From Lewinellaceae bacterium (GTDB lineage: Bacteria; Bacteroidota; Bacteroidia; Chitinophagales; Saprospiraceae): a DNA stretch of 64,000 nucleotides. The stretch is taken from the NCBI GenBank assembly GCA_947476195.1, contig CANJPT010000002.1, forward strand, positions 1 to 64,000, read 5' to 3'. The notes under the pieces are model-generated. The model saw only the letters and a list, made by a program, of their open reading frames with translations. It did no database searches and was not told where the DNA came from. The position numbers and the translations under genes were made by a program. Of the stretch, positions 1-64,000 are shown piece after piece (position 1 is the first letter of the stretch; the number at the start of each line of letters is the position of its first letter).

Positions 1-237
1 GGGGTCATTGAAGGGTCATTAATTGTCATTGGGTCATTTGGGGTCATTGAAGGGTCATTGGGTCATTTATCGTCATTGGTCATTTAAGGTCATTGAAGGG
101 TCATTGGGTCATTTGGGGTCATTGAAGGGTCATTGGGTCATTTGGGGTCATTGAAGGGTCATTGGGTCATTTAAGGTCATTAATTGTCATTGGGTCATTT
201 AAGGTCATTAATTGTCATTGGGTCATTTAAGGTCATT
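1..237 (-). repeat. Irregular tandem array of GTCATT units (minus-strand AATGAC), about 25 copies at 7-11 bp spacing, cut by the window edge
   Basis: Direct reading: ggtcattgaagggtcattgggtcatttggggtcattaattgtcatt...; reverse complement of the 439-770 array. Confidence 0.95.
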
Positions 238-438
238 GGGCTGTAATGCTCTATAAACTGAGTACCCAATCCCAGCGTATTCTCCTGATCCACGGTGTCT
301 AGTGATATAATTGCTTATTCAGGTCCTTCGCTGCGCTCAGGCGTACGCGCTGGGATTGTGCACTTCATTAATGCTAAATTGGTTTTAATAATTACATTGA
401 ATGGGCTGCCTACCTTTGTACCTCACCAAGAACAAACA

Positions 439-770
439 ATGACGATCAACGACCTAATGACCCTAAATGACCCAATGACAATTAATGACAATTAATGACC
501 AATGACGATAAATGACCCAATGACAATTAATGACCAATGACAATTAATGACCCAATGACAATTAATGACCTATGACGATAAATGACCCAATGACAATTAA
601 TGACCAATGACGATAAATGACCCAATGACAATTAATGACCCAATGACAATTAATGACCAATGACGATAAATGACCCAATGACAATTAATGACCAATGACG
701 ATAAATGACCCAATGACAATTAATGACCCAATGACAATTAATGACTAATGACGATTAACGACCCAATGAC
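439..770 (+). repeat. Irregular tandem array of ATGAC units (aatgacccaatgacaattaatgaccaatgacgata), about 36 copies, ending in the start codon of the downstream gene
   Basis: Direct reading; units of 7, 8 and 10 bp; inverted relative to the 1-237 array. Confidence 0.95.
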
Positions 771-1542
771 ACACATCCTTTTTTCGGTAGAAAACGCCGT
801 AGCTCGCATCACCCTTAACCGACCCCAAGTCTTCAACTCCATGCACCACGCCATGAGAATGGAAATACTGGAAGCCTTGGATACCTGCGAAAAAGCCCCC
901 CTTATTCGTGCTGTTTACCTTACTGGCAATGGCAGAGCGTTTTGTGCCGGTGAAGACTTGCAGGAAGTGACCGATCCAAACGGCCCTTCGCTAAAAGAGA
1001 TCATTTCCACCGGCTATAACCCCATTGTTATGAAGATCCGGAATTTGGAAAAGCCCGTATTGGCAGCTGTCAATGGAGTGGCAGCCGGGGCCGGGGCAAA
1101 CATTGCACTGGCTTGTGACATTGTAGTAGCCACCGAATCGGCCTCTTTTACACAGGCATTTTCTAAGATCGGCCTCATCCCGGATTCAGGTGGCACCTGG
1201 ACTTTGCCAAGGCTGGTTGGTTTCCAACGCGCTACTGCACTGATGATGCTCTCAGATAAAGTTTCTGCCAGCGAAGCCGCGACGATGGGTATGATCTGGA
1301 AGGTTTTCCCTGACGATACCTTTGCTGCCGACAGTTTAAAAATGGCAGAAACACTGGCCCAAATGCCGACGCGTGGCTTAGCACTTACCAAACAAGCTTT
1401 AAACCAAACCTTCACCAACGACTTCGTTGCCCAAACGGCCGTAGAAGACCAGCTTCAGACCCTAGCCGGCCAAACGGAAGATTACCGCGAAGGAGTAGCC
1501 GCATTTATGGAGAAACGGAAGCCTATGTTTAAAGGCATTTGA
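766..1542 (+). CDS. Enoyl-CoA hydratase/isomerase family protein (start probably 766; the ORF extends in frame into the repeat array)
   Basis: Crotonase-fold motifs: ITLNRPQVFNSM, GRAFCAGEDLQE, AAVNGVAAGAGANIALACDIV, SKIGLIPDSGGTWTLPRLVG. Confidence 0.93.
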   Translation: MTHILFSVENAVARITLNRPQVFNSMHHAMRMEILEALDTCEKAPLIRAVYLTGNGRAFCAGEDLQEVTDPNGPSLKEIISTGYNPIVMKIRNLEKPVLAAVNGVAAGAGANIALACDIVVATESASFTQAFSKIGLIPDSGGTWTLPRLVGFQRATALMMLSDKVSASEAATMGMIWKVFPDDTFAADSLKMAETLAQMPTRGLALTKQALNQTFTNDFVAQTAVEDQLQTLAGQTEDYREGVAAFMEKRKPMFKGI

Positions 1543-1561
1543 CCATTTAGACAGTCTCTGT

Positions 1562-2389
1562 ATGTCCATCTTCAAAAAACTCAGCATTATCCCGCCCGAC
1601 TACGCCCGCAGCAAAGGCGACGCCCGAAAGTTCTGGACAACCCTGTTTGTTGTCTTCCTTATGTTGCTAATCCTTAGTCCCGAACTTCGCTATCGACTTC
1701 GTTCGCTAATTGAGTATCCACTGCACTATAAGGAGTACAAGCAATTTGGAATTCGCATCCCCGGAGGCTACAAAACCCATGGTATAGATGTGAGCAAATG
1801 GCAAAGTCGTGTAGACTGGAACCGGGTCAAAAAAATGAAAGTTGGTGATGTAAAGGTCTCTTTTGCCTTTATAAAGGCTACGGAAGGAACCTGGATGAAA
1901 GACCCTGAATTTGAACGGAATTGGAAAGGTGCTCGTGAAGTGGGCATTGTACGGGGAGCCTATCATTTTTTTCTGCCCAATGTGAGTGTAAAAGATCAGG
2001 TGTTACAGTTCTGCAAGGCGGTCAAGTTAAGGTCAGGTGATTTACCGCCGGTGGTAGATATTGAAGAAACGCGCGGCATGGGCACATCCCAGATTCAAAA
2101 ATACACCAAAGAATTCCTGGAGCTACTTGAAAAGCAATATCAGATACGTCCCATCTTGTATACCAACCGCGATTTTTACAAGAATTACTTTGCCGATAAT
2201 GACGCATTTAAAGGATATCGCTTCTGGATCGCGCACTACCACGTTGCCGATTTTGATATGCCTGGTGAAGAAGCATGGCATTTCTGGCAGCACAGTGACC
2301 GGGGCAATGTGAACGGGATCAATGAATTGGTAGATTTCAATGTATTCAATGGCGACAGCGCGGCACTTCGGAAATTGTGCCTGCCCTGA
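1562..2389 (+). CDS. Glycoside hydrolase family 25 (lysozyme-like) protein with N-terminal membrane anchor
   Basis: HGIDVSKWQSRVDWNRVK, FAFIKATEG, GAYHFF, VVDIEE motifs. Confidence 0.9.
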   Translation: MSIFKKLSIIPPDYARSKGDARKFWTTLFVVFLMLLILSPELRYRLRSLIEYPLHYKEYKQFGIRIPGGYKTHGIDVSKWQSRVDWNRVKKMKVGDVKVSFAFIKATEGTWMKDPEFERNWKGAREVGIVRGAYHFFLPNVSVKDQVLQFCKAVKLRSGDLPPVVDIEETRGMGTSQIQKYTKEFLELLEKQYQIRPILYTNRDFYKNYFADNDAFKGYRFWIAHYHVADFDMPGEEAWHFWQHSDRGNVNGINELVDFNVFNGDSAALRKLCLP

Positions 2390-2474
2390 TCAAACTTGTC
2401 ATTTCTGCCTGCACAACGACGGATGCATCCTTGGTCGCTAAACGCGCAGGCATTGGAAGGCCAATATTTTAAAA

Positions 2475-2501
2475 TTGTCCTGCGTTAAACCCTTATCTTT
2501 G
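2475..2501 (+). promoter_or_regulatory. Putative Bacteroidetes-type promoter TTG-N16-TATCTTTG
   Basis: ttg 2475-2477, tatctttg 2494-2501, about 30 bp before the preferred ABC-F start at 2532. Confidence 0.45.
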
Positions 2502-2531
2502 CGTCCTTTTTCAAGAAAAACATATTTAAGG

Positions 2532-4169
2532 ATGCTATCAGTAAACAACATTTCAGTTCAATTTGGGAAACGAATCCTCTTTGACGACGTCAATCTGAAA
2601 TTTGTAAAAGGCAATTGTTATGGGGTCATTGGTGCGAATGGAGCTGGAAAATCAACTTTTTTAAAAGTTTTGTCCGGCGAAATAGAAAGCACCAGGGGTA
2701 ATCTGGAAATTACGCCCGGCGAACGCATGGCCGTCCTCAGCCAAAACCACTTTGCATTTGATGAATATCCGGTGCTCGACACCGTGATCATGGGGCACAA
2801 GCATCTCTATGATATCATGAAGGAGAAAAATGCCATTTATGACAATCCGAATGCGACGGAAGCTGATTCGATGCGGGCGGCAGAACTCGAAGGGGATTTT
2901 GGCGAAATGAATGGTTGGATGGCGGAAAGCGATGCCGCTGAATTACTCAGCAACCTGGGCGTGCACGAATCCCTGCACTATAAATTGGTGAAAGACCTGA
3001 ACGGCTCTGAGCGTGTCAAGGTATTGCTTGCGCAGGCATTATTCGGCGCACCCGATATTTTGCTGATGGACGAACCGACCAACGACCTGGATGCGGAAAC
3101 CTCCGACTGGCTCTGTGATTTTCTGGCTGATTACCAGAATATCGTCATCGTGGTATCGCACGACCGCCACTTTCTGGACATGGTGTGTACCAATGTTGTA
3201 GATGTTGACTTTGGCAAGATTCGGATGTTCACCGGCAACTATACGTTCTGGTACGAGGCCAGCCAATTGATGTCTCGCCAAATGGCGGATAAAAACAAGA
3301 AGGTCGAGACCAAGCGCCAGGAAATGATGGACTTTATCGCCCGCTTTTCTGCCAATGCTTCCAAATCAAAGCAAGCCACCAGCCGTAAGAAGGCCTTGGA
3401 CAAGTTGAATCTGGAAGAGTTACAGGTGTCGAGTCGTAGGTATCCCTATATTTCATTCAAACCAGAGCGGGAGCCTGGCGATGTCATTCTGAATATTGAG
3501 AACCTCTCGAAAAAGAATGCTATGGGCGAATACCTGTTTAAAAACCTGTATTTGCGTTTCAATAAAGGCGAAAAAATAGCTGTGTTAAGTCGGAATGCCT
3601 CCGCAGTAACGGCCTTTTTTAACATTCTTGCAGGTGAAGACAAGGACTTTGAAGGTGCCTTTCAGTACGGCCAAACAATTCTGCCCCAATATCTACCCAA
3701 CGATAACAGCAAATTCTTCTCTGGTGATCAGGATATGAACCTGATCGATTGGTTGCGTCAGTTTTCCAAAGATAAAGACGAGTCATTTATTCGTGGATTT
3801 CTCGGGCGTATGTTGTTTGGTGGAGAAGAAGTATTCAAACGTTCAGGTGTGTTATCCGGAGGCGAAAAAGTGCGTTGCATGATGTCTAAGATCATGCTTT
3901 CCAATCCCAATTTTTTGATCCTGGATGAGCCAACAAACCACCTTGATTTGGAGTCGATTACAGCTTTGAACAATGGTATGCAGGAGTTCATCGGTAACAT
4001 GATCTTTACTTCGCATGATTATCAGATTCTGGACTCCGTGGCTAATCGTATCATCGAGATCACCCCGAACGGACTCATTGATCAGTACATGAGCTACCAT
4101 GATTTCGTGCACAGCGAAAAAGTGCTCAGCCTGAAAGCTGAACTGTATGGCGATCCGGTTGGAGCTTAG
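2532..4169 (+). CDS. ABC-F family ATP-binding cassette protein (two NBDs); start at 2532 preferred over the ORF start at 2475
   Basis: GANGAGKST Walker A, LLMDEPTNDLD and LILDEPTNHLD Walker B motifs, LSGGEKVR signature. Confidence 0.93.
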   Translation: MLSVNNISVQFGKRILFDDVNLKFVKGNCYGVIGANGAGKSTFLKVLSGEIESTRGNLEITPGERMAVLSQNHFAFDEYPVLDTVIMGHKHLYDIMKEKNAIYDNPNATEADSMRAAELEGDFGEMNGWMAESDAAELLSNLGVHESLHYKLVKDLNGSERVKVLLAQALFGAPDILLMDEPTNDLDAETSDWLCDFLADYQNIVIVVSHDRHFLDMVCTNVVDVDFGKIRMFTGNYTFWYEASQLMSRQMADKNKKVETKRQEMMDFIARFSANASKSKQATSRKKALDKLNLEELQVSSRRYPYISFKPEREPGDVILNIENLSKKNAMGEYLFKNLYLRFNKGEKIAVLSRNASAVTAFFNILAGEDKDFEGAFQYGQTILPQYLPNDNSKFFSGDQDMNLIDWLRQFSKDKDESFIRGFLGRMLFGGEEVFKRSGVLSGGEKVRCMMSKIMLSNPNFLILDEPTNHLDLESITALNNGMQEFIGNMIFTSHDYQILDSVANRIIEITPNGLIDQYMSYHDFVHSEKVLSLKAELYGDPVGA

Positions 4170-4303
4170 GTAGTGTATGTCCGGATTATTGCAAGTGCCG
4201 TTAATCCTAAGTTAAGTATGCGCGGCCTTTTTGAATACAGCCTACTTTTGCGTTGGTATATGTAACGTACCATCACTTAATTCTTTTCGACAACCTATTA
4301 ACA

Positions 4304-4792
4304 ATGAGAAAAACACTCCTCGTGCTGGCAGCTCTTTTCGTGACTATTGCTGCGTTCGCCCAAAAGACACTTCCCTTTGCCAATTTAAAAACCCTTGAAG
4401 GCCAAACAATTAACGTGCAAGAACTGGCTAAAACCGGTAAAATTACGGTTATCAGCTTTTGGGCCACGTGGTGTTCACCTTGTAAAAAGGAACTGGATGC
4501 TATTGCAGACTACTACGAAGAATGGCAGAAAAAATACGGCATTGAACTCGTCGCCATCAGCGTGGATGATACCCGCTCAGCGGCTAAAGTTCCTGGAGTA
4601 GTAGCAGAAAAAGGCTGGAAATATCGAATCCTGCTTGACCCGGCCAAAGAACTTCAAACAGCTGCCAATATTCAGGCTGTACCACACACCTATGTACTCG
4701 ATCAAAAAGGCAATATCGTTTTTGAGCACAATGGGTACACTCCAGGTGATGAGCTGGAATTAGAAGAGCTTTTTAAGCAATTGACGAAATAG
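4304..4792 (+). CDS. TlpA/ResA-like thioredoxin-family protein with signal peptide
   Basis: MRKTLLVLAALFVTIAAFAQ leader; SFWATWCSPCKKE active site; VPHTYVLD cis-Pro loop. Confidence 0.9.
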   Translation: MRKTLLVLAALFVTIAAFAQKTLPFANLKTLEGQTINVQELAKTGKITVISFWATWCSPCKKELDAIADYYEEWQKKYGIELVAISVDDTRSAAKVPGVVAEKGWKYRILLDPAKELQTAANIQAVPHTYVLDQKGNIVFEHNGYTPGDELELEELFKQLTK

Positions 4793-4834
4793 AACCGACT
4801 TGCGTCTGGATCCTGATTTTTTTCGAAAAGGGAT

Positions 4835-4940
4835 AATTAAACAGAAAAACAGGAGAATTAAACCTGGAAAAACATGCATAATGTGTGTTTCTTCCATGGA
4901 GATTTTCCTGTTTCAAACGCTCCTGTTTTTCTGCTTAATT
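4835..4940. repeat. Interrupted inverted repeat between convergent genes (21-bp outer arms, one mismatch)
   Basis: aattaaacagaaaaacaggag (4835-4855) and ctcctgtttttctgcttaatt (4920-4940). Confidence 0.8.
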
Positions 4941-4975
4941 CCTCCAATTCAGAAAAATTCACCGTAACACTGTTT

Positions 4976-6316
4976 TCACCCTTTGTATGCTTTGATCTTT
5001 TCTCCAAGCATAAACACATCCTCAAAGGAATTATAAAGTGGCACAGGAGCAAAGCGAATCACATTCGGCTCGCGCCAATCTGCGATTATGCCGTTTTCTG
5101 CAAGAAAATCAAATATCGCTTTACCCCTATCATCAGTGAGCAACGACATTTGACAGCCACGTTGGGTTGGAGCACTCGGCGTAATGACCTTGAACAAATT
5201 GCGCCCGCCATCCGCTTCCGTTAATACTTGTTCCATAAAAGCTGTGAGCCGCAGACTTTTTGCCCGCAGGTTTTCTATTCCCGCGGCATCAAAAATATCG
5301 AGACTGGCTTTATGTGCTGCAAATGAGAATATTTGTGCATTGCTAAGTTGCCAGCCTTCAGCACCGTACATAGGGTGAAATCCTTTTTTCATCTTGAAAC
5401 GCTCCGCCTCATCATGCCCCCACCAGCCCGCAAAACGTGGCAAGTCTGGCGCATTTGCATGGCGCTCATGTATAAATGCACCGGAAGGACCACCAGGACC
5501 TGAGTTGAGATATTTATAGCTGCACCATACCGCAAAATCAGGGCCCCAGTCATGGAGCTTCATGGGTAGATTTCCTGCAGCGTGGGCCAAATCAAAGCCC
5601 ACCTTAGCACCCACGTGATGGCCGGCTTTAGTAATACTTTCTAAATCATAGAATTGTCCGGTGTAATAATTCACCCCACTAAACATGACAAGTGCTACAC
5701 TTTCGCCTTGATCTTCAATTACTTGTAAGATATCTTCAGTGCGCAAGACTTCTTCCCCGTCACGGGGTGTCACTTCTACGATAGCTGTTTCCGGATCAAG
5801 CCCATGCCAACGAGCCTGGCTTTCCATCGCGTATTGATCGCTGGGAAAAGCCCCTGCCTCCATCACGATCTTGTACCGTGTGGAGGTAGGCCGGTAGAAG
5901 GAGGCCATCATCAGGTGCAAATTCACGGTCAAAGTATTCATGACCACTACCTCGTGTGGTAATGCGCCTACCAGGCGGGCAGTTTGCTGCGTAAGGAATT
6001 TATGGTAATGCATCCAGGGATATTCACCCCTAAAATGTCCTTCTACCCCATGTTCAGCCCATTGATCGAGCTCATTCAGGAGGGCCTGACGTATGGCTTT
6101 GGGTTGAAGTCCTAAGGAGTTTCCACAGAAATAGCGGATGTCGTTCCTGCCGGGCGATCCCATACTGATAGTCTCACCTAAAGTGAGACTATCAGTATGG
6201 GAAGGAAAGATAAACTGTTTGCGAAAGTGCCGAAGCGGGTCTTGTGCATCGAGCGAGCGGGCAGCGGCGAGGGTATTTTCGTAACGCATATTGTTCAGGC
6301 TAAAATTTGAATCCAC
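4976..6316 (-). CDS. kynU: Kynureninase
   Basis: YFCGNSLGLQP, GFDLAHAAGN, WCSYKYLNSGPGG, FAGWWGH motifs. Confidence 0.93.
   Translation of the reverse strand: MDSNFSLNNMRYENTLAAARSLDAQDPLRHFRKQFIFPSHTDSLTLGETISMGSPGRNDIRYFCGNSLGLQPKAIRQALLNELDQWAEHGVEGHFRGEYPWMHYHKFLTQQTARLVGALPHEVVVMNTLTVNLHLMMASFYRPTSTRYKIVMEAGAFPSDQYAMESQARWHGLDPETAIVEVTPRDGEEVLRTEDILQVIEDQGESVALVMFSGVNYYTGQFYDLESITKAGHHVGAKVGFDLAHAAGNLPMKLHDWGPDFAVWCSYKYLNSGPGGPSGAFIHERHANAPDLPRFAGWWGHDEAERFKMKKGFHPMYGAEGWQLSNAQIFSFAAHKASLDIFDAAGIENLRAKSLRLTAFMEQVLTEADGGRNLFKVITPSAPTQRGCQMSLLTDDRGKAIFDFLAENGIIADWREPNVIRFAPVPLYNSFEDVFMLGEKIKAYKG
6158..6202. repeat. Perfect palindrome (20-bp arms, 5-nt loop) in frame inside kynureninase
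   Basis: tcccatactgatagtctcac-ctaaa-gtgagactatcagtatggga. Confidence 0.95.
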
Positions 6317-6353
6317 AAAGGTGGCGATTCTACCAATATTAAGCCTCGACGAG

Positions 6354-6444
6354 CATACTACTGGACATTTTTGTTTTGTCCCCAGACCTATAAGGTTTTT
6401 GAAAACCTTATAGGTCTAGATTTTAGAAAATGTCTAGTAGTCTG
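6354..6444 (+). mobile_element. MITE-like palindromic element, copy 1 (91 bp), TSD ctcgacgag at 6345-6353 / 6445-6453
   Basis: CATACTACTGGACATTTTTGTTTTG...AGACCTATAAGGTTTTTGAAAACCTTATAGGTCT...TTTTAGAAAATGTCTAGTAGTCTG; exact 9-bp direct repeats. Confidence 0.88.
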
Positions 6445-6490
6445 CTCGACGAGGCCTTAGACTTCTATCCTGTGGGGGATGATTCCTATT

Positions 6491-7768
6491 TCAACCAAAC
6501 AGAGCGTATTGCATCACATATACAGCCACTCCGGCAAGATAACCAACGGCAGCCAAAAAAGAGATCCGCTTCAGATACCAGAAGAAATCAATGTTCTCCA
6601 TGCCCATAGCGGCTACACCAGCTGCTGAGCCAATGATCAGTGTACTTCCGCCTGTTCCTGCGCAATAGGCGATTAGTTCCCAGAAAAAGCTGTCGGGCGG
6701 GTAGGTGCAAAGATTATACATTCCCTGAGAAGCTGCCACCAGGGGCACGTTGTCTACTACCGCTGAAAGAAACCCGATAAGCACCCCGATCGCAGTTACG
6801 TTGCCAATCGAATGATCTAACCATTCCGCTAAATGATGCAGTGTGCCCACGCTTTCCAGCGCTGTAATCGCGATGAGAATACCCAAAAAAAACAAAATGC
6901 TGGGAGTGTCAATCTTACGTAAAGCGTGATTCACCGAGCGCAGGCCCTTTTCATCCTCGTCTTTTTTGCTATGGATGAATTCCGTGAGCGCCCACATCAC
7001 GCCAAGACCAAAAAGCATACCCATATAAGGAGGAAGGTGCGTGATGGTTTTAAATACCGGAACAAAGAGCAGCGAGCCGATCCCTATTACAAATACTGTA
7101 TTGCGCTCAAAAGGGGTAGAATTTATCAACCCAGATTCATCTTTTTCAGGTGTTTGAACCGTTCCTTTCATTTTTCGGGAAAGTATTATTAGCGGCACCA
7201 GCAGACAAACCAGACTTGGCAGGAAGAGTATTTTCATGATCTTCAGGGCCGTGATCTGACCACCGATCCAAAGCATCGTAGTGGTGACGTCACCAATGGG
7301 GGACCAGGCTCCACCGGCATTGGCAGCGATAACAACCAGCCCCACCAGCAAAAGACGATCCTCACGGTCTGCTACAATTTTTCGCAACAAACTGACCATT
7401 ACTATGGTAGTCGTGAGGTTATCCAGAATAGCTGATAAGAAAAAAGTAATGAACCCTGTGAGCCACAATAGTCGCTGTTTGTTGGTCGTACTGATCCGCT
7501 GTGTCACGAGATCAAAGCCATCATGGGCATCAATCAACTCTACGATGACCATTGCCCCGAGCAGGAAAAATAGAATACCCGAAATCGTTGAAAGGTGCTC
7601 TCCCAACTGATTTGAGACCAGATCTTTATCTGTTTCAGAGACTATATAAACGGTCCAGCAAAGTACTCCGGTAATAAGTGCTGTTGCGGCTTTATTGATC
7701 TTTATACCGTGCTCAAAAGCGATCGCTACATATCCCAGCACAAAAATCATCACCATTAAAAATTCCAT
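6491..7768 (-). CDS. nhaD: NhaD-type Na+/H+ antiporter
   Basis: AILDNLTTTIVMVSLLRK, NAGGAWSPIGDVTTTMLWIGG, VVDNVPLVAAS motifs; multiple TM segments. Confidence 0.9.
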   Translation of the reverse strand: MEFLMVMIFVLGYVAIAFEHGIKINKAATALITGVLCWTVYIVSETDKDLVSNQLGEHLSTISGILFFLLGAMVIVELIDAHDGFDLVTQRISTTNKQRLLWLTGFITFFLSAILDNLTTTIVMVSLLRKIVADREDRLLLVGLVVIAANAGGAWSPIGDVTTTMLWIGGQITALKIMKILFLPSLVCLLVPLIILSRKMKGTVQTPEKDESGLINSTPFERNTVFVIGIGSLLFVPVFKTITHLPPYMGMLFGLGVMWALTEFIHSKKDEDEKGLRSVNHALRKIDTPSILFFLGILIAITALESVGTLHHLAEWLDHSIGNVTAIGVLIGFLSAVVDNVPLVAASQGMYNLCTYPPDSFFWELIAYCAGTGGSTLIIGSAAGVAAMGMENIDFFWYLKRISFLAAVGYLAGVAVYVMQYALFG

Positions 7769-7974
7769 AAAGCAGATAAATTTATAGACCAGATAACTTA
7801 GTGCTTGTTGTTTTCACCGTCATAAAACCTATTATTAAACTGTATGCTGTTTTGCCCAGACCATATTACTGAAGCAGAAAATACAAAAGTACTCCAATTG
7901 GTAATCCAACATGGATGGCCAAACTTCACCAGTCGAGTATCGTGCACAAAGTACTAACATCGATTGTCCCAAGG

Positions 7975-8065
7975 CACACTACTGGACATTTTCTAAAATC
8001 GAGACCTATAAGTTTTTTGGAAACCTTTTAGGTCTGGGGGCAAAACAAAAATGTCCAGTAGTATG
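7975..8065 (-). mobile_element. MITE-like palindromic element, copy 2 (91 bp), near-TSD gtcccaag[g/c] at 7966-7974 / 8066-8074
   Basis: Inverted relative to copy 1; 8/9 matching flanks. Confidence 0.85.
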
Positions 8066-8353
8066 GTCCCAAGCTCCTGGGTTTGATAAAAACAGGGGCA
8101 GAAAAGCCCGGCTTGTATCCCGACCAAAGCAAAAGCCTAAGGTCTACGGAATGGGGGACCTTCATCTGATTTTGAAACACATGCATGCGGATATTCGCAA
8201 GCTTACGATTCTTTGGCGCAAGCAGGTGCTCCTCTTTTCTGACATTGTTGCGAAATGTTTCTGCAAAAGTAAAAATCGCGGCATTTTTGCGCGACACATC
8301 AACCGATAAGCCAATCAGCCTACTCAATCACTCGCTAACTTATCACCAACCAC

Positions 8354-9397
8354 ATGCAAGGTCCAGCCATTTTTCTAGCACAATTCATGGGCGACACCGC
8401 CCCCTTCAACACCCTTGAAAGTATTTGCCGCTGGGCAGCTTCACTCGGTTATAAAGGCGTTCAAATTCCAAGCTGGGATGCGCGCCTGATCGACCTTGAA
8501 AAAGCCGCCAACAGCAAAACTTACTGCGAAGAACTGCGTGGTCGCGTAGAAGCCTGTGGGGTAAAAATCACCGAACTCAGTACCCACTTGCAAGGACAAC
8601 TCGTAGCGGTTCACCCCGCGTATGACCTGATGTTTGACTCCTTTGCACCTGAACACCTGCGCGGCAATCCCAAAGCCCGTACCGAATGGGCCATCCAAAC
8701 CCTGAAATATGCTGCGAAGGCCAGTCAAAACCTTGGATTGAATGCGCATGCCACGTTTTCAGGTGCCTTGATCTGGCATACCATTTATCCCTGGCCACAG
8801 CGCCCTCAAGGTTTGGTAGAAGCTGGTTTCAAAGAGCTGGCCGCACGCTGGACCCCGATTCTCGATGTTTTTGACGAATGTGGCGTGGATGTGTGTTATG
8901 AGATCCATCCTGGAGAAGATCTTCACGACGGAGCTACTTTTGAACGTTTCCTGGCCGCCACTGGCAATCACACGCGTTGCAATATCCTTTATGACCCTTC
9001 GCATTTTGTACTCCAACAATTGGATTATCTGCAATATATCGACCTATACCACGAACGTATTAAGATGTTTCATGTCAAAGATGCAGAGTTCAATCCAACG
9101 GGCCGCAGTGGAGTTTATGGAGGATTTCAGGACTGGATAGATCGGCCGGGTCGTTTCCGATCTACTGGAGATGGGCAGGTAGATTTCAAATCTATTTTTA
9201 CAAAATTAGCCCAATACGGATATAAAGGCTGGGCTGTGCTGGAGTGGGAGTGTTGTATTAAGGACTCAGAACAGGGCGCCCGGGAAGGCGCTCCATTTAT
9301 TGCCAACCATATGATCAAGGTAACGGAACGGGCTTTTGATGATTTTGCAGGAGGCGTTGTGGACGAAGGATTATTGAAGAAGATCATTGGGATTTAA
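8354..9397 (+). CDS. Sugar phosphate isomerase/epimerase (xylose isomerase-like TIM barrel)
   Basis: CYEIHPGEDLHDG, NILYDPSHFVLQQLDYL, FHVKDAEF, WAVLEWECC motifs. Confidence 0.88.
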   Translation: MQGPAIFLAQFMGDTAPFNTLESICRWAASLGYKGVQIPSWDARLIDLEKAANSKTYCEELRGRVEACGVKITELSTHLQGQLVAVHPAYDLMFDSFAPEHLRGNPKARTEWAIQTLKYAAKASQNLGLNAHATFSGALIWHTIYPWPQRPQGLVEAGFKELAARWTPILDVFDECGVDVCYEIHPGEDLHDGATFERFLAATGNHTRCNILYDPSHFVLQQLDYLQYIDLYHERIKMFHVKDAEFNPTGRSGVYGGFQDWIDRPGRFRSTGDGQVDFKSIFTKLAQYGYKGWAVLEWECCIKDSEQGAREGAPFIANHMIKVTERAFDDFAGGVVDEGLLKKIIGI

Positions 9398-9521
9398 AAA
9401 TTCAACGGAAGCATTCACCTAAAGTCTCCGAAAAGTTGACCTTTGTGTAGCGTTACAGAAAATCCTGTTTCAAAACAATGCCTTACTTTTCATGTTTGAG
9501 AGAATAATTTTTTAAATTTCA

Positions 9522-10568
9522 ATGGGAAATATAAAACAACAATACGACCCTCAGGTCCTGAAGCAACTGCCCTCCATCGTCAAACAGTACCAATTGCCCG
9601 ATACTCGCAAGGCAGTCATACAGATCCTCAACTCATTTTTGCCTTTTGTGGCAATCTGGGTGGCTATGTACTTCTTGATAGATGTTTCATTCTGGCTGGT
9701 CTTGCCTCTGGCAGCTATCAATGCGTTCTTTCTGGTTCGGATCTTTATCATACAACACGACTGTGGACACCAGTCCTTCACGGCTAACCGCAAAGCCAAC
9801 GACCTGATCGGAGAGCTTTGTGGTCTGATCAGTTTCATGCCCTATCGTTATTGGGCTAAAAGCCACAACTTCCACCACGGGCACAATGGCATCCTATGGG
9901 AACATCGCGATATTGGCGACATTAACTTACTGACCGTCAATGAGTTCAAAGCATTGTCCCGCTGGAAAAAAATCCATTACGCCCTCTTCCGTAGCTTTCC
10001 GGTCTTGTTCGTAATAGGTCCAGCCTGGTATTTGCTCATCCAAAACCGGTTTCCGCTGATTCGGCTGAAAGGCTGGGAGCATGCCCACCGTGCCTTGTTG
10101 AAACACAACCTTATGCTGATCGGCTTTCATGTTGGCATCATTTTATTGCTGGGCTACAAAGCTTTTTTGATGGTTCACTTGCCTATCTTGCTGTTCTTTG
10201 CAGTCATCGCGATCTGGTTTTTTTATGTCCAACATCAGCACGAGACCTCCTATAAAGCTTGGAAAGATAAGTGGGATTACATTCGTGCAGCAGTGCAGGG
10301 AAGTACTTTTTACAACCTTCCAAAGATATTTCATTGGCTCACAGGCAATATCGGGTACCACCATATACATCACCTCAACCCGCTGGTACCCAATTACCAG
10401 TTAGTTCGTTGCCACGAAGAAAATCCAATTATGGACCAGGTTGCAAACAAGATAAAATTCGTCGAAAGCCTGCGTTGCATGTTCAACAAACTCTGGGATG
10501 AAGAACAGGAGCGTATGATCACTTACCGTGAATACTTCCGGAAATATCGGACGAAAAAGGTAGCATAA
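9522..10568 (+). CDS. Fatty acid desaturase (membrane, histidine-box type)
   Basis: QHDCGHQSF, HNFHHGHNG and HHIHHLNP histidine boxes. Confidence 0.92.
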   Translation: MGNIKQQYDPQVLKQLPSIVKQYQLPDTRKAVIQILNSFLPFVAIWVAMYFLIDVSFWLVLPLAAINAFFLVRIFIIQHDCGHQSFTANRKANDLIGELCGLISFMPYRYWAKSHNFHHGHNGILWEHRDIGDINLLTVNEFKALSRWKKIHYALFRSFPVLFVIGPAWYLLIQNRFPLIRLKGWEHAHRALLKHNLMLIGFHVGIILLLGYKAFLMVHLPILLFFAVIAIWFFYVQHQHETSYKAWKDKWDYIRAAVQGSTFYNLPKIFHWLTGNIGYHHIHHLNPLVPNYQLVRCHEENPIMDQVANKIKFVESLRCMFNKLWDEEQERMITYREYFRKYRTKKVA

Positions 10569-10587
10569 ACCGTTTCAAGATAAAAGT

Positions 10588-10634
10588 AAAGCCTTTCAAG
10601 ATGCTGAAAATCAGCATTTTGAAAGGCTTTTTTT
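10588..10634 (+). terminator. Intrinsic terminator after desaturase
   Basis: aaagcctttcaagatgctgaaaatcagcattttgaaaggctttttt hairpin plus T-run. Confidence 0.8.
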
Positions 10635-10682
10635 ATGGCTTTAGAAGCCAAAATCAATTGGCTAAGAATGGCGGCCAAAAAC

Positions 10683-10713
10683 TTGCTTTTTAAAGAAATC
10701 AGCGGCACCTTTG
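10683..10713 (+). promoter_or_regulatory. Putative Bacteroidetes promoter TTG-N20-CACCTTTG
   Basis: ttg 10683-10685, cacctttg 10706-10713; 30 bp upstream of ATG 10743. Confidence 0.45.
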
Positions 10714-10742
10714 CATGGAATTTAACCAAATGGTTAATCTTT

Positions 10743-11369
10743 ATGAATAAGCTCGACAGCCAGATTGCTTTGCCCGATTCTACCGAAAAAAAGATCTTCA
10801 ATGCGGCACACGAAATGTTCACCCAAAAAGGGATGGACGGTGCGAAAATGCAGGAGATCGCCGATTTGGCTGGGATCAACAAAGCCTTACTTCACTATTA
10901 TTACAAAACCAAGGAGAAACTTTACGAGACTGTGGCGCGGGCCGTAATAGGGAAAGCAATACCCGTCATCCGCCAAATACTGGAAGGAGACCAGCCTCTG
11001 GAGGAAAAAATTCGGTACTTTATTGATTTTTATATCAGACTGATTTCAAGAAATCCATTTATTCCACTCTTCATCATTTCGGAGATCAATAAACACCCGG
11101 AACGGTTTTTCGAAAGTATTTTTCCAAAAGAATTGCCACACCCTGAGCTTTTTTTTCAACAAGTTGACGCAGAGATAGCAGCCAGACACATTCGCCCAAT
11201 CAACCCCAAACACTTAATTATCAATATTATATCCCTGTGCGTCTTCCCCTTTGTAGGTAAACCCATGATACGACTTGTATTGGGCATGAGTCCAGAAGAT
11301 ATGCACCTGTTTATGGCAGAACGAAAGACCCAAGTGACCAGTTTTGTCTTGGCTGCACTGCGCCCCTGA
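10743..11369 (+). CDS. TetR/AcrR family transcriptional regulator
   Basis: N-terminal HTH: KKIFNAAHEMFTQKGMDGAKMQEIADLAGINKALLHYYYKTKEKLYE. Confidence 0.92.
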   Translation: MNKLDSQIALPDSTEKKIFNAAHEMFTQKGMDGAKMQEIADLAGINKALLHYYYKTKEKLYETVARAVIGKAIPVIRQILEGDQPLEEKIRYFIDFYIRLISRNPFIPLFIISEINKHPERFFESIFPKELPHPELFFQQVDAEIAARHIRPINPKHLIINIISLCVFPFVGKPMIRLVLGMSPEDMHLFMAERKTQVTSFVLAALRP

Positions 11370-11445
11370 GCTTTGTACATAAGAATGCTCTTCCAGCACT
11401 ATTAACCTGCTGAACTTAGCGCTTAGGCAACAAATATTTTATAGC

Positions 11446-12723
11446 ATGAGATTAACCTTTCTTGTACCGCTTTTACTCCTTTTTTCAGGGGTTTGTGCCA
11501 TTGCACAACCTCTACCATTTACGGTAGAGCAATGCCGGATCCTTGCCAAACAAAACAGTCCGCTTCAGCAAAAGAAAGGGTACGCAGAAAGTATCAGTGC
11601 TTTGCAGGTCAGGAACTTACAAAGCAACTCGCTTCCGCGAATTCAATTTGGCGCCCAAGCGAGCTGGCAAAGTGATGTAATTGCGTTTCCGTTTGCCTTC
11701 CCTGGCGTAAATATCCTGGAAATACCCAAGGATCAGTACAAGTTATCTGCTGATATCGCCCAACGTATCTGGGACGGTGGTTCTGATCGGCATCTCCGGC
11801 AGCAACGCGAATTAGAGCGCGACCTTGCATCCGTCCAGGTAGATGTTGATGCTTTTTCGCTCCGAGAAATCGTGACGGATCTTTATTTTAAAGCCCTATT
11901 GTTGCAGGAAACCGGGGAAGTTCTGGTCTCTTCCAAAGAAGACTTAGAAACCCGGCTCAAGCAAGCTGAAGCCGCTGTAGCCGAAGGCATTGCACTGCGC
12001 AGTTCCGCCGATCAGATTAAAATACAGATCTTAAAAACCCAACAACAAATTATTGCTACGCAATCTGATTACGAAACCCTACTGAAAATCCTGGCAACAT
12101 GGGTAGGACAAAATGTCGTTCCTGCTGCATTGGCTCCAGAAAGTGGCCAAATCAAACCAGCTGAACCAACAAGCTTAGGCATAAACCGTCCTGAATATGC
12201 CCTTTTTCTACTCCAAAAAAGGGGCCTGCGCCTTGGTAAAGAAGCGCTTGATGTACATAGCCAACCACGTTTTGATGCCTTTTTACAAGTGGGGGCTGGC
12301 CGACCCAATCCACTTAACTTTTTTGAAACCGGATTTAAGCCGTTTTTTATGGTAGGCCTTCGTGCTGCCTGGACACCTGTTGACTGGGGAAACAAAAGAC
12401 GGGAGTCGCAAGTATTTGATTTACAGATGAAAAACGTGGATGTTCAGCGACAGTTTTTTGACCAGAAACTGGGAGCCAATATCCTCAAGGACCAGGCAGA
12501 TGAGCAAAAGTGGAAAGAACAGCTGACACAGGATGATGCTATTATTACACTTCAAACAGATATTATTGGCAGAGCGGATGCCCAGGTAAAAAATGGTATC
12601 ATGTCCGTTACCGATTATCTTACCCAATTAATGCTATTGACTCAGGCCAAATTGACCCGTAAAACGCATGAAGTGATAATCGTGTACTCAAGAGAAATGC
12701 AACTGGCGAAGTTGGGAGGTTGA
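11446..12723 (+). CDS. TolC-family outer membrane efflux protein
   Basis: Signal peptide; FTVEQCRILAKQNSPLQQ; repeated coiled-coil OEP pattern; operon context. Confidence 0.88.
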   Translation: MRLTFLVPLLLLFSGVCAIAQPLPFTVEQCRILAKQNSPLQQKKGYAESISALQVRNLQSNSLPRIQFGAQASWQSDVIAFPFAFPGVNILEIPKDQYKLSADIAQRIWDGGSDRHLRQQRELERDLASVQVDVDAFSLREIVTDLYFKALLLQETGEVLVSSKEDLETRLKQAEAAVAEGIALRSSADQIKIQILKTQQQIIATQSDYETLLKILATWVGQNVVPAALAPESGQIKPAEPTSLGINRPEYALFLLQKRGLRLGKEALDVHSQPRFDAFLQVGAGRPNPLNFFETGFKPFFMVGLRAAWTPVDWGNKRRESQVFDLQMKNVDVQRQFFDQKLGANILKDQADEQKWKEQLTQDDAIITLQTDIIGRADAQVKNGIMSVTDYLTQLMLLTQAKLTRKTHEVIIVYSREMQLAKLGG

Positions 12724-12795
12724 ACCGATCGAACTTTGCTTCGGCATTAGGTTCCAGAAACTATTCTAATGGGCTATTTTTCAAATATACAAACA

Positions 12796-13737
12796 ATGAA
12801 TCTTAAACTTTTGATCGGCGGTCTGCTTACCCTCACAGCCCACCTGGCTTGTTCAAAATTCGCGCCTAAAGCTGACGCATACGGCAATTTCGAAGCAGAA
12901 GAACGCATCGTCAGTGCCGAAGCAAGCGGTAAAATCCTGACCCTGAACCTCGAAGAAGGCCAGGATCTGAAAGCTGGTCAGCAGATTGGTGGTATTGACT
13001 CCACACAGATCTCCTTGAAACGAGCGCAACTGCTCGCCAGTATTCGCGCTGTGGTGGCCAAAAGCCCTGCCATTGGAGCACAACTGGCCGTTTTTGAAAA
13101 ACAAACAGCCGCCGTTCGACAACAACTCACCACACTGGAGCACGAAAAACGCCGCATAGAAAGCCTACTCAGAAACGATGCTGCTACGCCCAAACAACTG
13201 GACGACCTGAACGCTCAGATCGAAGCAGCACAACGGCAAATGGAGGTGATTGGAGAGCAAAAAACGGCCTCAAATGCAACTTTAGGCGTTCAGAAGAATG
13301 GCTTACTGGCCGAAGTTCTGCCACTGCAAAAACAGATTGCTCAACTGGACGACCAGCTGGCCAAGAGCCGTATCATAAACCCCATGGATGGCGTCGTACT
13401 GGTAAAATATGCTGAGCCGGGCGAGATCACCAGCTTTGGCAAACCTTTATACAAAGTGGCTGATATGACGACACTAACCCTACGTGCTTATGTTGCAGGA
13501 GATCAATTACCAAACATTAAGTTGGGTCAGGAAGTGAAGGTTTTGATAGATGTTTCGGATGGAAAACAGCAAGAATATAGTGGAAAAATACGTTGGATTT
13601 CATCCAGAGCAGAGTTTACACCTAAGGTTATTCAGACGAAGGAGGAGCGGGTGAATCTGGTGTATGCTGTGAAGATTTCGGTACTTAATGAGACTGGAGT
13701 ATTGAAGATCGGAATGCCGGCAGAGGTTAAGTTTTGA
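12796..13737 (+). CDS. HlyD-family periplasmic adaptor (likely lipoprotein)
   Basis: LTAHLAC lipobox; SAEASGKILTLNLEEGQDLKAGQQIGGID; coiled coil; INPMDGVVLVKYAEPGEI. Confidence 0.9.
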   Translation: MNLKLLIGGLLTLTAHLACSKFAPKADAYGNFEAEERIVSAEASGKILTLNLEEGQDLKAGQQIGGIDSTQISLKRAQLLASIRAVVAKSPAIGAQLAVFEKQTAAVRQQLTTLEHEKRRIESLLRNDAATPKQLDDLNAQIEAAQRQMEVIGEQKTASNATLGVQKNGLLAEVLPLQKQIAQLDDQLAKSRIINPMDGVVLVKYAEPGEITSFGKPLYKVADMTTLTLRAYVAGDQLPNIKLGQEVKVLIDVSDGKQQEYSGKIRWISSRAEFTPKVIQTKEERVNLVYAVKISVLNETGVLKIGMPAEVKF

Positions 13738-13752
13738 CTTTTTTTGTTTATT

Positions 13753-13844
13753 GACAGGAATTACAGAATAAACAGGATTAAGAGGGGTGTCGGCGAAGCC
13801 GACAATTCGGCCTCACACATCCTGTTTATCCTGTAAATCCTGTC
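13753..13844. repeat. Nested hairpin repeat, left of the GxxExxY gene
   Basis: gacagg...aacaggat...ggggtgtcggcgaagccgaca...atcctgtttatcctgtaaatcctgtc. Confidence 0.9.
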
Positions 13845-13860
13845 AAAAAAATAAACATCA

Positions 13861-14250
13861 CTAGTCTTCAGCACTACCCTTGGGCAGATAAAGGCGGTAT
13901 TTGCGTTTTACTTCCACTTTGGAAGGGCCAAAATTGAGTAGCAAACCAACCTCCGTCTTTGTAGCCGTAAGATAGTTGACCAACTGAACCTCATGCTCTT
14001 CGGCTAAATTGCGCACAGACTTTAATTCAACAATAATTTGATTTGCTACCCATAGATCAGTTTGATATTCGCCAACTACTTCTTGTTCATAGTAGACTAC
14101 AAGTTGCGATTGTTGTATAACGGTGAAGCCATTTTTTAAAAGTTCAATGCGCATTGCATTTTCATACACTTTTTCTAAAAAGCCAAAACCTAGGGTGTTG
14201 TGTACTTTGTAAGCGGCAGAGATGATTTTACTGGTAATTTGGTCGTTCAT
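13861..14250 (-). CDS. GxxExxY family protein
   Basis: IISAAYKVHNTLGFGFLEKVYENAM (GFLEKVYENA) and DLWVANQIIVELKSV motifs. Confidence 0.92.
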   Translation of the reverse strand: MNDQITSKIISAAYKVHNTLGFGFLEKVYENAMRIELLKNGFTVIQQSQLVVYYEQEVVGEYQTDLWVANQIIVELKSVRNLAEEHEVQLVNYLTATKTEVGLLLNFGPSKVEVKRKYRLYLPKGSAED

Positions 14251-14300
14251 TTTATTTGATTTTTCTGTGATAAGGAATTGTACACGATGGATTTTTTTTT

Positions 14301-14373
14301 GACAGGATGAACAGGATTTTTAGAGGGGTGTCGGCGAAGCCGACAACATCCTGTTCATCCTGTTCATCCTGTC
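14301..14373. repeat. Nested hairpin repeat, right of the GxxExxY gene
   Basis: gacaggatgaacaggat...ggggtgtcggcgaagccgaca...atcctgttcatcctgttcatcctgtc. Confidence 0.9.
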
Positions 14374-14417
14374 AAAAAAAAGCCCGTATTGCCTTTCAAA
14401 AATAAAGAAAAAAAACC

Positions 14418-15338
14418 GTGTCTCAAATAATACTCGAAAATATATCCAAATCATACGGCCCGCTTCTCGCAGCGCAGGATATCAGCTTTGAAGTGTCCAA
14501 AGGTGAGATATTTGGCCTGATCGGACCTGATGGCGCAGGGAAAACCACGTTATTCCGAATACTTGCCACACTCCTATTAGCGGATAGCGGCACTGCCCGT
14601 ATATGCGGCTTGGATTGTGTGAAGGAATATCGGCAGATCCGAAAGATCATTGGTTATATGCCTGGGCGTTTTTCGCTTTATCAGGACCTCACAGTGGAAG
14701 AAAACCTGGAGTTTTTTGCAGCAGTTTTTGGCTCCAGTATTAAAGCAAATTACGACCTGATCGCACCCATATATGTACAGATAGAGCCTTTCAAGAACCG
14801 CAGGGCAGGTGCACTTTCAGGTGGTATGAAACAGAAACTTGCCCTTTGTTGTGCGCTTATTCATAAACCCGAGGTATTGTTTTTGGATGAACCTGGCACA
14901 GGCGTTGACCCGGTTAGCCGACAAGAATTCTGGGAAATGCTTGCCAGCCTTCGGGCGCACGGGATTACGATGCTCGTCAGTACGCCCAATATGGACGAGG
15001 CTGAACTCTGCGATCGGGTGGCCCTGTTGCAAAAAGGAAAGATCATGGCTATTGATACGCCAAAGGGGATTACTTCGGGATTTAAAAGCCCTTTGTTGGC
15101 TGTCCGGTCTGTAGATATGTATCAATTGATCAAAGACTTACGCGATATGGAAGGGGTGGCAGATTGTTATGCTTTTGGCGAATATGCGCACCTTAAATTT
15201 AGGGAGAGTACAACATTAAGTCTTACCCTCACTAACGAGATTCTGGCTTTTTTAAACGCCAAAAACCATCAAAATATAGAGATAAAACCCGTCCAGGCGA
15301 CCATAGAAGACTGCTTTATCGAATTCATAAAGCACTAA
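14418..15338 (+). CDS. ABC transporter ATP-binding protein (GTG start)
   Basis: GPDGAGKTT, LSGGMKQKLALC, VLFLDEPGTGVDP. Confidence 0.92.
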   Translation: MSQIILENISKSYGPLLAAQDISFEVSKGEIFGLIGPDGAGKTTLFRILATLLLADSGTARICGLDCVKEYRQIRKIIGYMPGRFSLYQDLTVEENLEFFAAVFGSSIKANYDLIAPIYVQIEPFKNRRAGALSGGMKQKLALCCALIHKPEVLFLDEPGTGVDPVSRQEFWEMLASLRAHGITMLVSTPNMDEAELCDRVALLQKGKIMAIDTPKGITSGFKSPLLAVRSVDMYQLIKDLRDMEGVADCYAFGEYAHLKFRESTTLSLTLTNEILAFLNAKNHQNIEIKPVQATIEDCFIEFIKH

Positions 15339-15384
15339 ATAGATCGTTTAAAATGGATTACAACCTCATTCAACTCTTCCGATC

Positions 15385-16104
15385 ATGAGCATCATTTCCA
15401 CCGAAAAACTGACCCGAAGTTTCGGTGCCTTTACCGCCGTAAACGCCATAACTTTTGATGTTAAGGAGGGCGAAATATTCGGCTTCCTCGGAGCCAATGG
15501 TGCGGGTAAAACCACAGCTTTAAAAATGCTCACCGGTTTGCTTGCACCAACTTCAGGAAAAGCCATGGTGGCTGGCTATGACGTCTGGCGTGAACCAGAA
15601 CAGGTAAAACGGCGCATTGGTTATATGAGTCAGCGATTCAGCCTGTATGAAGACCTAACTATACGTGAAAATATCAGGCTTTTTGGCGGGATTTATGGGC
15701 TTAGATTGGCTGATATCAAAACAAAAACCGCCAGATTGCTTGAAAAACTAGCGCTCGAAGCAGATGCAGACAAACTCGTTGGGGCACTTCCTTTGGGCTG
15801 GAAACAAAAACTTGCCTTTTCTGTAGCCCTGCTCCATGAACCCCGAATCGTATTTTTGGATGAACCAACCAGCGGTGTGGACCCACTCACACGCCGTCAG
15901 TTTTGGGAATTAATTTATGAAGCCGCACACATCGGTGTAACCCTTATGGTAACCACCCACTTCATGGAAGAGGCTGAATATTGCGGCCGGGTTAGCATGA
16001 TGGTTGACGGGAGAATTGAAGCCCTGGATACTCCACGCAATTTGAAGACACAATATGATGCAAAGAACATGGATGAGGTGTTCCGAAAAATTGCAAGAGG
16101 ATAA
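15385..16104 (+). CDS. ABC transporter ATP-binding protein
   Basis: GANGAGKTT, IVFLDEPTSGVDPLTRRQFW. Confidence 0.92.
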   Translation: MSIISTEKLTRSFGAFTAVNAITFDVKEGEIFGFLGANGAGKTTALKMLTGLLAPTSGKAMVAGYDVWREPEQVKRRIGYMSQRFSLYEDLTIRENIRLFGGIYGLRLADIKTKTARLLEKLALEADADKLVGALPLGWKQKLAFSVALLHEPRIVFLDEPTSGVDPLTRRQFWELIYEAAHIGVTLMVTTHFMEEAEYCGRVSMMVDGRIEALDTPRNLKTQYDAKNMDEVFRKIARG

Positions 16105-16152
16105 AGTAAATCAAACTAAACCTGCTTCGGAACAGCGTTCCGGGATATTCAT

Positions 16153-17262
16153 ATGAACCGTTTTTCCGCATTTGTCCAAAAAGAATTTCGCCACATCCTG
16201 CGTGATCGGCGGACACTGCTCATTCTGTTCGGAATGCCCGTGGTACAGGTGTTGCTTTTCGGTTTTGTGCTTACAAACGAAATCAAAAATGCTAATATAG
16301 CTGTCTTAGATCCATCCAAAGATCTGGAGAGTATTGCACTGACGAGCAAACTCATGTCGAGTGGGTACTTCCATTTGGAAAAAATGCTTGACTCCCCAAG
16401 CGAGCTTGATCCTGCATTTCGCAGTGGAAAAATTAAAATGGCCATCGTGTATCCGCCAGATTTTGCCAGGCAATTGCAAGCTGGCACTGCTCAGCTTCAA
16501 CTCATCGGCGATGCCAGTGACCCCAATACCGCGACTACCCTGATCAACTATGCTAACGCTACGATTGCCGATTACCAACAAGAAAAGGCTGTTAATAGCG
16601 GGGTTATTCCTGTCAAATCCCTTATGGTTGTCCAAACCCGAATGCGTTATAATCCCGAGCAAAAAGGCGTCTTTAACTTTGTACCTGGCGTAATGACCCT
16701 TATCCTCATGCTAGTAGCGGCTATGATGACCAGTATCACCATCGCAAAGGAAAAAGAATTGGGCACTATGGAGGTGTTGCTCGTATCGCCCCTGCAGCCC
16801 ATTCAGATCATTCTTGGAAAAACAGCACCTTATCTTGTATTGACCCTCCTTAATGCTTTCATCGTAGTACTTTTAGGCATATTTGTATTCGGAATGCCAT
16901 TGCGTGGCTCCATCTTTTTACTCGCTGCCGAGTGCGTTTTGTATATGTTTGTGGCGCTATCATTGGGTATTTTCATCAGTACCAAGGCAAAGGATCAAAT
17001 GACGGCTATGTTTATTTCGGCCTTGGGCTTGATGATGCCTACCATGCTGCTTTCTGGATTCATTTTTCCCCGTGAAAGCATGCCTGTACCACTTCAGGTC
17101 ATCGGCAATGTAATTCCGGCTACCTGGTTCAATCCTATCATCAAAGGAATAATGATCAAAGGCGTAGGACTAGATGTCCTTTGGAAACAAACACTGGTAT
17201 TAGGCGCAATGGCGGTATTCTTTCTCGGTCTTAGTTTGAAGAACTTTAAAGACCGGCTTTAA
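16153..17262 (+). CDS. ABC-2 type transporter permease
   Basis: FVQKEFRHILRDRRTLLILFGMPVVQVLLFGF; KEKELGTMEVLLVSPLQP. Confidence 0.92.
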   Translation: MNRFSAFVQKEFRHILRDRRTLLILFGMPVVQVLLFGFVLTNEIKNANIAVLDPSKDLESIALTSKLMSSGYFHLEKMLDSPSELDPAFRSGKIKMAIVYPPDFARQLQAGTAQLQLIGDASDPNTATTLINYANATIADYQQEKAVNSGVIPVKSLMVVQTRMRYNPEQKGVFNFVPGVMTLILMLVAAMMTSITIAKEKELGTMEVLLVSPLQPIQIILGKTAPYLVLTLLNAFIVVLLGIFVFGMPLRGSIFLLAAECVLYMFVALSLGIFISTKAKDQMTAMFISALGLMMPTMLLSGFIFPRESMPVPLQVIGNVIPATWFNPIIKGIMIKGVGLDVLWKQTLVLGAMAVFFLGLSLKNFKDRL

Positions 17263-17389
17263 GAGCTTGTTCGGGGTTTTTCTAAAATGATTTCTTAAAT
17301 TCGGCTAAGAAAATTATCTTTTAAAAAGCACTGCGTTACAAGGTTGTCTTACAAAAGAGACCTTTAGCACATACTAAGATTAAAAAAAA

Positions 17390-17415
17390 ACGCCTCCTGA
17401 GCAATTTGGAGGCGT
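17390..17415. terminator. Bidirectional intrinsic terminator between convergent genes
   Basis: aaaaaaaaacgcctcc-tgagcaattt-ggaggcgtttttt. Confidence 0.85.
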
Positions 17416-17441
17416 TTTTTGATCTACAGCGTTCACGGAAA

Positions 17442-19640
17442 TCAATGTTGGACTACGAATATCTTTGATCTGCTGCCCCTAGCTGTTGTGACCGTTAGGA
17501 TCATTAACCCATTAGGGAGGGTATGAACTGGCAGGTCAAGTAGGAATCCTTTTTCATCTGCGCACCCTTCACGGCTCATAAGGACTTGTCCAGTACCTGC
17601 ATTCACGATCTTAATCAACAATTTATTATTGGTGATATCCTCATCCTGTACGCTCAAAATACTGGAAACAGGATTAGGGCTTAGCACCAAAGTATTATTC
17701 TCCAAAAAGGCCTCTGTTGTACCTGAAGTCGAAGCTATCTCGATATTAGAGGTGAACTCATTGGTAAAATTACCTGTAGTTTGCACAATGATACCCACTA
17801 CATTGTTTCTGATCTTGAGATACGGATTTGGAACTCCAAACAAGCCACCAGCCATACCATTGCCACCATCATCTACAACCTTCAAATGATAACAACCAGG
17901 TCCGGGCAGATTGGCATTTATCACAAAATGCTGATTGCTTTGATACGCGCCTGCATCGGTTGGGCTCGCACTACCCAGGCCACCGCCATTGGGTCCAACG
18001 GCCATGTTGCCGCCGGAAAATAGTATATCCCCTGCGTCATTGGTAATTTGCCAATAGAGTTCGTAGCCTTTTGCGTCAGTTTGAATGTCCACCAACCAAT
18101 TGGCAGCCAAAGTTTTTCGCCGGAATGCAGTCCTGATGACCTCATTTTTGAAGTCATATTCGTCCATTTTATCATTAACGCTTATGAGCCTGACTTTGAT
18201 TTCGTCTGTACCAGGAACCGTTACCGCAGGCAGATTGATGTCCATACTGTTGCCCACCGGCAGCGTACCCGTCCAAGTGTAGTCAGGGTAGGTTTCGTTT
18301 TGTCCTTTGGTCGAAAAAACCATTTTGGCTATACTATTCCGGCCAATGTTTTGGATCCTCAGCTTTGGAATAAAACTGTAAGCAAAACAAAAATCGGCAG
18401 GGAACGGCTGCATCGATAAAATGGCCGCATTATTCTCAATACCCGGGCTATCATGCAGACCAAAAGGGGTAGTTTCTTCTGAAAGGAAAGCCCCCCCCTG
18501 AAGTAAAATGGAAGCATCCGCTTTTCTGAGTTTATAGTATGCATTTCCATATAGGCCATCATTGTTTCGATCGTAGATGGAAAAAGCATAGCAGTCGTTG
18601 GATGGGAGTGCAATTTGGTATGTATGCAAGCTATTCGGAGCAGAAAAGCTCGCTTCAGCAGATTCTGTGGGGTATTTAACTTGCCGGTTACCGTCATAGT
18701 AAAGCACCTTTCCCTGGCTGTTGGTCAGTTCCCAATAGGTCTCGAATGGGTAAGCATCTAATTGCAATTCCAGTTTCAAAACTGCAGTACTCGTGCTTTG
18801 CGCAACTTTAATATCTGCATTATACTGGTTATTGCCGGGATCACTGTCTGCAATGCCATTCGGGTTTTCTATCTTGATTTTTAATGCTGTATTTTGATCA
18901 ATAAACAGGGAGTCGAAAACAATCTCAGCTATGTGATAAGCGGGCAAATCACCGGTCCAGTTAATCTGCTGGACGGTATTGCCATTGAGTTGAAGACTCA
19001 CCGTTGCTGAAGTCAGGTTTTGCAACCCGGAATTCTGCATGACGATCGTAGGTGGAAAATGTAAGTTCCCACAAAATTCACCTTCAAAACCCTTGTATTG
19101 CATCACACTCGCATTGACCGTTCCATTGGCCACAGGACAACTACTGGCATAATCAACTATAGTCGGAAGCGGAACTTGATCGATTAGTGTTACCCTCCTG
19201 TTTGGGCAAATCATGTAAATAGTCGGATAAAAATTGATGGCAAATACCTCCGCAATATCCCGGCTGTCGATGATTGGATAGGGCGTGCCCTCAACCCAAT
19301 TCCCCTGAGTATTGGTGCCGGTACCCTGGAGATCTGCCAGGGTAGTCATTTTGTCCCCTTCAATGAGAAAAACCATCGAGGTTCCAGTACCGTTAGGGCC
19401 ATAGAGTTCATAATAGTTCTCCAACACACCAGAGCTGTGATATTGCCAACATGGTGCACACCACGTAGCAGAAATATCCAAGACGACCGATTTGCCTTGG
19501 TCTAGTATGTCATAGAGATGCCATTCTACGCCATTGATATCCTTGGCGGTGAAATCGGGGGCGATGCTACCGTCTACCAATTGCCCAAAAGCAGATTGAA
19601 AGCAGAGTAGAAATAGGATGCTACTGAGTATGCTTTTCAT
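17442..19640 (-). CDS. Secreted protein with thioredoxin-like N-terminal domain and T9SS C-terminal sorting domain
   Basis: Signal peptide; PDFTAKDINGVEWHLYDILDQGKSVVLDISATWCAPCW; C-terminus LSPNPVSSILSV...LPNGLMILTVTTARGSRSKIFVVQ. Confidence 0.85.
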   Translation of the reverse strand: MKSILSSILFLLCFQSAFGQLVDGSIAPDFTAKDINGVEWHLYDILDQGKSVVLDISATWCAPCWQYHSSGVLENYYELYGPNGTGTSMVFLIEGDKMTTLADLQGTGTNTQGNWVEGTPYPIIDSRDIAEVFAINFYPTIYMICPNRRVTLIDQVPLPTIVDYASSCPVANGTVNASVMQYKGFEGEFCGNLHFPPTIVMQNSGLQNLTSATVSLQLNGNTVQQINWTGDLPAYHIAEIVFDSLFIDQNTALKIKIENPNGIADSDPGNNQYNADIKVAQSTSTAVLKLELQLDAYPFETYWELTNSQGKVLYYDGNRQVKYPTESAEASFSAPNSLHTYQIALPSNDCYAFSIYDRNNDGLYGNAYYKLRKADASILLQGGAFLSEETTPFGLHDSPGIENNAAILSMQPFPADFCFAYSFIPKLRIQNIGRNSIAKMVFSTKGQNETYPDYTWTGTLPVGNSMDINLPAVTVPGTDEIKVRLISVNDKMDEYDFKNEVIRTAFRRKTLAANWLVDIQTDAKGYELYWQITNDAGDILFSGGNMAVGPNGGGLGSASPTDAGAYQSNQHFVINANLPGPGCYHLKVVDDGGNGMAGGLFGVPNPYLKIRNNVVGIIVQTTGNFTNEFTSNIEIASTSGTTEAFLENNTLVLSPNPVSSILSVQDEDITNNKLLIKIVNAGTGQVLMSREGCADEKGFLLDLPVHTLPNGLMILTVTTARGSRSKIFVVQH

Positions 19641-19642
19641 AT

Positions 19643-20662
19643 TTATTGCTTGACAAACGGCTTAACCTGTATGCCGGATTCAGATTTTAGCTTTAAAAAA
19701 TAGCAGCCGGTATTCAATCCTTCCAACGATAATTGAATCGAATTTTGGCCTTCTTGCTTGTTTCCGAGGTTCTGCACTTGAAGTGTTTGCCCCATTTGAT
19801 TAATAATGGAATAGGAAACTTCCATGGCATGAGGTAATACAAAAGACAAGTTTAGGAGCGTTGATGCCGGGTTTGGACTCAATTGAGCCTTTAGGTCGCC
19901 TGACAAGGCTTCGGTTGTGCTGCTTGACAAGGCCTTTGTAACCACGATATCGTCCAACGCAAGCCGGTCATCATCGTCGGAATTATGCAGAAAAGCAAGG
20001 TATACTGTTTTCCCGGCATAGGCTGACAGGCTAATGGTATGAGGCTCTAATTTGCCGTAATTAATGGAAGAGCCGGCGATATAATATGCTGCGATCTGGC
20101 AGGAGTTGGCATGGATATAGCCCGGGGTAAATATAAAATTGGAAAAATTAGTGCTTTGGCCATTGCCGGAAATAGAAGCCATAGATGCTGCTACAAACAA
20201 TGAATCTACAAAGTCTGCAACATGGTTTCCTGTTGTTGAAGCCATCACCTGATAACCATCCATATACCTTGGCAACTGTGAAGGGGAAGACCTCCATGAC
20301 AAGCTATAACTATTGTCTGTAACGGTAATCGGAGGTAGCATTAACCAATTTCTGTTGCCTAATGCAGAGTTTAGCAGGTAGGAATATGAGATCGCACAAT
20401 AGTTGACCTCGCCAGTAATCGGATCGGTTGGCTCTGTGAAAAACTCGCCCCAAAGCCAACGTTTGCTGGCATCGGTATCCAGAATACATGGCAGGTTGTC
20501 CTGATCGTAATTTACCCAGCCAGAATCGTTGCCAGCCGGAACAATTGGAATACTGGCAAAAGGATCAAATTGGAAGTTCTCTATCAACAGGGTGTCCAAT
20601 GCCTGAGACTTCACCGAAACTGAAAGGAACAAAAGGAATACAATGGTATAAAGTTTACTCAT
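19643..20662 (-). CDS. Secreted choice-of-anchor-J-like protein with T9SS C-terminal sorting domain
   Basis: ENFQFDPFASIPIVPAGNDSGWVNYDQD; KAQLSPNPASTLLNLSF...NTGCYFLKLKSESGIQVKPFVKQ. Confidence 0.82.
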   Translation of the reverse strand: MSKLYTIVFLLFLSVSVKSQALDTLLIENFQFDPFASIPIVPAGNDSGWVNYDQDNLPCILDTDASKRWLWGEFFTEPTDPITGEVNYCAISYSYLLNSALGNRNWLMLPPITVTDNSYSLSWRSSPSQLPRYMDGYQVMASTTGNHVADFVDSLFVAASMASISGNGQSTNFSNFIFTPGYIHANSCQIAAYYIAGSSINYGKLEPHTISLSAYAGKTVYLAFLHNSDDDDRLALDDIVVTKALSSSTTEALSGDLKAQLSPNPASTLLNLSFVLPHAMEVSYSIINQMGQTLQVQNLGNKQEGQNSIQLSLEGLNTGCYFLKLKSESGIQVKPFVKQ

Positions 20663-21166
20663 AACGTGTGATTTAAAGCCGTAACCTGCTTGAAGTAGTA
20701 CCCTAAAGAAGTTAGGGTACCCCTTTTAGTTCAATTTTGAAAACAAGGTACAATGCCGTATAATTAGTCGGCAAAAGTAGCAGAATTCTACACACTTTCG
20801 GTAAAACCTTGTAGATTTTAGGCTTTTCTGAATTTGGATCTCTCATTTGCAAACCGATGAGGTTCTGACTTGATTGCAAGCGCCTGAAAGGAGAACCAGT
20901 CAAAATAACAGATTGACAGAATAACAGACCTGAAAAAGTTATTTTGGTCAACCGTGCCCTGGTTGTTTGAATTCTGGATGAGCACTGCTGGGCAACAGAA
21001 TGATAGAAGCTGCAATACTGGTAGATTTAGAGCTTATTCGTTTTGTGGGGGCAAAAACGGTACATTTTACCTGCGGGCAAAAAAACAATCTACCCCTTAT
21101 TGGTTGACGCGGTTGGTCAGGGCGTTGACGTCAATAAGAGTTAGGTCCAATTATGGCACCAAAAAA

Positions 21167-21198
21167 GCGGGGTGCAACTTATCCAAGTCGCACCCCGC
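21167..21198 (-). terminator. Intrinsic terminator for glutamate dehydrogenase
   Basis: gcggggtgc...gcaccccgc stem with minus-strand T-run (aaaaaa at 21161-21166). Confidence 0.8.
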
Positions 21199-21226
21199 TG
21201 TCTCAAATTAATGCAGCTAATAACTA

Positions 21227-22642
21227 CTATGGGAAAATGCCCATTGAAATATAGTCCCCTGCAATCTTCTTCAAGGAACAAACAAATGCTGCAGTACGCA
21301 TGTCTTTGATATCAGGGTGTTGACGGAAAGTCTCTTTGATCTGACCATAAGCAGTGATCATCGTATCTTCCAGACCGGAATTAACAAGATCAACTTCTGT
21401 ACCTCCACGGGTAAGCATATCGCGCTCGCGCTCTGAAATTGCTTTACCTGTCATTTCTTCCACTTTAAGTACGATGCGGTTAAATGCATCGTGTTGGAAG
21501 CGGTTTTCCAAACGACCAAATCGGTGATGTGAGAGGTTTTTAAGCCACTCGAAATAGGATACCGTAACACCTCCGGCATTGATGTAGAAATCTGGCAAAA
21601 TAATGATGCCTTTTGCGATCAAAATGGGGTCAGCATCTGCGGTGATCGGGCCGTTCGCAGCTTCTGCGATGATCTTCGCTTTGATACGGGGTGCATTTTC
21701 AGGTGTGATCTGGTTTTCCAAAGCTGCTGGCACAAGGATATCGCAGTCCAATTCGAGCGCAGCCGAAGCATTGCCAATATGTGTTGTGCCCGGGAAGCCA
21801 ATGATCGATCCGGTTTCTTTCCGAAATGCCAACAGTTTCTCCACGTCTATGCCATCAGGACCATGGATAGAACCTTCGCGTTCCGCTACTCCGACTATTT
21901 TTACATTTCCTTCTTTCTGGCTGATGAGTGCGGTGTTACTGCCTACATTTCCGAGGCCTTGCACCACCATCGTTTTACCCTCGATACCTGGGCTCAAGCC
22001 AATTTTTTTCATGTCATCAGCGTACCGCATGCACTCACGCAATCCGTAAAACACCCCGCGACCTGTAGCCTCTGCACGACCTCGGATACCATTTTGCGTA
22101 ACAGGTTTACCCGTTACACAGGCAATAGAATCCACTTCGCCATGGCGAAGCGCCTGGTAAGTGTCGAGAATCCAGGCCATTTCGCGTGGACCAGTTCCGT
22201 AGTCAGGTGCAGGAACGTCAATGCCGGGGCCGATGAAGTTCTTTTTGACCAGTTCGGAGGTGTAGCGGCGGGTGATATTTTGCAGCTGTTCTTCGGTGAA
22301 ATTGGCCGGGTTAATCTTTATACCACCTTTTGCGCCGCCGAATGGAACGTCCACCAGCGCACATTTGTAGGTCATAAGAGAGGCCAGTGCCATCACTTCA
22401 TCCTGGTCAACCGATTCTGCATAACGGATGCCACCTTTAGTAGGAAGGCGGTGGTGACTATGTTGCACCCGATAGGCTTCGATGACCTGATAATCTCCGC
22501 CAACCCGAATCGGGAAGCGGATTTGGAGCACAAGGTTACAAGCCTTGATTTGCTCGACGAGGCCTTTGGGGATGTCCGTAAAAGCTGCGGCCTTGTCTAC
22601 GTAGTTTTCTACGCTTTTAAAGAAACTAATTTTTCCACTCAT
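21227..22642 (-). CDS. Glu/Leu/Phe/Val-type glutamate dehydrogenase
   Basis: HHRLPTKGGIRY, LMTYKCALVDVPFGGAKGGI, APDYGTGPREMAWI, VVQGLGNVGSNTA. Confidence 0.94.
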   Translation of the reverse strand: MSGKISFFKSVENYVDKAAAFTDIPKGLVEQIKACNLVLQIRFPIRVGGDYQVIEAYRVQHSHHRLPTKGGIRYAESVDQDEVMALASLMTYKCALVDVPFGGAKGGIKINPANFTEEQLQNITRRYTSELVKKNFIGPGIDVPAPDYGTGPREMAWILDTYQALRHGEVDSIACVTGKPVTQNGIRGRAEATGRGVFYGLRECMRYADDMKKIGLSPGIEGKTMVVQGLGNVGSNTALISQKEGNVKIVGVAEREGSIHGPDGIDVEKLLAFRKETGSIIGFPGTTHIGNASAALELDCDILVPAALENQITPENAPRIKAKIIAEAANGPITADADPILIAKGIIILPDFYINAGGVTVSYFEWLKNLSHHRFGRLENRFQHDAFNRIVLKVEEMTGKAISERERDMLTRGGTEVDLVNSGLEDTMITAYGQIKETFRQHPDIKDMRTAAFVCSLKKIAGDYISMGIFP

Positions 22643-22865
22643 TTTTGTCGTCGTTGAGTTGGTGTTCTATTTTGGTTAGTGAACGATCCAGACGCACTAG
22701 CTGCCAGACGATGCCGAGGAAGATCATCAAAATAACGCCAACAACGACGTAGATTTTTCCAGTCTCCCGCATGTAATCGCGGTTGCCCTGCGCCCAGGTG
22801 GCGGGCAAAGATATTACCATACACAGAATGATTGTAAAAACAGGACTGATTTTAGAAAATTTCAT
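22626..22865 (-). CDS. CcmD-like small membrane protein
   Basis: GKIYVVVGVILMIFLGIVWQLVRLDRSLTKIE; overlaps the start of the gdh gene. Confidence 0.6.
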   Translation of the reverse strand: MKFSKISPVFTIILCMVISLPATWAQGNRDYMRETGKIYVVVGVILMIFLGIVWQLVRLDRSLTKIEHQLNDDKNEWKN

Positions 22866-22885
22866 GTTCCAAATGGGCTAAAAAG

Positions 22886-23641
22886 TTGTATTTTCTTGGA
22901 AATCTCGAAAAAGTGCAAGGTAGGAGAGTTTTTGTTTTTCGAATCAAATGTGGTAAAAATTTTATACTCAGGTATTATACATTCCATCTTTGCATCGTGC
23001 GTATCAATATCCACACCCACCACCCTACCCTTTTACCTGGCCTTCTTGAAATAGAGAGCTTGTATTTTGGGCAAAATAAAAAATCCACGTCGCCCATGTG
23101 CTCGGTCGGATTGCATCCCTGGTATTTGGAAGGGATTGATCTTGATCTGGCTACCCTTTGGTTGCGTGAACAAGCAATCTCACCTGGCAACCGCGCCATC
23201 GGAGAAGCTGGGCTGGATAAAGCCTGCCAGATACCCTGGGATTTACAAGTGCTCGCTTTTCAACGTTGCGTGGAAATCTCTGAATCTTTCAAAAAACCAC
23301 TAATTATCCATTGTGTCCGTGCGTTTTCTGAGGTCATTGCCCTGAAAAAAGCATGGAAGCCCGCTCAAATCTGGATCTTTCATGGCTTTGATAAGAATCT
23401 TCCCACCACTGCGATGTTACTTCGTGCGGGTTGTTACCTATCCTTTGGCGCTGCGCTTTTTAAGCCACAAAGTCATGCCGCCGAAAGTCTGCTTGCAAGC
23501 CCTGCAGATCGCTTCTTTTTAGAAACGGATGATGCCGGGATAACGATCAAGGCTGTTTATGAACGAGCCGCTTTCCTGCGCGGAGTGGGATTGAAGAAAT
23601 TGGAGGACTTGATGGAAGAAAATTTTTTGCGATTTTTTTGA
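22886..23641 (+). CDS. TatD-family hydrolase (true start probably nearer 23000)
   Basis: NIHTHHP, SVGLHPWYLEG, AIGEAGLDKAC, FLETDDAG. Confidence 0.85.
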   Translation: MYFLGNLEKVQGRRVFVFRIKCGKNFILRYYTFHLCIVRINIHTHHPTLLPGLLEIESLYFGQNKKSTSPMCSVGLHPWYLEGIDLDLATLWLREQAISPGNRAIGEAGLDKACQIPWDLQVLAFQRCVEISESFKKPLIIHCVRAFSEVIALKKAWKPAQIWIFHGFDKNLPTTAMLLRAGCYLSFGAALFKPQSHAAESLLASPADRFFLETDDAGITIKAVYERAAFLRGVGLKKLEDLMEENFLRFF

Positions 23642-23825
23642 ATTGAATACTGGGACAGTACTCGTTGACAATACCTAAAGATAACACATCTAATCGTTTG
23701 ACAATTAATAACTTGCCTCATTCATACAAGGGGTATAATGATTATTGTCAGTAGCCTAAGCGACCTAAGTCATCGAGACTGCGCATACGCTTAATGTACT
23801 TTTGGTTTATTAAAATCAAAAAGTT

Positions 23826-26342
23826 ATGTCCCGTTACATCAAAAAATTCTCTGAGATTTCCATTCAGGACCTGCCGCTTGTCGGGGGTAAAAATGCCTCC
23901 CTGGGTGAAATGTTCTCCCAGCTTACCCCTAAGGGAATTTTGGTGCCAGATGGTTTTGCCATCACTGCCGATGCTTACCGATTGTTTTTGGAAGAAAATA
24001 AGCTGCGAGAATCCTTGGAGGCAATTGTTGCCAAACTGGACAATACTAATTTTTCAAATCTCGACAAGGTCGGTCAGCAAGCACGGGATTTGATTCAAAA
24101 CGCCCCGCTCCCGGCAGCCGTGCTTGAAGAGATTAACCAGGCTTATCGAGACTTGCTCGGACGTGAAAACGCAGCGATTTCGCTCGCCGTGCGCAGCAGT
24201 GCTACTGCAGAAGACTTGCCTTCGGCGAGTTTTGCTGGACAGTTAGAGAGTTTCCTGAACATAGCCGGGGAAGATATGCTGGTAAAAACAGTACATCGCT
24301 GTTTTAAATCCCTGTTTACCAATCGCGCCATTAAATACCGGGAGGATCAGGGCTTTGGCAATGCTGACGTGGCTATTTCGGTCGGTGTACAAACGATGGT
24401 ACGTTCAGATCTGTCGGCCTCAGGTGTGGCATTTACCCTTGATCCTGATACAGGGTTCGACAAGGTAGTGGTCATCAACAGCATTTACGGATTGGGAGAA
24501 AATATTGTGCAGGGAAGATCCACCCCCGACGAATTTGTGTTATTCAAGCCCCATATCGGTTCCAAATTCAATCCGATCTTTCAAAAAAAACTGGGCGAAA
24601 AAGAGTGGACGATGGTCTATGCTGACGCAGCAAAAACCGGATCACCCGTTGACAATCAACCCACTGCACCCGGGAAAGGCGATGTTTACTCCATCTCTGA
24701 TGCCGATGTCCTGACCCTCGGTCAATGGTGCGCCAAAATCGAAGCGCACTATGCCAAACCCATGGATATTGAATGGGCCAAAGACGGGATCACAGGTAAA
24801 TTATTCATCGTGCAGGCCCGTCCGGAAACCGTTCACTCCAAAGAAACCAGGCAGCGCGCTGCTACCATTCGGACGTATACCATTCAATCCAAAGGCAAAA
24901 AACTGGCAGAGGGCATTGCGCTCGGGGAAAAAATTTCCACTGGAAAAGCACGCTTATTACGCACGCCGAAAGAAGCGCATCTTTTGCAGGAAGGCGAGGT
25001 GCTGGTGACCGATATTACCAACCCGGACTGGGATCCGATCATGAAACGCGCAGCAGCCATCGTCACCAATAAAGGAGGACGGACCAGTCACGCGGCCATT
25101 GTTGCACGGGAATTGGGTACCGTGGCCATTGTCGGCTCAGGCGACGCGACCGATAAGATCCACGACGGCGAGGAGATCACCGTTTCCTGTTCGGAAGGCA
25201 AAACCGGATATATCTATTCTGGAAAAGCAGCGTGGACCGTCACGGAAAAAGACATTTCCAATTTGAAGATGCCAGAAACAGCACCGATGCTTATTTTGGG
25301 CGACCCTTCTCTGGCCTTTCAACAGTCGTTTTTACCGAATCGGGGTGTGGGTTTATTGCGTATGGAATTTATGATCACGCATCATATACAGGTGCATCCC
25401 TTGGCATTGACCCGTTTTGAACAACTGACTGACGCTAAAGCCAGGCAAGAGATCACCCATATCACCCGGCATTACCGCCACAAGAAAGACTTTTTTGTAG
25501 ACCAACTTGCCCAGGGCGTAGCAACAATTGCCGCAGCTTTTCACCCGCATGATGTGATTGTGCGCATGAGCGATTTCAAGAGCAATGAATACGCCAATCT
25601 GGTGGGTGGCAAACAATTTGAACCCAACGAAGAAAACCCGATGATCGGTTTCAGGGGAGCATCACGCTACTACTCTCCGCTGTATAAAGATGGATTTGCA
25701 CTCGAATGTAAAGCCATGAAAAGAGTACGGGAGGAGATGGGTTTCACCAATGTCAAGCTTATGATTCCATTCTGCCGCACCGTGGAAGAAGGCAAACAGG
25801 TAATAGAAACGATGCGGGAATTTGGTCTTGAACAGGGAGAAAACGGACTGGAAGTCTATGTAATGATTGAAATTCCAAGCAATGTGCTTATGGCAGAAGA
25901 ATTCGCTGAGATCTTTGATGGTTTCTCCATCGGCTCGAATGACCTGACACAACTCACGTTGGGCCTCGACCGCGATTCGGCTTTAGTGAGCAAGCTTTTC
26001 AATGAAAAAAATCCGGCAGTGATGCGGCTTATTGCCACGGCCATTCGAACTGCACGACAGAAAGGAATCAAGATCGGGCTTTGTGAACAGGCTCCGAGCG
26101 ACATGCCGGAATTTGCGCAATTCCTCGTGAATGAAGGCATTGACAGCATTTCCTTTAATGCGGACGCACTGATAAAAGGCATCGAAAACATGGTAGCTGC
26201 CGAGGCCGAAGGGCCGAAGGAAAAAATGAAATTCGTGGAGGAAATACCCGTGATGGAGCGCGATCATACATATGTAAAATCTGCACTGATCATCAATCCG
26301 GAATGGGAGCAGGGAGGAGATGATCTGGTGTTTTATAAGTGA
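23826..26342 (+). CDS. ppsA: Phosphoenolpyruvate synthase
   Basis: LVGGKNASLGEM, VAVRSSATAEDLPSASFAGQ-like motif, KGGRTSHAAIVARELG, FSIGSNDLTQLTLGLDRDS. Confidence 0.94.
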   Translation: MSRYIKKFSEISIQDLPLVGGKNASLGEMFSQLTPKGILVPDGFAITADAYRLFLEENKLRESLEAIVAKLDNTNFSNLDKVGQQARDLIQNAPLPAAVLEEINQAYRDLLGRENAAISLAVRSSATAEDLPSASFAGQLESFLNIAGEDMLVKTVHRCFKSLFTNRAIKYREDQGFGNADVAISVGVQTMVRSDLSASGVAFTLDPDTGFDKVVVINSIYGLGENIVQGRSTPDEFVLFKPHIGSKFNPIFQKKLGEKEWTMVYADAAKTGSPVDNQPTAPGKGDVYSISDADVLTLGQWCAKIEAHYAKPMDIEWAKDGITGKLFIVQARPETVHSKETRQRAATIRTYTIQSKGKKLAEGIALGEKISTGKARLLRTPKEAHLLQEGEVLVTDITNPDWDPIMKRAAAIVTNKGGRTSHAAIVARELGTVAIVGSGDATDKIHDGEEITVSCSEGKTGYIYSGKAAWTVTEKDISNLKMPETAPMLILGDPSLAFQQSFLPNRGVGLLRMEFMITHHIQVHPLALTRFEQLTDAKARQEITHITRHYRHKKDFFVDQLAQGVATIAAAFHPHDVIVRMSDFKSNEYANLVGGKQFEPNEENPMIGFRGASRYYSPLYKDGFALECKAMKRVREEMGFTNVKLMIPFCRTVEEGKQVIETMREFGLEQGENGLEVYVMIEIPSNVLMAEEFAEIFDGFSIGSNDLTQLTLGLDRDSALVSKLFNEKNPAVMRLIATAIRTARQKGIKIGLCEQAPSDMPEFAQFLVNEGIDSISFNADALIKGIENMVAAEAEGPKEKMKFVEEIPVMERDHTYVKSALIINPEWEQGGDDLVFYK

Positions 26343-26362
26343 CCGTATTAGTCATTCTTAAA

Positions 26363-26950
26363 ATGAAAAAGTATCTTCCAATTCTCATTTTTTTTCTTGG
26401 GCTGAAAATCAGCCCAGCCACCGCTCAGTCTGATCTAAGCCCAAGGTTGCTTTATATAGGCCTGGGCGCATCTTATCCCAAAGGCTTTGTAGCCACAGGA
26501 GGCAGTTACAATAAAAATGGTTGGGGAGGCACGCTCTCCATTAATCCAATGTGGTCATCTGCATCAAATGTGCCGGCTGACTACCATGACGGTGGTTTTA
26601 CTTTAATCAATAACCTCAACGACTTTACACTTTTAGCAGCCATAAGGGTGTTGAAAGAATGGTCAACCAAGTCAAAACCCCTCAAATTTGGCATTGAAGC
26701 AGGTCCTGTTTTGGTACACACATCGATCCCAGACAACTTTCAGTACGTCTCGGGCTGGCATTTATTTTCCAGCAACTACACCTTTGATAAAGTCAAAGAA
26801 AATTCGGTCGGCTTCTCTTTAAGGGGTAAATTTGAATTGAGCTTTTCTGATTGGGGTGGTCTTGAACTTGGGTGCAACGCTAATTCGAGTAAAGGGAAGT
26901 CGTATTTCGGAGTTGATTTGATCTTGACATTTGGTGCATATCAGGAGTAA
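26363..26950 (+). CDS. Hypothetical secreted/outer-membrane protein
   Basis: Signal peptide MKKYLPILIFFLGLKISPATAQ; beta-rich composition. Confidence 0.6.
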   Translation: MKKYLPILIFFLGLKISPATAQSDLSPRLLYIGLGASYPKGFVATGGSYNKNGWGGTLSINPMWSSASNVPADYHDGGFTLINNLNDFTLLAAIRVLKEWSTKSKPLKFGIEAGPVLVHTSIPDNFQYVSGWHLFSSNYTFDKVKENSVGFSLRGKFELSFSDWGGLELGCNANSSKGKSYFGVDLILTFGAYQE

Positions 26951-26979
26951 ACCTCTCTACCTGATTAAATTAAAAAATC

Positions 26980-27450
26980 ATGCGCTATTTAATACTCATC
27001 CTGTTTTTCAATCTTCCCTGCATCGCCGGGGCGACTATTGCGGTGCCCAATAGTCAGACTTATCCAGTTATTGCCACGCAAGCCATAAACCGTGAATTTT
27101 CGCCAAAAAAGGATCGAATTTTGGATCGTATTGCTGAAAGAATATTGCAAAAACGGCTAAGAAAAATCGAAAAAGGCTTTGGACAGACCTTCGGTGAAGA
27201 GGGTAAGTTGTTGTCCATCTTGGGGTTTTCATTCAGTATTCTGGCAATCGCAATATTTTTCATCGAGTTCTACTGGGTAACCTTATTCCTATTAGTGGCC
27301 GGGCTAATTTTGAGTTTAATTGGTTTTTCATTAGCTAAGTTTAGCAAAAAGTGGATAAAAGGTCTGGCCATTGCTGGAATTGTGATATCCTCATTGGCAT
27401 TAGGTCTTATATTAGGATTACTAATAATTGCTTTAGGATTATATTTATAG
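26980..27450 (+). CDS. Small membrane protein, paralog of 27533-28012
   Basis: MRYLILILFFNLPCIAGATI leader; C-terminal TM segments. Confidence 0.6.
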   Translation: MRYLILILFFNLPCIAGATIAVPNSQTYPVIATQAINREFSPKKDRILDRIAERILQKRLRKIEKGFGQTFGEEGKLLSILGFSFSILAIAIFFIEFYWVTLFLLVAGLILSLIGFSLAKFSKKWIKGLAIAGIVISSLALGLILGLLIIALGLYL

Positions 27451-27532
27451 TACTACCATAATGCAGATTTCAAGTGCGCGACAAAAACGGACTGTTGAAC
27501 CACTTTATGTTGATCTTAATAAAATCTGAGCC

Positions 27533-28012
27533 ATGCGTTATTTAATGTTCAACCTGTTTTTCAATCTTCCTTGCATCGCCAGGGCCACCATATCAATACA
27601 GGTAACTCAGATGGGTGTTTCTTCGACTCCAAGTTCGGTCTCCTTAAAAAGAACCCTTCATAAAAACAGTTTATTCAATCATTTTGTAAGAAAAACAGCC
27701 CAAAAACGAATGCTAAAAACCATGGCCCAATGGAATGGCCATCCTGGCAAATGGCTTCTTATTTCAGGGTTCACAATTGGCGTACTCGTAGTTTTAGCCA
27801 GTTTGCCCCCACTCTCTTTCGCCCTGTTTCTTGATTTTGGTTTAGCCTACTTAATTCTACTCATTTCGTTGAGTCTGAGCGGACTGGCGCTGAGTATTTT
27901 AGGAATGAAAAAAGTCGCAGGCTGGGAGCAGACAAAAAGACTTATCATAGCCGGGATGGTGTTGAATAGCCTTGTTATCCTTTTTGGACTGCTTCTGATC
28001 GGGGGTGCTTAA
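27533..28012 (+). CDS. Small membrane protein, paralog of 26980-27450
   Basis: MRYLMFNLFFNLPCIARATI leader; C-terminal TM segments. Confidence 0.6.
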   Translation: MRYLMFNLFFNLPCIARATISIQVTQMGVSSTPSSVSLKRTLHKNSLFNHFVRKTAQKRMLKTMAQWNGHPGKWLLISGFTIGVLVVLASLPPLSFALFLDFGLAYLILLISLSLSGLALSILGMKKVAGWEQTKRLIIAGMVLNSLVILFGLLLIGGA

Positions 28013-28128
28013 TTGATTATTTCAAAGTCATCGCTTGACCCAATGCTTAAAATTGTGTATTTTGTGCCTTTATTAACCCTATCCCATGTCTTTGGAACGA
28101 GTTCATTTGGGACAATTAATTCAATGTA

Positions 28129-29388
28129 GTGGATCCAAAAAAACATCCCAACAGATTTACTAATTTCTGGAAAAAATTAGGACCAGGACTCATCACCGGC
28201 GCCAGCGACGATGATCCATCCGGCATTGCCACCTATTCACAGGCCGGCGCCATGTTTGGGCTTTCTACGCTCTGGACGGCATTATTATCCTACCCCCTGA
28301 TGGTGGCTGTGCAGGAAATGTGCGCCCGAATTGGCATAGTGACGCGTCAGGGATTGACAGGGGTATTGAAACTACATTATCCCAAACCTCTGCTATATGG
28401 GATGATCTTGTTCAGTGTACCCGCCATAATAATCAATATCGGAGCTGATATTCAAGCGATGGGTGCTGTGACCAACATGCTTTTCCCACAGATACAGCCT
28501 CATTGGGCCAGTGTGTTCTTTACCTTGTTGTTGTTGGTCAGTATTGTTTTTTTACCCTACAAACCCTTAGCAGCGGTGCTCAAATACCTTTGTTTATCGT
28601 TGCTATTATACCTGATTGTGCCCTTTATCGTCAAACTTGATTTTCCGGCTATCCTAGTACACACCTTCGTGCCGACCCTCAAATTTGAAAAAGATTACCT
28701 GATTATATTGGTGGGAATTTTGGGAACAACCATTTCACCCTACCTTTTTTTTTGGCAAACCAGTATGGAAGTGGAGGAAGTAGGTAACCGTAGTAATACG
28801 ATTGTGGTAGATAAAAAGCTGATCACAAACATGCGCCAGGATGTTGACTTTGGGATGTTTCTGACCTGCCTGGTTTTCTTTTTTATCATTTTGACGACCG
28901 GGACAGTGCTTTTTGAAGGAGGGGTACACGATATCAACACTGTACAGGATGCCGCCATCGCCTTACGTCCGCTTGCTGGTGACGGAGCCTATTGGCTCTT
29001 TGCACTCGGAGTGATTGGCACTGGTATGCTTGCCATCCCGGTACTGGCCGGAGCGGTGTCGTATATTCTGGCGGAAGCTTTTGATTGGGCAGAGGGCATG
29101 AATAAAAAATACTACGAGGCGAAAGGTTTTTACGCCGTCATGGCAATTTCACTCGGACTTGGGCTACTGTTTGATTATGGAGGTATTAGTCCTATTGATG
29201 CATTATTGCTGGCGGCTGTTTTATATGGAATTACAGCACCCGTGCTGATCGCTATGGTGTTGCATATTTCCAACAATTCCGTCATCATGGGTACTTTTGT
29301 GAATGGGCGATGGTCTAATTTTTTGGGCGGCGCAGCCTGCGTGATTATGACTGCTGCTGCCAGTGTTTTAATTTATTTTTTAGTTTAA
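28129..29388 (+). CDS. NRAMP-family divalent metal transporter (GTG start)
   Basis: KLGPGLITGASDDDPSGIATYSQAGAMFG; 10-11 TM segments. Confidence 0.9.
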   Translation: MDPKKHPNRFTNFWKKLGPGLITGASDDDPSGIATYSQAGAMFGLSTLWTALLSYPLMVAVQEMCARIGIVTRQGLTGVLKLHYPKPLLYGMILFSVPAIIINIGADIQAMGAVTNMLFPQIQPHWASVFFTLLLLVSIVFLPYKPLAAVLKYLCLSLLLYLIVPFIVKLDFPAILVHTFVPTLKFEKDYLIILVGILGTTISPYLFFWQTSMEVEEVGNRSNTIVVDKKLITNMRQDVDFGMFLTCLVFFFIILTTGTVLFEGGVHDINTVQDAAIALRPLAGDGAYWLFALGVIGTGMLAIPVLAGAVSYILAEAFDWAEGMNKKYYEAKGFYAVMAISLGLGLLFDYGGISPIDALLLAAVLYGITAPVLIAMVLHISNNSVIMGTFVNGRWSNFLGGAACVIMTAAASVLIYFLV

Positions 29389-29403
29389 AATAGGAGCATC
29401 GGG

Positions 29404-30492
29404 ATGCAATATTTAAGCTTAAAAATATCTGGTCTTTATGAAGCTGCTATCAGGTGTATCGGTTGGAAAACAAGCTATGTCCACCTCTCTGTTCTATCTA
29501 TTGTTGTACTACTGTCGAATTCCTGCAAACAAAAATCCAGTGTAGAACCGGAATCTCAAAAGCAAGCTGATAAGGTGACACAAATGGTTAAGCCAAAACC
29601 TGAACCACCACAAGCCAAAATAGTGGTTCCAAAAGACATCGTAATCGGAAATTTTTTTCAGTTCCTTGATACGATCGTGCGACAGAACGACACCTTAGGC
29701 AGCTACCCATTGACCGAAAACCTACTGCTGCGTGCGAACCCATGGATCCTGGATTCACTAATCAATACCGATTATTATATTCAGATGTCGTTTGGTAATT
29801 TTGTGTACGATCAGAAAAAAATGCGGGTGTTAAAAGCTGGCGATACCCTTCTGATTCCAGGGCCAAAAACAGCCACTGCCTTGCTCGAAAAAATGGCAAA
29901 AACATGGCTGGATATCAATATCCCTGCTTTTGAACTACGCATCATCGAGGGTGATAGCGTGCTATTTAAAGTTCCTGTCCGGGTAGGTAAAAGTAAAAAG
30001 AAATACCTCGAAGCAGCTGGCCATACGGTAGATCTTAGAACACGGACCGGAACCGGCCAGATTATCCGGGTCAATCGGTATCCTATTTTTATAGATCCGG
30101 TAACTGGAAAAAGATTTAAGTTTACCAAACGCGACGATCACAAAACTACCCTTATGCCACAAATCCCCTGGCTCGAACCAATCATTAACGGACAACGCTA
30201 CGGACAAATGATACACCCCACGACCAATCCCAGATCGCTTGGGAAGCCTACCTCGAATGGATGTATTGGTATTGGCGAGGCAAATGCCTGGCGCTTGTAC
30301 TTTTTTGCCCCAATTGGCACTAAGGTGCACATTCGCTTTGACTTACAAGAGATCAATGCAGCTGGAGATACGCTTAACTATGAGAATATTTACCGACTTA
30401 AACGAACAGGAAAGTCTCTGAAACCTATTTCTGTTGCAGGTTTCTGGCCTGGAAAAATGGCTGGAATTTGCGTTTGCGACACCATGTTTTAA
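29404..30492 (+). CDS. L,D-transpeptidase (YkuD) lipoprotein-like, with LysM-like segment
   Basis: GQMIHPTTNPRSLGKPTSNGCIGI catalytic Cys motif; RVLKAGDTLLIP. Confidence 0.88.
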   Translation: MQYLSLKISGLYEAAIRCIGWKTSYVHLSVLSIVVLLSNSCKQKSSVEPESQKQADKVTQMVKPKPEPPQAKIVVPKDIVIGNFFQFLDTIVRQNDTLGSYPLTENLLLRANPWILDSLINTDYYIQMSFGNFVYDQKKMRVLKAGDTLLIPGPKTATALLEKMAKTWLDINIPAFELRIIEGDSVLFKVPVRVGKSKKKYLEAAGHTVDLRTRTGTGQIIRVNRYPIFIDPVTGKRFKFTKRDDHKTTLMPQIPWLEPIINGQRYGQMIHPTTNPRSLGKPTSNGCIGIGEANAWRLYFFAPIGTKVHIRFDLQEINAAGDTLNYENIYRLKRTGKSLKPISVAGFWPGKMAGICVCDTMF

Positions 30493-30511
30493 CCGACGAA
30501 ATGATTCAACC

Positions 30512-31282
30512 ATGCTAATCCTGCCCAACGACCTTAAATCATTCATCCGTGAAACCGGCGAAATTTTCCGTTTCATACTTCGCTTTTTTCGGGAAGGGTT
30601 TCGCCCTCGTTATGAAGTGGCGGAGTTTATTCGCCAGTGTTATGTGATTGGCTACAAATCATTGCCGCTGGTAGCACTTACTGCGTTTATCATAGGTATC
30701 GTGCTGACGATGCAATTGCGACCTACGATGGTCAGTTACGGGGTAGATGTCCAGATTCCGGCAATGGTAGGCGTAGCGATTGTTCGGGAAATCGGGCCTA
30801 TACTGACCGCACTTATTTTTGCGGGGAAGATTGGCTCCAGCATCGGTGCAGAACTCGGTTCAATGAAAGTAACCGAACAGATAGACGCGATGGAGGTTTC
30901 AGGCACTAATCCATTCAAATATCTGGTGGTAACCCGCACACTTGCTGCCATGTTGATGTTGCCGGTGCTGGTCGTGCTGGCGGACGGGATTGCGCTATTT
31001 GGTTCCTTTTTGGGTGTAAATATTTATGAATCACTCACGTTTAACTTGTTTTTCAAAAAGGTTTTTGACAACCTGATTTATATAGATGTCATTCCCGCTT
31101 TCATCAAAACTTTCTTTTTTGGCTTTGCCGTGGGAATCATCGGCTGCTTCAAAGGGTATTATTCCGAAAAAGGAACCGAAGGCGTGGGGCTTTCAGCCAA
31201 TTCCTCGGTTGTCGTGTCGTCCGTATTAATTTTTATCATTGACCTGGTCGCTGTTCAAATTGCAGAATTATTCCAACATTAG
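30512..31282 (+). CDS. MlaE-family ABC transporter permease
   Basis: VREIGPILTALIFAGKIGSSIGAELGSMKVTEQIDAMEV. Confidence 0.92.
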   Translation: MLILPNDLKSFIRETGEIFRFILRFFREGFRPRYEVAEFIRQCYVIGYKSLPLVALTAFIIGIVLTMQLRPTMVSYGVDVQIPAMVGVAIVREIGPILTALIFAGKIGSSIGAELGSMKVTEQIDAMEVSGTNPFKYLVVTRTLAAMLMLPVLVVLADGIALFGSFLGVNIYESLTFNLFFKKVFDNLIYIDVIPAFIKTFFFGFAVGIIGCFKGYYSEKGTEGVGLSANSSVVVSSVLIFIIDLVAVQIAELFQH

Positions 31283-31356
31283 GTGCTTTTTTAGATGACA
31301 CCTCAAATTCCGGAGGTGTCACGTCAAAAACGATTCACCAGTAAATCAGTAATTTT

Positions 31357-32088
31357 ATGCCCGAAACAGTCATTAAAATAGATGGACTTTGCAAATCCTT
31401 CGGCACCAACCGCGTGTTGGATCATTTCGATCTTTCATTATTTCGGGGAGAAAACCTGGTAGTATTGGGCAAATCCGGCTCCGGAAAATCGGTTTTGATC
31501 AAGTGCATCATCGGACTCATTCAACCCGAACACGGCAAGATCAGGGTATTGGGGGAAAATATCCTAAACCTAAACCAGACTGCATTAGATCATATCCGGG
31601 TTAAAGTTGCTTTCCTTTTTCAAAGCAATGCCTTGTATGACTCGATGACCGTGCGTGAAAACCTTGAATTCCCCCTGCGTCGCCATACCTTTCAACTCTC
31701 CCCCGAGGAAGTGGATGGCATGGTCATGGAAGCACTACAAAACGTGGGGCTTGAACGTACCGTAGATATGATGCCGTCCGAACTTTCCGGTGGGATGCGA
31801 AAACGAATTGCACTGGCAAGAACCCTTATTCTCAAACCCGAGATCATCCTTTACGACGAACCAACCACGGGACTTGACCCCATTACGAGCCTTGAGATTA
31901 TTTCGCTCATCAATAAGATCCAGGAAAAATACCAAACCTCCTCTATGATCATTTCCCATGACATGAAATGTGTAAAATTGGTCGCACAGCGCATTGCCAT
32001 GCTAATTGACGGCAAATGTTACGCCCTGGGTACTTACGAGGAGTTGAGTGCCTCCAGAGATGAAAAAATCAGACAATTCTTCAACTAA
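31357..32088 (+). CDS. MlaF-like ABC transporter ATP-binding protein
   Basis: GKSGSGKSVLIKCIIGL, ELSGGMRKRIALARTL, YDEPTTGLDP. Confidence 0.92.
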   Translation: MPETVIKIDGLCKSFGTNRVLDHFDLSLFRGENLVVLGKSGSGKSVLIKCIIGLIQPEHGKIRVLGENILNLNQTALDHIRVKVAFLFQSNALYDSMTVRENLEFPLRRHTFQLSPEEVDGMVMEALQNVGLERTVDMMPSELSGGMRKRIALARTLILKPEIILYDEPTTGLDPITSLEIISLINKIQEKYQTSSMIISHDMKCVKLVAQRIAMLIDGKCYALGTYEELSASRDEKIRQFFN

Positions 32089-32094
32089 TACAAC

Positions 32095-33105
32095 ATGAAA
32101 AAGAAATCTTTTGATACTATAAAACTGGGTTTGTTCGTGCTTTCAGCTTTGACCCTGCTCATTATCGCGCTTTACGTACTCGGTAAAAACAAAACTTTCT
32201 TTGGCAACCGGTTTGAGTTGAAATCACAATTTCGAGATGTGAACGGCCTCCTGACTGGCAACAATGTGCGCTTTTCGGGTATTGATGTCGGAAGTGTTCT
32301 TGGAATTAAGATCCTCAATGACACGGTGATCGAAGTGACCATGAATTTGAACCGAAACATGAAAGGTTTCATCCGAAGCAATTCCATAGCAAGTATTGGC
32401 ACCGATGGTTTGATTGGCAACCGGGTAGTCAATATTGAGCCTGCTGGTGGTGATTTCCCCTTCGTGAACGGTGGAGAAACACTCCCTTCCAAAGAGGAAG
32501 TGCGAACCGACGAAATGCTGCGCACCTTATATAACACCAATAAAAATGTTGCCAAAATTTCTGAAGAGGTGCTCAATACAATGAAGCTTATCAACAATAG
32601 CAGCGAATTGACCAGTTTACTCAATGACAAAACCTTATCCCAAAATCTCCGAATATCCTTGCAAAATCTTCGAAATACGACTGAAAATGCTTCGCTGATG
32701 ATGAAAAATGCCGTGAGTACCCTAAAACTTGCCTCTGAAGGAAAAGGGGCGCTCGCAACTGTCCTTACAGATACTACGCTCTCTGCGGACCTTAAGCTCG
32801 CTGTTGGACAAATCAGAACCCTCGAAAATAGTGCCGACCGACTCGTAAATGACCTTAACCAAATGGTCACATCCGTTGAAAAGGATATCAATCAGGGAAA
32901 TGGATCTGTAAATGCCCTTTTACGTGATTCGATCATGGCCAATCAAATGCGAGCCTCGATTAAAAATGTAGAAAAAGGAACTGCAGCTTTTGCCCAGGAC
33001 ATGGAAGCTGCGAAAAGTAATTTCCTGTTCCGTGGGTATTTCAAGAAACAGGAGAAGGAAGCTGCAAAGGCAAAGAAGACGGCCGAAATGAAGGCAAAGC
33101 AATGA
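32095..33105 (+). CDS. MCE/MlaD-family substrate-binding protein
   Basis: IKLGLFVLSALTLLIIALYVLG; FRDVNGLLTGNNVRFSGIDVGSVLGI; operon with MlaE/F. Confidence 0.9.
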   Translation: MKKKSFDTIKLGLFVLSALTLLIIALYVLGKNKTFFGNRFELKSQFRDVNGLLTGNNVRFSGIDVGSVLGIKILNDTVIEVTMNLNRNMKGFIRSNSIASIGTDGLIGNRVVNIEPAGGDFPFVNGGETLPSKEEVRTDEMLRTLYNTNKNVAKISEEVLNTMKLINNSSELTSLLNDKTLSQNLRISLQNLRNTTENASLMMKNAVSTLKLASEGKGALATVLTDTTLSADLKLAVGQIRTLENSADRLVNDLNQMVTSVEKDINQGNGSVNALLRDSIMANQMRASIKNVEKGTAAFAQDMEAAKSNFLFRGYFKKQEKEAAKAKKTAEMKAKQ

Positions 33106-33228
33106 CATGATAAAAGTCAGTCCAGAAAGTAACAGGACGCATTGCATGACAAGCATAATAATATGACCTTTCGTATCCAAAGAATCAACGCTGGATGTTC
33201 CAACCAATGAAATTAAACCCTTAATAAA

Positions 33229-34509
33229 ATGTGCACCCTGATCTTTTATAGCCGCCGAACAAGGGATTTTGAATTATCTGCTCATTTTTTCAGGCTTTTC
33301 TTGCTTTGGTTATGGCTCGTTGCAGGGGCAACTATGAGTCAGGGCCAATCGCTTGATTCGTTGCCTAAAACCCCAGCTCCCCGCGATTACAAACGCCTTG
33401 ATATTTTCCCGGCCATCAGTTATTCCCCTGAAACCAAACTGACGCTAGGTGTTATTGGGATCTATTACCTCGATCTGCGAAAAGGCGACCGAAGCACACC
33501 TTTGTCGACCATCGATTTTTTGGCGGTGTACACCCTCTCTAAACAGGTTTTGTTGGAAAGTCGCTGGGAAATGTTTACCCATGGACGTACGTGGCGCACC
33601 CGCGGGGAGTTACTCCTACAACAATACCCCGACCGCAACTACGGAATTGGCAATAATGCCTCCGTCCTGGTAGCAGAGGTCAATGACAAAGGCACGCGGG
33701 ACACCCTTAATTACTTGAATTACAATTCTAATCGGATCAAATTTTCTCCGGTGGTATTGCGGAAAATAAGGCGGAATCTATTCATCGGCCTGCAAGCCGA
33801 CCTCGAATACGTGTACAAATACACCGTGACACCCGATCAATACTTCTTTCTCAACGCGGATTCCACGCGCATCCGCGATGTGCCTATCGCCGGTTTGAGG
33901 TCAGGAATGGGTTTTCAGATCCTGTTCGACAACCGTGATAACCTGATCAATCCCCTGAAGGGCACTTTTGTGGAATTCAACGACCGCCATTACGGAAAAT
34001 GGCTGGGCAGCGATTATACCTTCAGTTATTACGCGCTGGAATTCCGCCAGTATCTCAACCCTTGGTCAAACCACACGCTGGCATTGCGCGGTCTCGCGAG
34101 TCTGGAATCTACCAACGATGCAGTACCCTTGCGGGCCTTGTCACGGGTGGGCGGACACAAATTCATCCGTGGCTATTTCAAAGGTACCTATCAGGATAAT
34201 AATATGCTCGCATTCGAAACGGAATACCGCTTGCCTTTGTGGCGTGATGGGCAAGCCTCCAAGCTTTGGCAGGTATGGAAACGACTCGGCGTGGCAGGCT
34301 TTTTGGGGGGTGCCCAGGTGTTTAAGGATCCGAAACAGTTGTCGTTTAACCAATTCAACCTGGCAGCTGGCGGCGGGTTGCGCATTTTGCTCAACCCGAA
34401 GTCCCGCTCCAATATCCGGATCGATTATGCCATCGCCCTGCGAAATAATTCAGATGGACCGGGTAAGCGACAGCACGGATTTTATTTCTTCCTCGGGGAG
34501 GCTTTTTAA
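33229..34509 (+). CDS. BamA/TamA-family (Omp85) outer membrane protein
   Basis: FQILFDNRDNLINPLKGTFVEF; RYGxGRxIRGY-like GGHKFIRGYFKGTYQDNNMLAFETEYRLPL. Confidence 0.85.
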   Translation: MCTLIFYSRRTRDFELSAHFFRLFLLWLWLVAGATMSQGQSLDSLPKTPAPRDYKRLDIFPAISYSPETKLTLGVIGIYYLDLRKGDRSTPLSTIDFLAVYTLSKQVLLESRWEMFTHGRTWRTRGELLLQQYPDRNYGIGNNASVLVAEVNDKGTRDTLNYLNYNSNRIKFSPVVLRKIRRNLFIGLQADLEYVYKYTVTPDQYFFLNADSTRIRDVPIAGLRSGMGFQILFDNRDNLINPLKGTFVEFNDRHYGKWLGSDYTFSYYALEFRQYLNPWSNHTLALRGLASLESTNDAVPLRALSRVGGHKFIRGYFKGTYQDNNMLAFETEYRLPLWRDGQASKLWQVWKRLGVAGFLGGAQVFKDPKQLSFNQFNLAAGGGLRILLNPKSRSNIRIDYAIALRNNSDGPGKRQHGFYFFLGEAF

Positions 34510-34530
34510 TCACCGCTCAAAACATTAAAA

Positions 34531-35841
34531 ATGTCATCCACACAGATACAGAAAAACGACCCCAAAACCATTCGGGCCTGGGTGATGTACGATTGGGCCA
34601 ACTCGGTGTATGTGTTGGTGATCACCTCTGCTATTTTCCCGGCGTATTATAACCAGATCACCCGGCTGAACGGTTCGGGTGTAGTAGATATTTTCGGGAT
34701 TCCCATGGAAAACACGACGGTGTACTCCGTTAATATGGGTCTGGCATTTGGCATCGTTGCCCTGATATCGCCCCTGTTGTCTTCGATCTCTGATTATACG
34801 GGCAACCAAAAGGGATTCATGCGCATGTTCTGTTATCTCGGGGTGCTTGGGTGTTCGATGCTTTTTTGGTTTGATGGGCGGGATCATTTGTATATTGGTC
34901 TGGCCGGTGCTTTGCTTTCCACCATCGGATATTCCGGGAGCATTGTTTTTTACAACTCCTATCTACCTGCTATTGCCACAGAAGATAGGCAGGACAAGGT
35001 TAGCGCCAGAGGCTTTGCGTTCGGATACACTGGCGCCACCATCCTCTTACTGATCAACCTAACCCTCATCATGAATCAAAAAAGGCTGGATATCACGGAT
35101 AGCACCTTACTTCCGCGCGTAGCTTTTTTGCTGACTGGCTTATGGTGGCTGGGGTTTGCACAGATTACTTTTTCCGGTCTTCCCAATCGCATTCTCAATA
35201 AGCAGCCCAAAAGACAAAACCTCTTTAATAGCTATCATGAGTTGATCAAAATATGGAAACGCCTGAGGCAGGAGCGTGAGCTACGTACTTTCTTGCTTAG
35301 TTTCTTTTTTTATATCATGGGAGTGCAAACCGTGCTGTTTATGGCCGGCTCCTTTGGGGAAAAAGAAGTTCACCTGCAAGTTACGCAGCTGATTGTCATG
35401 GTGCTGCTGCTGCAATTTGTGGGTATAGCCGGAGCCTATCTCTTCGCCTGGATTTCCAAAAAACTGGGCAATATATCCAGCATTCGCATTGCTGTAGTGG
35501 TATGGATCATTATCTGTTCCGGATGCTACTTCATCATTACGCCCGTAGATTTTTACATCGCCGGCGGCTGCATCGGTCTGGTGATGGGCGGCATTCAGGC
35601 ACTGTCACGCTCTACCTATTCCAAACTAATCCCCAAAACGGGCAACAACGCTGGCTACTTCAGTTTTTACGATGTGTGTGAAAAACTCGCCATGATGTGC
35701 GGATTGGTCATTTGGGGTTACATGGACAACCTGACCGGAAGCATGCGCACTTCTATTCTGTCGCTGGGGCTTTGGTTTTCGATCAGTCTGGTATTATTGG
35801 TTTTATTGGGGCGGATGCAGCGAAAAGAGAAGGCGGATTAA
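34531..35841 (+). CDS. MFS transporter, UMF1 family
   Basis: IRAWVMYDWANSVYVLVITSAIFPAYY; GGIQALSRSTYSKLIP. Confidence 0.88.
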   Translation: MSSTQIQKNDPKTIRAWVMYDWANSVYVLVITSAIFPAYYNQITRLNGSGVVDIFGIPMENTTVYSVNMGLAFGIVALISPLLSSISDYTGNQKGFMRMFCYLGVLGCSMLFWFDGRDHLYIGLAGALLSTIGYSGSIVFYNSYLPAIATEDRQDKVSARGFAFGYTGATILLLINLTLIMNQKRLDITDSTLLPRVAFLLTGLWWLGFAQITFSGLPNRILNKQPKRQNLFNSYHELIKIWKRLRQERELRTFLLSFFFYIMGVQTVLFMAGSFGEKEVHLQVTQLIVMVLLLQFVGIAGAYLFAWISKKLGNISSIRIAVVVWIIICSGCYFIITPVDFYIAGGCIGLVMGGIQALSRSTYSKLIPKTGNNAGYFSFYDVCEKLAMMCGLVIWGYMDNLTGSMRTSILSLGLWFSISLVLLVLLGRMQRKEKAD

Positions 35842-36098
35842 CCCCTTTTTCCGCGCTTCCAATGTTTGGCGCCACACCCGGAACTTGTAGCTACAATGGT
35901 TGCCCCAATCAGGAGCGCACTTGTACCGAAACTTGCCAAGGTTGAGAAACACAATGTTTCTATTAAAATTGGATGTTCCCCTTCATCCCGAAACAATCCG
36001 ATTTTTGCAAAATAGCACTGTGGAGATTTGCGATTACTTCGATCCGAAGGAGGATAAAATCAAGCCCACTTCGAATCGAAATAATCGTATATCTAAAA

Positions 36099-36557
36099 TT
36101 ACTCCTGATGAGGCTGTCCAAATTTTGGCAATTTCCGGGCAGCAGGACGGCCAAAATAATCGCGCACCCAGGCTTCTATTTGGTGTTCAGTCATTTGATC
36201 TGCAGATTCTACACCCAGCAGTTTCATCGCCTTGTGTTTTTCTTCAAGGAGGTTTTTGAGGCCATACTTGGCTTCTGAAGGCCCGAAAATGACCAATTCC
36301 TCTGTTGTAGGGTGAATATGGCCGAATATTTTATTGAAATAATGTTTTTCCGCATGATGTTGTCTTTCTTCAACGGTATGTTGGTTATTGCCTCCATGGG
36401 GTCCCCATTGAGTATCCATACGGGTATTTTCAATCGCAGCATGTTCCTCAACACCGGAGGAAATATGATCGACCACAATTACGCCATCTGGTTCGATGGG
36501 CAAATTAACAACCCATGCATTGCGAAGATCAAGCCAAATTCCTGTTTGCTTTTTCAT
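36099..36557 (-). CDS. Conserved hypothetical protein (host-attachment/release-factor-like)
   Basis: MKKQTGIWLDLRNAWVV; ELVIFGPSEAKYGLKNLL; MTEHQIEAWVRDYFG. Confidence 0.7.
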   Translation of the reverse strand: MKKQTGIWLDLRNAWVVNLPIEPDGVIVVDHISSGVEEHAAIENTRMDTQWGPHGGNNQHTVEERQHHAEKHYFNKIFGHIHPTTEELVIFGPSEAKYGLKNLLEEKHKAMKLLGVESADQMTEHQIEAWVRDYFGRPAARKLPKFGQPHQE

Positions 36558-36711
36558 AATATTGATGTTATTAACGATGTTCAAAAGTCCAACCTATTCC
36601 GCATAATCCATTTGATAAAGATCACCTATAAAGGTGATCTGCCTCATCCTGAAAATTGACTATCTTGAGGACTTTCGCTAAACATTTGATCCTTCTTCTG
36701 AAATTTTTTCC

Positions 36712-39246
36712 ATGAACGAGACACCCCACCCCAACCAATCCATTCAGCATGATGCGGTATTCGCTGCCTCTACCCAATATTTTGAGGGCGACACCCTTGC
36801 AGCCACTGTTTGGATGAACAAATATGCGCTGAAAGATTCTGCAGGGAACCTGTTCGAACGAACGCCCGAGGATATGCACCGACGTATCGCCTCAGAACTA
36901 GCCCGCATCGAACAGAACTATCCGAACCCTTTGTCGGAGGCCGATATTCTTTTGGCAATCAAAGGCTTCCGGTATCTCGTGCCACAAGGCAGTCCTATGG
37001 CTGGCATAGGCAATAATTTGCAGATCGTCTCCCTTTCTAATTGCTTTGTAATTGGCGTGGAAGGAGACTCGTATGGGGCGCTCATGCGTTTGGACGAGGA
37101 GCAGGTACAACTCATGAAACGCCGGGGCGGTGTCGGACATGACCTTTCGCAGTTGCGCCCGGGTGGTTCGCCCGTGCTCAATACCGCCGTGACCAGTTCG
37201 GGAATTGTGCCATTCATGGAGCGTTTTTCCAATTCGACCCGTGAGGTTGCCCAGGATGGCCGACGCGGTGCGCTCATGCTCACACTATCCGTGCGGCACC
37301 CTGATATTGCCCAATTTATAGACGCAAAACTGGATACCACCAAGATCACTGGCGCGAACGTCAGTATTCGTTTGGACGATGCATTCATGCAGGCCATCGA
37401 ATCGGGCAAACCTTACCGTTTGCGCTTTCCGGTGGATGCTGAAAACCCACGCGTGACGAAAGATATTGATGCAGGCTGGCTCTGGAAAAAAATCGTTCAC
37501 AATGCATGGAGAAGCGCTGAGCCAGGGGTGATTTTTTGGGATACCGTTCTGCGTGAGTCAGTGCCTGATTGTTATGCAGATCTTGGTTTTCGCACGATCT
37601 CTACCAATCCGTGCGGCGAGATACCGCTTTGCGCCAATGATTCCTGCAGGCTTCTGGCGATCAATTTATTCTCTTTTGTACAAAAGCCCTTTGCTCCGGA
37701 AGCTCGTTTTGATTTTGAACTTTTTACAAAATACGTCCGTATGGCTCAACGCCTTATGGACGATATCATTGATCTCGAACTGGAGAAGATCGAGGCTATT
37801 CTGGAAAAAATTAAGCGTGATCCGGAAAGCGAGGATATTAAAAAGACAGAATACAATCTATGGCTTAAGATCCGTGAAAAATGTCAGCAAGGTCGCCGGA
37901 CTGGGATTGGGATCACGGGCGAAGGCGATATGCTGGCTGCACTGGGATTGCGATATGGCTCCCCTGAATCGCTTGATTTTTGCGAAAACCTACACCGCCA
38001 ATTGGCCCTTGAAACGTATCGAGGCTCCGTTGAGCTCGCCCGGGAGCGCGGGGCTTTCCCTATCTACCATACCGAGCGGGAGGCAAAAAACCCATTTATC
38101 CAGCGCCTCCGGGAGGCCGACCCTATACTATATGATCAAATGGAAAAGCATGGTCGGCGCAATATTGCCCTGCTCACCATTGCTCCCACCGGAACCACAA
38201 GCCTTATGACGCAAACCAGCAGCGGCCTTGAACCGGTGTTCCGAATCGCCTACAAACGCCGCCGGAAAGTAAACCCCACCGACAAAAATCCTAATGTGAC
38301 TTTTGTAGATGAAACCGGCGATCAATGGGAAGATTACCATGTGTTTCACCATGCCTTCAAACTTTGGATGCAGCAAACCGGCCTTGATCCCGCACAAGCA
38401 GAACACATGAAAACAGAAGATCTGCAGCATCTCATTGAAAAATCACCCTGGTACCACGCCACGGCAGAGGATGTGGATTGGTTGGCCAAAGTCCAGCTAC
38501 AAGGCCGCATCCAAAAATGGGTAGACCACAGCATCAGCGTCACCGTAAACCTCCCGGAAAACGCCACGGAAGAACTGATTGATAAAATTTACCGCACTGG
38601 ATGGCAGTATGGTTGCAAGGGCATGACCGTGTATCGGGAAGGTTCGCGCAGCGGTGTTTTGATTAGCGGAAATGCTCAAAAACAAACGCAATTTCTTGAA
38701 ACCGTACCACCCAAAAGGCCGGAAACCCTGGATGCGCTGGTGTTCAGTTTCATGAACAACGACGAGAAATGGGTAGCTGTCGTCGGCATCTATGAAAACA
38801 AACCTTACGAGATATTTACCGGAAGGGCGGTAGATTCTTTTTCCATTTTGAGCAAGATCAAGGAAGGGCGGGTATTGAAAGCCAAAGATCAGTCTGGTCG
38901 AAACCGCTACGATTTCCAATACCTTGATGCCGACGGTTATAAAGTAACCATCGAAGGATTGTCCCGAACCTTTGACAAAGAATACTGGAACTACGCCAAG
39001 CTCATTTCCGGCATTCTTCGCCACGGCATGCCCCTCCCCTATGTGGTGGATATGGTGGAAAACCTGCACCTGGATCCCCACTCACTCAGCACCTGGAAAA
39101 ATGGGGTACTCAGGGCCTTACGCAAGTTTATCGCAGATGGTACGGTGCCCACACACGATACTTGTCCGTCCTGCAAAACTGCCTCGCTGGTGTATCAGGA
39201 GGGGTGTTTGCATTGTAAGAATTGCGGGCATTCGGAGTGCTCCTAA
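36712..39246 (+). CDS. nrdJ: Adenosylcobalamin-dependent ribonucleoside-diphosphate reductase
   Basis: STNPCGEIPL, LTIAPTGTTSLMTQTSSGLEPVF; C-terminal CPSC...CLHCKNCGHSEC. Confidence 0.93.
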   Translation: MNETPHPNQSIQHDAVFAASTQYFEGDTLAATVWMNKYALKDSAGNLFERTPEDMHRRIASELARIEQNYPNPLSEADILLAIKGFRYLVPQGSPMAGIGNNLQIVSLSNCFVIGVEGDSYGALMRLDEEQVQLMKRRGGVGHDLSQLRPGGSPVLNTAVTSSGIVPFMERFSNSTREVAQDGRRGALMLTLSVRHPDIAQFIDAKLDTTKITGANVSIRLDDAFMQAIESGKPYRLRFPVDAENPRVTKDIDAGWLWKKIVHNAWRSAEPGVIFWDTVLRESVPDCYADLGFRTISTNPCGEIPLCANDSCRLLAINLFSFVQKPFAPEARFDFELFTKYVRMAQRLMDDIIDLELEKIEAILEKIKRDPESEDIKKTEYNLWLKIREKCQQGRRTGIGITGEGDMLAALGLRYGSPESLDFCENLHRQLALETYRGSVELARERGAFPIYHTEREAKNPFIQRLREADPILYDQMEKHGRRNIALLTIAPTGTTSLMTQTSSGLEPVFRIAYKRRRKVNPTDKNPNVTFVDETGDQWEDYHVFHHAFKLWMQQTGLDPAQAEHMKTEDLQHLIEKSPWYHATAEDVDWLAKVQLQGRIQKWVDHSISVTVNLPENATEELIDKIYRTGWQYGCKGMTVYREGSRSGVLISGNAQKQTQFLETVPPKRPETLDALVFSFMNNDEKWVAVVGIYENKPYEIFTGRAVDSFSILSKIKEGRVLKAKDQSGRNRYDFQYLDADGYKVTIEGLSRTFDKEYWNYAKLISGILRHGMPLPYVVDMVENLHLDPHSLSTWKNGVLRALRKFIADGTVPTHDTCPSCKTASLVYQEGCLHCKNCGHSECS

Positions 39247-39258
39247 AGACTAATTTCC

Positions 39259-39330
39259 CATAATACTGGACATTTTTGTTTTGCCCCCAGACCTATAAGG
39301 TTTCGATTTTAGAAAATGTCCGGTAGTGTG
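39259..39330 (+). mobile_element. MITE-like palindromic element, copy 3 (72-bp deletion derivative), TSD ctaatttcc at 39250-39258 / 39331-39339
   Basis: Same ends as copies 1, 2, 4, 5 but lacks one arm of the central hairpin; exact 9-bp TSD. Confidence 0.9.
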
Positions 39331-41427
39331 CTAATTTCCTTGCCGGCGGATCAATTGTTGATCTGCCGGCCCCAAACTTACCCCAAACTGCTGAGCCTTT
39401 TGGTAATCTGACTTAGCTTCGGATATGTCGCCCGATCCTGCTTTTGCGCGGGCACGTTCGAGGTATGCTAACCCAAGATTTGGATTGAGTTTGAGGGCAT
39501 TATCCAGGGATTTTACCGCAGATCCATAGTGCTTGAGGGTACGCTGCATCATGCCGCATTCGTACCACATTTGGGGGTCGTTGGGGTCAATTCTTACGTT
39601 ATCCTCGTAATCTTTGGAGGCTTTTTCATACTCACCCTTTTTCAGATACACTACAGCCCGATTAGCGTATGCCGTTTTATTGTTCGGGTCAAGTTCGATA
39701 CTCTCCGTGAGGTCGCTGAGGCATTGCTCATACATTCCTGCAAATCCATAGGCTGCACCCCGACTGGCGAGTGCATCACTTTTTGACCTGGGTATGATCC
39801 TCGGTTTAGAAATGGCCTCTGTGTAATCCTGAAGTGCCTTTTCAAGGAATTCCTTTTGTTGGCTTTTGTATTTTGATGAATTCGCCATGATAAAGTATGT
39901 CTTGCCCCGATCTTTAAAGAGCTCGGGATTGCCGGGATCCATTTCTATGCCACGATTATAGTCCTTCAATGCACCCTCATAGTCCCCACGCGTAGTAAGG
40001 AGGTATTTCCCCCGATTCCAATATGGGAGTACACTGCGCTCTTTGTCACCTTCCTGAAGGTTCATGACATAGGTCCAAAGGGTTTCCCCATCTTTCCAAA
40101 TGGCTGATTGAAGGATGGTCCAGAGCCCAAAGACCAAGGTTAGTGCTCCAAGTACGGCGTAGACTTTTTTTGTTGCGTTTTCCTTTGTTGAAAAAATATC
40201 CAGGTAATCGGCTGCAATCACAAACAGACCAAAATAGGCCACATAAGTAAAACGATCGGCCATAAAGCCCTGTCCGGCGGCAAATATCTGGAGCACAAAC
40301 ATTACGTTGACCGTAAAGAACAAGAGGCCAAAAACCCAGGTTCGATATCCTTTTAACCAGGCCATTACAATCCCTGCCGCCACCAATGCAATCCCAGCCG
40401 GTGCAGCATACACCATCCACGACAATTGTTTTGGATAGGGATACAAAGGTGACATCGGATAAGGAACAAGGAATTTATACAGGTAGATAAGGTATGAATA
40501 CGCCCCGATACACATCCGGTCGAGCAGGCTGAAATTCGTGAGCGTATCGTTGGTTGAGCCCTGCAATTGGAGCGTGTATAGGTTGATAAGGCCAAACGCC
40601 AGCGAGATCAACCAAAAAGGAGCTTTTTCCCAGATAAGTTTGAAATTTACTGGCCTGCGAAACCAAAAATCCAACGCGAGCATCGAAAGCGGGAGTGCAA
40701 CAGCCTGCACTTTAGAGAAACAGGAAAGCAGTGCTAATAATACCATGATCCAGTAAGTTCGCTTCCGGCTCTCAGCAGTATTTGCCTGTTTCAGCCATTT
40801 CACATAGTACAACAGCGCCCAAAAAAAGAACATGGCAAACAGTACGTCCTTGCGCTCCGTAGCCCAGGCCACTGATTCCACGCGCATGGGATGTATGCCA
40901 AACAATAGCCCTCCAGTAAATACCCCCCACCGTCCAAAGCCCATGCTCCACAAGAGTCTCATCACGAAAAAAACGGTGAGCAAATGCATTAAAAGGTTGG
41001 TGAAGTGGGTGAGCGTGGGACTGAATTCACCTCCGTTCAGCGATTTCTCCACAGCGAAGGTGAGGATCGGCAATGGGTTATAGTTACCGATTACATTACC
41101 GGTTTTGGGGTCGAAAATATTGGGGATTGTGGTGGTCCATGGAATACCTTTCCCTACCAGTTGGAGATTCGGATTCTCTGTGATGTTTGCCGTATCATCC
41201 CAGTTCACAAAATCATGGCTGAGCGTAGGGAGATAGCAAGCGGCTGTGATGGCAAGCACGAAGAGGCCAAGTTGTAGCCAATTGCCTTCGCTGCCATTTT
41301 TTTTAAAGGGTGAAGCAGAGGACTTGGACTGCGTCCTTTGAGTCGATACGGAAACGGGCGTTTTAGCCATTTTGTCTTGAGTAGTAAAAGCTTGACAACA
41401 GATTTGGGGATTCACCACAAAGGACAA
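39331..41427 (-). CDS. Multi-TM glycosyltransferase-like protein with C-terminal TPR repeats (TMTC-like)
   Basis: FVNWDDTANITENPNL, HPMRVESVAWATERKDVL, followed by TPR units. Confidence 0.82.
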   Translation of the reverse strand: MSFVVNPQICCQAFTTQDKMAKTPVSVSTQRTQSKSSASPFKKNGSEGNWLQLGLFVLAITAACYLPTLSHDFVNWDDTANITENPNLQLVGKGIPWTTTIPNIFDPKTGNVIGNYNPLPILTFAVEKSLNGGEFSPTLTHFTNLLMHLLTVFFVMRLLWSMGFGRWGVFTGGLLFGIHPMRVESVAWATERKDVLFAMFFFWALLYYVKWLKQANTAESRKRTYWIMVLLALLSCFSKVQAVALPLSMLALDFWFRRPVNFKLIWEKAPFWLISLAFGLINLYTLQLQGSTNDTLTNFSLLDRMCIGAYSYLIYLYKFLVPYPMSPLYPYPKQLSWMVYAAPAGIALVAAGIVMAWLKGYRTWVFGLLFFTVNVMFVLQIFAAGQGFMADRFTYVAYFGLFVIAADYLDIFSTKENATKKVYAVLGALTLVFGLWTILQSAIWKDGETLWTYVMNLQEGDKERSVLPYWNRGKYLLTTRGDYEGALKDYNRGIEMDPGNPELFKDRGKTYFIMANSSKYKSQQKEFLEKALQDYTEAISKPRIIPRSKSDALASRGAAYGFAGMYEQCLSDLTESIELDPNNKTAYANRAVVYLKKGEYEKASKDYEDNVRIDPNDPQMWYECGMMQRTLKHYGSAVKSLDNALKLNPNLGLAYLERARAKAGSGDISEAKSDYQKAQQFGVSLGPADQQLIRRQGN

Positions 41428-41558
41428 TAAGTTTCATCAAGTTTTTTCAAAAATACCCTTGTGCCCTATTGTGTGAAATGGTGCGCAAAAGTAGAAAATT
41501 CAAACATTAGACTTGTTGTAGTATAAGCGCTTATTCAGGAATTGCTTTGGGGGTTACG

Positions 41559-43274
41559 TTAATTACCCCTCCCACTATTTTTCCCTTTCTGTGCCGGCGC
41601 ATTTACTTTGTTAGGTGGCTTGACCTCTCGTTTAGGAGCAGGTGCCGGATTGCTGGGCCGTGTTTGTTGCGGCTGCCTTGGTACTGGTCTGCTCTCCTCC
41701 CATTTCTGACGGTGGTAGTCTTTTGCTTCGTCGGGCAGCGACCAGGGTTCTTTGGTGTGTATACGCTGGGCGGGGTTATCCGTTTTTGTACGTTCCCGAC
41801 TCGGAGGCATGGGAGCTGGGGTCGGCTCTATGCGTGGCGGGCGTTCTGTGCTAGGGGTGGGAGCAGGTTCTGGCTTGGCAGGCGCTTTGGGTGGCGCCCA
41901 ATCGGACCTTTTTTCTTGATTAATCTCGTTTTCACGCTTTATTTCCGTTTTAGCTGCCTCCCGGGAACGCTGTAAATCAGGATATTTTCGCATATTTTTG
42001 TCGAGGTACTCTTCCTGGCTAACCGGTGTCTTTGGGTTTTTGGCATTGTAAGTCTGTCTCCCCGTTTCAAACTGGCCATATTCTTTGAGCCTTTCTGGCA
42101 ATCGGGTTTTGTCTGACAGAAAGTCGTCCGAAATAACAGCACGGTTGCGATCATGCCAATCCCGTACCCCCATGGTAATCGTAGTTCCTGAGTGCCGATG
42201 ACCATCATAGTGGTTTACAAAATGAGTGGATAAGTGGTTGTAGTGCTCATGGTGGTATGGACGGTCGAAATACCAGTGCATAAAATAGTACGAAGGGAAA
42301 TACACAACCACCATGCCATGCGGTTGAAAATACCCCCCACAGTCCCACCACCAAGGATAGGGTCGCCAGCGCGGATAGGAATCCCACCAAGGATACCCGT
42401 ACCAGTATGGATATGGGTTGTAGTAGTGATGCAAAACGATTGGATCGTCCTGATCGTAATATTCACCATTATAATATAGGTCATCGCCAGAATATTCGTC
42501 TGTCTTGTAGCCGTTCTCTGTGGCGTATTCTTTGGCAGCGGATTGCAGCTCGGCTTTGGCATCCGGGTCGTTTTCGAGGCTGGTTTTCCAATTTTCAAGT
42601 TCTTCGGCTTGGGAGCGGGCAACAGCCAGATTGAGCGAATCCATTTTTTGGATGACCCAGGCCGGATTGTCACGATAGGTTTCGCCGACTAAAATTGAAA
42701 ATCTCAAATCCTCATTGAGCAAGTCAATAACCTCTGGCAACCCCAAGAGATGCTCAAAAGCTTGTTGAGCCGGGGCCGAATATCCAGCGATTAAGCGATC
42801 AAAGGCCCGGCGGGTAGTCTGATTCAAATCATTGATCTGCACGAACGTAGGCATCTGCCAGGTAACCACACCGTAGGCATCTTCGCGTTTGCTGTCGGGC
42901 AATACCTCGAGTGCTTTTCGGAGTGCATCGGGCTTGTTTTTTTGCTGCACCAAAACGGCCGTCAGTCCCGGGTAGCGGCTTAAGTCATAAAATACCTCCT
43001 GGGTACTGCGCGGAAAATCCTCCAGGAGGGTGCGGAAGGCAGCGCTGGTTTTTTCGCGCATATCCTGCATTTTGATGAACACTTCCGGATACTTCGTGGC
43101 TTCCAGAATGGCCAATCGGGTTTCTGAAGGATACAAAATAAGTGCGTCAACGGATTTTTTATTCTCGTCTGCCAGATCCTTCAGCAGGGCAACATCGGTT
43201 TGTGCAAGAACGGTATATTGGTTAACTACCAATAAAAGCGTACCCACAAACCATAATTTAGGAATGAATTGCAT
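41559..43274 (-). CDS. Secreted protein with Tyr/Trp/Pro/His-rich middle region, DUF3300-like
   Basis: Signal peptide; YYNPYPYWYGYPWWDSYPRWRPYPWWWDCGGYF; Pro-rich C-terminus. Confidence 0.65.
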   Translation of the reverse strand: MQFIPKLWFVGTLLLVVNQYTVLAQTDVALLKDLADENKKSVDALILYPSETRLAILEATKYPEVFIKMQDMREKTSAAFRTLLEDFPRSTQEVFYDLSRYPGLTAVLVQQKNKPDALRKALEVLPDSKREDAYGVVTWQMPTFVQINDLNQTTRRAFDRLIAGYSAPAQQAFEHLLGLPEVIDLLNEDLRFSILVGETYRDNPAWVIQKMDSLNLAVARSQAEELENWKTSLENDPDAKAELQSAAKEYATENGYKTDEYSGDDLYYNGEYYDQDDPIVLHHYYNPYPYWYGYPWWDSYPRWRPYPWWWDCGGYFQPHGMVVVYFPSYYFMHWYFDRPYHHEHYNHLSTHFVNHYDGHRHSGTTITMGVRDWHDRNRAVISDDFLSDKTRLPERLKEYGQFETGRQTYNAKNPKTPVSQEEYLDKNMRKYPDLQRSREAAKTEIKRENEINQEKRSDWAPPKAPAKPEPAPTPSTERPPRIEPTPAPMPPSRERTKTDNPAQRIHTKEPWSLPDEAKDYHRQKWEESRPVPRQPQQTRPSNPAPAPKREVKPPNKVNAPAQKGKNSGRGN

Positions 43275-43507
43275 AACTTGATATTATAATTTGGTTACAA
43301 AATTGGGGGCGATTATGGAGGAATGCGGCAATACAGATCATTATGGAACATGATTTTAGGAGCCACCGCATAAAAGATAAGCCCAAATCGAAGCTTTTGG
43401 ACTTGATTTAACTCAAAAGACACGGCGTAGCAAAAATCTCCATTCGATGGTTTGAATATATAAAGACAGCTTGACTACATTTGGGGACTGACTAAATCAA
43501 ACTATAA

Positions 43508-44437
43508 ATGCAACACACGCTCTCCATCGGTGCAGACATCGGCGGCACCCACATCACCTGTGCGGCGGTAAAAATCCATGAAGGCAAACTTCTAACGGAA
43601 ACCCTATCAAGGGCTACCTATAATCACGAATCATCGGCAGAGACCATTCTCCAAAGTTGGGCGAAGGCCTTGAACAACACGCTTTCCAAAATAGACGAAT
43701 CACAACTGGCTGGTATCGGCTTTGCCATTCCAGGGCCTTTCGATTATCAAAACGGTATTTCGGAGATGGAACACAAGTTCAAAAACCTGTTTGGACTTCA
43801 TATTCCAAGTGCCTTAAAACCCTTGCTGGACACTCAAAAAGACTTACCCATGCGGTTCTTGAACGATGCTTCCTCCTTTGCAGTCGGGGAATCCTGGTTG
43901 GGCGAAGGGCAGGGGTTTCAAAAAGTGGTGGTCATAACCCTGGGAACTGGTTTTGGCTCAGCATTCATTGAAGATGGCGTGCCTGTTGTATACGGGGAAG
44001 AGGTGCCCAAGGAAGGTTGTCTCTGGCATTTACCCTTTAAAGACAGCATTGCAGACGACTATTTTTCGACCCGCTGGTTTATAGGCGAGTACCTCAAACA
44101 AACTGGTTTTTCCATTTTAGGGGTGAAGGATCTGATGGATAAACCAAGCACTGATGCCGTAGCCCGGGATCTCTTTTTACAGTTTGGCCAAAATCTGGCC
44201 GATTGTCTGGCAGCTCCGCTCCAAAAATTTGGTGCATCAGTTTTGATCATTGGGGGCAATATCGCGCATGCATTGCCGCTGTTTGGCGATAAATTCAGCG
44301 AAGGTTTGGCCAAAGCAGGTGTTTCTTTGAACGTTGTGGTTTCCAGACACAGCGAACACGCTGCGCTGATCGGTAGCGCCCGGCTGCTCGATGATGCCTT
44401 TTGGGGAAAAGTATCCGCGCAATTGCCCAACATTTAG
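43508..44437 (+). CDS. ROK-family protein (sugar kinase/glucokinase-like)
   Basis: GADIGGTHITCAAV; VVVITLGTGFGSAFIEDG; VLIIGGNIAHALPLF. Confidence 0.88.
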   Translation: MQHTLSIGADIGGTHITCAAVKIHEGKLLTETLSRATYNHESSAETILQSWAKALNNTLSKIDESQLAGIGFAIPGPFDYQNGISEMEHKFKNLFGLHIPSALKPLLDTQKDLPMRFLNDASSFAVGESWLGEGQGFQKVVVITLGTGFGSAFIEDGVPVVYGEEVPKEGCLWHLPFKDSIADDYFSTRWFIGEYLKQTGFSILGVKDLMDKPSTDAVARDLFLQFGQNLADCLAAPLQKFGASVLIIGGNIAHALPLFGDKFSEGLAKAGVSLNVVVSRHSEHAALIGSARLLDDAFWGKVSAQLPNI

Positions 44438-44678
44438 CGCGCATTGCCAGGCTCGCTGTTGTCCAGATAGTATAACATAAACTCGTCAATGGTTTTATCT
44501 GGCCTATTCAGCTCCATTTCTATCTGGAATCTACTGCGTTGATATTCAAAGTAATTTTATTGGGTTGACAAAAATCATTATATGGCCTAATAGTAGTCAT
44601 TCTTCAATAAAGCAGCATACCGAAATTTTATCCCTGACAAACACTTTATAGCTAAAATTAAAAAATAGGTTTGTGACT

Positions 44679-45641
44679 TTAAATTTGTGCCTGAGAAGGC
44701 CTTTTCCACAAGGTCCATTCAAACAGCAGGTAAAAAACAATTAATCCAGGCCACCAATCTTCCCGAAAAGCCAAAATGACGGCCAAATGCCACAGAATAA
44801 AACTACGGACCGTGGCGGCTATTGACACGGAAGCATTGGCTTCTGTTTTTTCACTGGTAATATGAGCGTAGATCTGTCCCGCTACGGCAATAACCGTCGC
44901 CAGGCCCCAAACCACTTTTGACCAGCCATCGGAAAAGGTAAGGGCTGCCCCCCACCCTGCACTCAACAAAACCAACAGATCTCCGACCCAAACGGTTGGA
45001 TTCCAGCCAAACACCACCGGAAAGGTGTTGTATCCGGTTGCCCGATCAGCACTAATGTCCTTCAAATACCCCATCAGGACGAAGTTGGTATAGGTAAAAA
45101 AACTGAGTGCCATGACCGGGACAATATCTTTGAGGTGTTCCGGAAGCCCCGTTCGATCCATGGAAACGTACCCGATCAGGGGCAGCAACGCCACGATCCA
45201 GGCATTGTAAAACGGTCCGGCAAACCAGTAGCGTCGTTTAAAAAAGGTATAAGTTGCCAACCCAAGAATGGACAGCGCTCCAGCGAAGGCATTCCATGGA
45301 TTCAGGAATACGAGTACGCCCACACCAGCCACCAATCCAATCAAACTCACCGTGCCGATCGCTTTCGTAGAAACAATGCCTTGCGACAATGGACGATAAG
45401 GTGCTGAGAGCCGATCTGTATCAACCTGAAAACAATCTGTCAACGCCTGGCCGAAACCATAACTGAGGAAAAGGGGTAAAAACCCTAAAAAAAGCAAGTT
45501 CGGCGGAAGCGGTTCTACCGGAGCGGCTGCAATACCTGCAAGGCCTGCCGCGCCAGACACAAAGAGCAGGTATGGCCGCATATGAATCAAATAAGCCTTC
45601 CAGAATCGCGCGGAATAAACGGGATAAGGAGCATTTGTCAT
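44679..45641 (-). CDS. UbiA-family prenyltransferase
   Basis: Multi-TM; QALTDCFQVDTDRLSAPYRPLSQG; LMGYLKDISADRATGYNTFPV. Confidence 0.87.
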   Translation of the reverse strand: MTNAPYPVYSARFWKAYLIHMRPYLLFVSGAAGLAGIAAAPVEPLPPNLLFLGFLPLFLSYGFGQALTDCFQVDTDRLSAPYRPLSQGIVSTKAIGTVSLIGLVAGVGVLVFLNPWNAFAGALSILGLATYTFFKRRYWFAGPFYNAWIVALLPLIGYVSMDRTGLPEHLKDIVPVMALSFFTYTNFVLMGYLKDISADRATGYNTFPVVFGWNPTVWVGDLLVLLSAGWGAALTFSDGWSKVVWGLATVIAVAGQIYAHITSEKTEANASVSIAATVRSFILWHLAVILAFREDWWPGLIVFYLLFEWTLWKRPSQAQI

Positions 45642-45681
45642 GATCAGAACGATTTAGATTAATTAATATATGGCAGCTTTT

Positions 45682-46644
45682 TTATAGTCCCAGGAGGGTG
45701 ATCGCTTGGGGGATCACAGAAAACCGAACTTCTGTGGTTTGAAAAACCTCGCCGTCCATTTCCAGGGCTACCAGTGTTTGCATTTGCACCGACAGCTCTT
45801 TTTTTGCAATACTGAGCGTCTTAGGACGCCCTCGGAAATGCCCTTTTGCGAGGCCGGCTAACACACCGAGCAATTCAGTTTTTTTCATATCCAGACAGGC
45901 ATTCAGCCCAAAAAATCCATCGTCCCGCTGCACCGGATCGTCAAAATGAAAACTACCTGATACGTACGGACTTTTCAAAACTGCCAGATTGGAAAGTTTG
46001 GTTTCCAATACTTCCCGTTCAAAAGCCAGTATTGCCTGAAAATTTTTAAACCTCATAATGGTTCTTAACGCTGCGTAAACAATGGCTAAATCAGTCCAGC
46101 GGTCTTTCGTAAATTGAACAAACCAATCTCCGTGATTGAAAAACCAATTGGCTTCTGCGGTAACGCCCAGACTGGCATTGGCGATAAAATATTGAACTTT
46201 CCATTCACCGGATGTGTCGCGAAATTCAGCCTTTCCCACATCCACCAAACTTGCAGTCTGAGTCTCCAAACGGGTAGGCAAACCCTGCAAAAAATGCTGT
46301 TTTGGTTTGATAAAATCATTGCTGGAACCCAATCCTATACCCCCCAGGATCAACTGTCGCGCATCTTCTCCTGTTTCCCGCAGGAGCAGGTTGAGCAAGA
46401 AATTGGCACTCCCGTCTCCTCCTGCAGATACAAAACCTTGCACCCCTTCCTGAAGCAGCGCCTTCAATATCGGCTTCAGATCGGTGGGCGGATGAAAGCT
46501 TATGACGCGCGTGCCCGGAGGCAAGCGCAAGGCCACTTCAGCAGCAATGCTTTCCCATCTCCGGGCAGCCCGACCATTATTGGCGTCGAGATTGACCAGT
46601 ACGGCATATTTTGTGGGCATCGCAGGCTTTCTATTTTTTGACAA
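45682..46644 (-). CDS. Diacylglycerol-kinase/sphingosine-kinase-family lipid kinase
   Basis: AVLVNLDANNGRAARRWESI; GFVSAGGDGSANFLLN; LGLGSSNDF-like motif; LVALEMDGEVF. Confidence 0.85.
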   Translation of the reverse strand: MSKNRKPAMPTKYAVLVNLDANNGRAARRWESIAAEVALRLPPGTRVISFHPPTDLKPILKALLQEGVQGFVSAGGDGSANFLLNLLLRETGEDARQLILGGIGLGSSNDFIKPKQHFLQGLPTRLETQTASLVDVGKAEFRDTSGEWKVQYFIANASLGVTAEANWFFNHGDWFVQFTKDRWTDLAIVYAALRTIMRFKNFQAILAFEREVLETKLSNLAVLKSPYVSGSFHFDDPVQRDDGFFGLNACLDMKKTELLGVLAGLAKGHFRGRPKTLSIAKKELSVQMQTLVALEMDGEVFQTTEVRFSVIPQAITLLGL

Positions 46645-47935
46645 TGGGTGAATCCCAGGCTAAGCGGAGCACTTCGGCCAGTTTATCAATATCGGCACGT
46701 GTATGTTCTACCGTAATGCTGATCCTGAATCTTTCTTCACCCTCCGGAACCGCAGGATATTCGATCGAATTGAGGAAAATGCCCTGCTCGTGAATGAATT
46801 GATTGGCCTTACGCACATCCATCCAGTCAGGTACTTTCAATGCGATAATGGCCGCTTCCGGTTTTGAGATCACCCCAAAAGGTTGGAGTTTTTTGATCGC
46901 ATAACGGGCATTGTCCAGCAATACATCCCGGAGTGCCGGCTCCCTTTCAATAACATCAATTCCAGCCAATACCGCCGCAAGGGTTACCGGCGTAAGTGCT
47001 GCTGAAAACATATATGAACGAGCAAAAAAGCGCATATAATCAATCAGCTCCTTGGGCCCGGCCAGGAAACCTCCGGTCATGGCAAATGACTTGCTGAAGG
47101 TTCCCATGGATAGATCGATCTGTTTTTCCACGCCAAAATGCTCCGCCGTGCCACTTCCGGATTTACCTAAAACGCCCGTACCATGTGCGTCATCAAGCAA
47201 TATGAACCCGCCATATTTTTTTACCAACGGGACTATTTTGTCCAGCGGGGCCAAATCACCATCCATAGAGTAGACGCCTTCAACCGCTACAAAAAGGGTG
47301 TCTTTGGTGGTTTTGGAAAGTTGGGCCAGTTTTGCTTCCAAATCTACCAGATCATTATGGGCAAATTTAGTAGCGGGTACCTGCGTCATCCGCATCCCAT
47401 CAAACAAGGAGGCATGGCTTAACTCGTCGTACAAAATATGGTCGTTTTCTTGTGCCAGAGCAACCAACATACCCAGGTTAGCTCCATAGCCGCTGGAAAA
47501 AATCATAGCGGCCTCCTGATGTTTCAGTCGGGCAAGCCTTTCCTCCAGTTCGCTCATCAAGCTGGTATATCCATTGAGCAAAGGTGGACCTGCCAGACCT
47601 GCGCCATATTTATCCATGGCCTCGGTCACCTTTTTTTTCATATACGGGCTATTGGCCATGCCCAAATAATTATTGGATGCAAACATGATCATTTTGCGGT
47701 TTTCGGCTGTGTTTGCATCCCAGATCGTTACTTCGCGGCTTTGTGGCGTTAGTACTTTTCGGCAGTAAGTGTAAATGTGCTGCCCTTTCAAATAGTTGAT
47801 AAACTTTGAAAAGAGCGGGATATATTCCCTGTTCTTTAAAGACTTATTCGCAGTAAGAAAGGTATGCAGATTGGGGGTCTCCTCTACTGTATTGGAGGTA
47901 GCGGTTGTTACCCGTTTTGGATCTGTATTTGCCAT
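46631..47935 (-). CDS. Serine palmitoyltransferase/alpha-oxoamine synthase-like PLP enzyme
   Basis: FASNNYLGMANSPYMKK; DELSHASLFDG; LLDDAHGTGVLGKSGSGTAEHFG; GTFSKSFAMTGGF. Confidence 0.9.
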   Translation of the reverse strand: MANTDPKRVTTATSNTVEETPNLHTFLTANKSLKNREYIPLFSKFINYLKGQHIYTYCRKVLTPQSREVTIWDANTAENRKMIMFASNNYLGMANSPYMKKKVTEAMDKYGAGLAGPPLLNGYTSLMSELEERLARLKHQEAAMIFSSGYGANLGMLVALAQENDHILYDELSHASLFDGMRMTQVPATKFAHNDLVDLEAKLAQLSKTTKDTLFVAVEGVYSMDGDLAPLDKIVPLVKKYGGFILLDDAHGTGVLGKSGSGTAEHFGVEKQIDLSMGTFSKSFAMTGGFLAGPKELIDYMRFFARSYMFSAALTPVTLAAVLAGIDVIEREPALRDVLLDNARYAIKKLQPFGVISKPEAAIIALKVPDWMDVRKANQFIHEQGIFLNSIEYPAVPEGEERFRISITVEHTRADIDKLAEVLRLAWDSPIVKK

Positions 47936-48960
47936 GATGCTTCTAAATTTAAAAGTTGAGCAAGAAATGTTTGCGGATCTCCGCCGGATTCGACGTAGGT
48001 ATTTGCAATTTTAATAGGGTCGATCGGTATATATCCCCCCTTTGAAACACGGATGGTACAGCCTTTGGCCGCTGTACAAATCCCGATACGAAGTGGCTTC
48101 CAATTCAATTTTTGGGCTTCTTCTAAAAAGTGCTTTTCTTTTGCAGGAGCAATGGTAAAAAGCAATTCAAACTCTCCATGCGGCCCTGCCAGAAAGATCC
48201 AGGCAGGTATTTGCTTCGCCTGACAGATCGCCAATGCTGCTGCATGTGTCATCGTTGACAACGGAATATCTATTTGAAATCCTATTGAATTCACCTCCAG
48301 CAGATTGGTCATTCCGTGAAAAAAGCCATCGCTGGTATCAATGCATGCGGTTCCTAAATGGCGGATCAACGCACCTTCTTTTAACCGTGGAATGGGTTGA
48401 TAAGGAACCTGCTGAGTACCTCCGGCCAATAAAACGCTAAAAGCATAAGCACTGCCCAGGCCCATCGGGCCGGTACTATACAGCACATCGCCGGCATTTG
48501 CCCCTTTTCTGGCAATGACAGGTTCGCCGGCAGGGATCAGGCCGATCGCAGTCCCCCCCATCTGCCACTCTTTTGAATCGTTGGTATCGCCGCCCAATAC
48601 AAAGACGCCGGTTGCTGCACAGGCCGCTGCGATCCCTCCCTGAACAGCTTGCAGTTTTTCAGCTGGAAAATCAGGCGGCAGACTTTCCGATAAAAGCAGC
48701 CCTAAAGGCCGGGCGCCAACCGCTGCTAAATCGCTGAGATTGACCACCACAGTCATCCAACCAATATGTGCCGGATCGCTATATAATCCTGAAGCAATTT
48801 CTTCAGCAATACAGTCGGTTGTAACAGCCAATACACTTCCATCCGGCAAACGCAGCAATTCGGCATCACTTTCCAGCAACTGATTGATTTGCTGTGGTGA
48901 GCGGCGAAACTGGCTGCTGAGTTGTTGGAGAAAAGCGTTTTCGAGGAGTTCAAACTTCAT
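47908..48960 (-). CDS. PurM-superfamily protein, ThiL (thiamine-monophosphate kinase)-like
   Basis: VVNLSDLAAVGARPLGLLLSESLP; GGDTNDSKEWQMGGTAIGLI; CIDTSDGFFHGMTNLLE. Confidence 0.85.
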   Translation of the reverse strand: MKFELLENAFLQQLSSQFRRSPQQINQLLESDAELLRLPDGSVLAVTTDCIAEEIASGLYSDPAHIGWMTVVVNLSDLAAVGARPLGLLLSESLPPDFPAEKLQAVQGGIAAACAATGVFVLGGDTNDSKEWQMGGTAIGLIPAGEPVIARKGANAGDVLYSTGPMGLGSAYAFSVLLAGGTQQVPYQPIPRLKEGALIRHLGTACIDTSDGFFHGMTNLLEVNSIGFQIDIPLSTMTHAAALAICQAKQIPAWIFLAGPHGEFELLFTIAPAKEKHFLEEAQKLNWKPLRIGICTAAKGCTIRVSKGGYIPIDPIKIANTYVESGGDPQTFLAQLLNLEASWQIQIQNG

Positions 48961-49169
48961 AATCGATCCGTTTTATGGTCAAAATAACCTGACCTTAGGG
49001 TACGAAAGTGGGCACATTATGCTCCCTTAAGCCATGATTCGGATCATTAGAAACCATGATTTTAATTAAATTGTCAGCCATGCCCATTACAAGAGCGATA
49101 ATCTCAACGGGGAGGCAATACGGATCTGGCTATACTCGCTACAATGGTGGGGTTTAGTGTGATGATGAT

Positions 49170-49260
49170 CACACTACTGGACATTTTCTAAAATCAAGAC
49201 TTATAAGGTTTTTGGAAACCTTATAGGACAGGGGGCAAAACAACGATGTCCAGTAGTGTG
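49170..49260 (-). mobile_element. MITE-like palindromic element, copy 4 (91 bp), TSD gatgatgat at 49161-49169 / 49261-49269
   Basis: Same ends and hairpin as other copies; exact 9-bp TSD. Confidence 0.9.
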
Positions 49261-49296
49261 GATGATGATACTTTTCGTTGGCGTAGTAATATCTGC

Positions 49297-51810
49297 TCAA
49301 AGTGCCGCTTTTCGAAAAAAGCGCCGCTTTGTACTTTCCACAATAAAGCTGTACAGGATTGCAATCCCGATCATAAATCCAAGCAAGGACATTGGCAAAG
49401 GCTCCAGGCCCACTTTCCTTCCAAGTGGCAGATAAGGCAAAAGCAAGGTAAACGCCACCGTTGCAATGCTTGCCCCAAGCAACCAACGCGAGGGCCGGCT
49501 CTTAAGCGCAGGGCGGACCGTTCGTATGATGAGCAGTACCATGATCTCGGTCAGCACCGATTCTATGAACCAGCCTGTCTGAAATGTTGTCTCACTGGCT
49601 TTGAAGATTAGCAGTAAACAACCGAAAGTAAGGTAGTCAAACAGTGAACTCTGAATACCAAAGACCACCATAAAGCGACGGATGAGCGCTATATCCCAGT
49701 GTTTTGGGCGACTCAGTTGTTCATCGTCCACATTATCAGAAGCTATCGTGAGGGCAGGTACATCAGAGAGAAAATTGAGCATCAGGATTTGGGCAGGCAA
49801 TAAGGGTAACCAAGGCAGAAAAAGTGAAATGCCTGCCAGGCTGAACATATTTCCAAAGTTGGCACTCGTGGTGATGAAGATGTATTTCAGGGTATTGACG
49901 TACGTTTTGCGTCCGTCAAGAATGCCTTTTTTAAGCACCTCCAGGTTTTTCTCCATCAAAACAATGTCGGCAGCCTCTTTGGCTACGTCCACGGCGGAGT
50001 CCACTGAAATACCTACATCGGCGGCTTTAAGGGCCGGAGCGTCGTTGATGCCATCGCCCAGATACCCCACTACATTGCCATTGGCACGCAACGCCCGAAT
50101 TAGTCGTTCCTTTTGCTGCGGTTCCACTTCAGCAAAAAGGTTGACCGAATGTACTTTACGGGCAAGTGCCGCATCTCCTAAAATAGAAATATCATGCCCG
50201 GTGAGCAGTTTTTGAGCATCGATCCCGATTGTACGGGCTAAATGGGCAGCGGCCAGATGGTTATCACCTGTAATAATTTTAAGGGTAATGCCCAGATCTT
50301 CCAGACTTTGGAGGGTATCGGCGATGTCGGAACGCGGTGGGTCTTCGAGCAAAAGAAAGCCGAGAAATACCATTTCAGTCTCGTCATCCTTGTTGATGAG
50401 GGGATCTCCGGTCACGTCTTTCCAGGCAATCCCTATGGTGCGAAATCCCTGAGCACTTTGGGTTTCGAATTGCTGCATAGCCTCCTTCCGCACACTTTCA
50501 ATGTCCACCAGACTACCATCGGGCATTTCGACACGATTGCAGACCGATAACACTTCCGCAAGGGCGCCTTTAGTGATCATTAGTTCTTTGGCGCCATCAT
50601 AAACAACAACACTAAGCCTTTTTCGCAAAAAATCATACGGCACTTCATCCTTTTTCGAATAAGATCCAACTTCCATACCCGTCATTTTGCGAATGGCTTC
50701 GTCCAATGGATTGGTAAAACCAGTTTCAAAATAGGCATTGAGCCAGGCGAAAAGCCGTACCCTGTCATTCGTCTGACCGTCGAAACCAAGGGTCCCGGCT
50801 ACGCTTGCCTCACCCGTAGTCAGCGTTCCTGTTTTGTCTGAGCAAAGGATATTGATTGCACCAAGGTTCTGAATCGCATCCAACCTTTTTACGATAACCT
50901 TGTCACGAGCCATCCGGATAGCCCCGGCTGAAAGCGTGGTGACCATGATGGCGGGTAAAAGCTCCGGGGCAAGCCCTACAGCCAGGGCAATTGAAAACAG
51001 GATACTTGCCGCGATGGGCTTTCCAAGAAAAAGGTTAAAGATGAGGATACCTGCAGACAAAACGAAGGTCATTCGAAGGAGCAGGTAGCCAAATTTGCGA
51101 ATGCCCGATTGAAACGAAGTTTCTGGCTCAGCCTGGCCCATCTGGGCACTTATTTTGCCAAATTCAGTTTCGCCACCGGCCAGTACTACGACTACCTTGC
51201 CACTACCACTCATTACACTTGAGCCTTCAAACAAGACATTTTTACGTTCAGAAAGCGAAGCGTCTGCGTCTGAAATACCAGGTTCTTTTTCCGCTGGAAA
51301 GGACTCACCAGTAAGGGCAGATTCGTTGGCATGCAGGTCCGTGGATTCCAGGAGCAGGCAATCACCTGGTACTACATCCCCAGCAGAAAGCAGCACTATA
51401 TCACCCGGCACAACGGCTACTTTGGGGACTCTTTTAAGTTTGCCCGCACGCATCACATTGCAATGGATATGCATCATGGCCTGGAGTTTCTGTACTGCCT
51501 TACTGGCGCGATATTCCTGCCAGAAACTGATGGATCCAGTTAAAAAAAGGATAGAGATCAGAATGATTGCGTTACTCCAGTCGCTCATGGAAGCTGACAA
51601 TATTGCTGCAAATACCAGCAGCAAAACCAAGGGAGAAGCAAACTGTCTGACAAACAAGCGCAGAATATCCAACCATTCCGGCTGGTATTTGTCAGCTTTT
51701 CTGCGGTTTGCCAACCTGCTTGCTGCCATTGCATTGCTCAGCCCGTTTTCTGAGGTGCCAAGATTTTGGAGAACTTCTTCCGGGGCTTGTTGCCAGAATG
51801 GATTGGGCAT
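49297..51810 (-). CDS. mgtA: Magnesium-translocating P-type ATPase
   Basis: ANESALTGESFPAEKE; LCSDKTGTLTTGEAS; GYLGDGINDAPALKAADVGISVDSAVDVAKEAADIVLMEK. Confidence 0.92.
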   Translation of the reverse strand: MPNPFWQQAPEEVLQNLGTSENGLSNAMAASRLANRRKADKYQPEWLDILRLFVRQFASPLVLLLVFAAILSASMSDWSNAIILISILFLTGSISFWQEYRASKAVQKLQAMMHIHCNVMRAGKLKRVPKVAVVPGDIVLLSAGDVVPGDCLLLESTDLHANESALTGESFPAEKEPGISDADASLSERKNVLFEGSSVMSGSGKVVVVLAGGETEFGKISAQMGQAEPETSFQSGIRKFGYLLLRMTFVLSAGILIFNLFLGKPIAASILFSIALAVGLAPELLPAIMVTTLSAGAIRMARDKVIVKRLDAIQNLGAINILCSDKTGTLTTGEASVAGTLGFDGQTNDRVRLFAWLNAYFETGFTNPLDEAIRKMTGMEVGSYSKKDEVPYDFLRKRLSVVVYDGAKELMITKGALAEVLSVCNRVEMPDGSLVDIESVRKEAMQQFETQSAQGFRTIGIAWKDVTGDPLINKDDETEMVFLGFLLLEDPPRSDIADTLQSLEDLGITLKIITGDNHLAAAHLARTIGIDAQKLLTGHDISILGDAALARKVHSVNLFAEVEPQQKERLIRALRANGNVVGYLGDGINDAPALKAADVGISVDSAVDVAKEAADIVLMEKNLEVLKKGILDGRKTYVNTLKYIFITTSANFGNMFSLAGISLFLPWLPLLPAQILMLNFLSDVPALTIASDNVDDEQLSRPKHWDIALIRRFMVVFGIQSSLFDYLTFGCLLLIFKASETTFQTGWFIESVLTEIMVLLIIRTVRPALKSRPSRWLLGASIATVAFTLLLPYLPLGRKVGLEPLPMSLLGFMIGIAILYSFIVESTKRRFFRKAAL

Positions 51811-52128
51811 GACTACATATTAGTTTTACGGTACATCACAGGCACTTCATACGAAGCTTATCGCATATACTTCCTGTATAAAGCAGCATAATAACACAGC
51901 TAATACTCAAATTGAAAGCATTGAATGTAAACCTACACAAAGTTGGGTCACTAAGTTACGTCCAGGTATTGATAACAATCAGGGATTGCAATGATCTTTT
52001 ATTTAAATCATCCGGTACTGTGATTACGATCCTGTTTCATAGTGATGGAAATCATACTCTTATGCGGTAGCATCCTGCAATTTTGCTGCGAAAAATAACC
52101 TTCTACTAAAAACGTTACTGTTTAAATT

Positions 52129-52995
52129 ATGAAAACGATAATCGTTTGTACTGATTTCTCCCACAATGCCAGTCATGCTATACTTTATGCTGCTTCATTG
52201 GCCAATGCTACAGAGTCACGCCTGATTTTGTTTCACTACTTCAATTATCCGGTTCCTGCAACGGATCTTCCGGCGGTATTTCCATCCGTTTTCGTAGATG
52301 AGATGGCGGCAGGCTTTGAGCATCGGTTGCAAGAGATCAAAACGGAACTAACGCGCAGTTATCCGATTGACATAGATTGCAAGGTTAGGTCTTGGACCCT
52401 ATCCAGCGATTTATTAGAGGTTTTTCAGGAGGAGCAGGCCGATTTGGTCGTTATGGGGATGCATGGACAAAGTGCAGTGCTTAACACGTTGATTGGCAGC
52501 GCAACTTCTGCTGCGATCCGGCGAGGAAATTTACCCATACTGGTGGTGCCACATGGGGTGGTTTTTCATCCTATCCGAAAGATTATCTTCTCCTGCGATG
52601 ACCAGACGATTGAGAACACGGAAACCATTAAACCCTTATTAGACCTGGCAAAAAGTTTCGATGCTTATATCGAGGTATTGACCTTATTCGATCTGGAAAA
52701 GACTCCGTCATTGGTGCCTCAGGACCATCTATCCGCAGCCAAAAACTCCCTGCAGGTTCAACTGGCTGGAACACGCCATGGATACACTTTTGAAAATGAA
52801 AGGGCCGTAGATAAGGGTATTCTGTATGAAGCTGCCCGCAGTACTGCGGATATGGTAGCAATGATATCTCACCACCACTCCTTTTGGTTCAACCTGTTGA
52901 ATCAGAGCAAGACACAAAAGGTAGCGGCAGCCATTACCTTGCCCTTACTTGTAATGGGAGAAAAAGTTGCAGTGCTGTCATCATCAGAAGGGTAA
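52129..52995 (+). CDS. Universal stress protein (UspA family, tandem-type)
   Basis: IIVCTDFSHNASHAILYAASLA; VVMGMHGQSAVLNTLIGSATSAAIRRGNLPILVVP. Confidence 0.9.
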   Translation: MKTIIVCTDFSHNASHAILYAASLANATESRLILFHYFNYPVPATDLPAVFPSVFVDEMAAGFEHRLQEIKTELTRSYPIDIDCKVRSWTLSSDLLEVFQEEQADLVVMGMHGQSAVLNTLIGSATSAAIRRGNLPILVVPHGVVFHPIRKIIFSCDDQTIENTETIKPLLDLAKSFDAYIEVLTLFDLEKTPSLVPQDHLSAAKNSLQVQLAGTRHGYTFENERAVDKGILYEAARSTADMVAMISHHHSFWFNLLNQSKTQKVAAAITLPLLVMGEKVAVLSSSEG

Positions 52996-53092
52996 GATTG
53001 TTAAAGATCACATTTCTGGATGACGCCCATCATTTTGTTTCAATTTTTCATCCTGGAATTTTGCCCTATAATTTTCACTCAATTACTATATT

Positions 53093-53725
53093 ATGAAATT
53101 CGAAAAAATTCTTTCTTCCTTCGTTTTATCAGTTATGCTGATACCGATTGCTCAAGGTCAATTTACAGACCGGGGTCGATTTATGTTAGGATCGGCGGTT
53201 GGTTTTGCCACCAACTCGTCCAAGACCTCTTTGGCGAATGCCGCTGAATCGGAGCCTAAGAACACACAATGGAACATATCCCCATCAATCGGCTATTTTC
53301 TGTTCAATAATTTGACACTGGGGATTGGTCTTGATTATACCTCCAGCAGTGAAACACGGGCGGGAGAAGACAAAACCAAAGATGCCGATTTACTTTTTGG
53401 TCCATTTGCAAGATACTATTTCCCATTTGGTGATAAAGCGATTTTCTTACAAAGCAATTTTGGCTTTGGCAATTCAGCGGATAACCTGACCGTTGATGGC
53501 GCAAAACAGAATATCAACACCAATATCTTAGCAGTAGGTGTAGGGCCTGGTTTCACCATTTTTTCAAATGATGGTATCGGTATTGAAGCTTTGGTAAAAT
53601 ACAATTACGCCCGAAGCAAGTTTGATATTGACCTTGCAGGGGTGAAAACCACCACGACCACCAAGACCAATCAGATTGCCTTGTCCTTGGGCATACAAGT
53701 TTATTTCGCTGGTTTAAAGCGATAG
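53093..53725 (+). CDS. Outer membrane beta-barrel protein
   Basis: Signal peptide; alternating beta pattern ending LSLGIQVYFAGLKR. Confidence 0.75.
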   Translation: MKFEKILSSFVLSVMLIPIAQGQFTDRGRFMLGSAVGFATNSSKTSLANAAESEPKNTQWNISPSIGYFLFNNLTLGIGLDYTSSSETRAGEDKTKDADLLFGPFARYYFPFGDKAIFLQSNFGFGNSADNLTVDGAKQNINTNILAVGVGPGFTIFSNDGIGIEALVKYNYARSKFDIDLAGVKTTTTTKTNQIALSLGIQVYFAGLKR

Positions 53726-53897
53726 GGTTTAGAAGATTGTCCGCCTCCTACTTTTGTAATGGCTGTGGTTTCAAATTGGAATCGCAGCCATTTTTATTAA
53801 CGCCAGAAGTGGTTGCCATCTATGCAATTTCTCATCATTAAAGGGAATGGTTGCCCGAATGACAATCCGAAATTTGAAGCAGCGGTAAGCTTTACGC

Positions 53898-53988
53898 CAG
53901 ACTACTGGACATTTTCTAAAATCGAGACCTATTAGGTTTTCAAAAACCATATAGGTCTGGGGACTAAACAAAAATGTCCAGTAGTATG
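53898..53988 (-). mobile_element. MITE-like palindromic element, copy 5 (91 bp), TSD gctttacgc at 53889-53897 / 53989-53997
   Basis: Same ends and hairpin as other copies; exact 9-bp TSD. Confidence 0.9.
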
Positions 53989-53991
53989 GCT

Positions 53992-55005
53992 TTACGCTAT
54001 CTGATGAAACTCCTTGTGATAAATGCGTAGCAGTAAAATAAACAATGAAATTAAGATGGGCCCGAATACGAATCCGATAAATCCAAATAATTGAAGCCCT
54101 ACCACCACTCCGAACAAGGTAATGAGGGGATGGGTGTGACTAATTTTATTCAACAGCCACATCCTGGCGAGATTGTCTACAGAGCCCATGATGAAAAAGC
54201 CGTACAAAAAGATCAGAACTGCCTTGCCATCATCTCCCTGCGAAAGAAACAGGAGTGAAAGTGGTACAAAAGCCAAGGCAACACCCAAAACAGGCATCAT
54301 TCCAGAAACAAAAGTAATGGCAAACCACATCCAGATATCTTCCACACCTATCAGCCAATAGATCAGTAGTCCTGCAAGTGCCTGCACAAATCCCATTAGT
54401 GGAATACCGATCGCATTGCCCCAAACCATATCATTGAGTTGCTTGCGGACAAATATAACATTGTCGTGGCGTAGTGGCATCCACTCAAAAAACGACTGCT
54501 CCATTTTTTTTCCCTCTGTCAGCATGAACCACAATATAAAAAAGGTGGCCAGTAACAGTCCAAGTCCATTTATGGTGGCTCCTACCAAACCCTGTGCGGC
54601 AGCAACCAGCCATTCACTTAAGTGATTCATATTGTCTGGGGTGAGCAGCGAGATACTGTACTTGATTTCCAAGTCTTTGATGATCGATTCGGCATTTTGA
54701 CGGATTGTTTCGGAGTTCTGAAGCACGAATAAAATCCGTCCTTGGAGCATAATATACAAGCCGTTAAACAGCAAAAATACCACCATAAAAGACAACAACA
54801 GCAGCACGGCAGAGGCCACATGGTTCGGCCATTTCCAACGTCCGGTGAGGTAAGTCTGAGGGGCTTTCAATAAAACGAATAACGTGTAGGAGCCCAACAG
54901 CGCAGGTACAAAAAACTGGAGATTCCAGAAAATCACCCCAAAAAGGCTCGCAATGAGTAAGATGAGAAGTACCTGTCGAATCTGGCCGGCGGAAATTTGG
55001 TTCAT
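53992..55005 (-). CDS. AI-2E family transporter (predicted permease)
   Basis: Multi-TM; GNAIGIPLMGFVQALAGLLIYWLIGVEDIWMWFAITFVSGMMPVLG; FGFIGFVFGPILISLF. Confidence 0.88.
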   Translation of the reverse strand: MNQISAGQIRQVLLILLIASLFGVIFWNLQFFVPALLGSYTLFVLLKAPQTYLTGRWKWPNHVASAVLLLLSFMVVFLLFNGLYIMLQGRILFVLQNSETIRQNAESIIKDLEIKYSISLLTPDNMNHLSEWLVAAAQGLVGATINGLGLLLATFFILWFMLTEGKKMEQSFFEWMPLRHDNVIFVRKQLNDMVWGNAIGIPLMGFVQALAGLLIYWLIGVEDIWMWFAITFVSGMMPVLGVALAFVPLSLLFLSQGDDGKAVLIFLYGFFIMGSVDNLARMWLLNKISHTHPLITLFGVVVGLQLFGFIGFVFGPILISLFILLLRIYHKEFHQIA

Positions 55006-55096
55006 AATTTAGCTGAGATTGAGCCCTTTTTTAGCGAAAAAAAAGCAGGTTGTTCGTTTTGAACGACCTGCGAAAGGTAAAAATATTCCGGAGATA

Positions 55097-55325
55097 CTAC
55101 TTTAATTCAATCGGCTTGACTGGTTTTACTTGGGCATTTTCCTTGGGCAGCTCAATTTTCAACACGCCATCTTTATGTTCAGCAGAAATGCCGTCTTTGT
55201 TTACATTTCCTGGAGGTGTAAAGGAGCGGCTAAACCGACTGTAGGAGAGTTCACTCAGGGTGAATGACTCGTCTTTGCCTTCTTTTTCCTGCTTGGTCTC
55301 GACTGAAATAATCTGGTTCTTAGTA
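55097..55325 (-). pseudogene. 5'-truncated Hsp20/alpha-crystallin small heat-shock protein
   Basis: Minus-strand reading NQIISVETKQEKEGKDESFTLSELSYSRFSRSFTPPGNVNKDGISAEHKDGVLKIELPKENAQVKPVKPIELK*; upstream stop, no N-terminal half. Confidence 0.8.
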
Positions 55326-55495
55326 TACCATCTATGTAGACAAAGTTAAGGTCATATATATTCCAAAAAAAATGATCTGTGTCATATCAAAAGTTGATTT
55401 TCGTGGATGATCAATATCACCCTTTACCCCAACGCCTATCATCTCCCCAATAAATCTGAAGTTGCCATCTTGCAGCCTAAATAACCTATTATTAT

Positions 55496-55978
55496 ATGAT
55501 TATAGAAGTTAGCGGTGACATCCTATTGTCTAAAGCTCAAGCCATTGCGCATGGTGTTGCGCCGCACGATCACTTTGAGCATGGATTGGCCCTCAGCCTT
55601 CGGCAAGATTTCCCTTCAATGGTCAAAGATTTTCGGCACTGGTGTCGCCAGACAAATCCAGAAACGGGTAGTGCTTGGATTTGGTCTGGGGCAGAAGGCA
55701 AGCGCATTGTAAGTCTCCTTACGCAGGAACCTGCCTCCGGACACAACGGCCACCCTGGCAGCGCCTCCTTGCAAAATGTTGGCCATTCACTGCGCGAATT
55801 AAAAAAGATCATCCAGAAAGAAGAGATCAAAAGCATCGCCCTTCCTCGCTTGGCTTCTGGATTAGGTGGTTTGAGATGGGAGCTTGTAAAGGATTTGATT
55901 TACAGCATATTAGGCGATTCAGAAGCAGTTGTGTATGTCTATTCTACCTTTGTGAAAGGCCAGACAGCTGAAGAATAA
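55496..55978 (+). CDS. Macro-domain protein (ADP-ribose-binding, Poa1/TARG1-like)
   Basis: VSGDILLSKAQAIAHGVAPHDHFEHGLAL; IALPRLASGLGGLRWELVKDLI. Confidence 0.85.
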   Translation: MIIEVSGDILLSKAQAIAHGVAPHDHFEHGLALSLRQDFPSMVKDFRHWCRQTNPETGSAWIWSGAEGKRIVSLLTQEPASGHNGHPGSASLQNVGHSLRELKKIIQKEEIKSIALPRLASGLGGLRWELVKDLIYSILGDSEAVVYVYSTFVKGQTAEE

Positions 55979-56001
55979 ATTTATAAAATCGTCTACTAAC
56001 T

Positions 56002-56451
56002 ATGAATCCAAACAACGTTTTTACTGCTTTTCTTTACGCCAATTCAACACGCCTTTTGAGGTTGGCCATTGCTGTCAATTATTTTTGGTTTGGCATGCTG
56101 AAGTTTTTCAGCGGATTAAGCCCTGCAGAGGATTTGGCAAAAAATACCATCCGAATTTTGACGTTCGGCTTCATCCCCGACAATGTCAACCTCCTGCTAC
56201 TGGCCATTTGGGAAGTGGGGATTGGCGTGATATTCCTGAGCGGTCGATTTACCAAATTGGGCGCTAATGCAGCTGTTTTACACATGATTTTTACATTTAT
56301 GCCCCTATTTTTCTTTCCAGAGGTATCCTTCTCACACGCACCTTATGGGTTTACAATTGTGGGACAGTACATCGTAAAAAATCTGGTGTTTTTGGCAGCC
56401 TTAGTAGCTATCCTGAAATCAGAAAATTCCTTAGTAACACGGGTGGCCTAA
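56002..56451 (+). CDS. DoxX-like membrane protein
   Basis: NYFWFGMLKFFSGLSPAEDLAKNTI; 4 TM segments. Confidence 0.65.
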   Translation: MNPNNVFTAFLYANSTRLLRLAIAVNYFWFGMLKFFSGLSPAEDLAKNTIRILTFGFIPDNVNLLLLAIWEVGIGVIFLSGRFTKLGANAAVLHMIFTFMPLFFFPEVSFSHAPYGFTIVGQYIVKNLVFLAALVAILKSENSLVTRVA

Positions 56452-56515
56452 TGGTTTCAGGGCAGACGATCTGCCAACCAAGAGATTCTTTTCCAGCGAT
56501 TAAAATAGCAGTCTC

Positions 56516-56962
56516 GTGCGAATAAGGCTCACTAAAATACTAACCTTTGAAATGGCGCATGCCCTACCGGGTTACGATGGGGCATGCCGCCATATCCATG
56601 GGCATTCCTTTCGGCTTGAGGTCTGTGTACTGGGTGAACCACTACAACAACAGGGGCATCCTAAAAGTGGCATGGTGATGGATTTTAAAACCTTGAAGCA
56701 GATTGTAAATGAAGCATTTATCAACATTTACGACCATGCGCTTGTGTTACCTGATACGACTTCGCCTGAGGTCATAAACGCCTTGCAAATTCATTTTGGC
56801 AATGTATTAACCCTCCCGTTCCAACCAACCTGTGAAAATATGATCGCCATTTGTGTGGATGCGCTGCGCCCAAAAATGTTGCCAGGTGTACAATTGTGGT
56901 GCGTTCGACTTTCCGAGACTGCATCTTCGTTTGCAGAATGGTACGTGACGGACGAGGTTTGA
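56516..56962 (+). CDS. queD: 6-carboxytetrahydropterin synthase/QueD family (GTG start)
   Basis: FEMAHALPGYDGACRHIHGHSFRLEV; GMVMDFKTLKQIV. Confidence 0.87.
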   Translation: MRIRLTKILTFEMAHALPGYDGACRHIHGHSFRLEVCVLGEPLQQQGHPKSGMVMDFKTLKQIVNEAFINIYDHALVLPDTTSPEVINALQIHFGNVLTLPFQPTCENMIAICVDALRPKMLPGVQLWCVRLSETASSFAEWYVTDEV

Positions 56963-56994
56963 TTTTTTATTGACACACCAGTTTATCATTCAAA

Positions 56995-57696
56995 ATGGCC
57001 ACACCACATATCGAAGCGAAAATTGGAGAAATTGCTGAAACGATCCTACTGCCTGGCGATCCATTACGGGCAAAAGCCATTGCAGATCATTACCTGTCAG
57101 ACGTCGTTCAGTTTAATCACGTCAGAAATATGCTGGGATATACCGGGCTATATAAGGGGAAAAGAGTTTCGGTGATGGGAACTGGTATGGGCATGCCTTC
57201 CATGGCCATTTATTCGTACGAACTCATACAGGTATATGGCGTAAAAAATCTGATCAGAATTGGTACGGCCGGTGCTTTACAGGAAAATCTGAAACTCCAT
57301 GACATCGTCGTCGCACAAGCGGCCTCCACCGATTCAAATTTTGGAAAACAGTATGGTTTGGACGGAGAGATAGCAGCCATTCCGGACTTCCAATTACTGC
57401 TTAATGCCCTAAAAGAAGCGGAAGCCTTAGGCTTGAAGTATCATGTGGGAACAGTATTGAGTTCCGATGTTTTTTACCATATTGACAAGGATAATTGGAG
57501 AAAATGGCAAAAAACAGGCGCGCTTTGTATTGAAATGGAGGCATACGCCCTGTTCCTGAATGCCGCATACCTGGGCGCGGCTGCCCTTGCGATTAACACG
57601 ATTTCTGACTCTTTGGTCACTGGAGAACAACTTTCACAGGAGGAGCGACAAAATTCTTATGCCGATATTATGAAGGTAGCAATGGGATTAGTTTGA
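56995..57696 (+). CDS. deoD: Purine-nucleoside phosphorylase, DeoD type
   Basis: TPHIEAKIGEIAETILLPGDPLRAK; MGTGMGMPSMAIYSYELI; CIEMEAYALFLNA. Confidence 0.93.
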   Translation: MATPHIEAKIGEIAETILLPGDPLRAKAIADHYLSDVVQFNHVRNMLGYTGLYKGKRVSVMGTGMGMPSMAIYSYELIQVYGVKNLIRIGTAGALQENLKLHDIVVAQAASTDSNFGKQYGLDGEIAAIPDFQLLLNALKEAEALGLKYHVGTVLSSDVFYHIDKDNWRKWQKTGALCIEMEAYALFLNAAYLGAAALAINTISDSLVTGEQLSQEERQNSYADIMKVAMGLV

Positions 57697-57821
57697 GGCT
57701 TCCCGTGTATATAGGATTAGTCATGTATCTGACATTTGTAGAAAAAAAAAGCTCCTCGAGAGGTACAAGAAAAAAATTGGCTCTATGTTTGCAGACTAAA
57801 TACTCTTAAATAAACATACCC

Positions 57822-58259
57822 ATGCGAGTTATTTCAAAATCAGGAGAATACGGGCTGCGGGCATTGATGTATATGGTAGCACATCGGGAAGAAGGAGTAT
57901 TTGTAAGCATCCGCGATATGGCTGAGCATCTTGACATCTCATTCCATTTTTTGACCAAAATTCTGCAAAGCCTCACTCAAGCCGGTTTGCTCAAATCCTA
58001 TAGGGGGCCGAACGGTGGTGTGGCCTTCAATATCTCACCCGAAAAAGTGCTGCTTAGCGACGTGGTACGCATACTGGAAGGTGACGATTTTTTTGACAAG
58101 TGCCTGCTAGGTTTGCCGGGTTGTGGCAAGTTGGCTCCTTGCCCGATGCACAATATTTGGAAAGAAATCAAGGGGGCGCTCAAACACGAATTTGAGACCA
58201 CTTCGATGGCTGAATTGGGGCAAGCAGCACTGTTGAACAGGATTGGGTTGGTTTCGTAA
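57822..58259 (+). CDS. Rrf2-family transcriptional regulator (NsrR-like by context)
   Basis: SGEYGLRALMYMV; FLTKILQSLTQAGLLKSYRGPNGGVAF; three Cys in CLLGLPGCGKLAPC. Confidence 0.9.
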   Translation: MRVISKSGEYGLRALMYMVAHREEGVFVSIRDMAEHLDISFHFLTKILQSLTQAGLLKSYRGPNGGVAFNISPEKVLLSDVVRILEGDDFFDKCLLGLPGCGKLAPCPMHNIWKEIKGALKHEFETTSMAELGQAALLNRIGLVS

Positions 58260-58501
58260 GCAATGACAGCGGGATTTTTTTGACTGTATTTAGGACAAAA
58301 TACTCTTATATATTATTTTACCTAAAACGAATCATTCGACATACGTTTAAACCCTACATTTCAAACCTTTTTTATGAGCCTAAATTATTTGCAGCTGCCT
58401 TAGCTACCATTTTGCTGAACATCTCAAACTCACACCTTCACTTCACACAGGATAAATCTGGTTTTCCCATCTCAGCCAGGTTGATTCAAAAAAAATGAAC
58501 A

Positions 58502-60916
58502 ATGAAAGAAGAAAACGGAGCCTCCAATAACGGCACCCCAAAGAGCATCAATTACTTTATGAACACGAAGAATTGGTGGCAGCCGCTGCTGTTCATTTTG
58601 GTTACCAGTATTGCCGGCGTAGGCATGATTGGATACCAAACCTATGTGGACGCGCCCCCCATGACCGGATTTAAAGCACCCTCAGGCGAAGTCCTGATCA
58701 ACAAAACCACCATAGAAAACGGGCAGAAAGTGTTCCACAAATATGCCTTGATGGAATACGGCTCCTTCATGGGAGACGGAGCGCAAAGAGGTCCAGACTT
58801 TACAGCGGAAGCTTTGCACCAAATTACGCTTTCCATGAACGATTACTATGTCGAGACCTTCAAAAAAGACAATGGAAGGGATGCGAGTGATATGGAAAAG
58901 AAGATCATCGGAGAAAACATCAAAACAGAACTAAAGGCGAACAAATACAATGAGGCGGAGAACATTGTAATACTTTCTGAAGCCCAAACCTTCGCCTTGG
59001 GTAATCTGAAAAAGTATTACACAGACATGTTCATTGACAATAATCCCGATGGGAAATTTCCGCCGAAAGATTACATCAAGGATCGGACTGAAACAGCAGA
59101 TTTGGCGTCTTTCTTCTTTTGGGGGGCCTGGGTTTGCGTCACGGAACGACCTGGAACCAACTTTAGCTACACCCACAACTGGCCTTACGACCCCGTCGCC
59201 GGCAATACCCCCACCTCTCCTGTAATCCTGTGGAGTGTACTTGGACTATTGGCATTTGTGCTATCCTGCGGCATTGTGCTTTATTATATTGGGCAGTACA
59301 ATCAACTCCCCAACAAGTTTTTCAAGCCTTCCAGCAAAGACCTACTAACGGCAGAACGGGTGAGCAGTTTCCAACCCACCAAGACCCAAAAGGCAACATA
59401 CAAATTCTTCTTTGTTGCGATTCTTCTATTCTTCCTGCAAGTATCGAGCGGAATTTTTACGATCAATGATTTCGTCAACTTCCTGGGATTCTTTGGGATC
59501 CACACTTCAGAGGTGCTGCCGGTCACCATTACCCGCAGTTGGCACTTAATGTTATCGCTTTATTGGATCTCCATATGCTGGATAGCCTCTTCCATTTTCA
59601 TCCTTCCAATTTTGGCCAAAAAGGAAATCCCCGGGCAATTGCGTCTGGTAAATATCCTTTGGATCATGCTTTTGGTCTTAGGGGGTGGTTCGCTGGCAGG
59701 AATGGTTCTTGGGCCCAAAGGTATATTGGGCAGTTGGTGGTATTTGCTGGGACACCAGGGCTGGGAATATGTGGACTTGGGGAAAATATATCAGGGATTG
59801 CTCATGGCTATCTTCATATTGTGGGGCGTGGTTGTTTATCGGGGTGTTAAACCTGCCTTTATCAAAAGTGAGCCCTGGAATCTTCCCAATTGGATCTTTT
59901 ACTCCGTTATAGGCATCCCAATATTGTTTATTTCTGGATTTGTAGCAAAACCCGAGACCAATTTTGTCATTGCAGACTTTTGGCGCTGGATGGTAGTTCA
60001 CATGTGGGTAGAGGCATTTTTCGAAGTATTTATTACGGTCATCGTCAGTTATCTGATGGTTTTAATGGGCTTAGTAAGCCGGCAGGCAGCCATCCGGGTG
60101 GTCTATTTTGCCACCATACTTTTCCTTGGCACTGGGCTTTTGGGCATTTCACACAATTTTTATTGGAATGCAAAGCCCGTAGCGACTATGGCGCTGGGTT
60201 CCGTGTTTTCTACCCTTCAATTTGTTCCTTTAATCCTTTTGACCGTAGAGGGCTGGAGGTTCAAGAACATGCCCAAAATGGCCGTCAATGGGATTGAGCA
60301 CAAACAGCTGGGAAATTTTGGATTCCCGGAAGTTTTCCTGTTTCTCGTTGCGGTCAACTTCTGGAATTTCTTTGGCGCGGGTGTCATGGGCATCATCGTC
60401 AACCTTCCGATCATGAATTATTTTGAACACGGTTCATACCTGACAATCAACCACGCGCACGCCGCACTGATGGGCGTTTACGGCAATATTTCACTTGCTG
60501 CATTGCTTTTTGCCTCGAGGTTGTTGCTCAAACCAAACCGTTGGAGCGAAAAGTTGGTCAAATTTTCGTTTTGGTCTATCAATGCCGGTTTGATGCTGAT
60601 GGTGGTCCTGGATTTGTTCCCTGCGGGCTCTATTCAATTCAAAGCCATTGTGGATCACGGACTTTGGTTTGCCCGTTCAGAAGCATTTATCGGTATTGGT
60701 ATATTTAAAACCCTGACCTGGCTGCGTGGTGTCGGCGCTTCTGTATTCTTCTTTGGTGGCGTGATTCCATTGACCTGGTTTATTGTTTCGAGGATTCGCT
60801 CGCTCAAACCCGCTTCAAATACCGTGTATGAATTTGAGGATTTGCCGAAGGGAAAAGCTCAGCCAAATACGCGTCAGACGGAGGAGGAAGAAGAAGAAGA
60901 AGCGTTGACTTTTTAA
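58502..60916 (+). CDS. norB: Quinol-dependent nitric oxide reductase (qNOR, single-subunit NorB)
   Basis: NWWQPLLFILVTSIAGVGMIGYQTY; FWGAWVCVTERPG; RSWHLMLSLYWI; HMWVEAFFEVF; INHAHAALMGVYGN. Confidence 0.92.
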   Translation: MKEENGASNNGTPKSINYFMNTKNWWQPLLFILVTSIAGVGMIGYQTYVDAPPMTGFKAPSGEVLINKTTIENGQKVFHKYALMEYGSFMGDGAQRGPDFTAEALHQITLSMNDYYVETFKKDNGRDASDMEKKIIGENIKTELKANKYNEAENIVILSEAQTFALGNLKKYYTDMFIDNNPDGKFPPKDYIKDRTETADLASFFFWGAWVCVTERPGTNFSYTHNWPYDPVAGNTPTSPVILWSVLGLLAFVLSCGIVLYYIGQYNQLPNKFFKPSSKDLLTAERVSSFQPTKTQKATYKFFFVAILLFFLQVSSGIFTINDFVNFLGFFGIHTSEVLPVTITRSWHLMLSLYWISICWIASSIFILPILAKKEIPGQLRLVNILWIMLLVLGGGSLAGMVLGPKGILGSWWYLLGHQGWEYVDLGKIYQGLLMAIFILWGVVVYRGVKPAFIKSEPWNLPNWIFYSVIGIPILFISGFVAKPETNFVIADFWRWMVVHMWVEAFFEVFITVIVSYLMVLMGLVSRQAAIRVVYFATILFLGTGLLGISHNFYWNAKPVATMALGSVFSTLQFVPLILLTVEGWRFKNMPKMAVNGIEHKQLGNFGFPEVFLFLVAVNFWNFFGAGVMGIIVNLPIMNYFEHGSYLTINHAHAALMGVYGNISLAALLFASRLLLKPNRWSEKLVKFSFWSINAGLMLMVVLDLFPAGSIQFKAIVDHGLWFARSEAFIGIGIFKTLTWLRGVGASVFFFGGVIPLTWFIVSRIRSLKPASNTVYEFEDLPKGKAQPNTRQTEEEEEEEALTF

Positions 60917-61113
60917 TCGCTTTGTTGAATGCGTTTGATAGCACTTTAGCCTCAATCGCCCGGCAGGCCCATTTAATACTGGCAAGATCTGTTTGGGTCG
61001 GCGGAATAATTGGTTGTAAACGATTGATCGATTAAGCGCTTGTTCGGGAATTAGATTTTAGAATTCACCTGCATTAAAAATTATTCATTCAAATTTAATT
61101 AAAACAAAAAGTC

Positions 61114-62553
61114 ATGAAATTTTTCAAACACATTCAAGTCTTGTGGCTCGTGGCCTTTGCTGCAGCGCTATCGTTGCAGTCCTGCCACAATGATGAGGTC
61201 ATTCCATCAGACCGTTCACAGACAAAATCATTTGATTACAATGTATATAAATCTTGGAACAACAAATACATGGAACTCGACCGCTATGCCAAAGGTAACC
61301 GGCCGGGTACTGGTCCAAGAGCCTTGGCATACATGGGTTTATCTGCCTACGAGTCGGTTGTAGCCGGAATGCCGGAATACAAGTCTCTCGAGCTTCAATA
61401 TCCCGGACTTTCGCTTCCAAAAGTAGAAAATGGTCAGGAATATTACTGGTCTGCCTGTGTCAATGATTCCTATGCTTATCTGATGAAAAGATTCTTTTCC
61501 CGGTTGGAAATTGAATATCCTACCCTTTTTCAAAGCATAGACCAACTTCACAACGTATTACACGAACAATATACCGATAAGACTACTCCTGAAATTCTGG
61601 ATCGTTCTGAAGCGTACGGAAAATCGATCGCAACCGCCATTTACGAATGGGAAATCGGTGACATTGCCGGGCATAATGCGTTTTTAAATCCTCAGCCAGC
61701 CGAATATCACCCACCGCTCGGCCCTGGATTGTGGCAGCCTACCGTGTCGGATTACGGTGCCGCCATGTTTCCTTTTTGGGGTGATGTTCGTTGTTTTGCC
61801 ATGGGTCAATCGGATCTGATCGCCCGCCCGCCATATCCCTATAGTGAAGACGAAGGATCTCCCTTTTACGCACAAGCTTTTGAAACGTACAGTGCCGTAA
61901 ATAACGTCATCAAAAATGGTCCTGGGGCATACGATGCAAAATGGAGAGCAGAATTCTGGAGCGACGATATGGTAGATATGACTTTTGGCCCTCCAACACA
62001 CTTAGCTGCAATTGCAACTCAGGTAATCGAGAAAGAGAACCTGAACCTGGCCCAATGCGCAGAACTGTATGCCAAACTTGGTATGGCCATGAGTGATGCA
62101 GGCGTTGCCCTTTGGAAATCCAAATACATATACAATGTAGAAAGGCCCATTTCCTATATCCGCCGAGTATTTGCTCAAAAATATCCGGAAGCAGCCAACT
62201 GGAAAACGATCCTGAACAACCCCCTTACTGGATTAACTGGTTTTACCCCTCCATTTCCCGCTTATCCTTCTGGCCACTCTGGCTTTGGCGGTGCTGGTGC
62301 AAAAATTCTGTCCTCTTACTTTGAGTATACCCCGGAGCACTCGGGTACCTATACGTTTACCGACTTGTGTCACAAAGACCGGGTAGAATTTATCGGCACA
62401 CCGCGCACTTTCACTTCTTTCAAAGAATTAGGCGATGAAGATGCTTACTCCCGAATCCCACTGGGCGTACACTTCCGGATGGATTGCGATGAAGGGGTGC
62501 GCATTGGCGAATTGGCAGCACAGCGCGTGTTGGAGTTGCCATGGAAAAAATAA
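61114..62553 (+). CDS. Vanadium-dependent haloperoxidase/PAP2-superfamily lipoprotein
   Basis: Lipobox LSLQSC; NVERPISYIR; FPAYPSGHSGFGGAGA; GVHFRMDCDEGVRIG. Confidence 0.88.
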   Translation: MKFFKHIQVLWLVAFAAALSLQSCHNDEVIPSDRSQTKSFDYNVYKSWNNKYMELDRYAKGNRPGTGPRALAYMGLSAYESVVAGMPEYKSLELQYPGLSLPKVENGQEYYWSACVNDSYAYLMKRFFSRLEIEYPTLFQSIDQLHNVLHEQYTDKTTPEILDRSEAYGKSIATAIYEWEIGDIAGHNAFLNPQPAEYHPPLGPGLWQPTVSDYGAAMFPFWGDVRCFAMGQSDLIARPPYPYSEDEGSPFYAQAFETYSAVNNVIKNGPGAYDAKWRAEFWSDDMVDMTFGPPTHLAAIATQVIEKENLNLAQCAELYAKLGMAMSDAGVALWKSKYIYNVERPISYIRRVFAQKYPEAANWKTILNNPLTGLTGFTPPFPAYPSGHSGFGGAGAKILSSYFEYTPEHSGTYTFTDLCHKDRVEFIGTPRTFTSFKELGDEDAYSRIPLGVHFRMDCDEGVRIGELAAQRVLELPWKK

Positions 62554-62735
62554 AAACCGGTGATCTTTATCTCCATTGATGGTGACCAGGATCAATGGAC
62601 TGTAAAATACTACTATAGACCTTTGTGGACGATTTTTGACAGGGCTGCGAAAAAGTTTAAACCATTCGCAGCCCTTCATTTTTCAGCTTGGAAAGTAGTA
62701 CTCCAGCCCACCTATAAACGTCATCCTAATTAGCA

Positions 62736-63767
62736 ATGCAATCAGCAGACAACAGCATTTACAAGCAGCTGCCAGCCATCGTCAAGCAATATCAACTACA
62801 CAATAGCCGAAAAGCAACCATTCAAGTCATCAATTCATTCCTGCCTTTCATCGCTCTCTGGATTGCGATGTATGTTTGGCGAGACGAATCTATTTGGCTC
62901 ATCATAGGCCTGGCTGTGGTCAATGCTTTCTTTCTCGTTCGGATTTTTATCATCCAGCATGACTGCGGCCACCAGTCGTTTACGGCTTCCCGCAAGGCAA
63001 ACAACCTTATTGGCGCGTTGTGCAGTTTACTGACTTTTATCCCTTACAAATATTGGGCAAAAAACCATAACTACCACCATGGCCACAATGGTATTTTGGA
63101 TAAAAACCGTGCCATTGGCGATATCAATACGCTGACGGTCAATGAGTTTCGAAGCCTGAGTCCTTTTGAACAATTTAAATACAGGCTATTCCGAAGCGCA
63201 CCAGTACTATTTTTGATAGGGCCCCTGTTCTACATTTTTTACAACAACCGCTTCCCAATTATCCGGCTAAAAGGCTGGGAAGTGGCCAATCGGGCGCTTT
63301 TGTGGAACAACTTTTTCCTGATCTCTCTACATGCCACGCTTATTTATTTTTTGGGCTGGGAGGCCTTTACGCTCGTACATTTTCCAATTATTGTAGCATT
63401 TGGTACCATTGCAATTTGGTTTTTTTACGTGCAACACCAGCATGAATACACCTATAAAGCCTGGAAAGACCAATGGAACTACCTCCAGGCTTCCATCCAA
63501 GGGAGCTCGTACTACAAGCTGCCCCGCCTTTTCCATTGGCTTTCGGGCAATATCGGTTACCACCATATCCACCACCTCAACGCACTGGTGCCGAATTACG
63601 AACTCGCCCGCTGCCACCATGAGAATCCTATTTTTGACCAGGTAGCAAATACCCTCACCTTCTGGCAAAGCCTGCACTGTATTTATAACAAACTCTGGGA
63701 TGAAGACAAGGAAAAAATGATAGGCTGGCGGGAGTATTCCAAGATGCAGAAAAAAACAAAAATATGA
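62736..63767 (+). CDS. Fatty acid desaturase, paralog of 9522-10568
   Basis: IIQHDCGHQSFTASRKANNLIGALCSLL; HNYHHGHNG; HHIHHLNAL. Confidence 0.92.
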   Translation: MQSADNSIYKQLPAIVKQYQLHNSRKATIQVINSFLPFIALWIAMYVWRDESIWLIIGLAVVNAFFLVRIFIIQHDCGHQSFTASRKANNLIGALCSLLTFIPYKYWAKNHNYHHGHNGILDKNRAIGDINTLTVNEFRSLSPFEQFKYRLFRSAPVLFLIGPLFYIFYNNRFPIIRLKGWEVANRALLWNNFFLISLHATLIYFLGWEAFTLVHFPIIVAFGTIAIWFFYVQHQHEYTYKAWKDQWNYLQASIQGSSYYKLPRLFHWLSGNIGYHHIHHLNALVPNYELARCHHENPIFDQVANTLTFWQSLHCIYNKLWDEDKEKMIGWREYSKMQKKTKI

Positions 63768-64000
63768 ATCAAAAATCTGAGCACACCTTTCATATCCCTG
63801 TAATGGGAATCGCTTTTACCATTGATTCTCCCATTAAGGTAGCTCGATTCGGGATATCGTCTGTTATTTCAATCATTGAAGACCGCTTAATCGAAATAAT
63901 GCGTAAGCATTATTATCCAAGTATCAACAAACCTTATGAGCCCATTGCAAGCCATGAACCTGATTGTCGGGCAAAAAGAATAACCGATTATCTCAACCTG
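63764..64000 (+). CDS. Conserved hypothetical protein, truncated by window end
   Basis: Open frame MNQKSEHTFHIPVMGIAFTIDSPIKVARFGISSVISIIEDRLIEIMRKHYYPS...; ATGA overlap with desaturase stop. Confidence 0.75.
   Translation, partial: MNQKSEHTFHIPVMGIAFTIDSPIKVARFGISSVISIIEDRLIEIMRKHYYPSINKPYEPIASHEPDCRAKRITDYLNL

Follow-up and report, generated by a model that had tools for sequence, protein, structure and literature searches.

An in-frame palindrome in the kynureninase gene of a Saprospiraceae bacterium is probably a copy of a RAYT-linked, REP-type repeat

The kynureninase gene (kynU) in the window analysed here, a stretch of 64,000 nucleotides from a Lewinellaceae bacterium (genome G000), contains a perfect palindrome within its reading frame. 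We regard it as very probable that this palindrome is a copy of a REP-type repeat linked to a RAYT gene, which would have entered kynU in the common ancestor of G000 and its sister G005, been tolerated by the protein, and had its symmetry kept by template switching.

Results and discussion

A palindromic insertion in kynU

The features of the locus are as follows:

4979..6289, minus strand: kynU (kynureninase), the host gene, 437 aa from ATG; open reading frame whose product is above the cut-off of the kynureninase profile TIGR01814 in a profile search (E=5.7e-139)
6158..6202, minus strand: 45-bp perfect palindrome, read as SHTDSLTLGETISMG, with 20-bp arms and a 5-nt loop
6164..6196, minus strand: 33-bp REP-like core ACTGATAGTCTCACT-TTA-GGTGAGACTATCAGT, with covariance model matches of 57.6 and 50.6 bits
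6158..6163, no strand assigned: outer 6-bp arm TCCCAT (plus strand), prolonging the perfect symmetry past the 33-bp core
6197..6202, no strand assigned: outer 6-bp arm ATGGGA (plus strand), complement of 6158-6163

The first-pass annotation had described a perfect palindrome lying in frame in this gene, preceded by FRKQFIFP and followed by YFCGNSLGLQP, and both the element and its placement are confirmed: the arms (6158-6177 and 6183-6202) are complementary at 20 of 20 nucleotides (100%), with 5 nt between them. Perfect arms of at least 20 with a loop of at most 6 are expected by chance 4.7e-7 times per 64-kb sequence of the window's composition, and the longest arm in first-order Markov simulations (n=20) was 12, versus 20 in kynU.

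Alignment of more than 100 KynU orthologs bears out the suggestion that the palindrome is an insertion, as extra residues between the FxFP and YxCGNSLGLQP motifs occur only in G000 and G005. The linker had been expected to be shorter in kynureninases, and in the other orthologs it is indeed ~15 residues shorter; in the wider family it varies, being longer at this place in human kynureninase, so that the site is length-variable across the kynureninase family. The claim of a 15-codon insert stands as a net gain of 15 codons relative to insert-free orthologs, but the inserted block is not exactly the 45-bp palindrome, because orthologs also have the CAT (His) codon found at the palindrome's edge. 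The repeat unit is therefore better defined as the 33-bp core (11 codons, TDSLTLGETIS) with a symmetric 6-bp extension, and it is this core that also occurs beside a RAYT gene and in dadA.

The insert of G005 (a Saprospiraceae MAG, 79% complete, with kynU on contig L034) comprises 17 residues of a sequence unlike the window's, yet it holds a near-perfect palindrome, with the core ACTGAGGGCCTTACT-TCA-AGTAAGACCCTCAGT; the residues are thus not shared by an ortholog that lacks the symmetry. Both palindromes lie just after the same His codon region, their phase is identical, and three stem positions are changed on both arms with pairing kept. These observations also bear on whether the palindrome could be an assembly or binning artefact, i.e. 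a foldback read or a chimera. The assemblies are of metagenome type and in many contigs, and perfect palindromes are a known type of artefact; however, the separately assembled G005 has an in-frame palindrome at the same kynU codon, and the dadA palindromes described below are common to two assemblies and recognisable in four, which makes an artefact extremely improbable.

In the KynU tree, built from the region downstream of the insert, G000 and G005 are grouped (support 95/92), and this group is adjoined by G033 and G024, which are insert-free at kynU. The simplest history compatible with the sequences would be a single insertion before G000 and G005 parted, after which the two copies diverged symmetrically; the alternative, given the clearly different G005 core, is that the site received two insertions or that a core was replaced. 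Neither an exact junction nor a target-site duplication was established at the kynU site.

The insert corresponds to approximately residues 31-45 of KynU. The AlphaFold model of the protein has a mean pLDDT of 89.5, and its only segment below 50 (residues 33-47), hence its only segment predicted as disordered, falls within the insert region. According to this model the insert would form a floppy loop, apparently tolerated by the protein, and we infer that KynU still works with it. It could be argued that selection recruited the peptide for a new function in the enzyme, as it has been kept in two species and the human linker is longer at this very point. Against this stand the predicted disorder of the insert, the differing sequences of the sisters and the presence of very similar peptides in unrelated proteins, and we consider selection of this kind very unlikely.

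The window also carries five MITE-like elements of ~72-92 bp (6354-6444, 7974-8065, 39259-39330, 49170-49260 and 53898-53988), with terminal inverted repeats CAxACTACTGGACATTTT...AAAATGTCCAGTAGT and flanking 8-9-bp direct repeats that resemble target-site duplications. One of the five lies just upstream of kynU and contains a perfect palindrome, AGACCTATAAGGTTTT-TG-AAAACCTTATAGGTCT (6384-6417), whose core also flanks a different RAYT gene in the relative G021 (L171).

A dispersed family of 33-bp hairpins

A search of the genome for other copies of the palindrome revealed that its 33-bp core belongs to a dispersed family, though the exact 19-mer arm is found only at the kynU site. One further site matches this arm with 3 mismatches; its interpretation as a chance match was rejected, since the site holds another copy of this hairpin, located between genes. 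The inner 12-mer retrieved paired copies at several loci of G000. The repeat unit consists of 15-bp arms and a 3-nt loop, following the pattern ACTGATAGTCTCACT-nnn-AGTGAGACTATCAGT, and cores begin with ACTG, AGTG or ATTG.

The family was surveyed with two covariance models, R1 built for the window's palindrome family and R2 for the G005-type core; G000 was covered by model searches and by 400 kb of stretches, and all copy counts are model matches rather than insertion events. R1 found matches in 11 of the 42 genomes and none in the other 31, with the highest numbers of strand matches in G010 (89) and G011 (133). There are ~8 close copies of the window's core in G000, where R2 yields 68 strand matches at E<=0.01, representing a wider family; R1 and R2 matches together amount to ~37 real sites of this wider 33-bp family. 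The kynU core of G005 is joined to it only through R2, and a search with that core as a sequence in four genomes found no high-copy exact family. All genomes compared are fragmentary, metagenome-type assemblies, several of them incomplete, and their genes are named from profile matches.

The dispersal of the core bears on the choice between a mobile source and a local one, in which template switching on a short quasi-palindrome would have built the element within kynU without any mobile element. Template switching is known to make and perfect inverted repeats in coding DNA (PMC8604942), and both the symmetric edge of the insert (TCCCAT/ATGGGA) and the mirrored changes in orthologous palindromes agree with it. 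A purely local origin nevertheless predicts no shared sequence, yet copies of the 33-bp core are found at unrelated loci, within dadA and flanking a RAYT gene on either side. We find such an origin hardly credible: the dispersed same-core copies largely refute it, with template switching remaining as a likely process of maintenance. Nor is the kynU palindrome a single ancestral copy, since the genome has related copies at other loci, within other genes and next to a transposase gene.

In G011 (L247-L286) the core often forms the middle of perfect palindromes that are much longer, with arms of up to 56 nt. Many of these have outer motifs such as TTTACCGCAGAGGCG...GAGGCACTTAAA, which suggests nesting in another repeat. 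The idea that the long arms are inverted duplications of the host flanks was dropped after comparison with G010, because the outer motifs recur and several orthologous sites carry another palindrome.

Copies inside conserved genes

Nine of the ~37 sites in G000 are located inside conserved genes, counting as hosts the ORFs recognised by Pfam or NCBIfam: those for KynU, a DadA-like FAD oxidoreductase, MurD (TIGR01087), IcmF, ApbE, a GH3 protein, a PMT_2 glycosyltransferase, an FGGY sugar kinase, and a RAYT (on contig C5). These in-frame palindromes substantiate the likeness to coding-region palindromic elements such as the RPEs that the first-pass annotation had pointed out. Eight of the nine start on a codon boundary (phase 0) and encode 11 residues with the pattern S-E-x-x-T-x-S-x-x-L-T, while the copy in the FGGY kinase is in a different phase, in which its core is stop-free. 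As most cores contain a stop codon in another phase (checked for the window's core), at least part of the phase bias is forced, and the bias alone provides no evidence of targeting. The same pattern is found in hosts from related genomes, namely a Mur ligase, TrmN, PRA isomerase, an ABC transporter, STAND, Roc-COR-TIR and beta-helix/PA14 proteins.

The DadA insert is present in G000, G005, G033 and G024 and absent from the other orthologs aligned, and the MurD insert is present only in G000 and G033 among the orthologs aligned; judging from these alignments, both are clade-restricted insertions like that of KynU. A beta-helix/PA14 protein has a 33-bp palindrome at the same codon in L239 (G024), L244 (G033) and L397 (G005), with differing sequences.

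The distribution of the copies is also relevant to the possibility that the hairpin is retained as an RNA element, e.g. a regulatory or mRNA-stability structure in kynU. Its 45 nt as RNA have a predicted fold of -35.9 kcal/mol, and REPs near gene ends may act at the RNA level (PMC3733652). However, only two of the more than 100 KynU orthologs have the hairpin, with sequences that differ, and the unit also resides in unrelated enzymes; an RNA role in kynU is thus a poor candidate, which we judge most improbable.

Association with RAYT genes

Two RAYT genes were identified in G000:

G000:C6:23973-24560: candidate RAYT gene, matching NF047646 (REP-associated tyrosine transposase) with E=1.2e-12, below the curated cut-off
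L219:18165-18875 (G000:C5), minus strand: second RAYT gene, with its own 33-bp palindrome in frame, read as SEAVTPSHRLT

Both proteins fall under the curated cut-off of NF047646 (47.9 and 45.8 versus 80), and Pfam gave no match for either of them, while NCBIfam did. The C6 RAYT has the motifs NHFH (MPNHFHWLI) and YIHENP, with LFRQ in place of WQ, and the Y motifs of its relatives read YIHINP, YIHNNP and YIHQNP. Its gene is enclosed by copies of the unit, the upstream one in a 92-bp perfect inverted repeat and the downstream one in a 45-bp inverted repeat. In the C5 RAYT, the in-frame palindrome (core AGTGAGGCGGTGACT) sits between the HuH and Y motifs, and each end of the gene carries further copies; similar in-frame palindromes occur in the RAYTs of L155, L156 and L157, and the C6 RAYT has none.

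At almost every one of 30 RAYT loci, taken from G000 and 29 related genomes, palindromes lie within or next to the gene; their arms commonly measure 15-16 bp and their loops 1-3 nt, and their sequence is particular to the locus. The RAYTs closest to those of G000 come from G010 (65%) and G011 (64%), which are also the genomes richest in R1 matches; no close RAYT was found in G005, G033 and G024 despite their R1 matches, these genomes being incomplete. We link the repeat to the RAYT on the basis of the flanking position and of the copy number that parallels RAYT similarity, and this sequence evidence suggests that the C6 RAYT probably spreads the 33-bp repeat.

Symmetric change and replacement of cores

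The DNA of G010 and G011 is ~90% identical, and their orthologous intergenic palindromes exhibit mirrored pairs of substitutions on both arms, with loops flipped between TTG and CAA. Homogenisation of arms and inversion of spacers have been credited to template switching by polymerases (PMC8604942), and the mirrored changes and inverted loops would be as expected from it; we propose that template switching, rather than selection for the hairpin, keeps the symmetry. Across the family, 12 of 15 pairs are changed on both sides, in agreement with symmetric change, and pairing in alignment A5 is 97.7%; both values are partly circular because most sites were picked with models that score pairing, whereas the comparisons of orthologous sites are independent.

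Orthologous sites may also differ by the whole core. In dadA, G000 and G005 have GATAGTCTC, and G033 and G024 have partly decayed cores of a GAGGG type at the same codon. Different cores also occupy the G011/G010 sites L253/L318, L278/L315 and L256/L323, and the site L258/L307 is empty in G010. The three occupied sites are intergenic, with GACGGGGTGACT-type cores in G010 and GAGAGTCTCACT-type cores in G011. From such comparisons it follows that the palindrome at a given place is either symmetrically changed or replaced. In both dadA and kynU, the differing cores of sister species share codon, length and phase. It is tempting to speculate, though we think it rather doubtful, that new REP families owe part of their spread to the overwriting of older REPs at their existing sites, either by RAYT-guided exchange between REP hairpins or by template switching seeded by another copy. 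If so, coding copies would switch family without ever breaking the frame.

We propose the following scenario for kynU. A RAYT of the single-strand HuH/Y1 type, whose gene lies at another locus of the genome, would spread a 33-bp hairpin REP unit, and a copy would have entered kynU in the common ancestor of G000 and G005. That copy may have survived because 33 nt preserve the frame, because it landed in a surface loop of naturally variable length, and because its phase reads stop-free as 11 mostly polar codons (T/S-x-x-x-T-x-S/G-x-x-x-S/T). Later template switching between the arms would have kept them complementary, so that changes became symmetric on both.

Relation to known systems

The family displays the traits of REPs: a short palindromic unit (33 bp, within 20-40 bp), dispersed repeats, and copies flanking a RAYT gene. 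The GT[AG]G or CGTC tetranucleotide foot of the tagged REP super-families was not found in the cores examined, although some related RAYTs do show GTAG...CTAC (L156). The missing foot excludes the tagged super-families but not the RAYT linkage, since RAYTs with atypical structures have been described (PMC6006769).

The RAYT/TnpA-REP subclass 2.4 (Bertels group 4, PMC6006769) has the HuH motif NH[IFV]H, matched by NHFH of the C6 RAYT, and an in-frame REP inside the RAYT between the HuH and Y motifs, as in the C5 RAYT. It differs in that GT[AG]G feet are not evident in the present core and that copies of the present family are also found in many conserved host genes. Where PMC6006769 gives a WQ motif and the Y motif YIxNNP for this subclass, the RAYT here has LFRQ and YIHENP; the YIHINP, YIHNNP and YIHQNP of the relatives also fit subclass 2.6. 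The latter (Bertels group 5, PMC6006769) is mostly from Bacteroidetes; YIH[QN]NP occurs in related RAYTs here, and the atypical flanking secondary structures copied through the genome are a further likeness. On the other hand, its HuH motif is NH[LIV]H versus NHFH, the Y motif of the C6 RAYT is YIHENP, and in-gene REPs are described for 2.4 and not for 2.6. The present element thus resembles published REP systems in most of the features compared, apart from the foot, while its RAYT motifs are intermediate between those of subclasses 2.4 and 2.6. We therefore file it as a REP-type, RAYT-linked repeat outside the tagged GTAG/CGTC super-families.

Intragenic REPs have been reported from several species in a paper that also recalls the in-frame RPEs of Rickettsia (PMC3733652). 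The intragenic GTAG/CGTC REPs reported there, from Opitutus terrae and others, are likewise short palindromes in unrelated conserved ORFs and read through in frame, but they belong to other sequence families, with a foot that the present cores lack, and neither Saprospiraceae nor the present host genes are among those given in the sections consulted. RPEs (Ogata et al. 2002, via PMC3733652) are likewise palindromic repeats in frame in many protein genes, a likeness of arrangement that implies no relation in sequence. The CGTC-type rickettsial repeats are stated in PMC3733652 to have no associated transposase, whereas the present family flanks a RAYT gene. Publications thus already cover RPEs, REPs within genes and REPs lying in frame in RAYT genes; less familiar are the symmetric evolution of coding palindromes and the finding that one and the same codon position holds different cores in sister species. 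A literature search that excluded most subscription journals found no paper on palindromic elements in Saprospiraceae.

Conclusions

The coding palindrome of kynureninase gains a source in a transposase-linked repeat family, and what was probably a mobile, selfish DNA repeat has turned into protein sequence. Conserved enzymes of Bacteroidota, the cell-wall ligase MurD among them, take up sequence from such repeats, which is not a peculiarity of Rickettsia. It has long been asked by what means RPE-like coding palindromes move, and here the same genome encodes a candidate enzyme. With sister species that have and lack the inserts, or that carry different cores, the entry of the repeat, the keeping of the frame and the persistence of symmetry become directly addressable.
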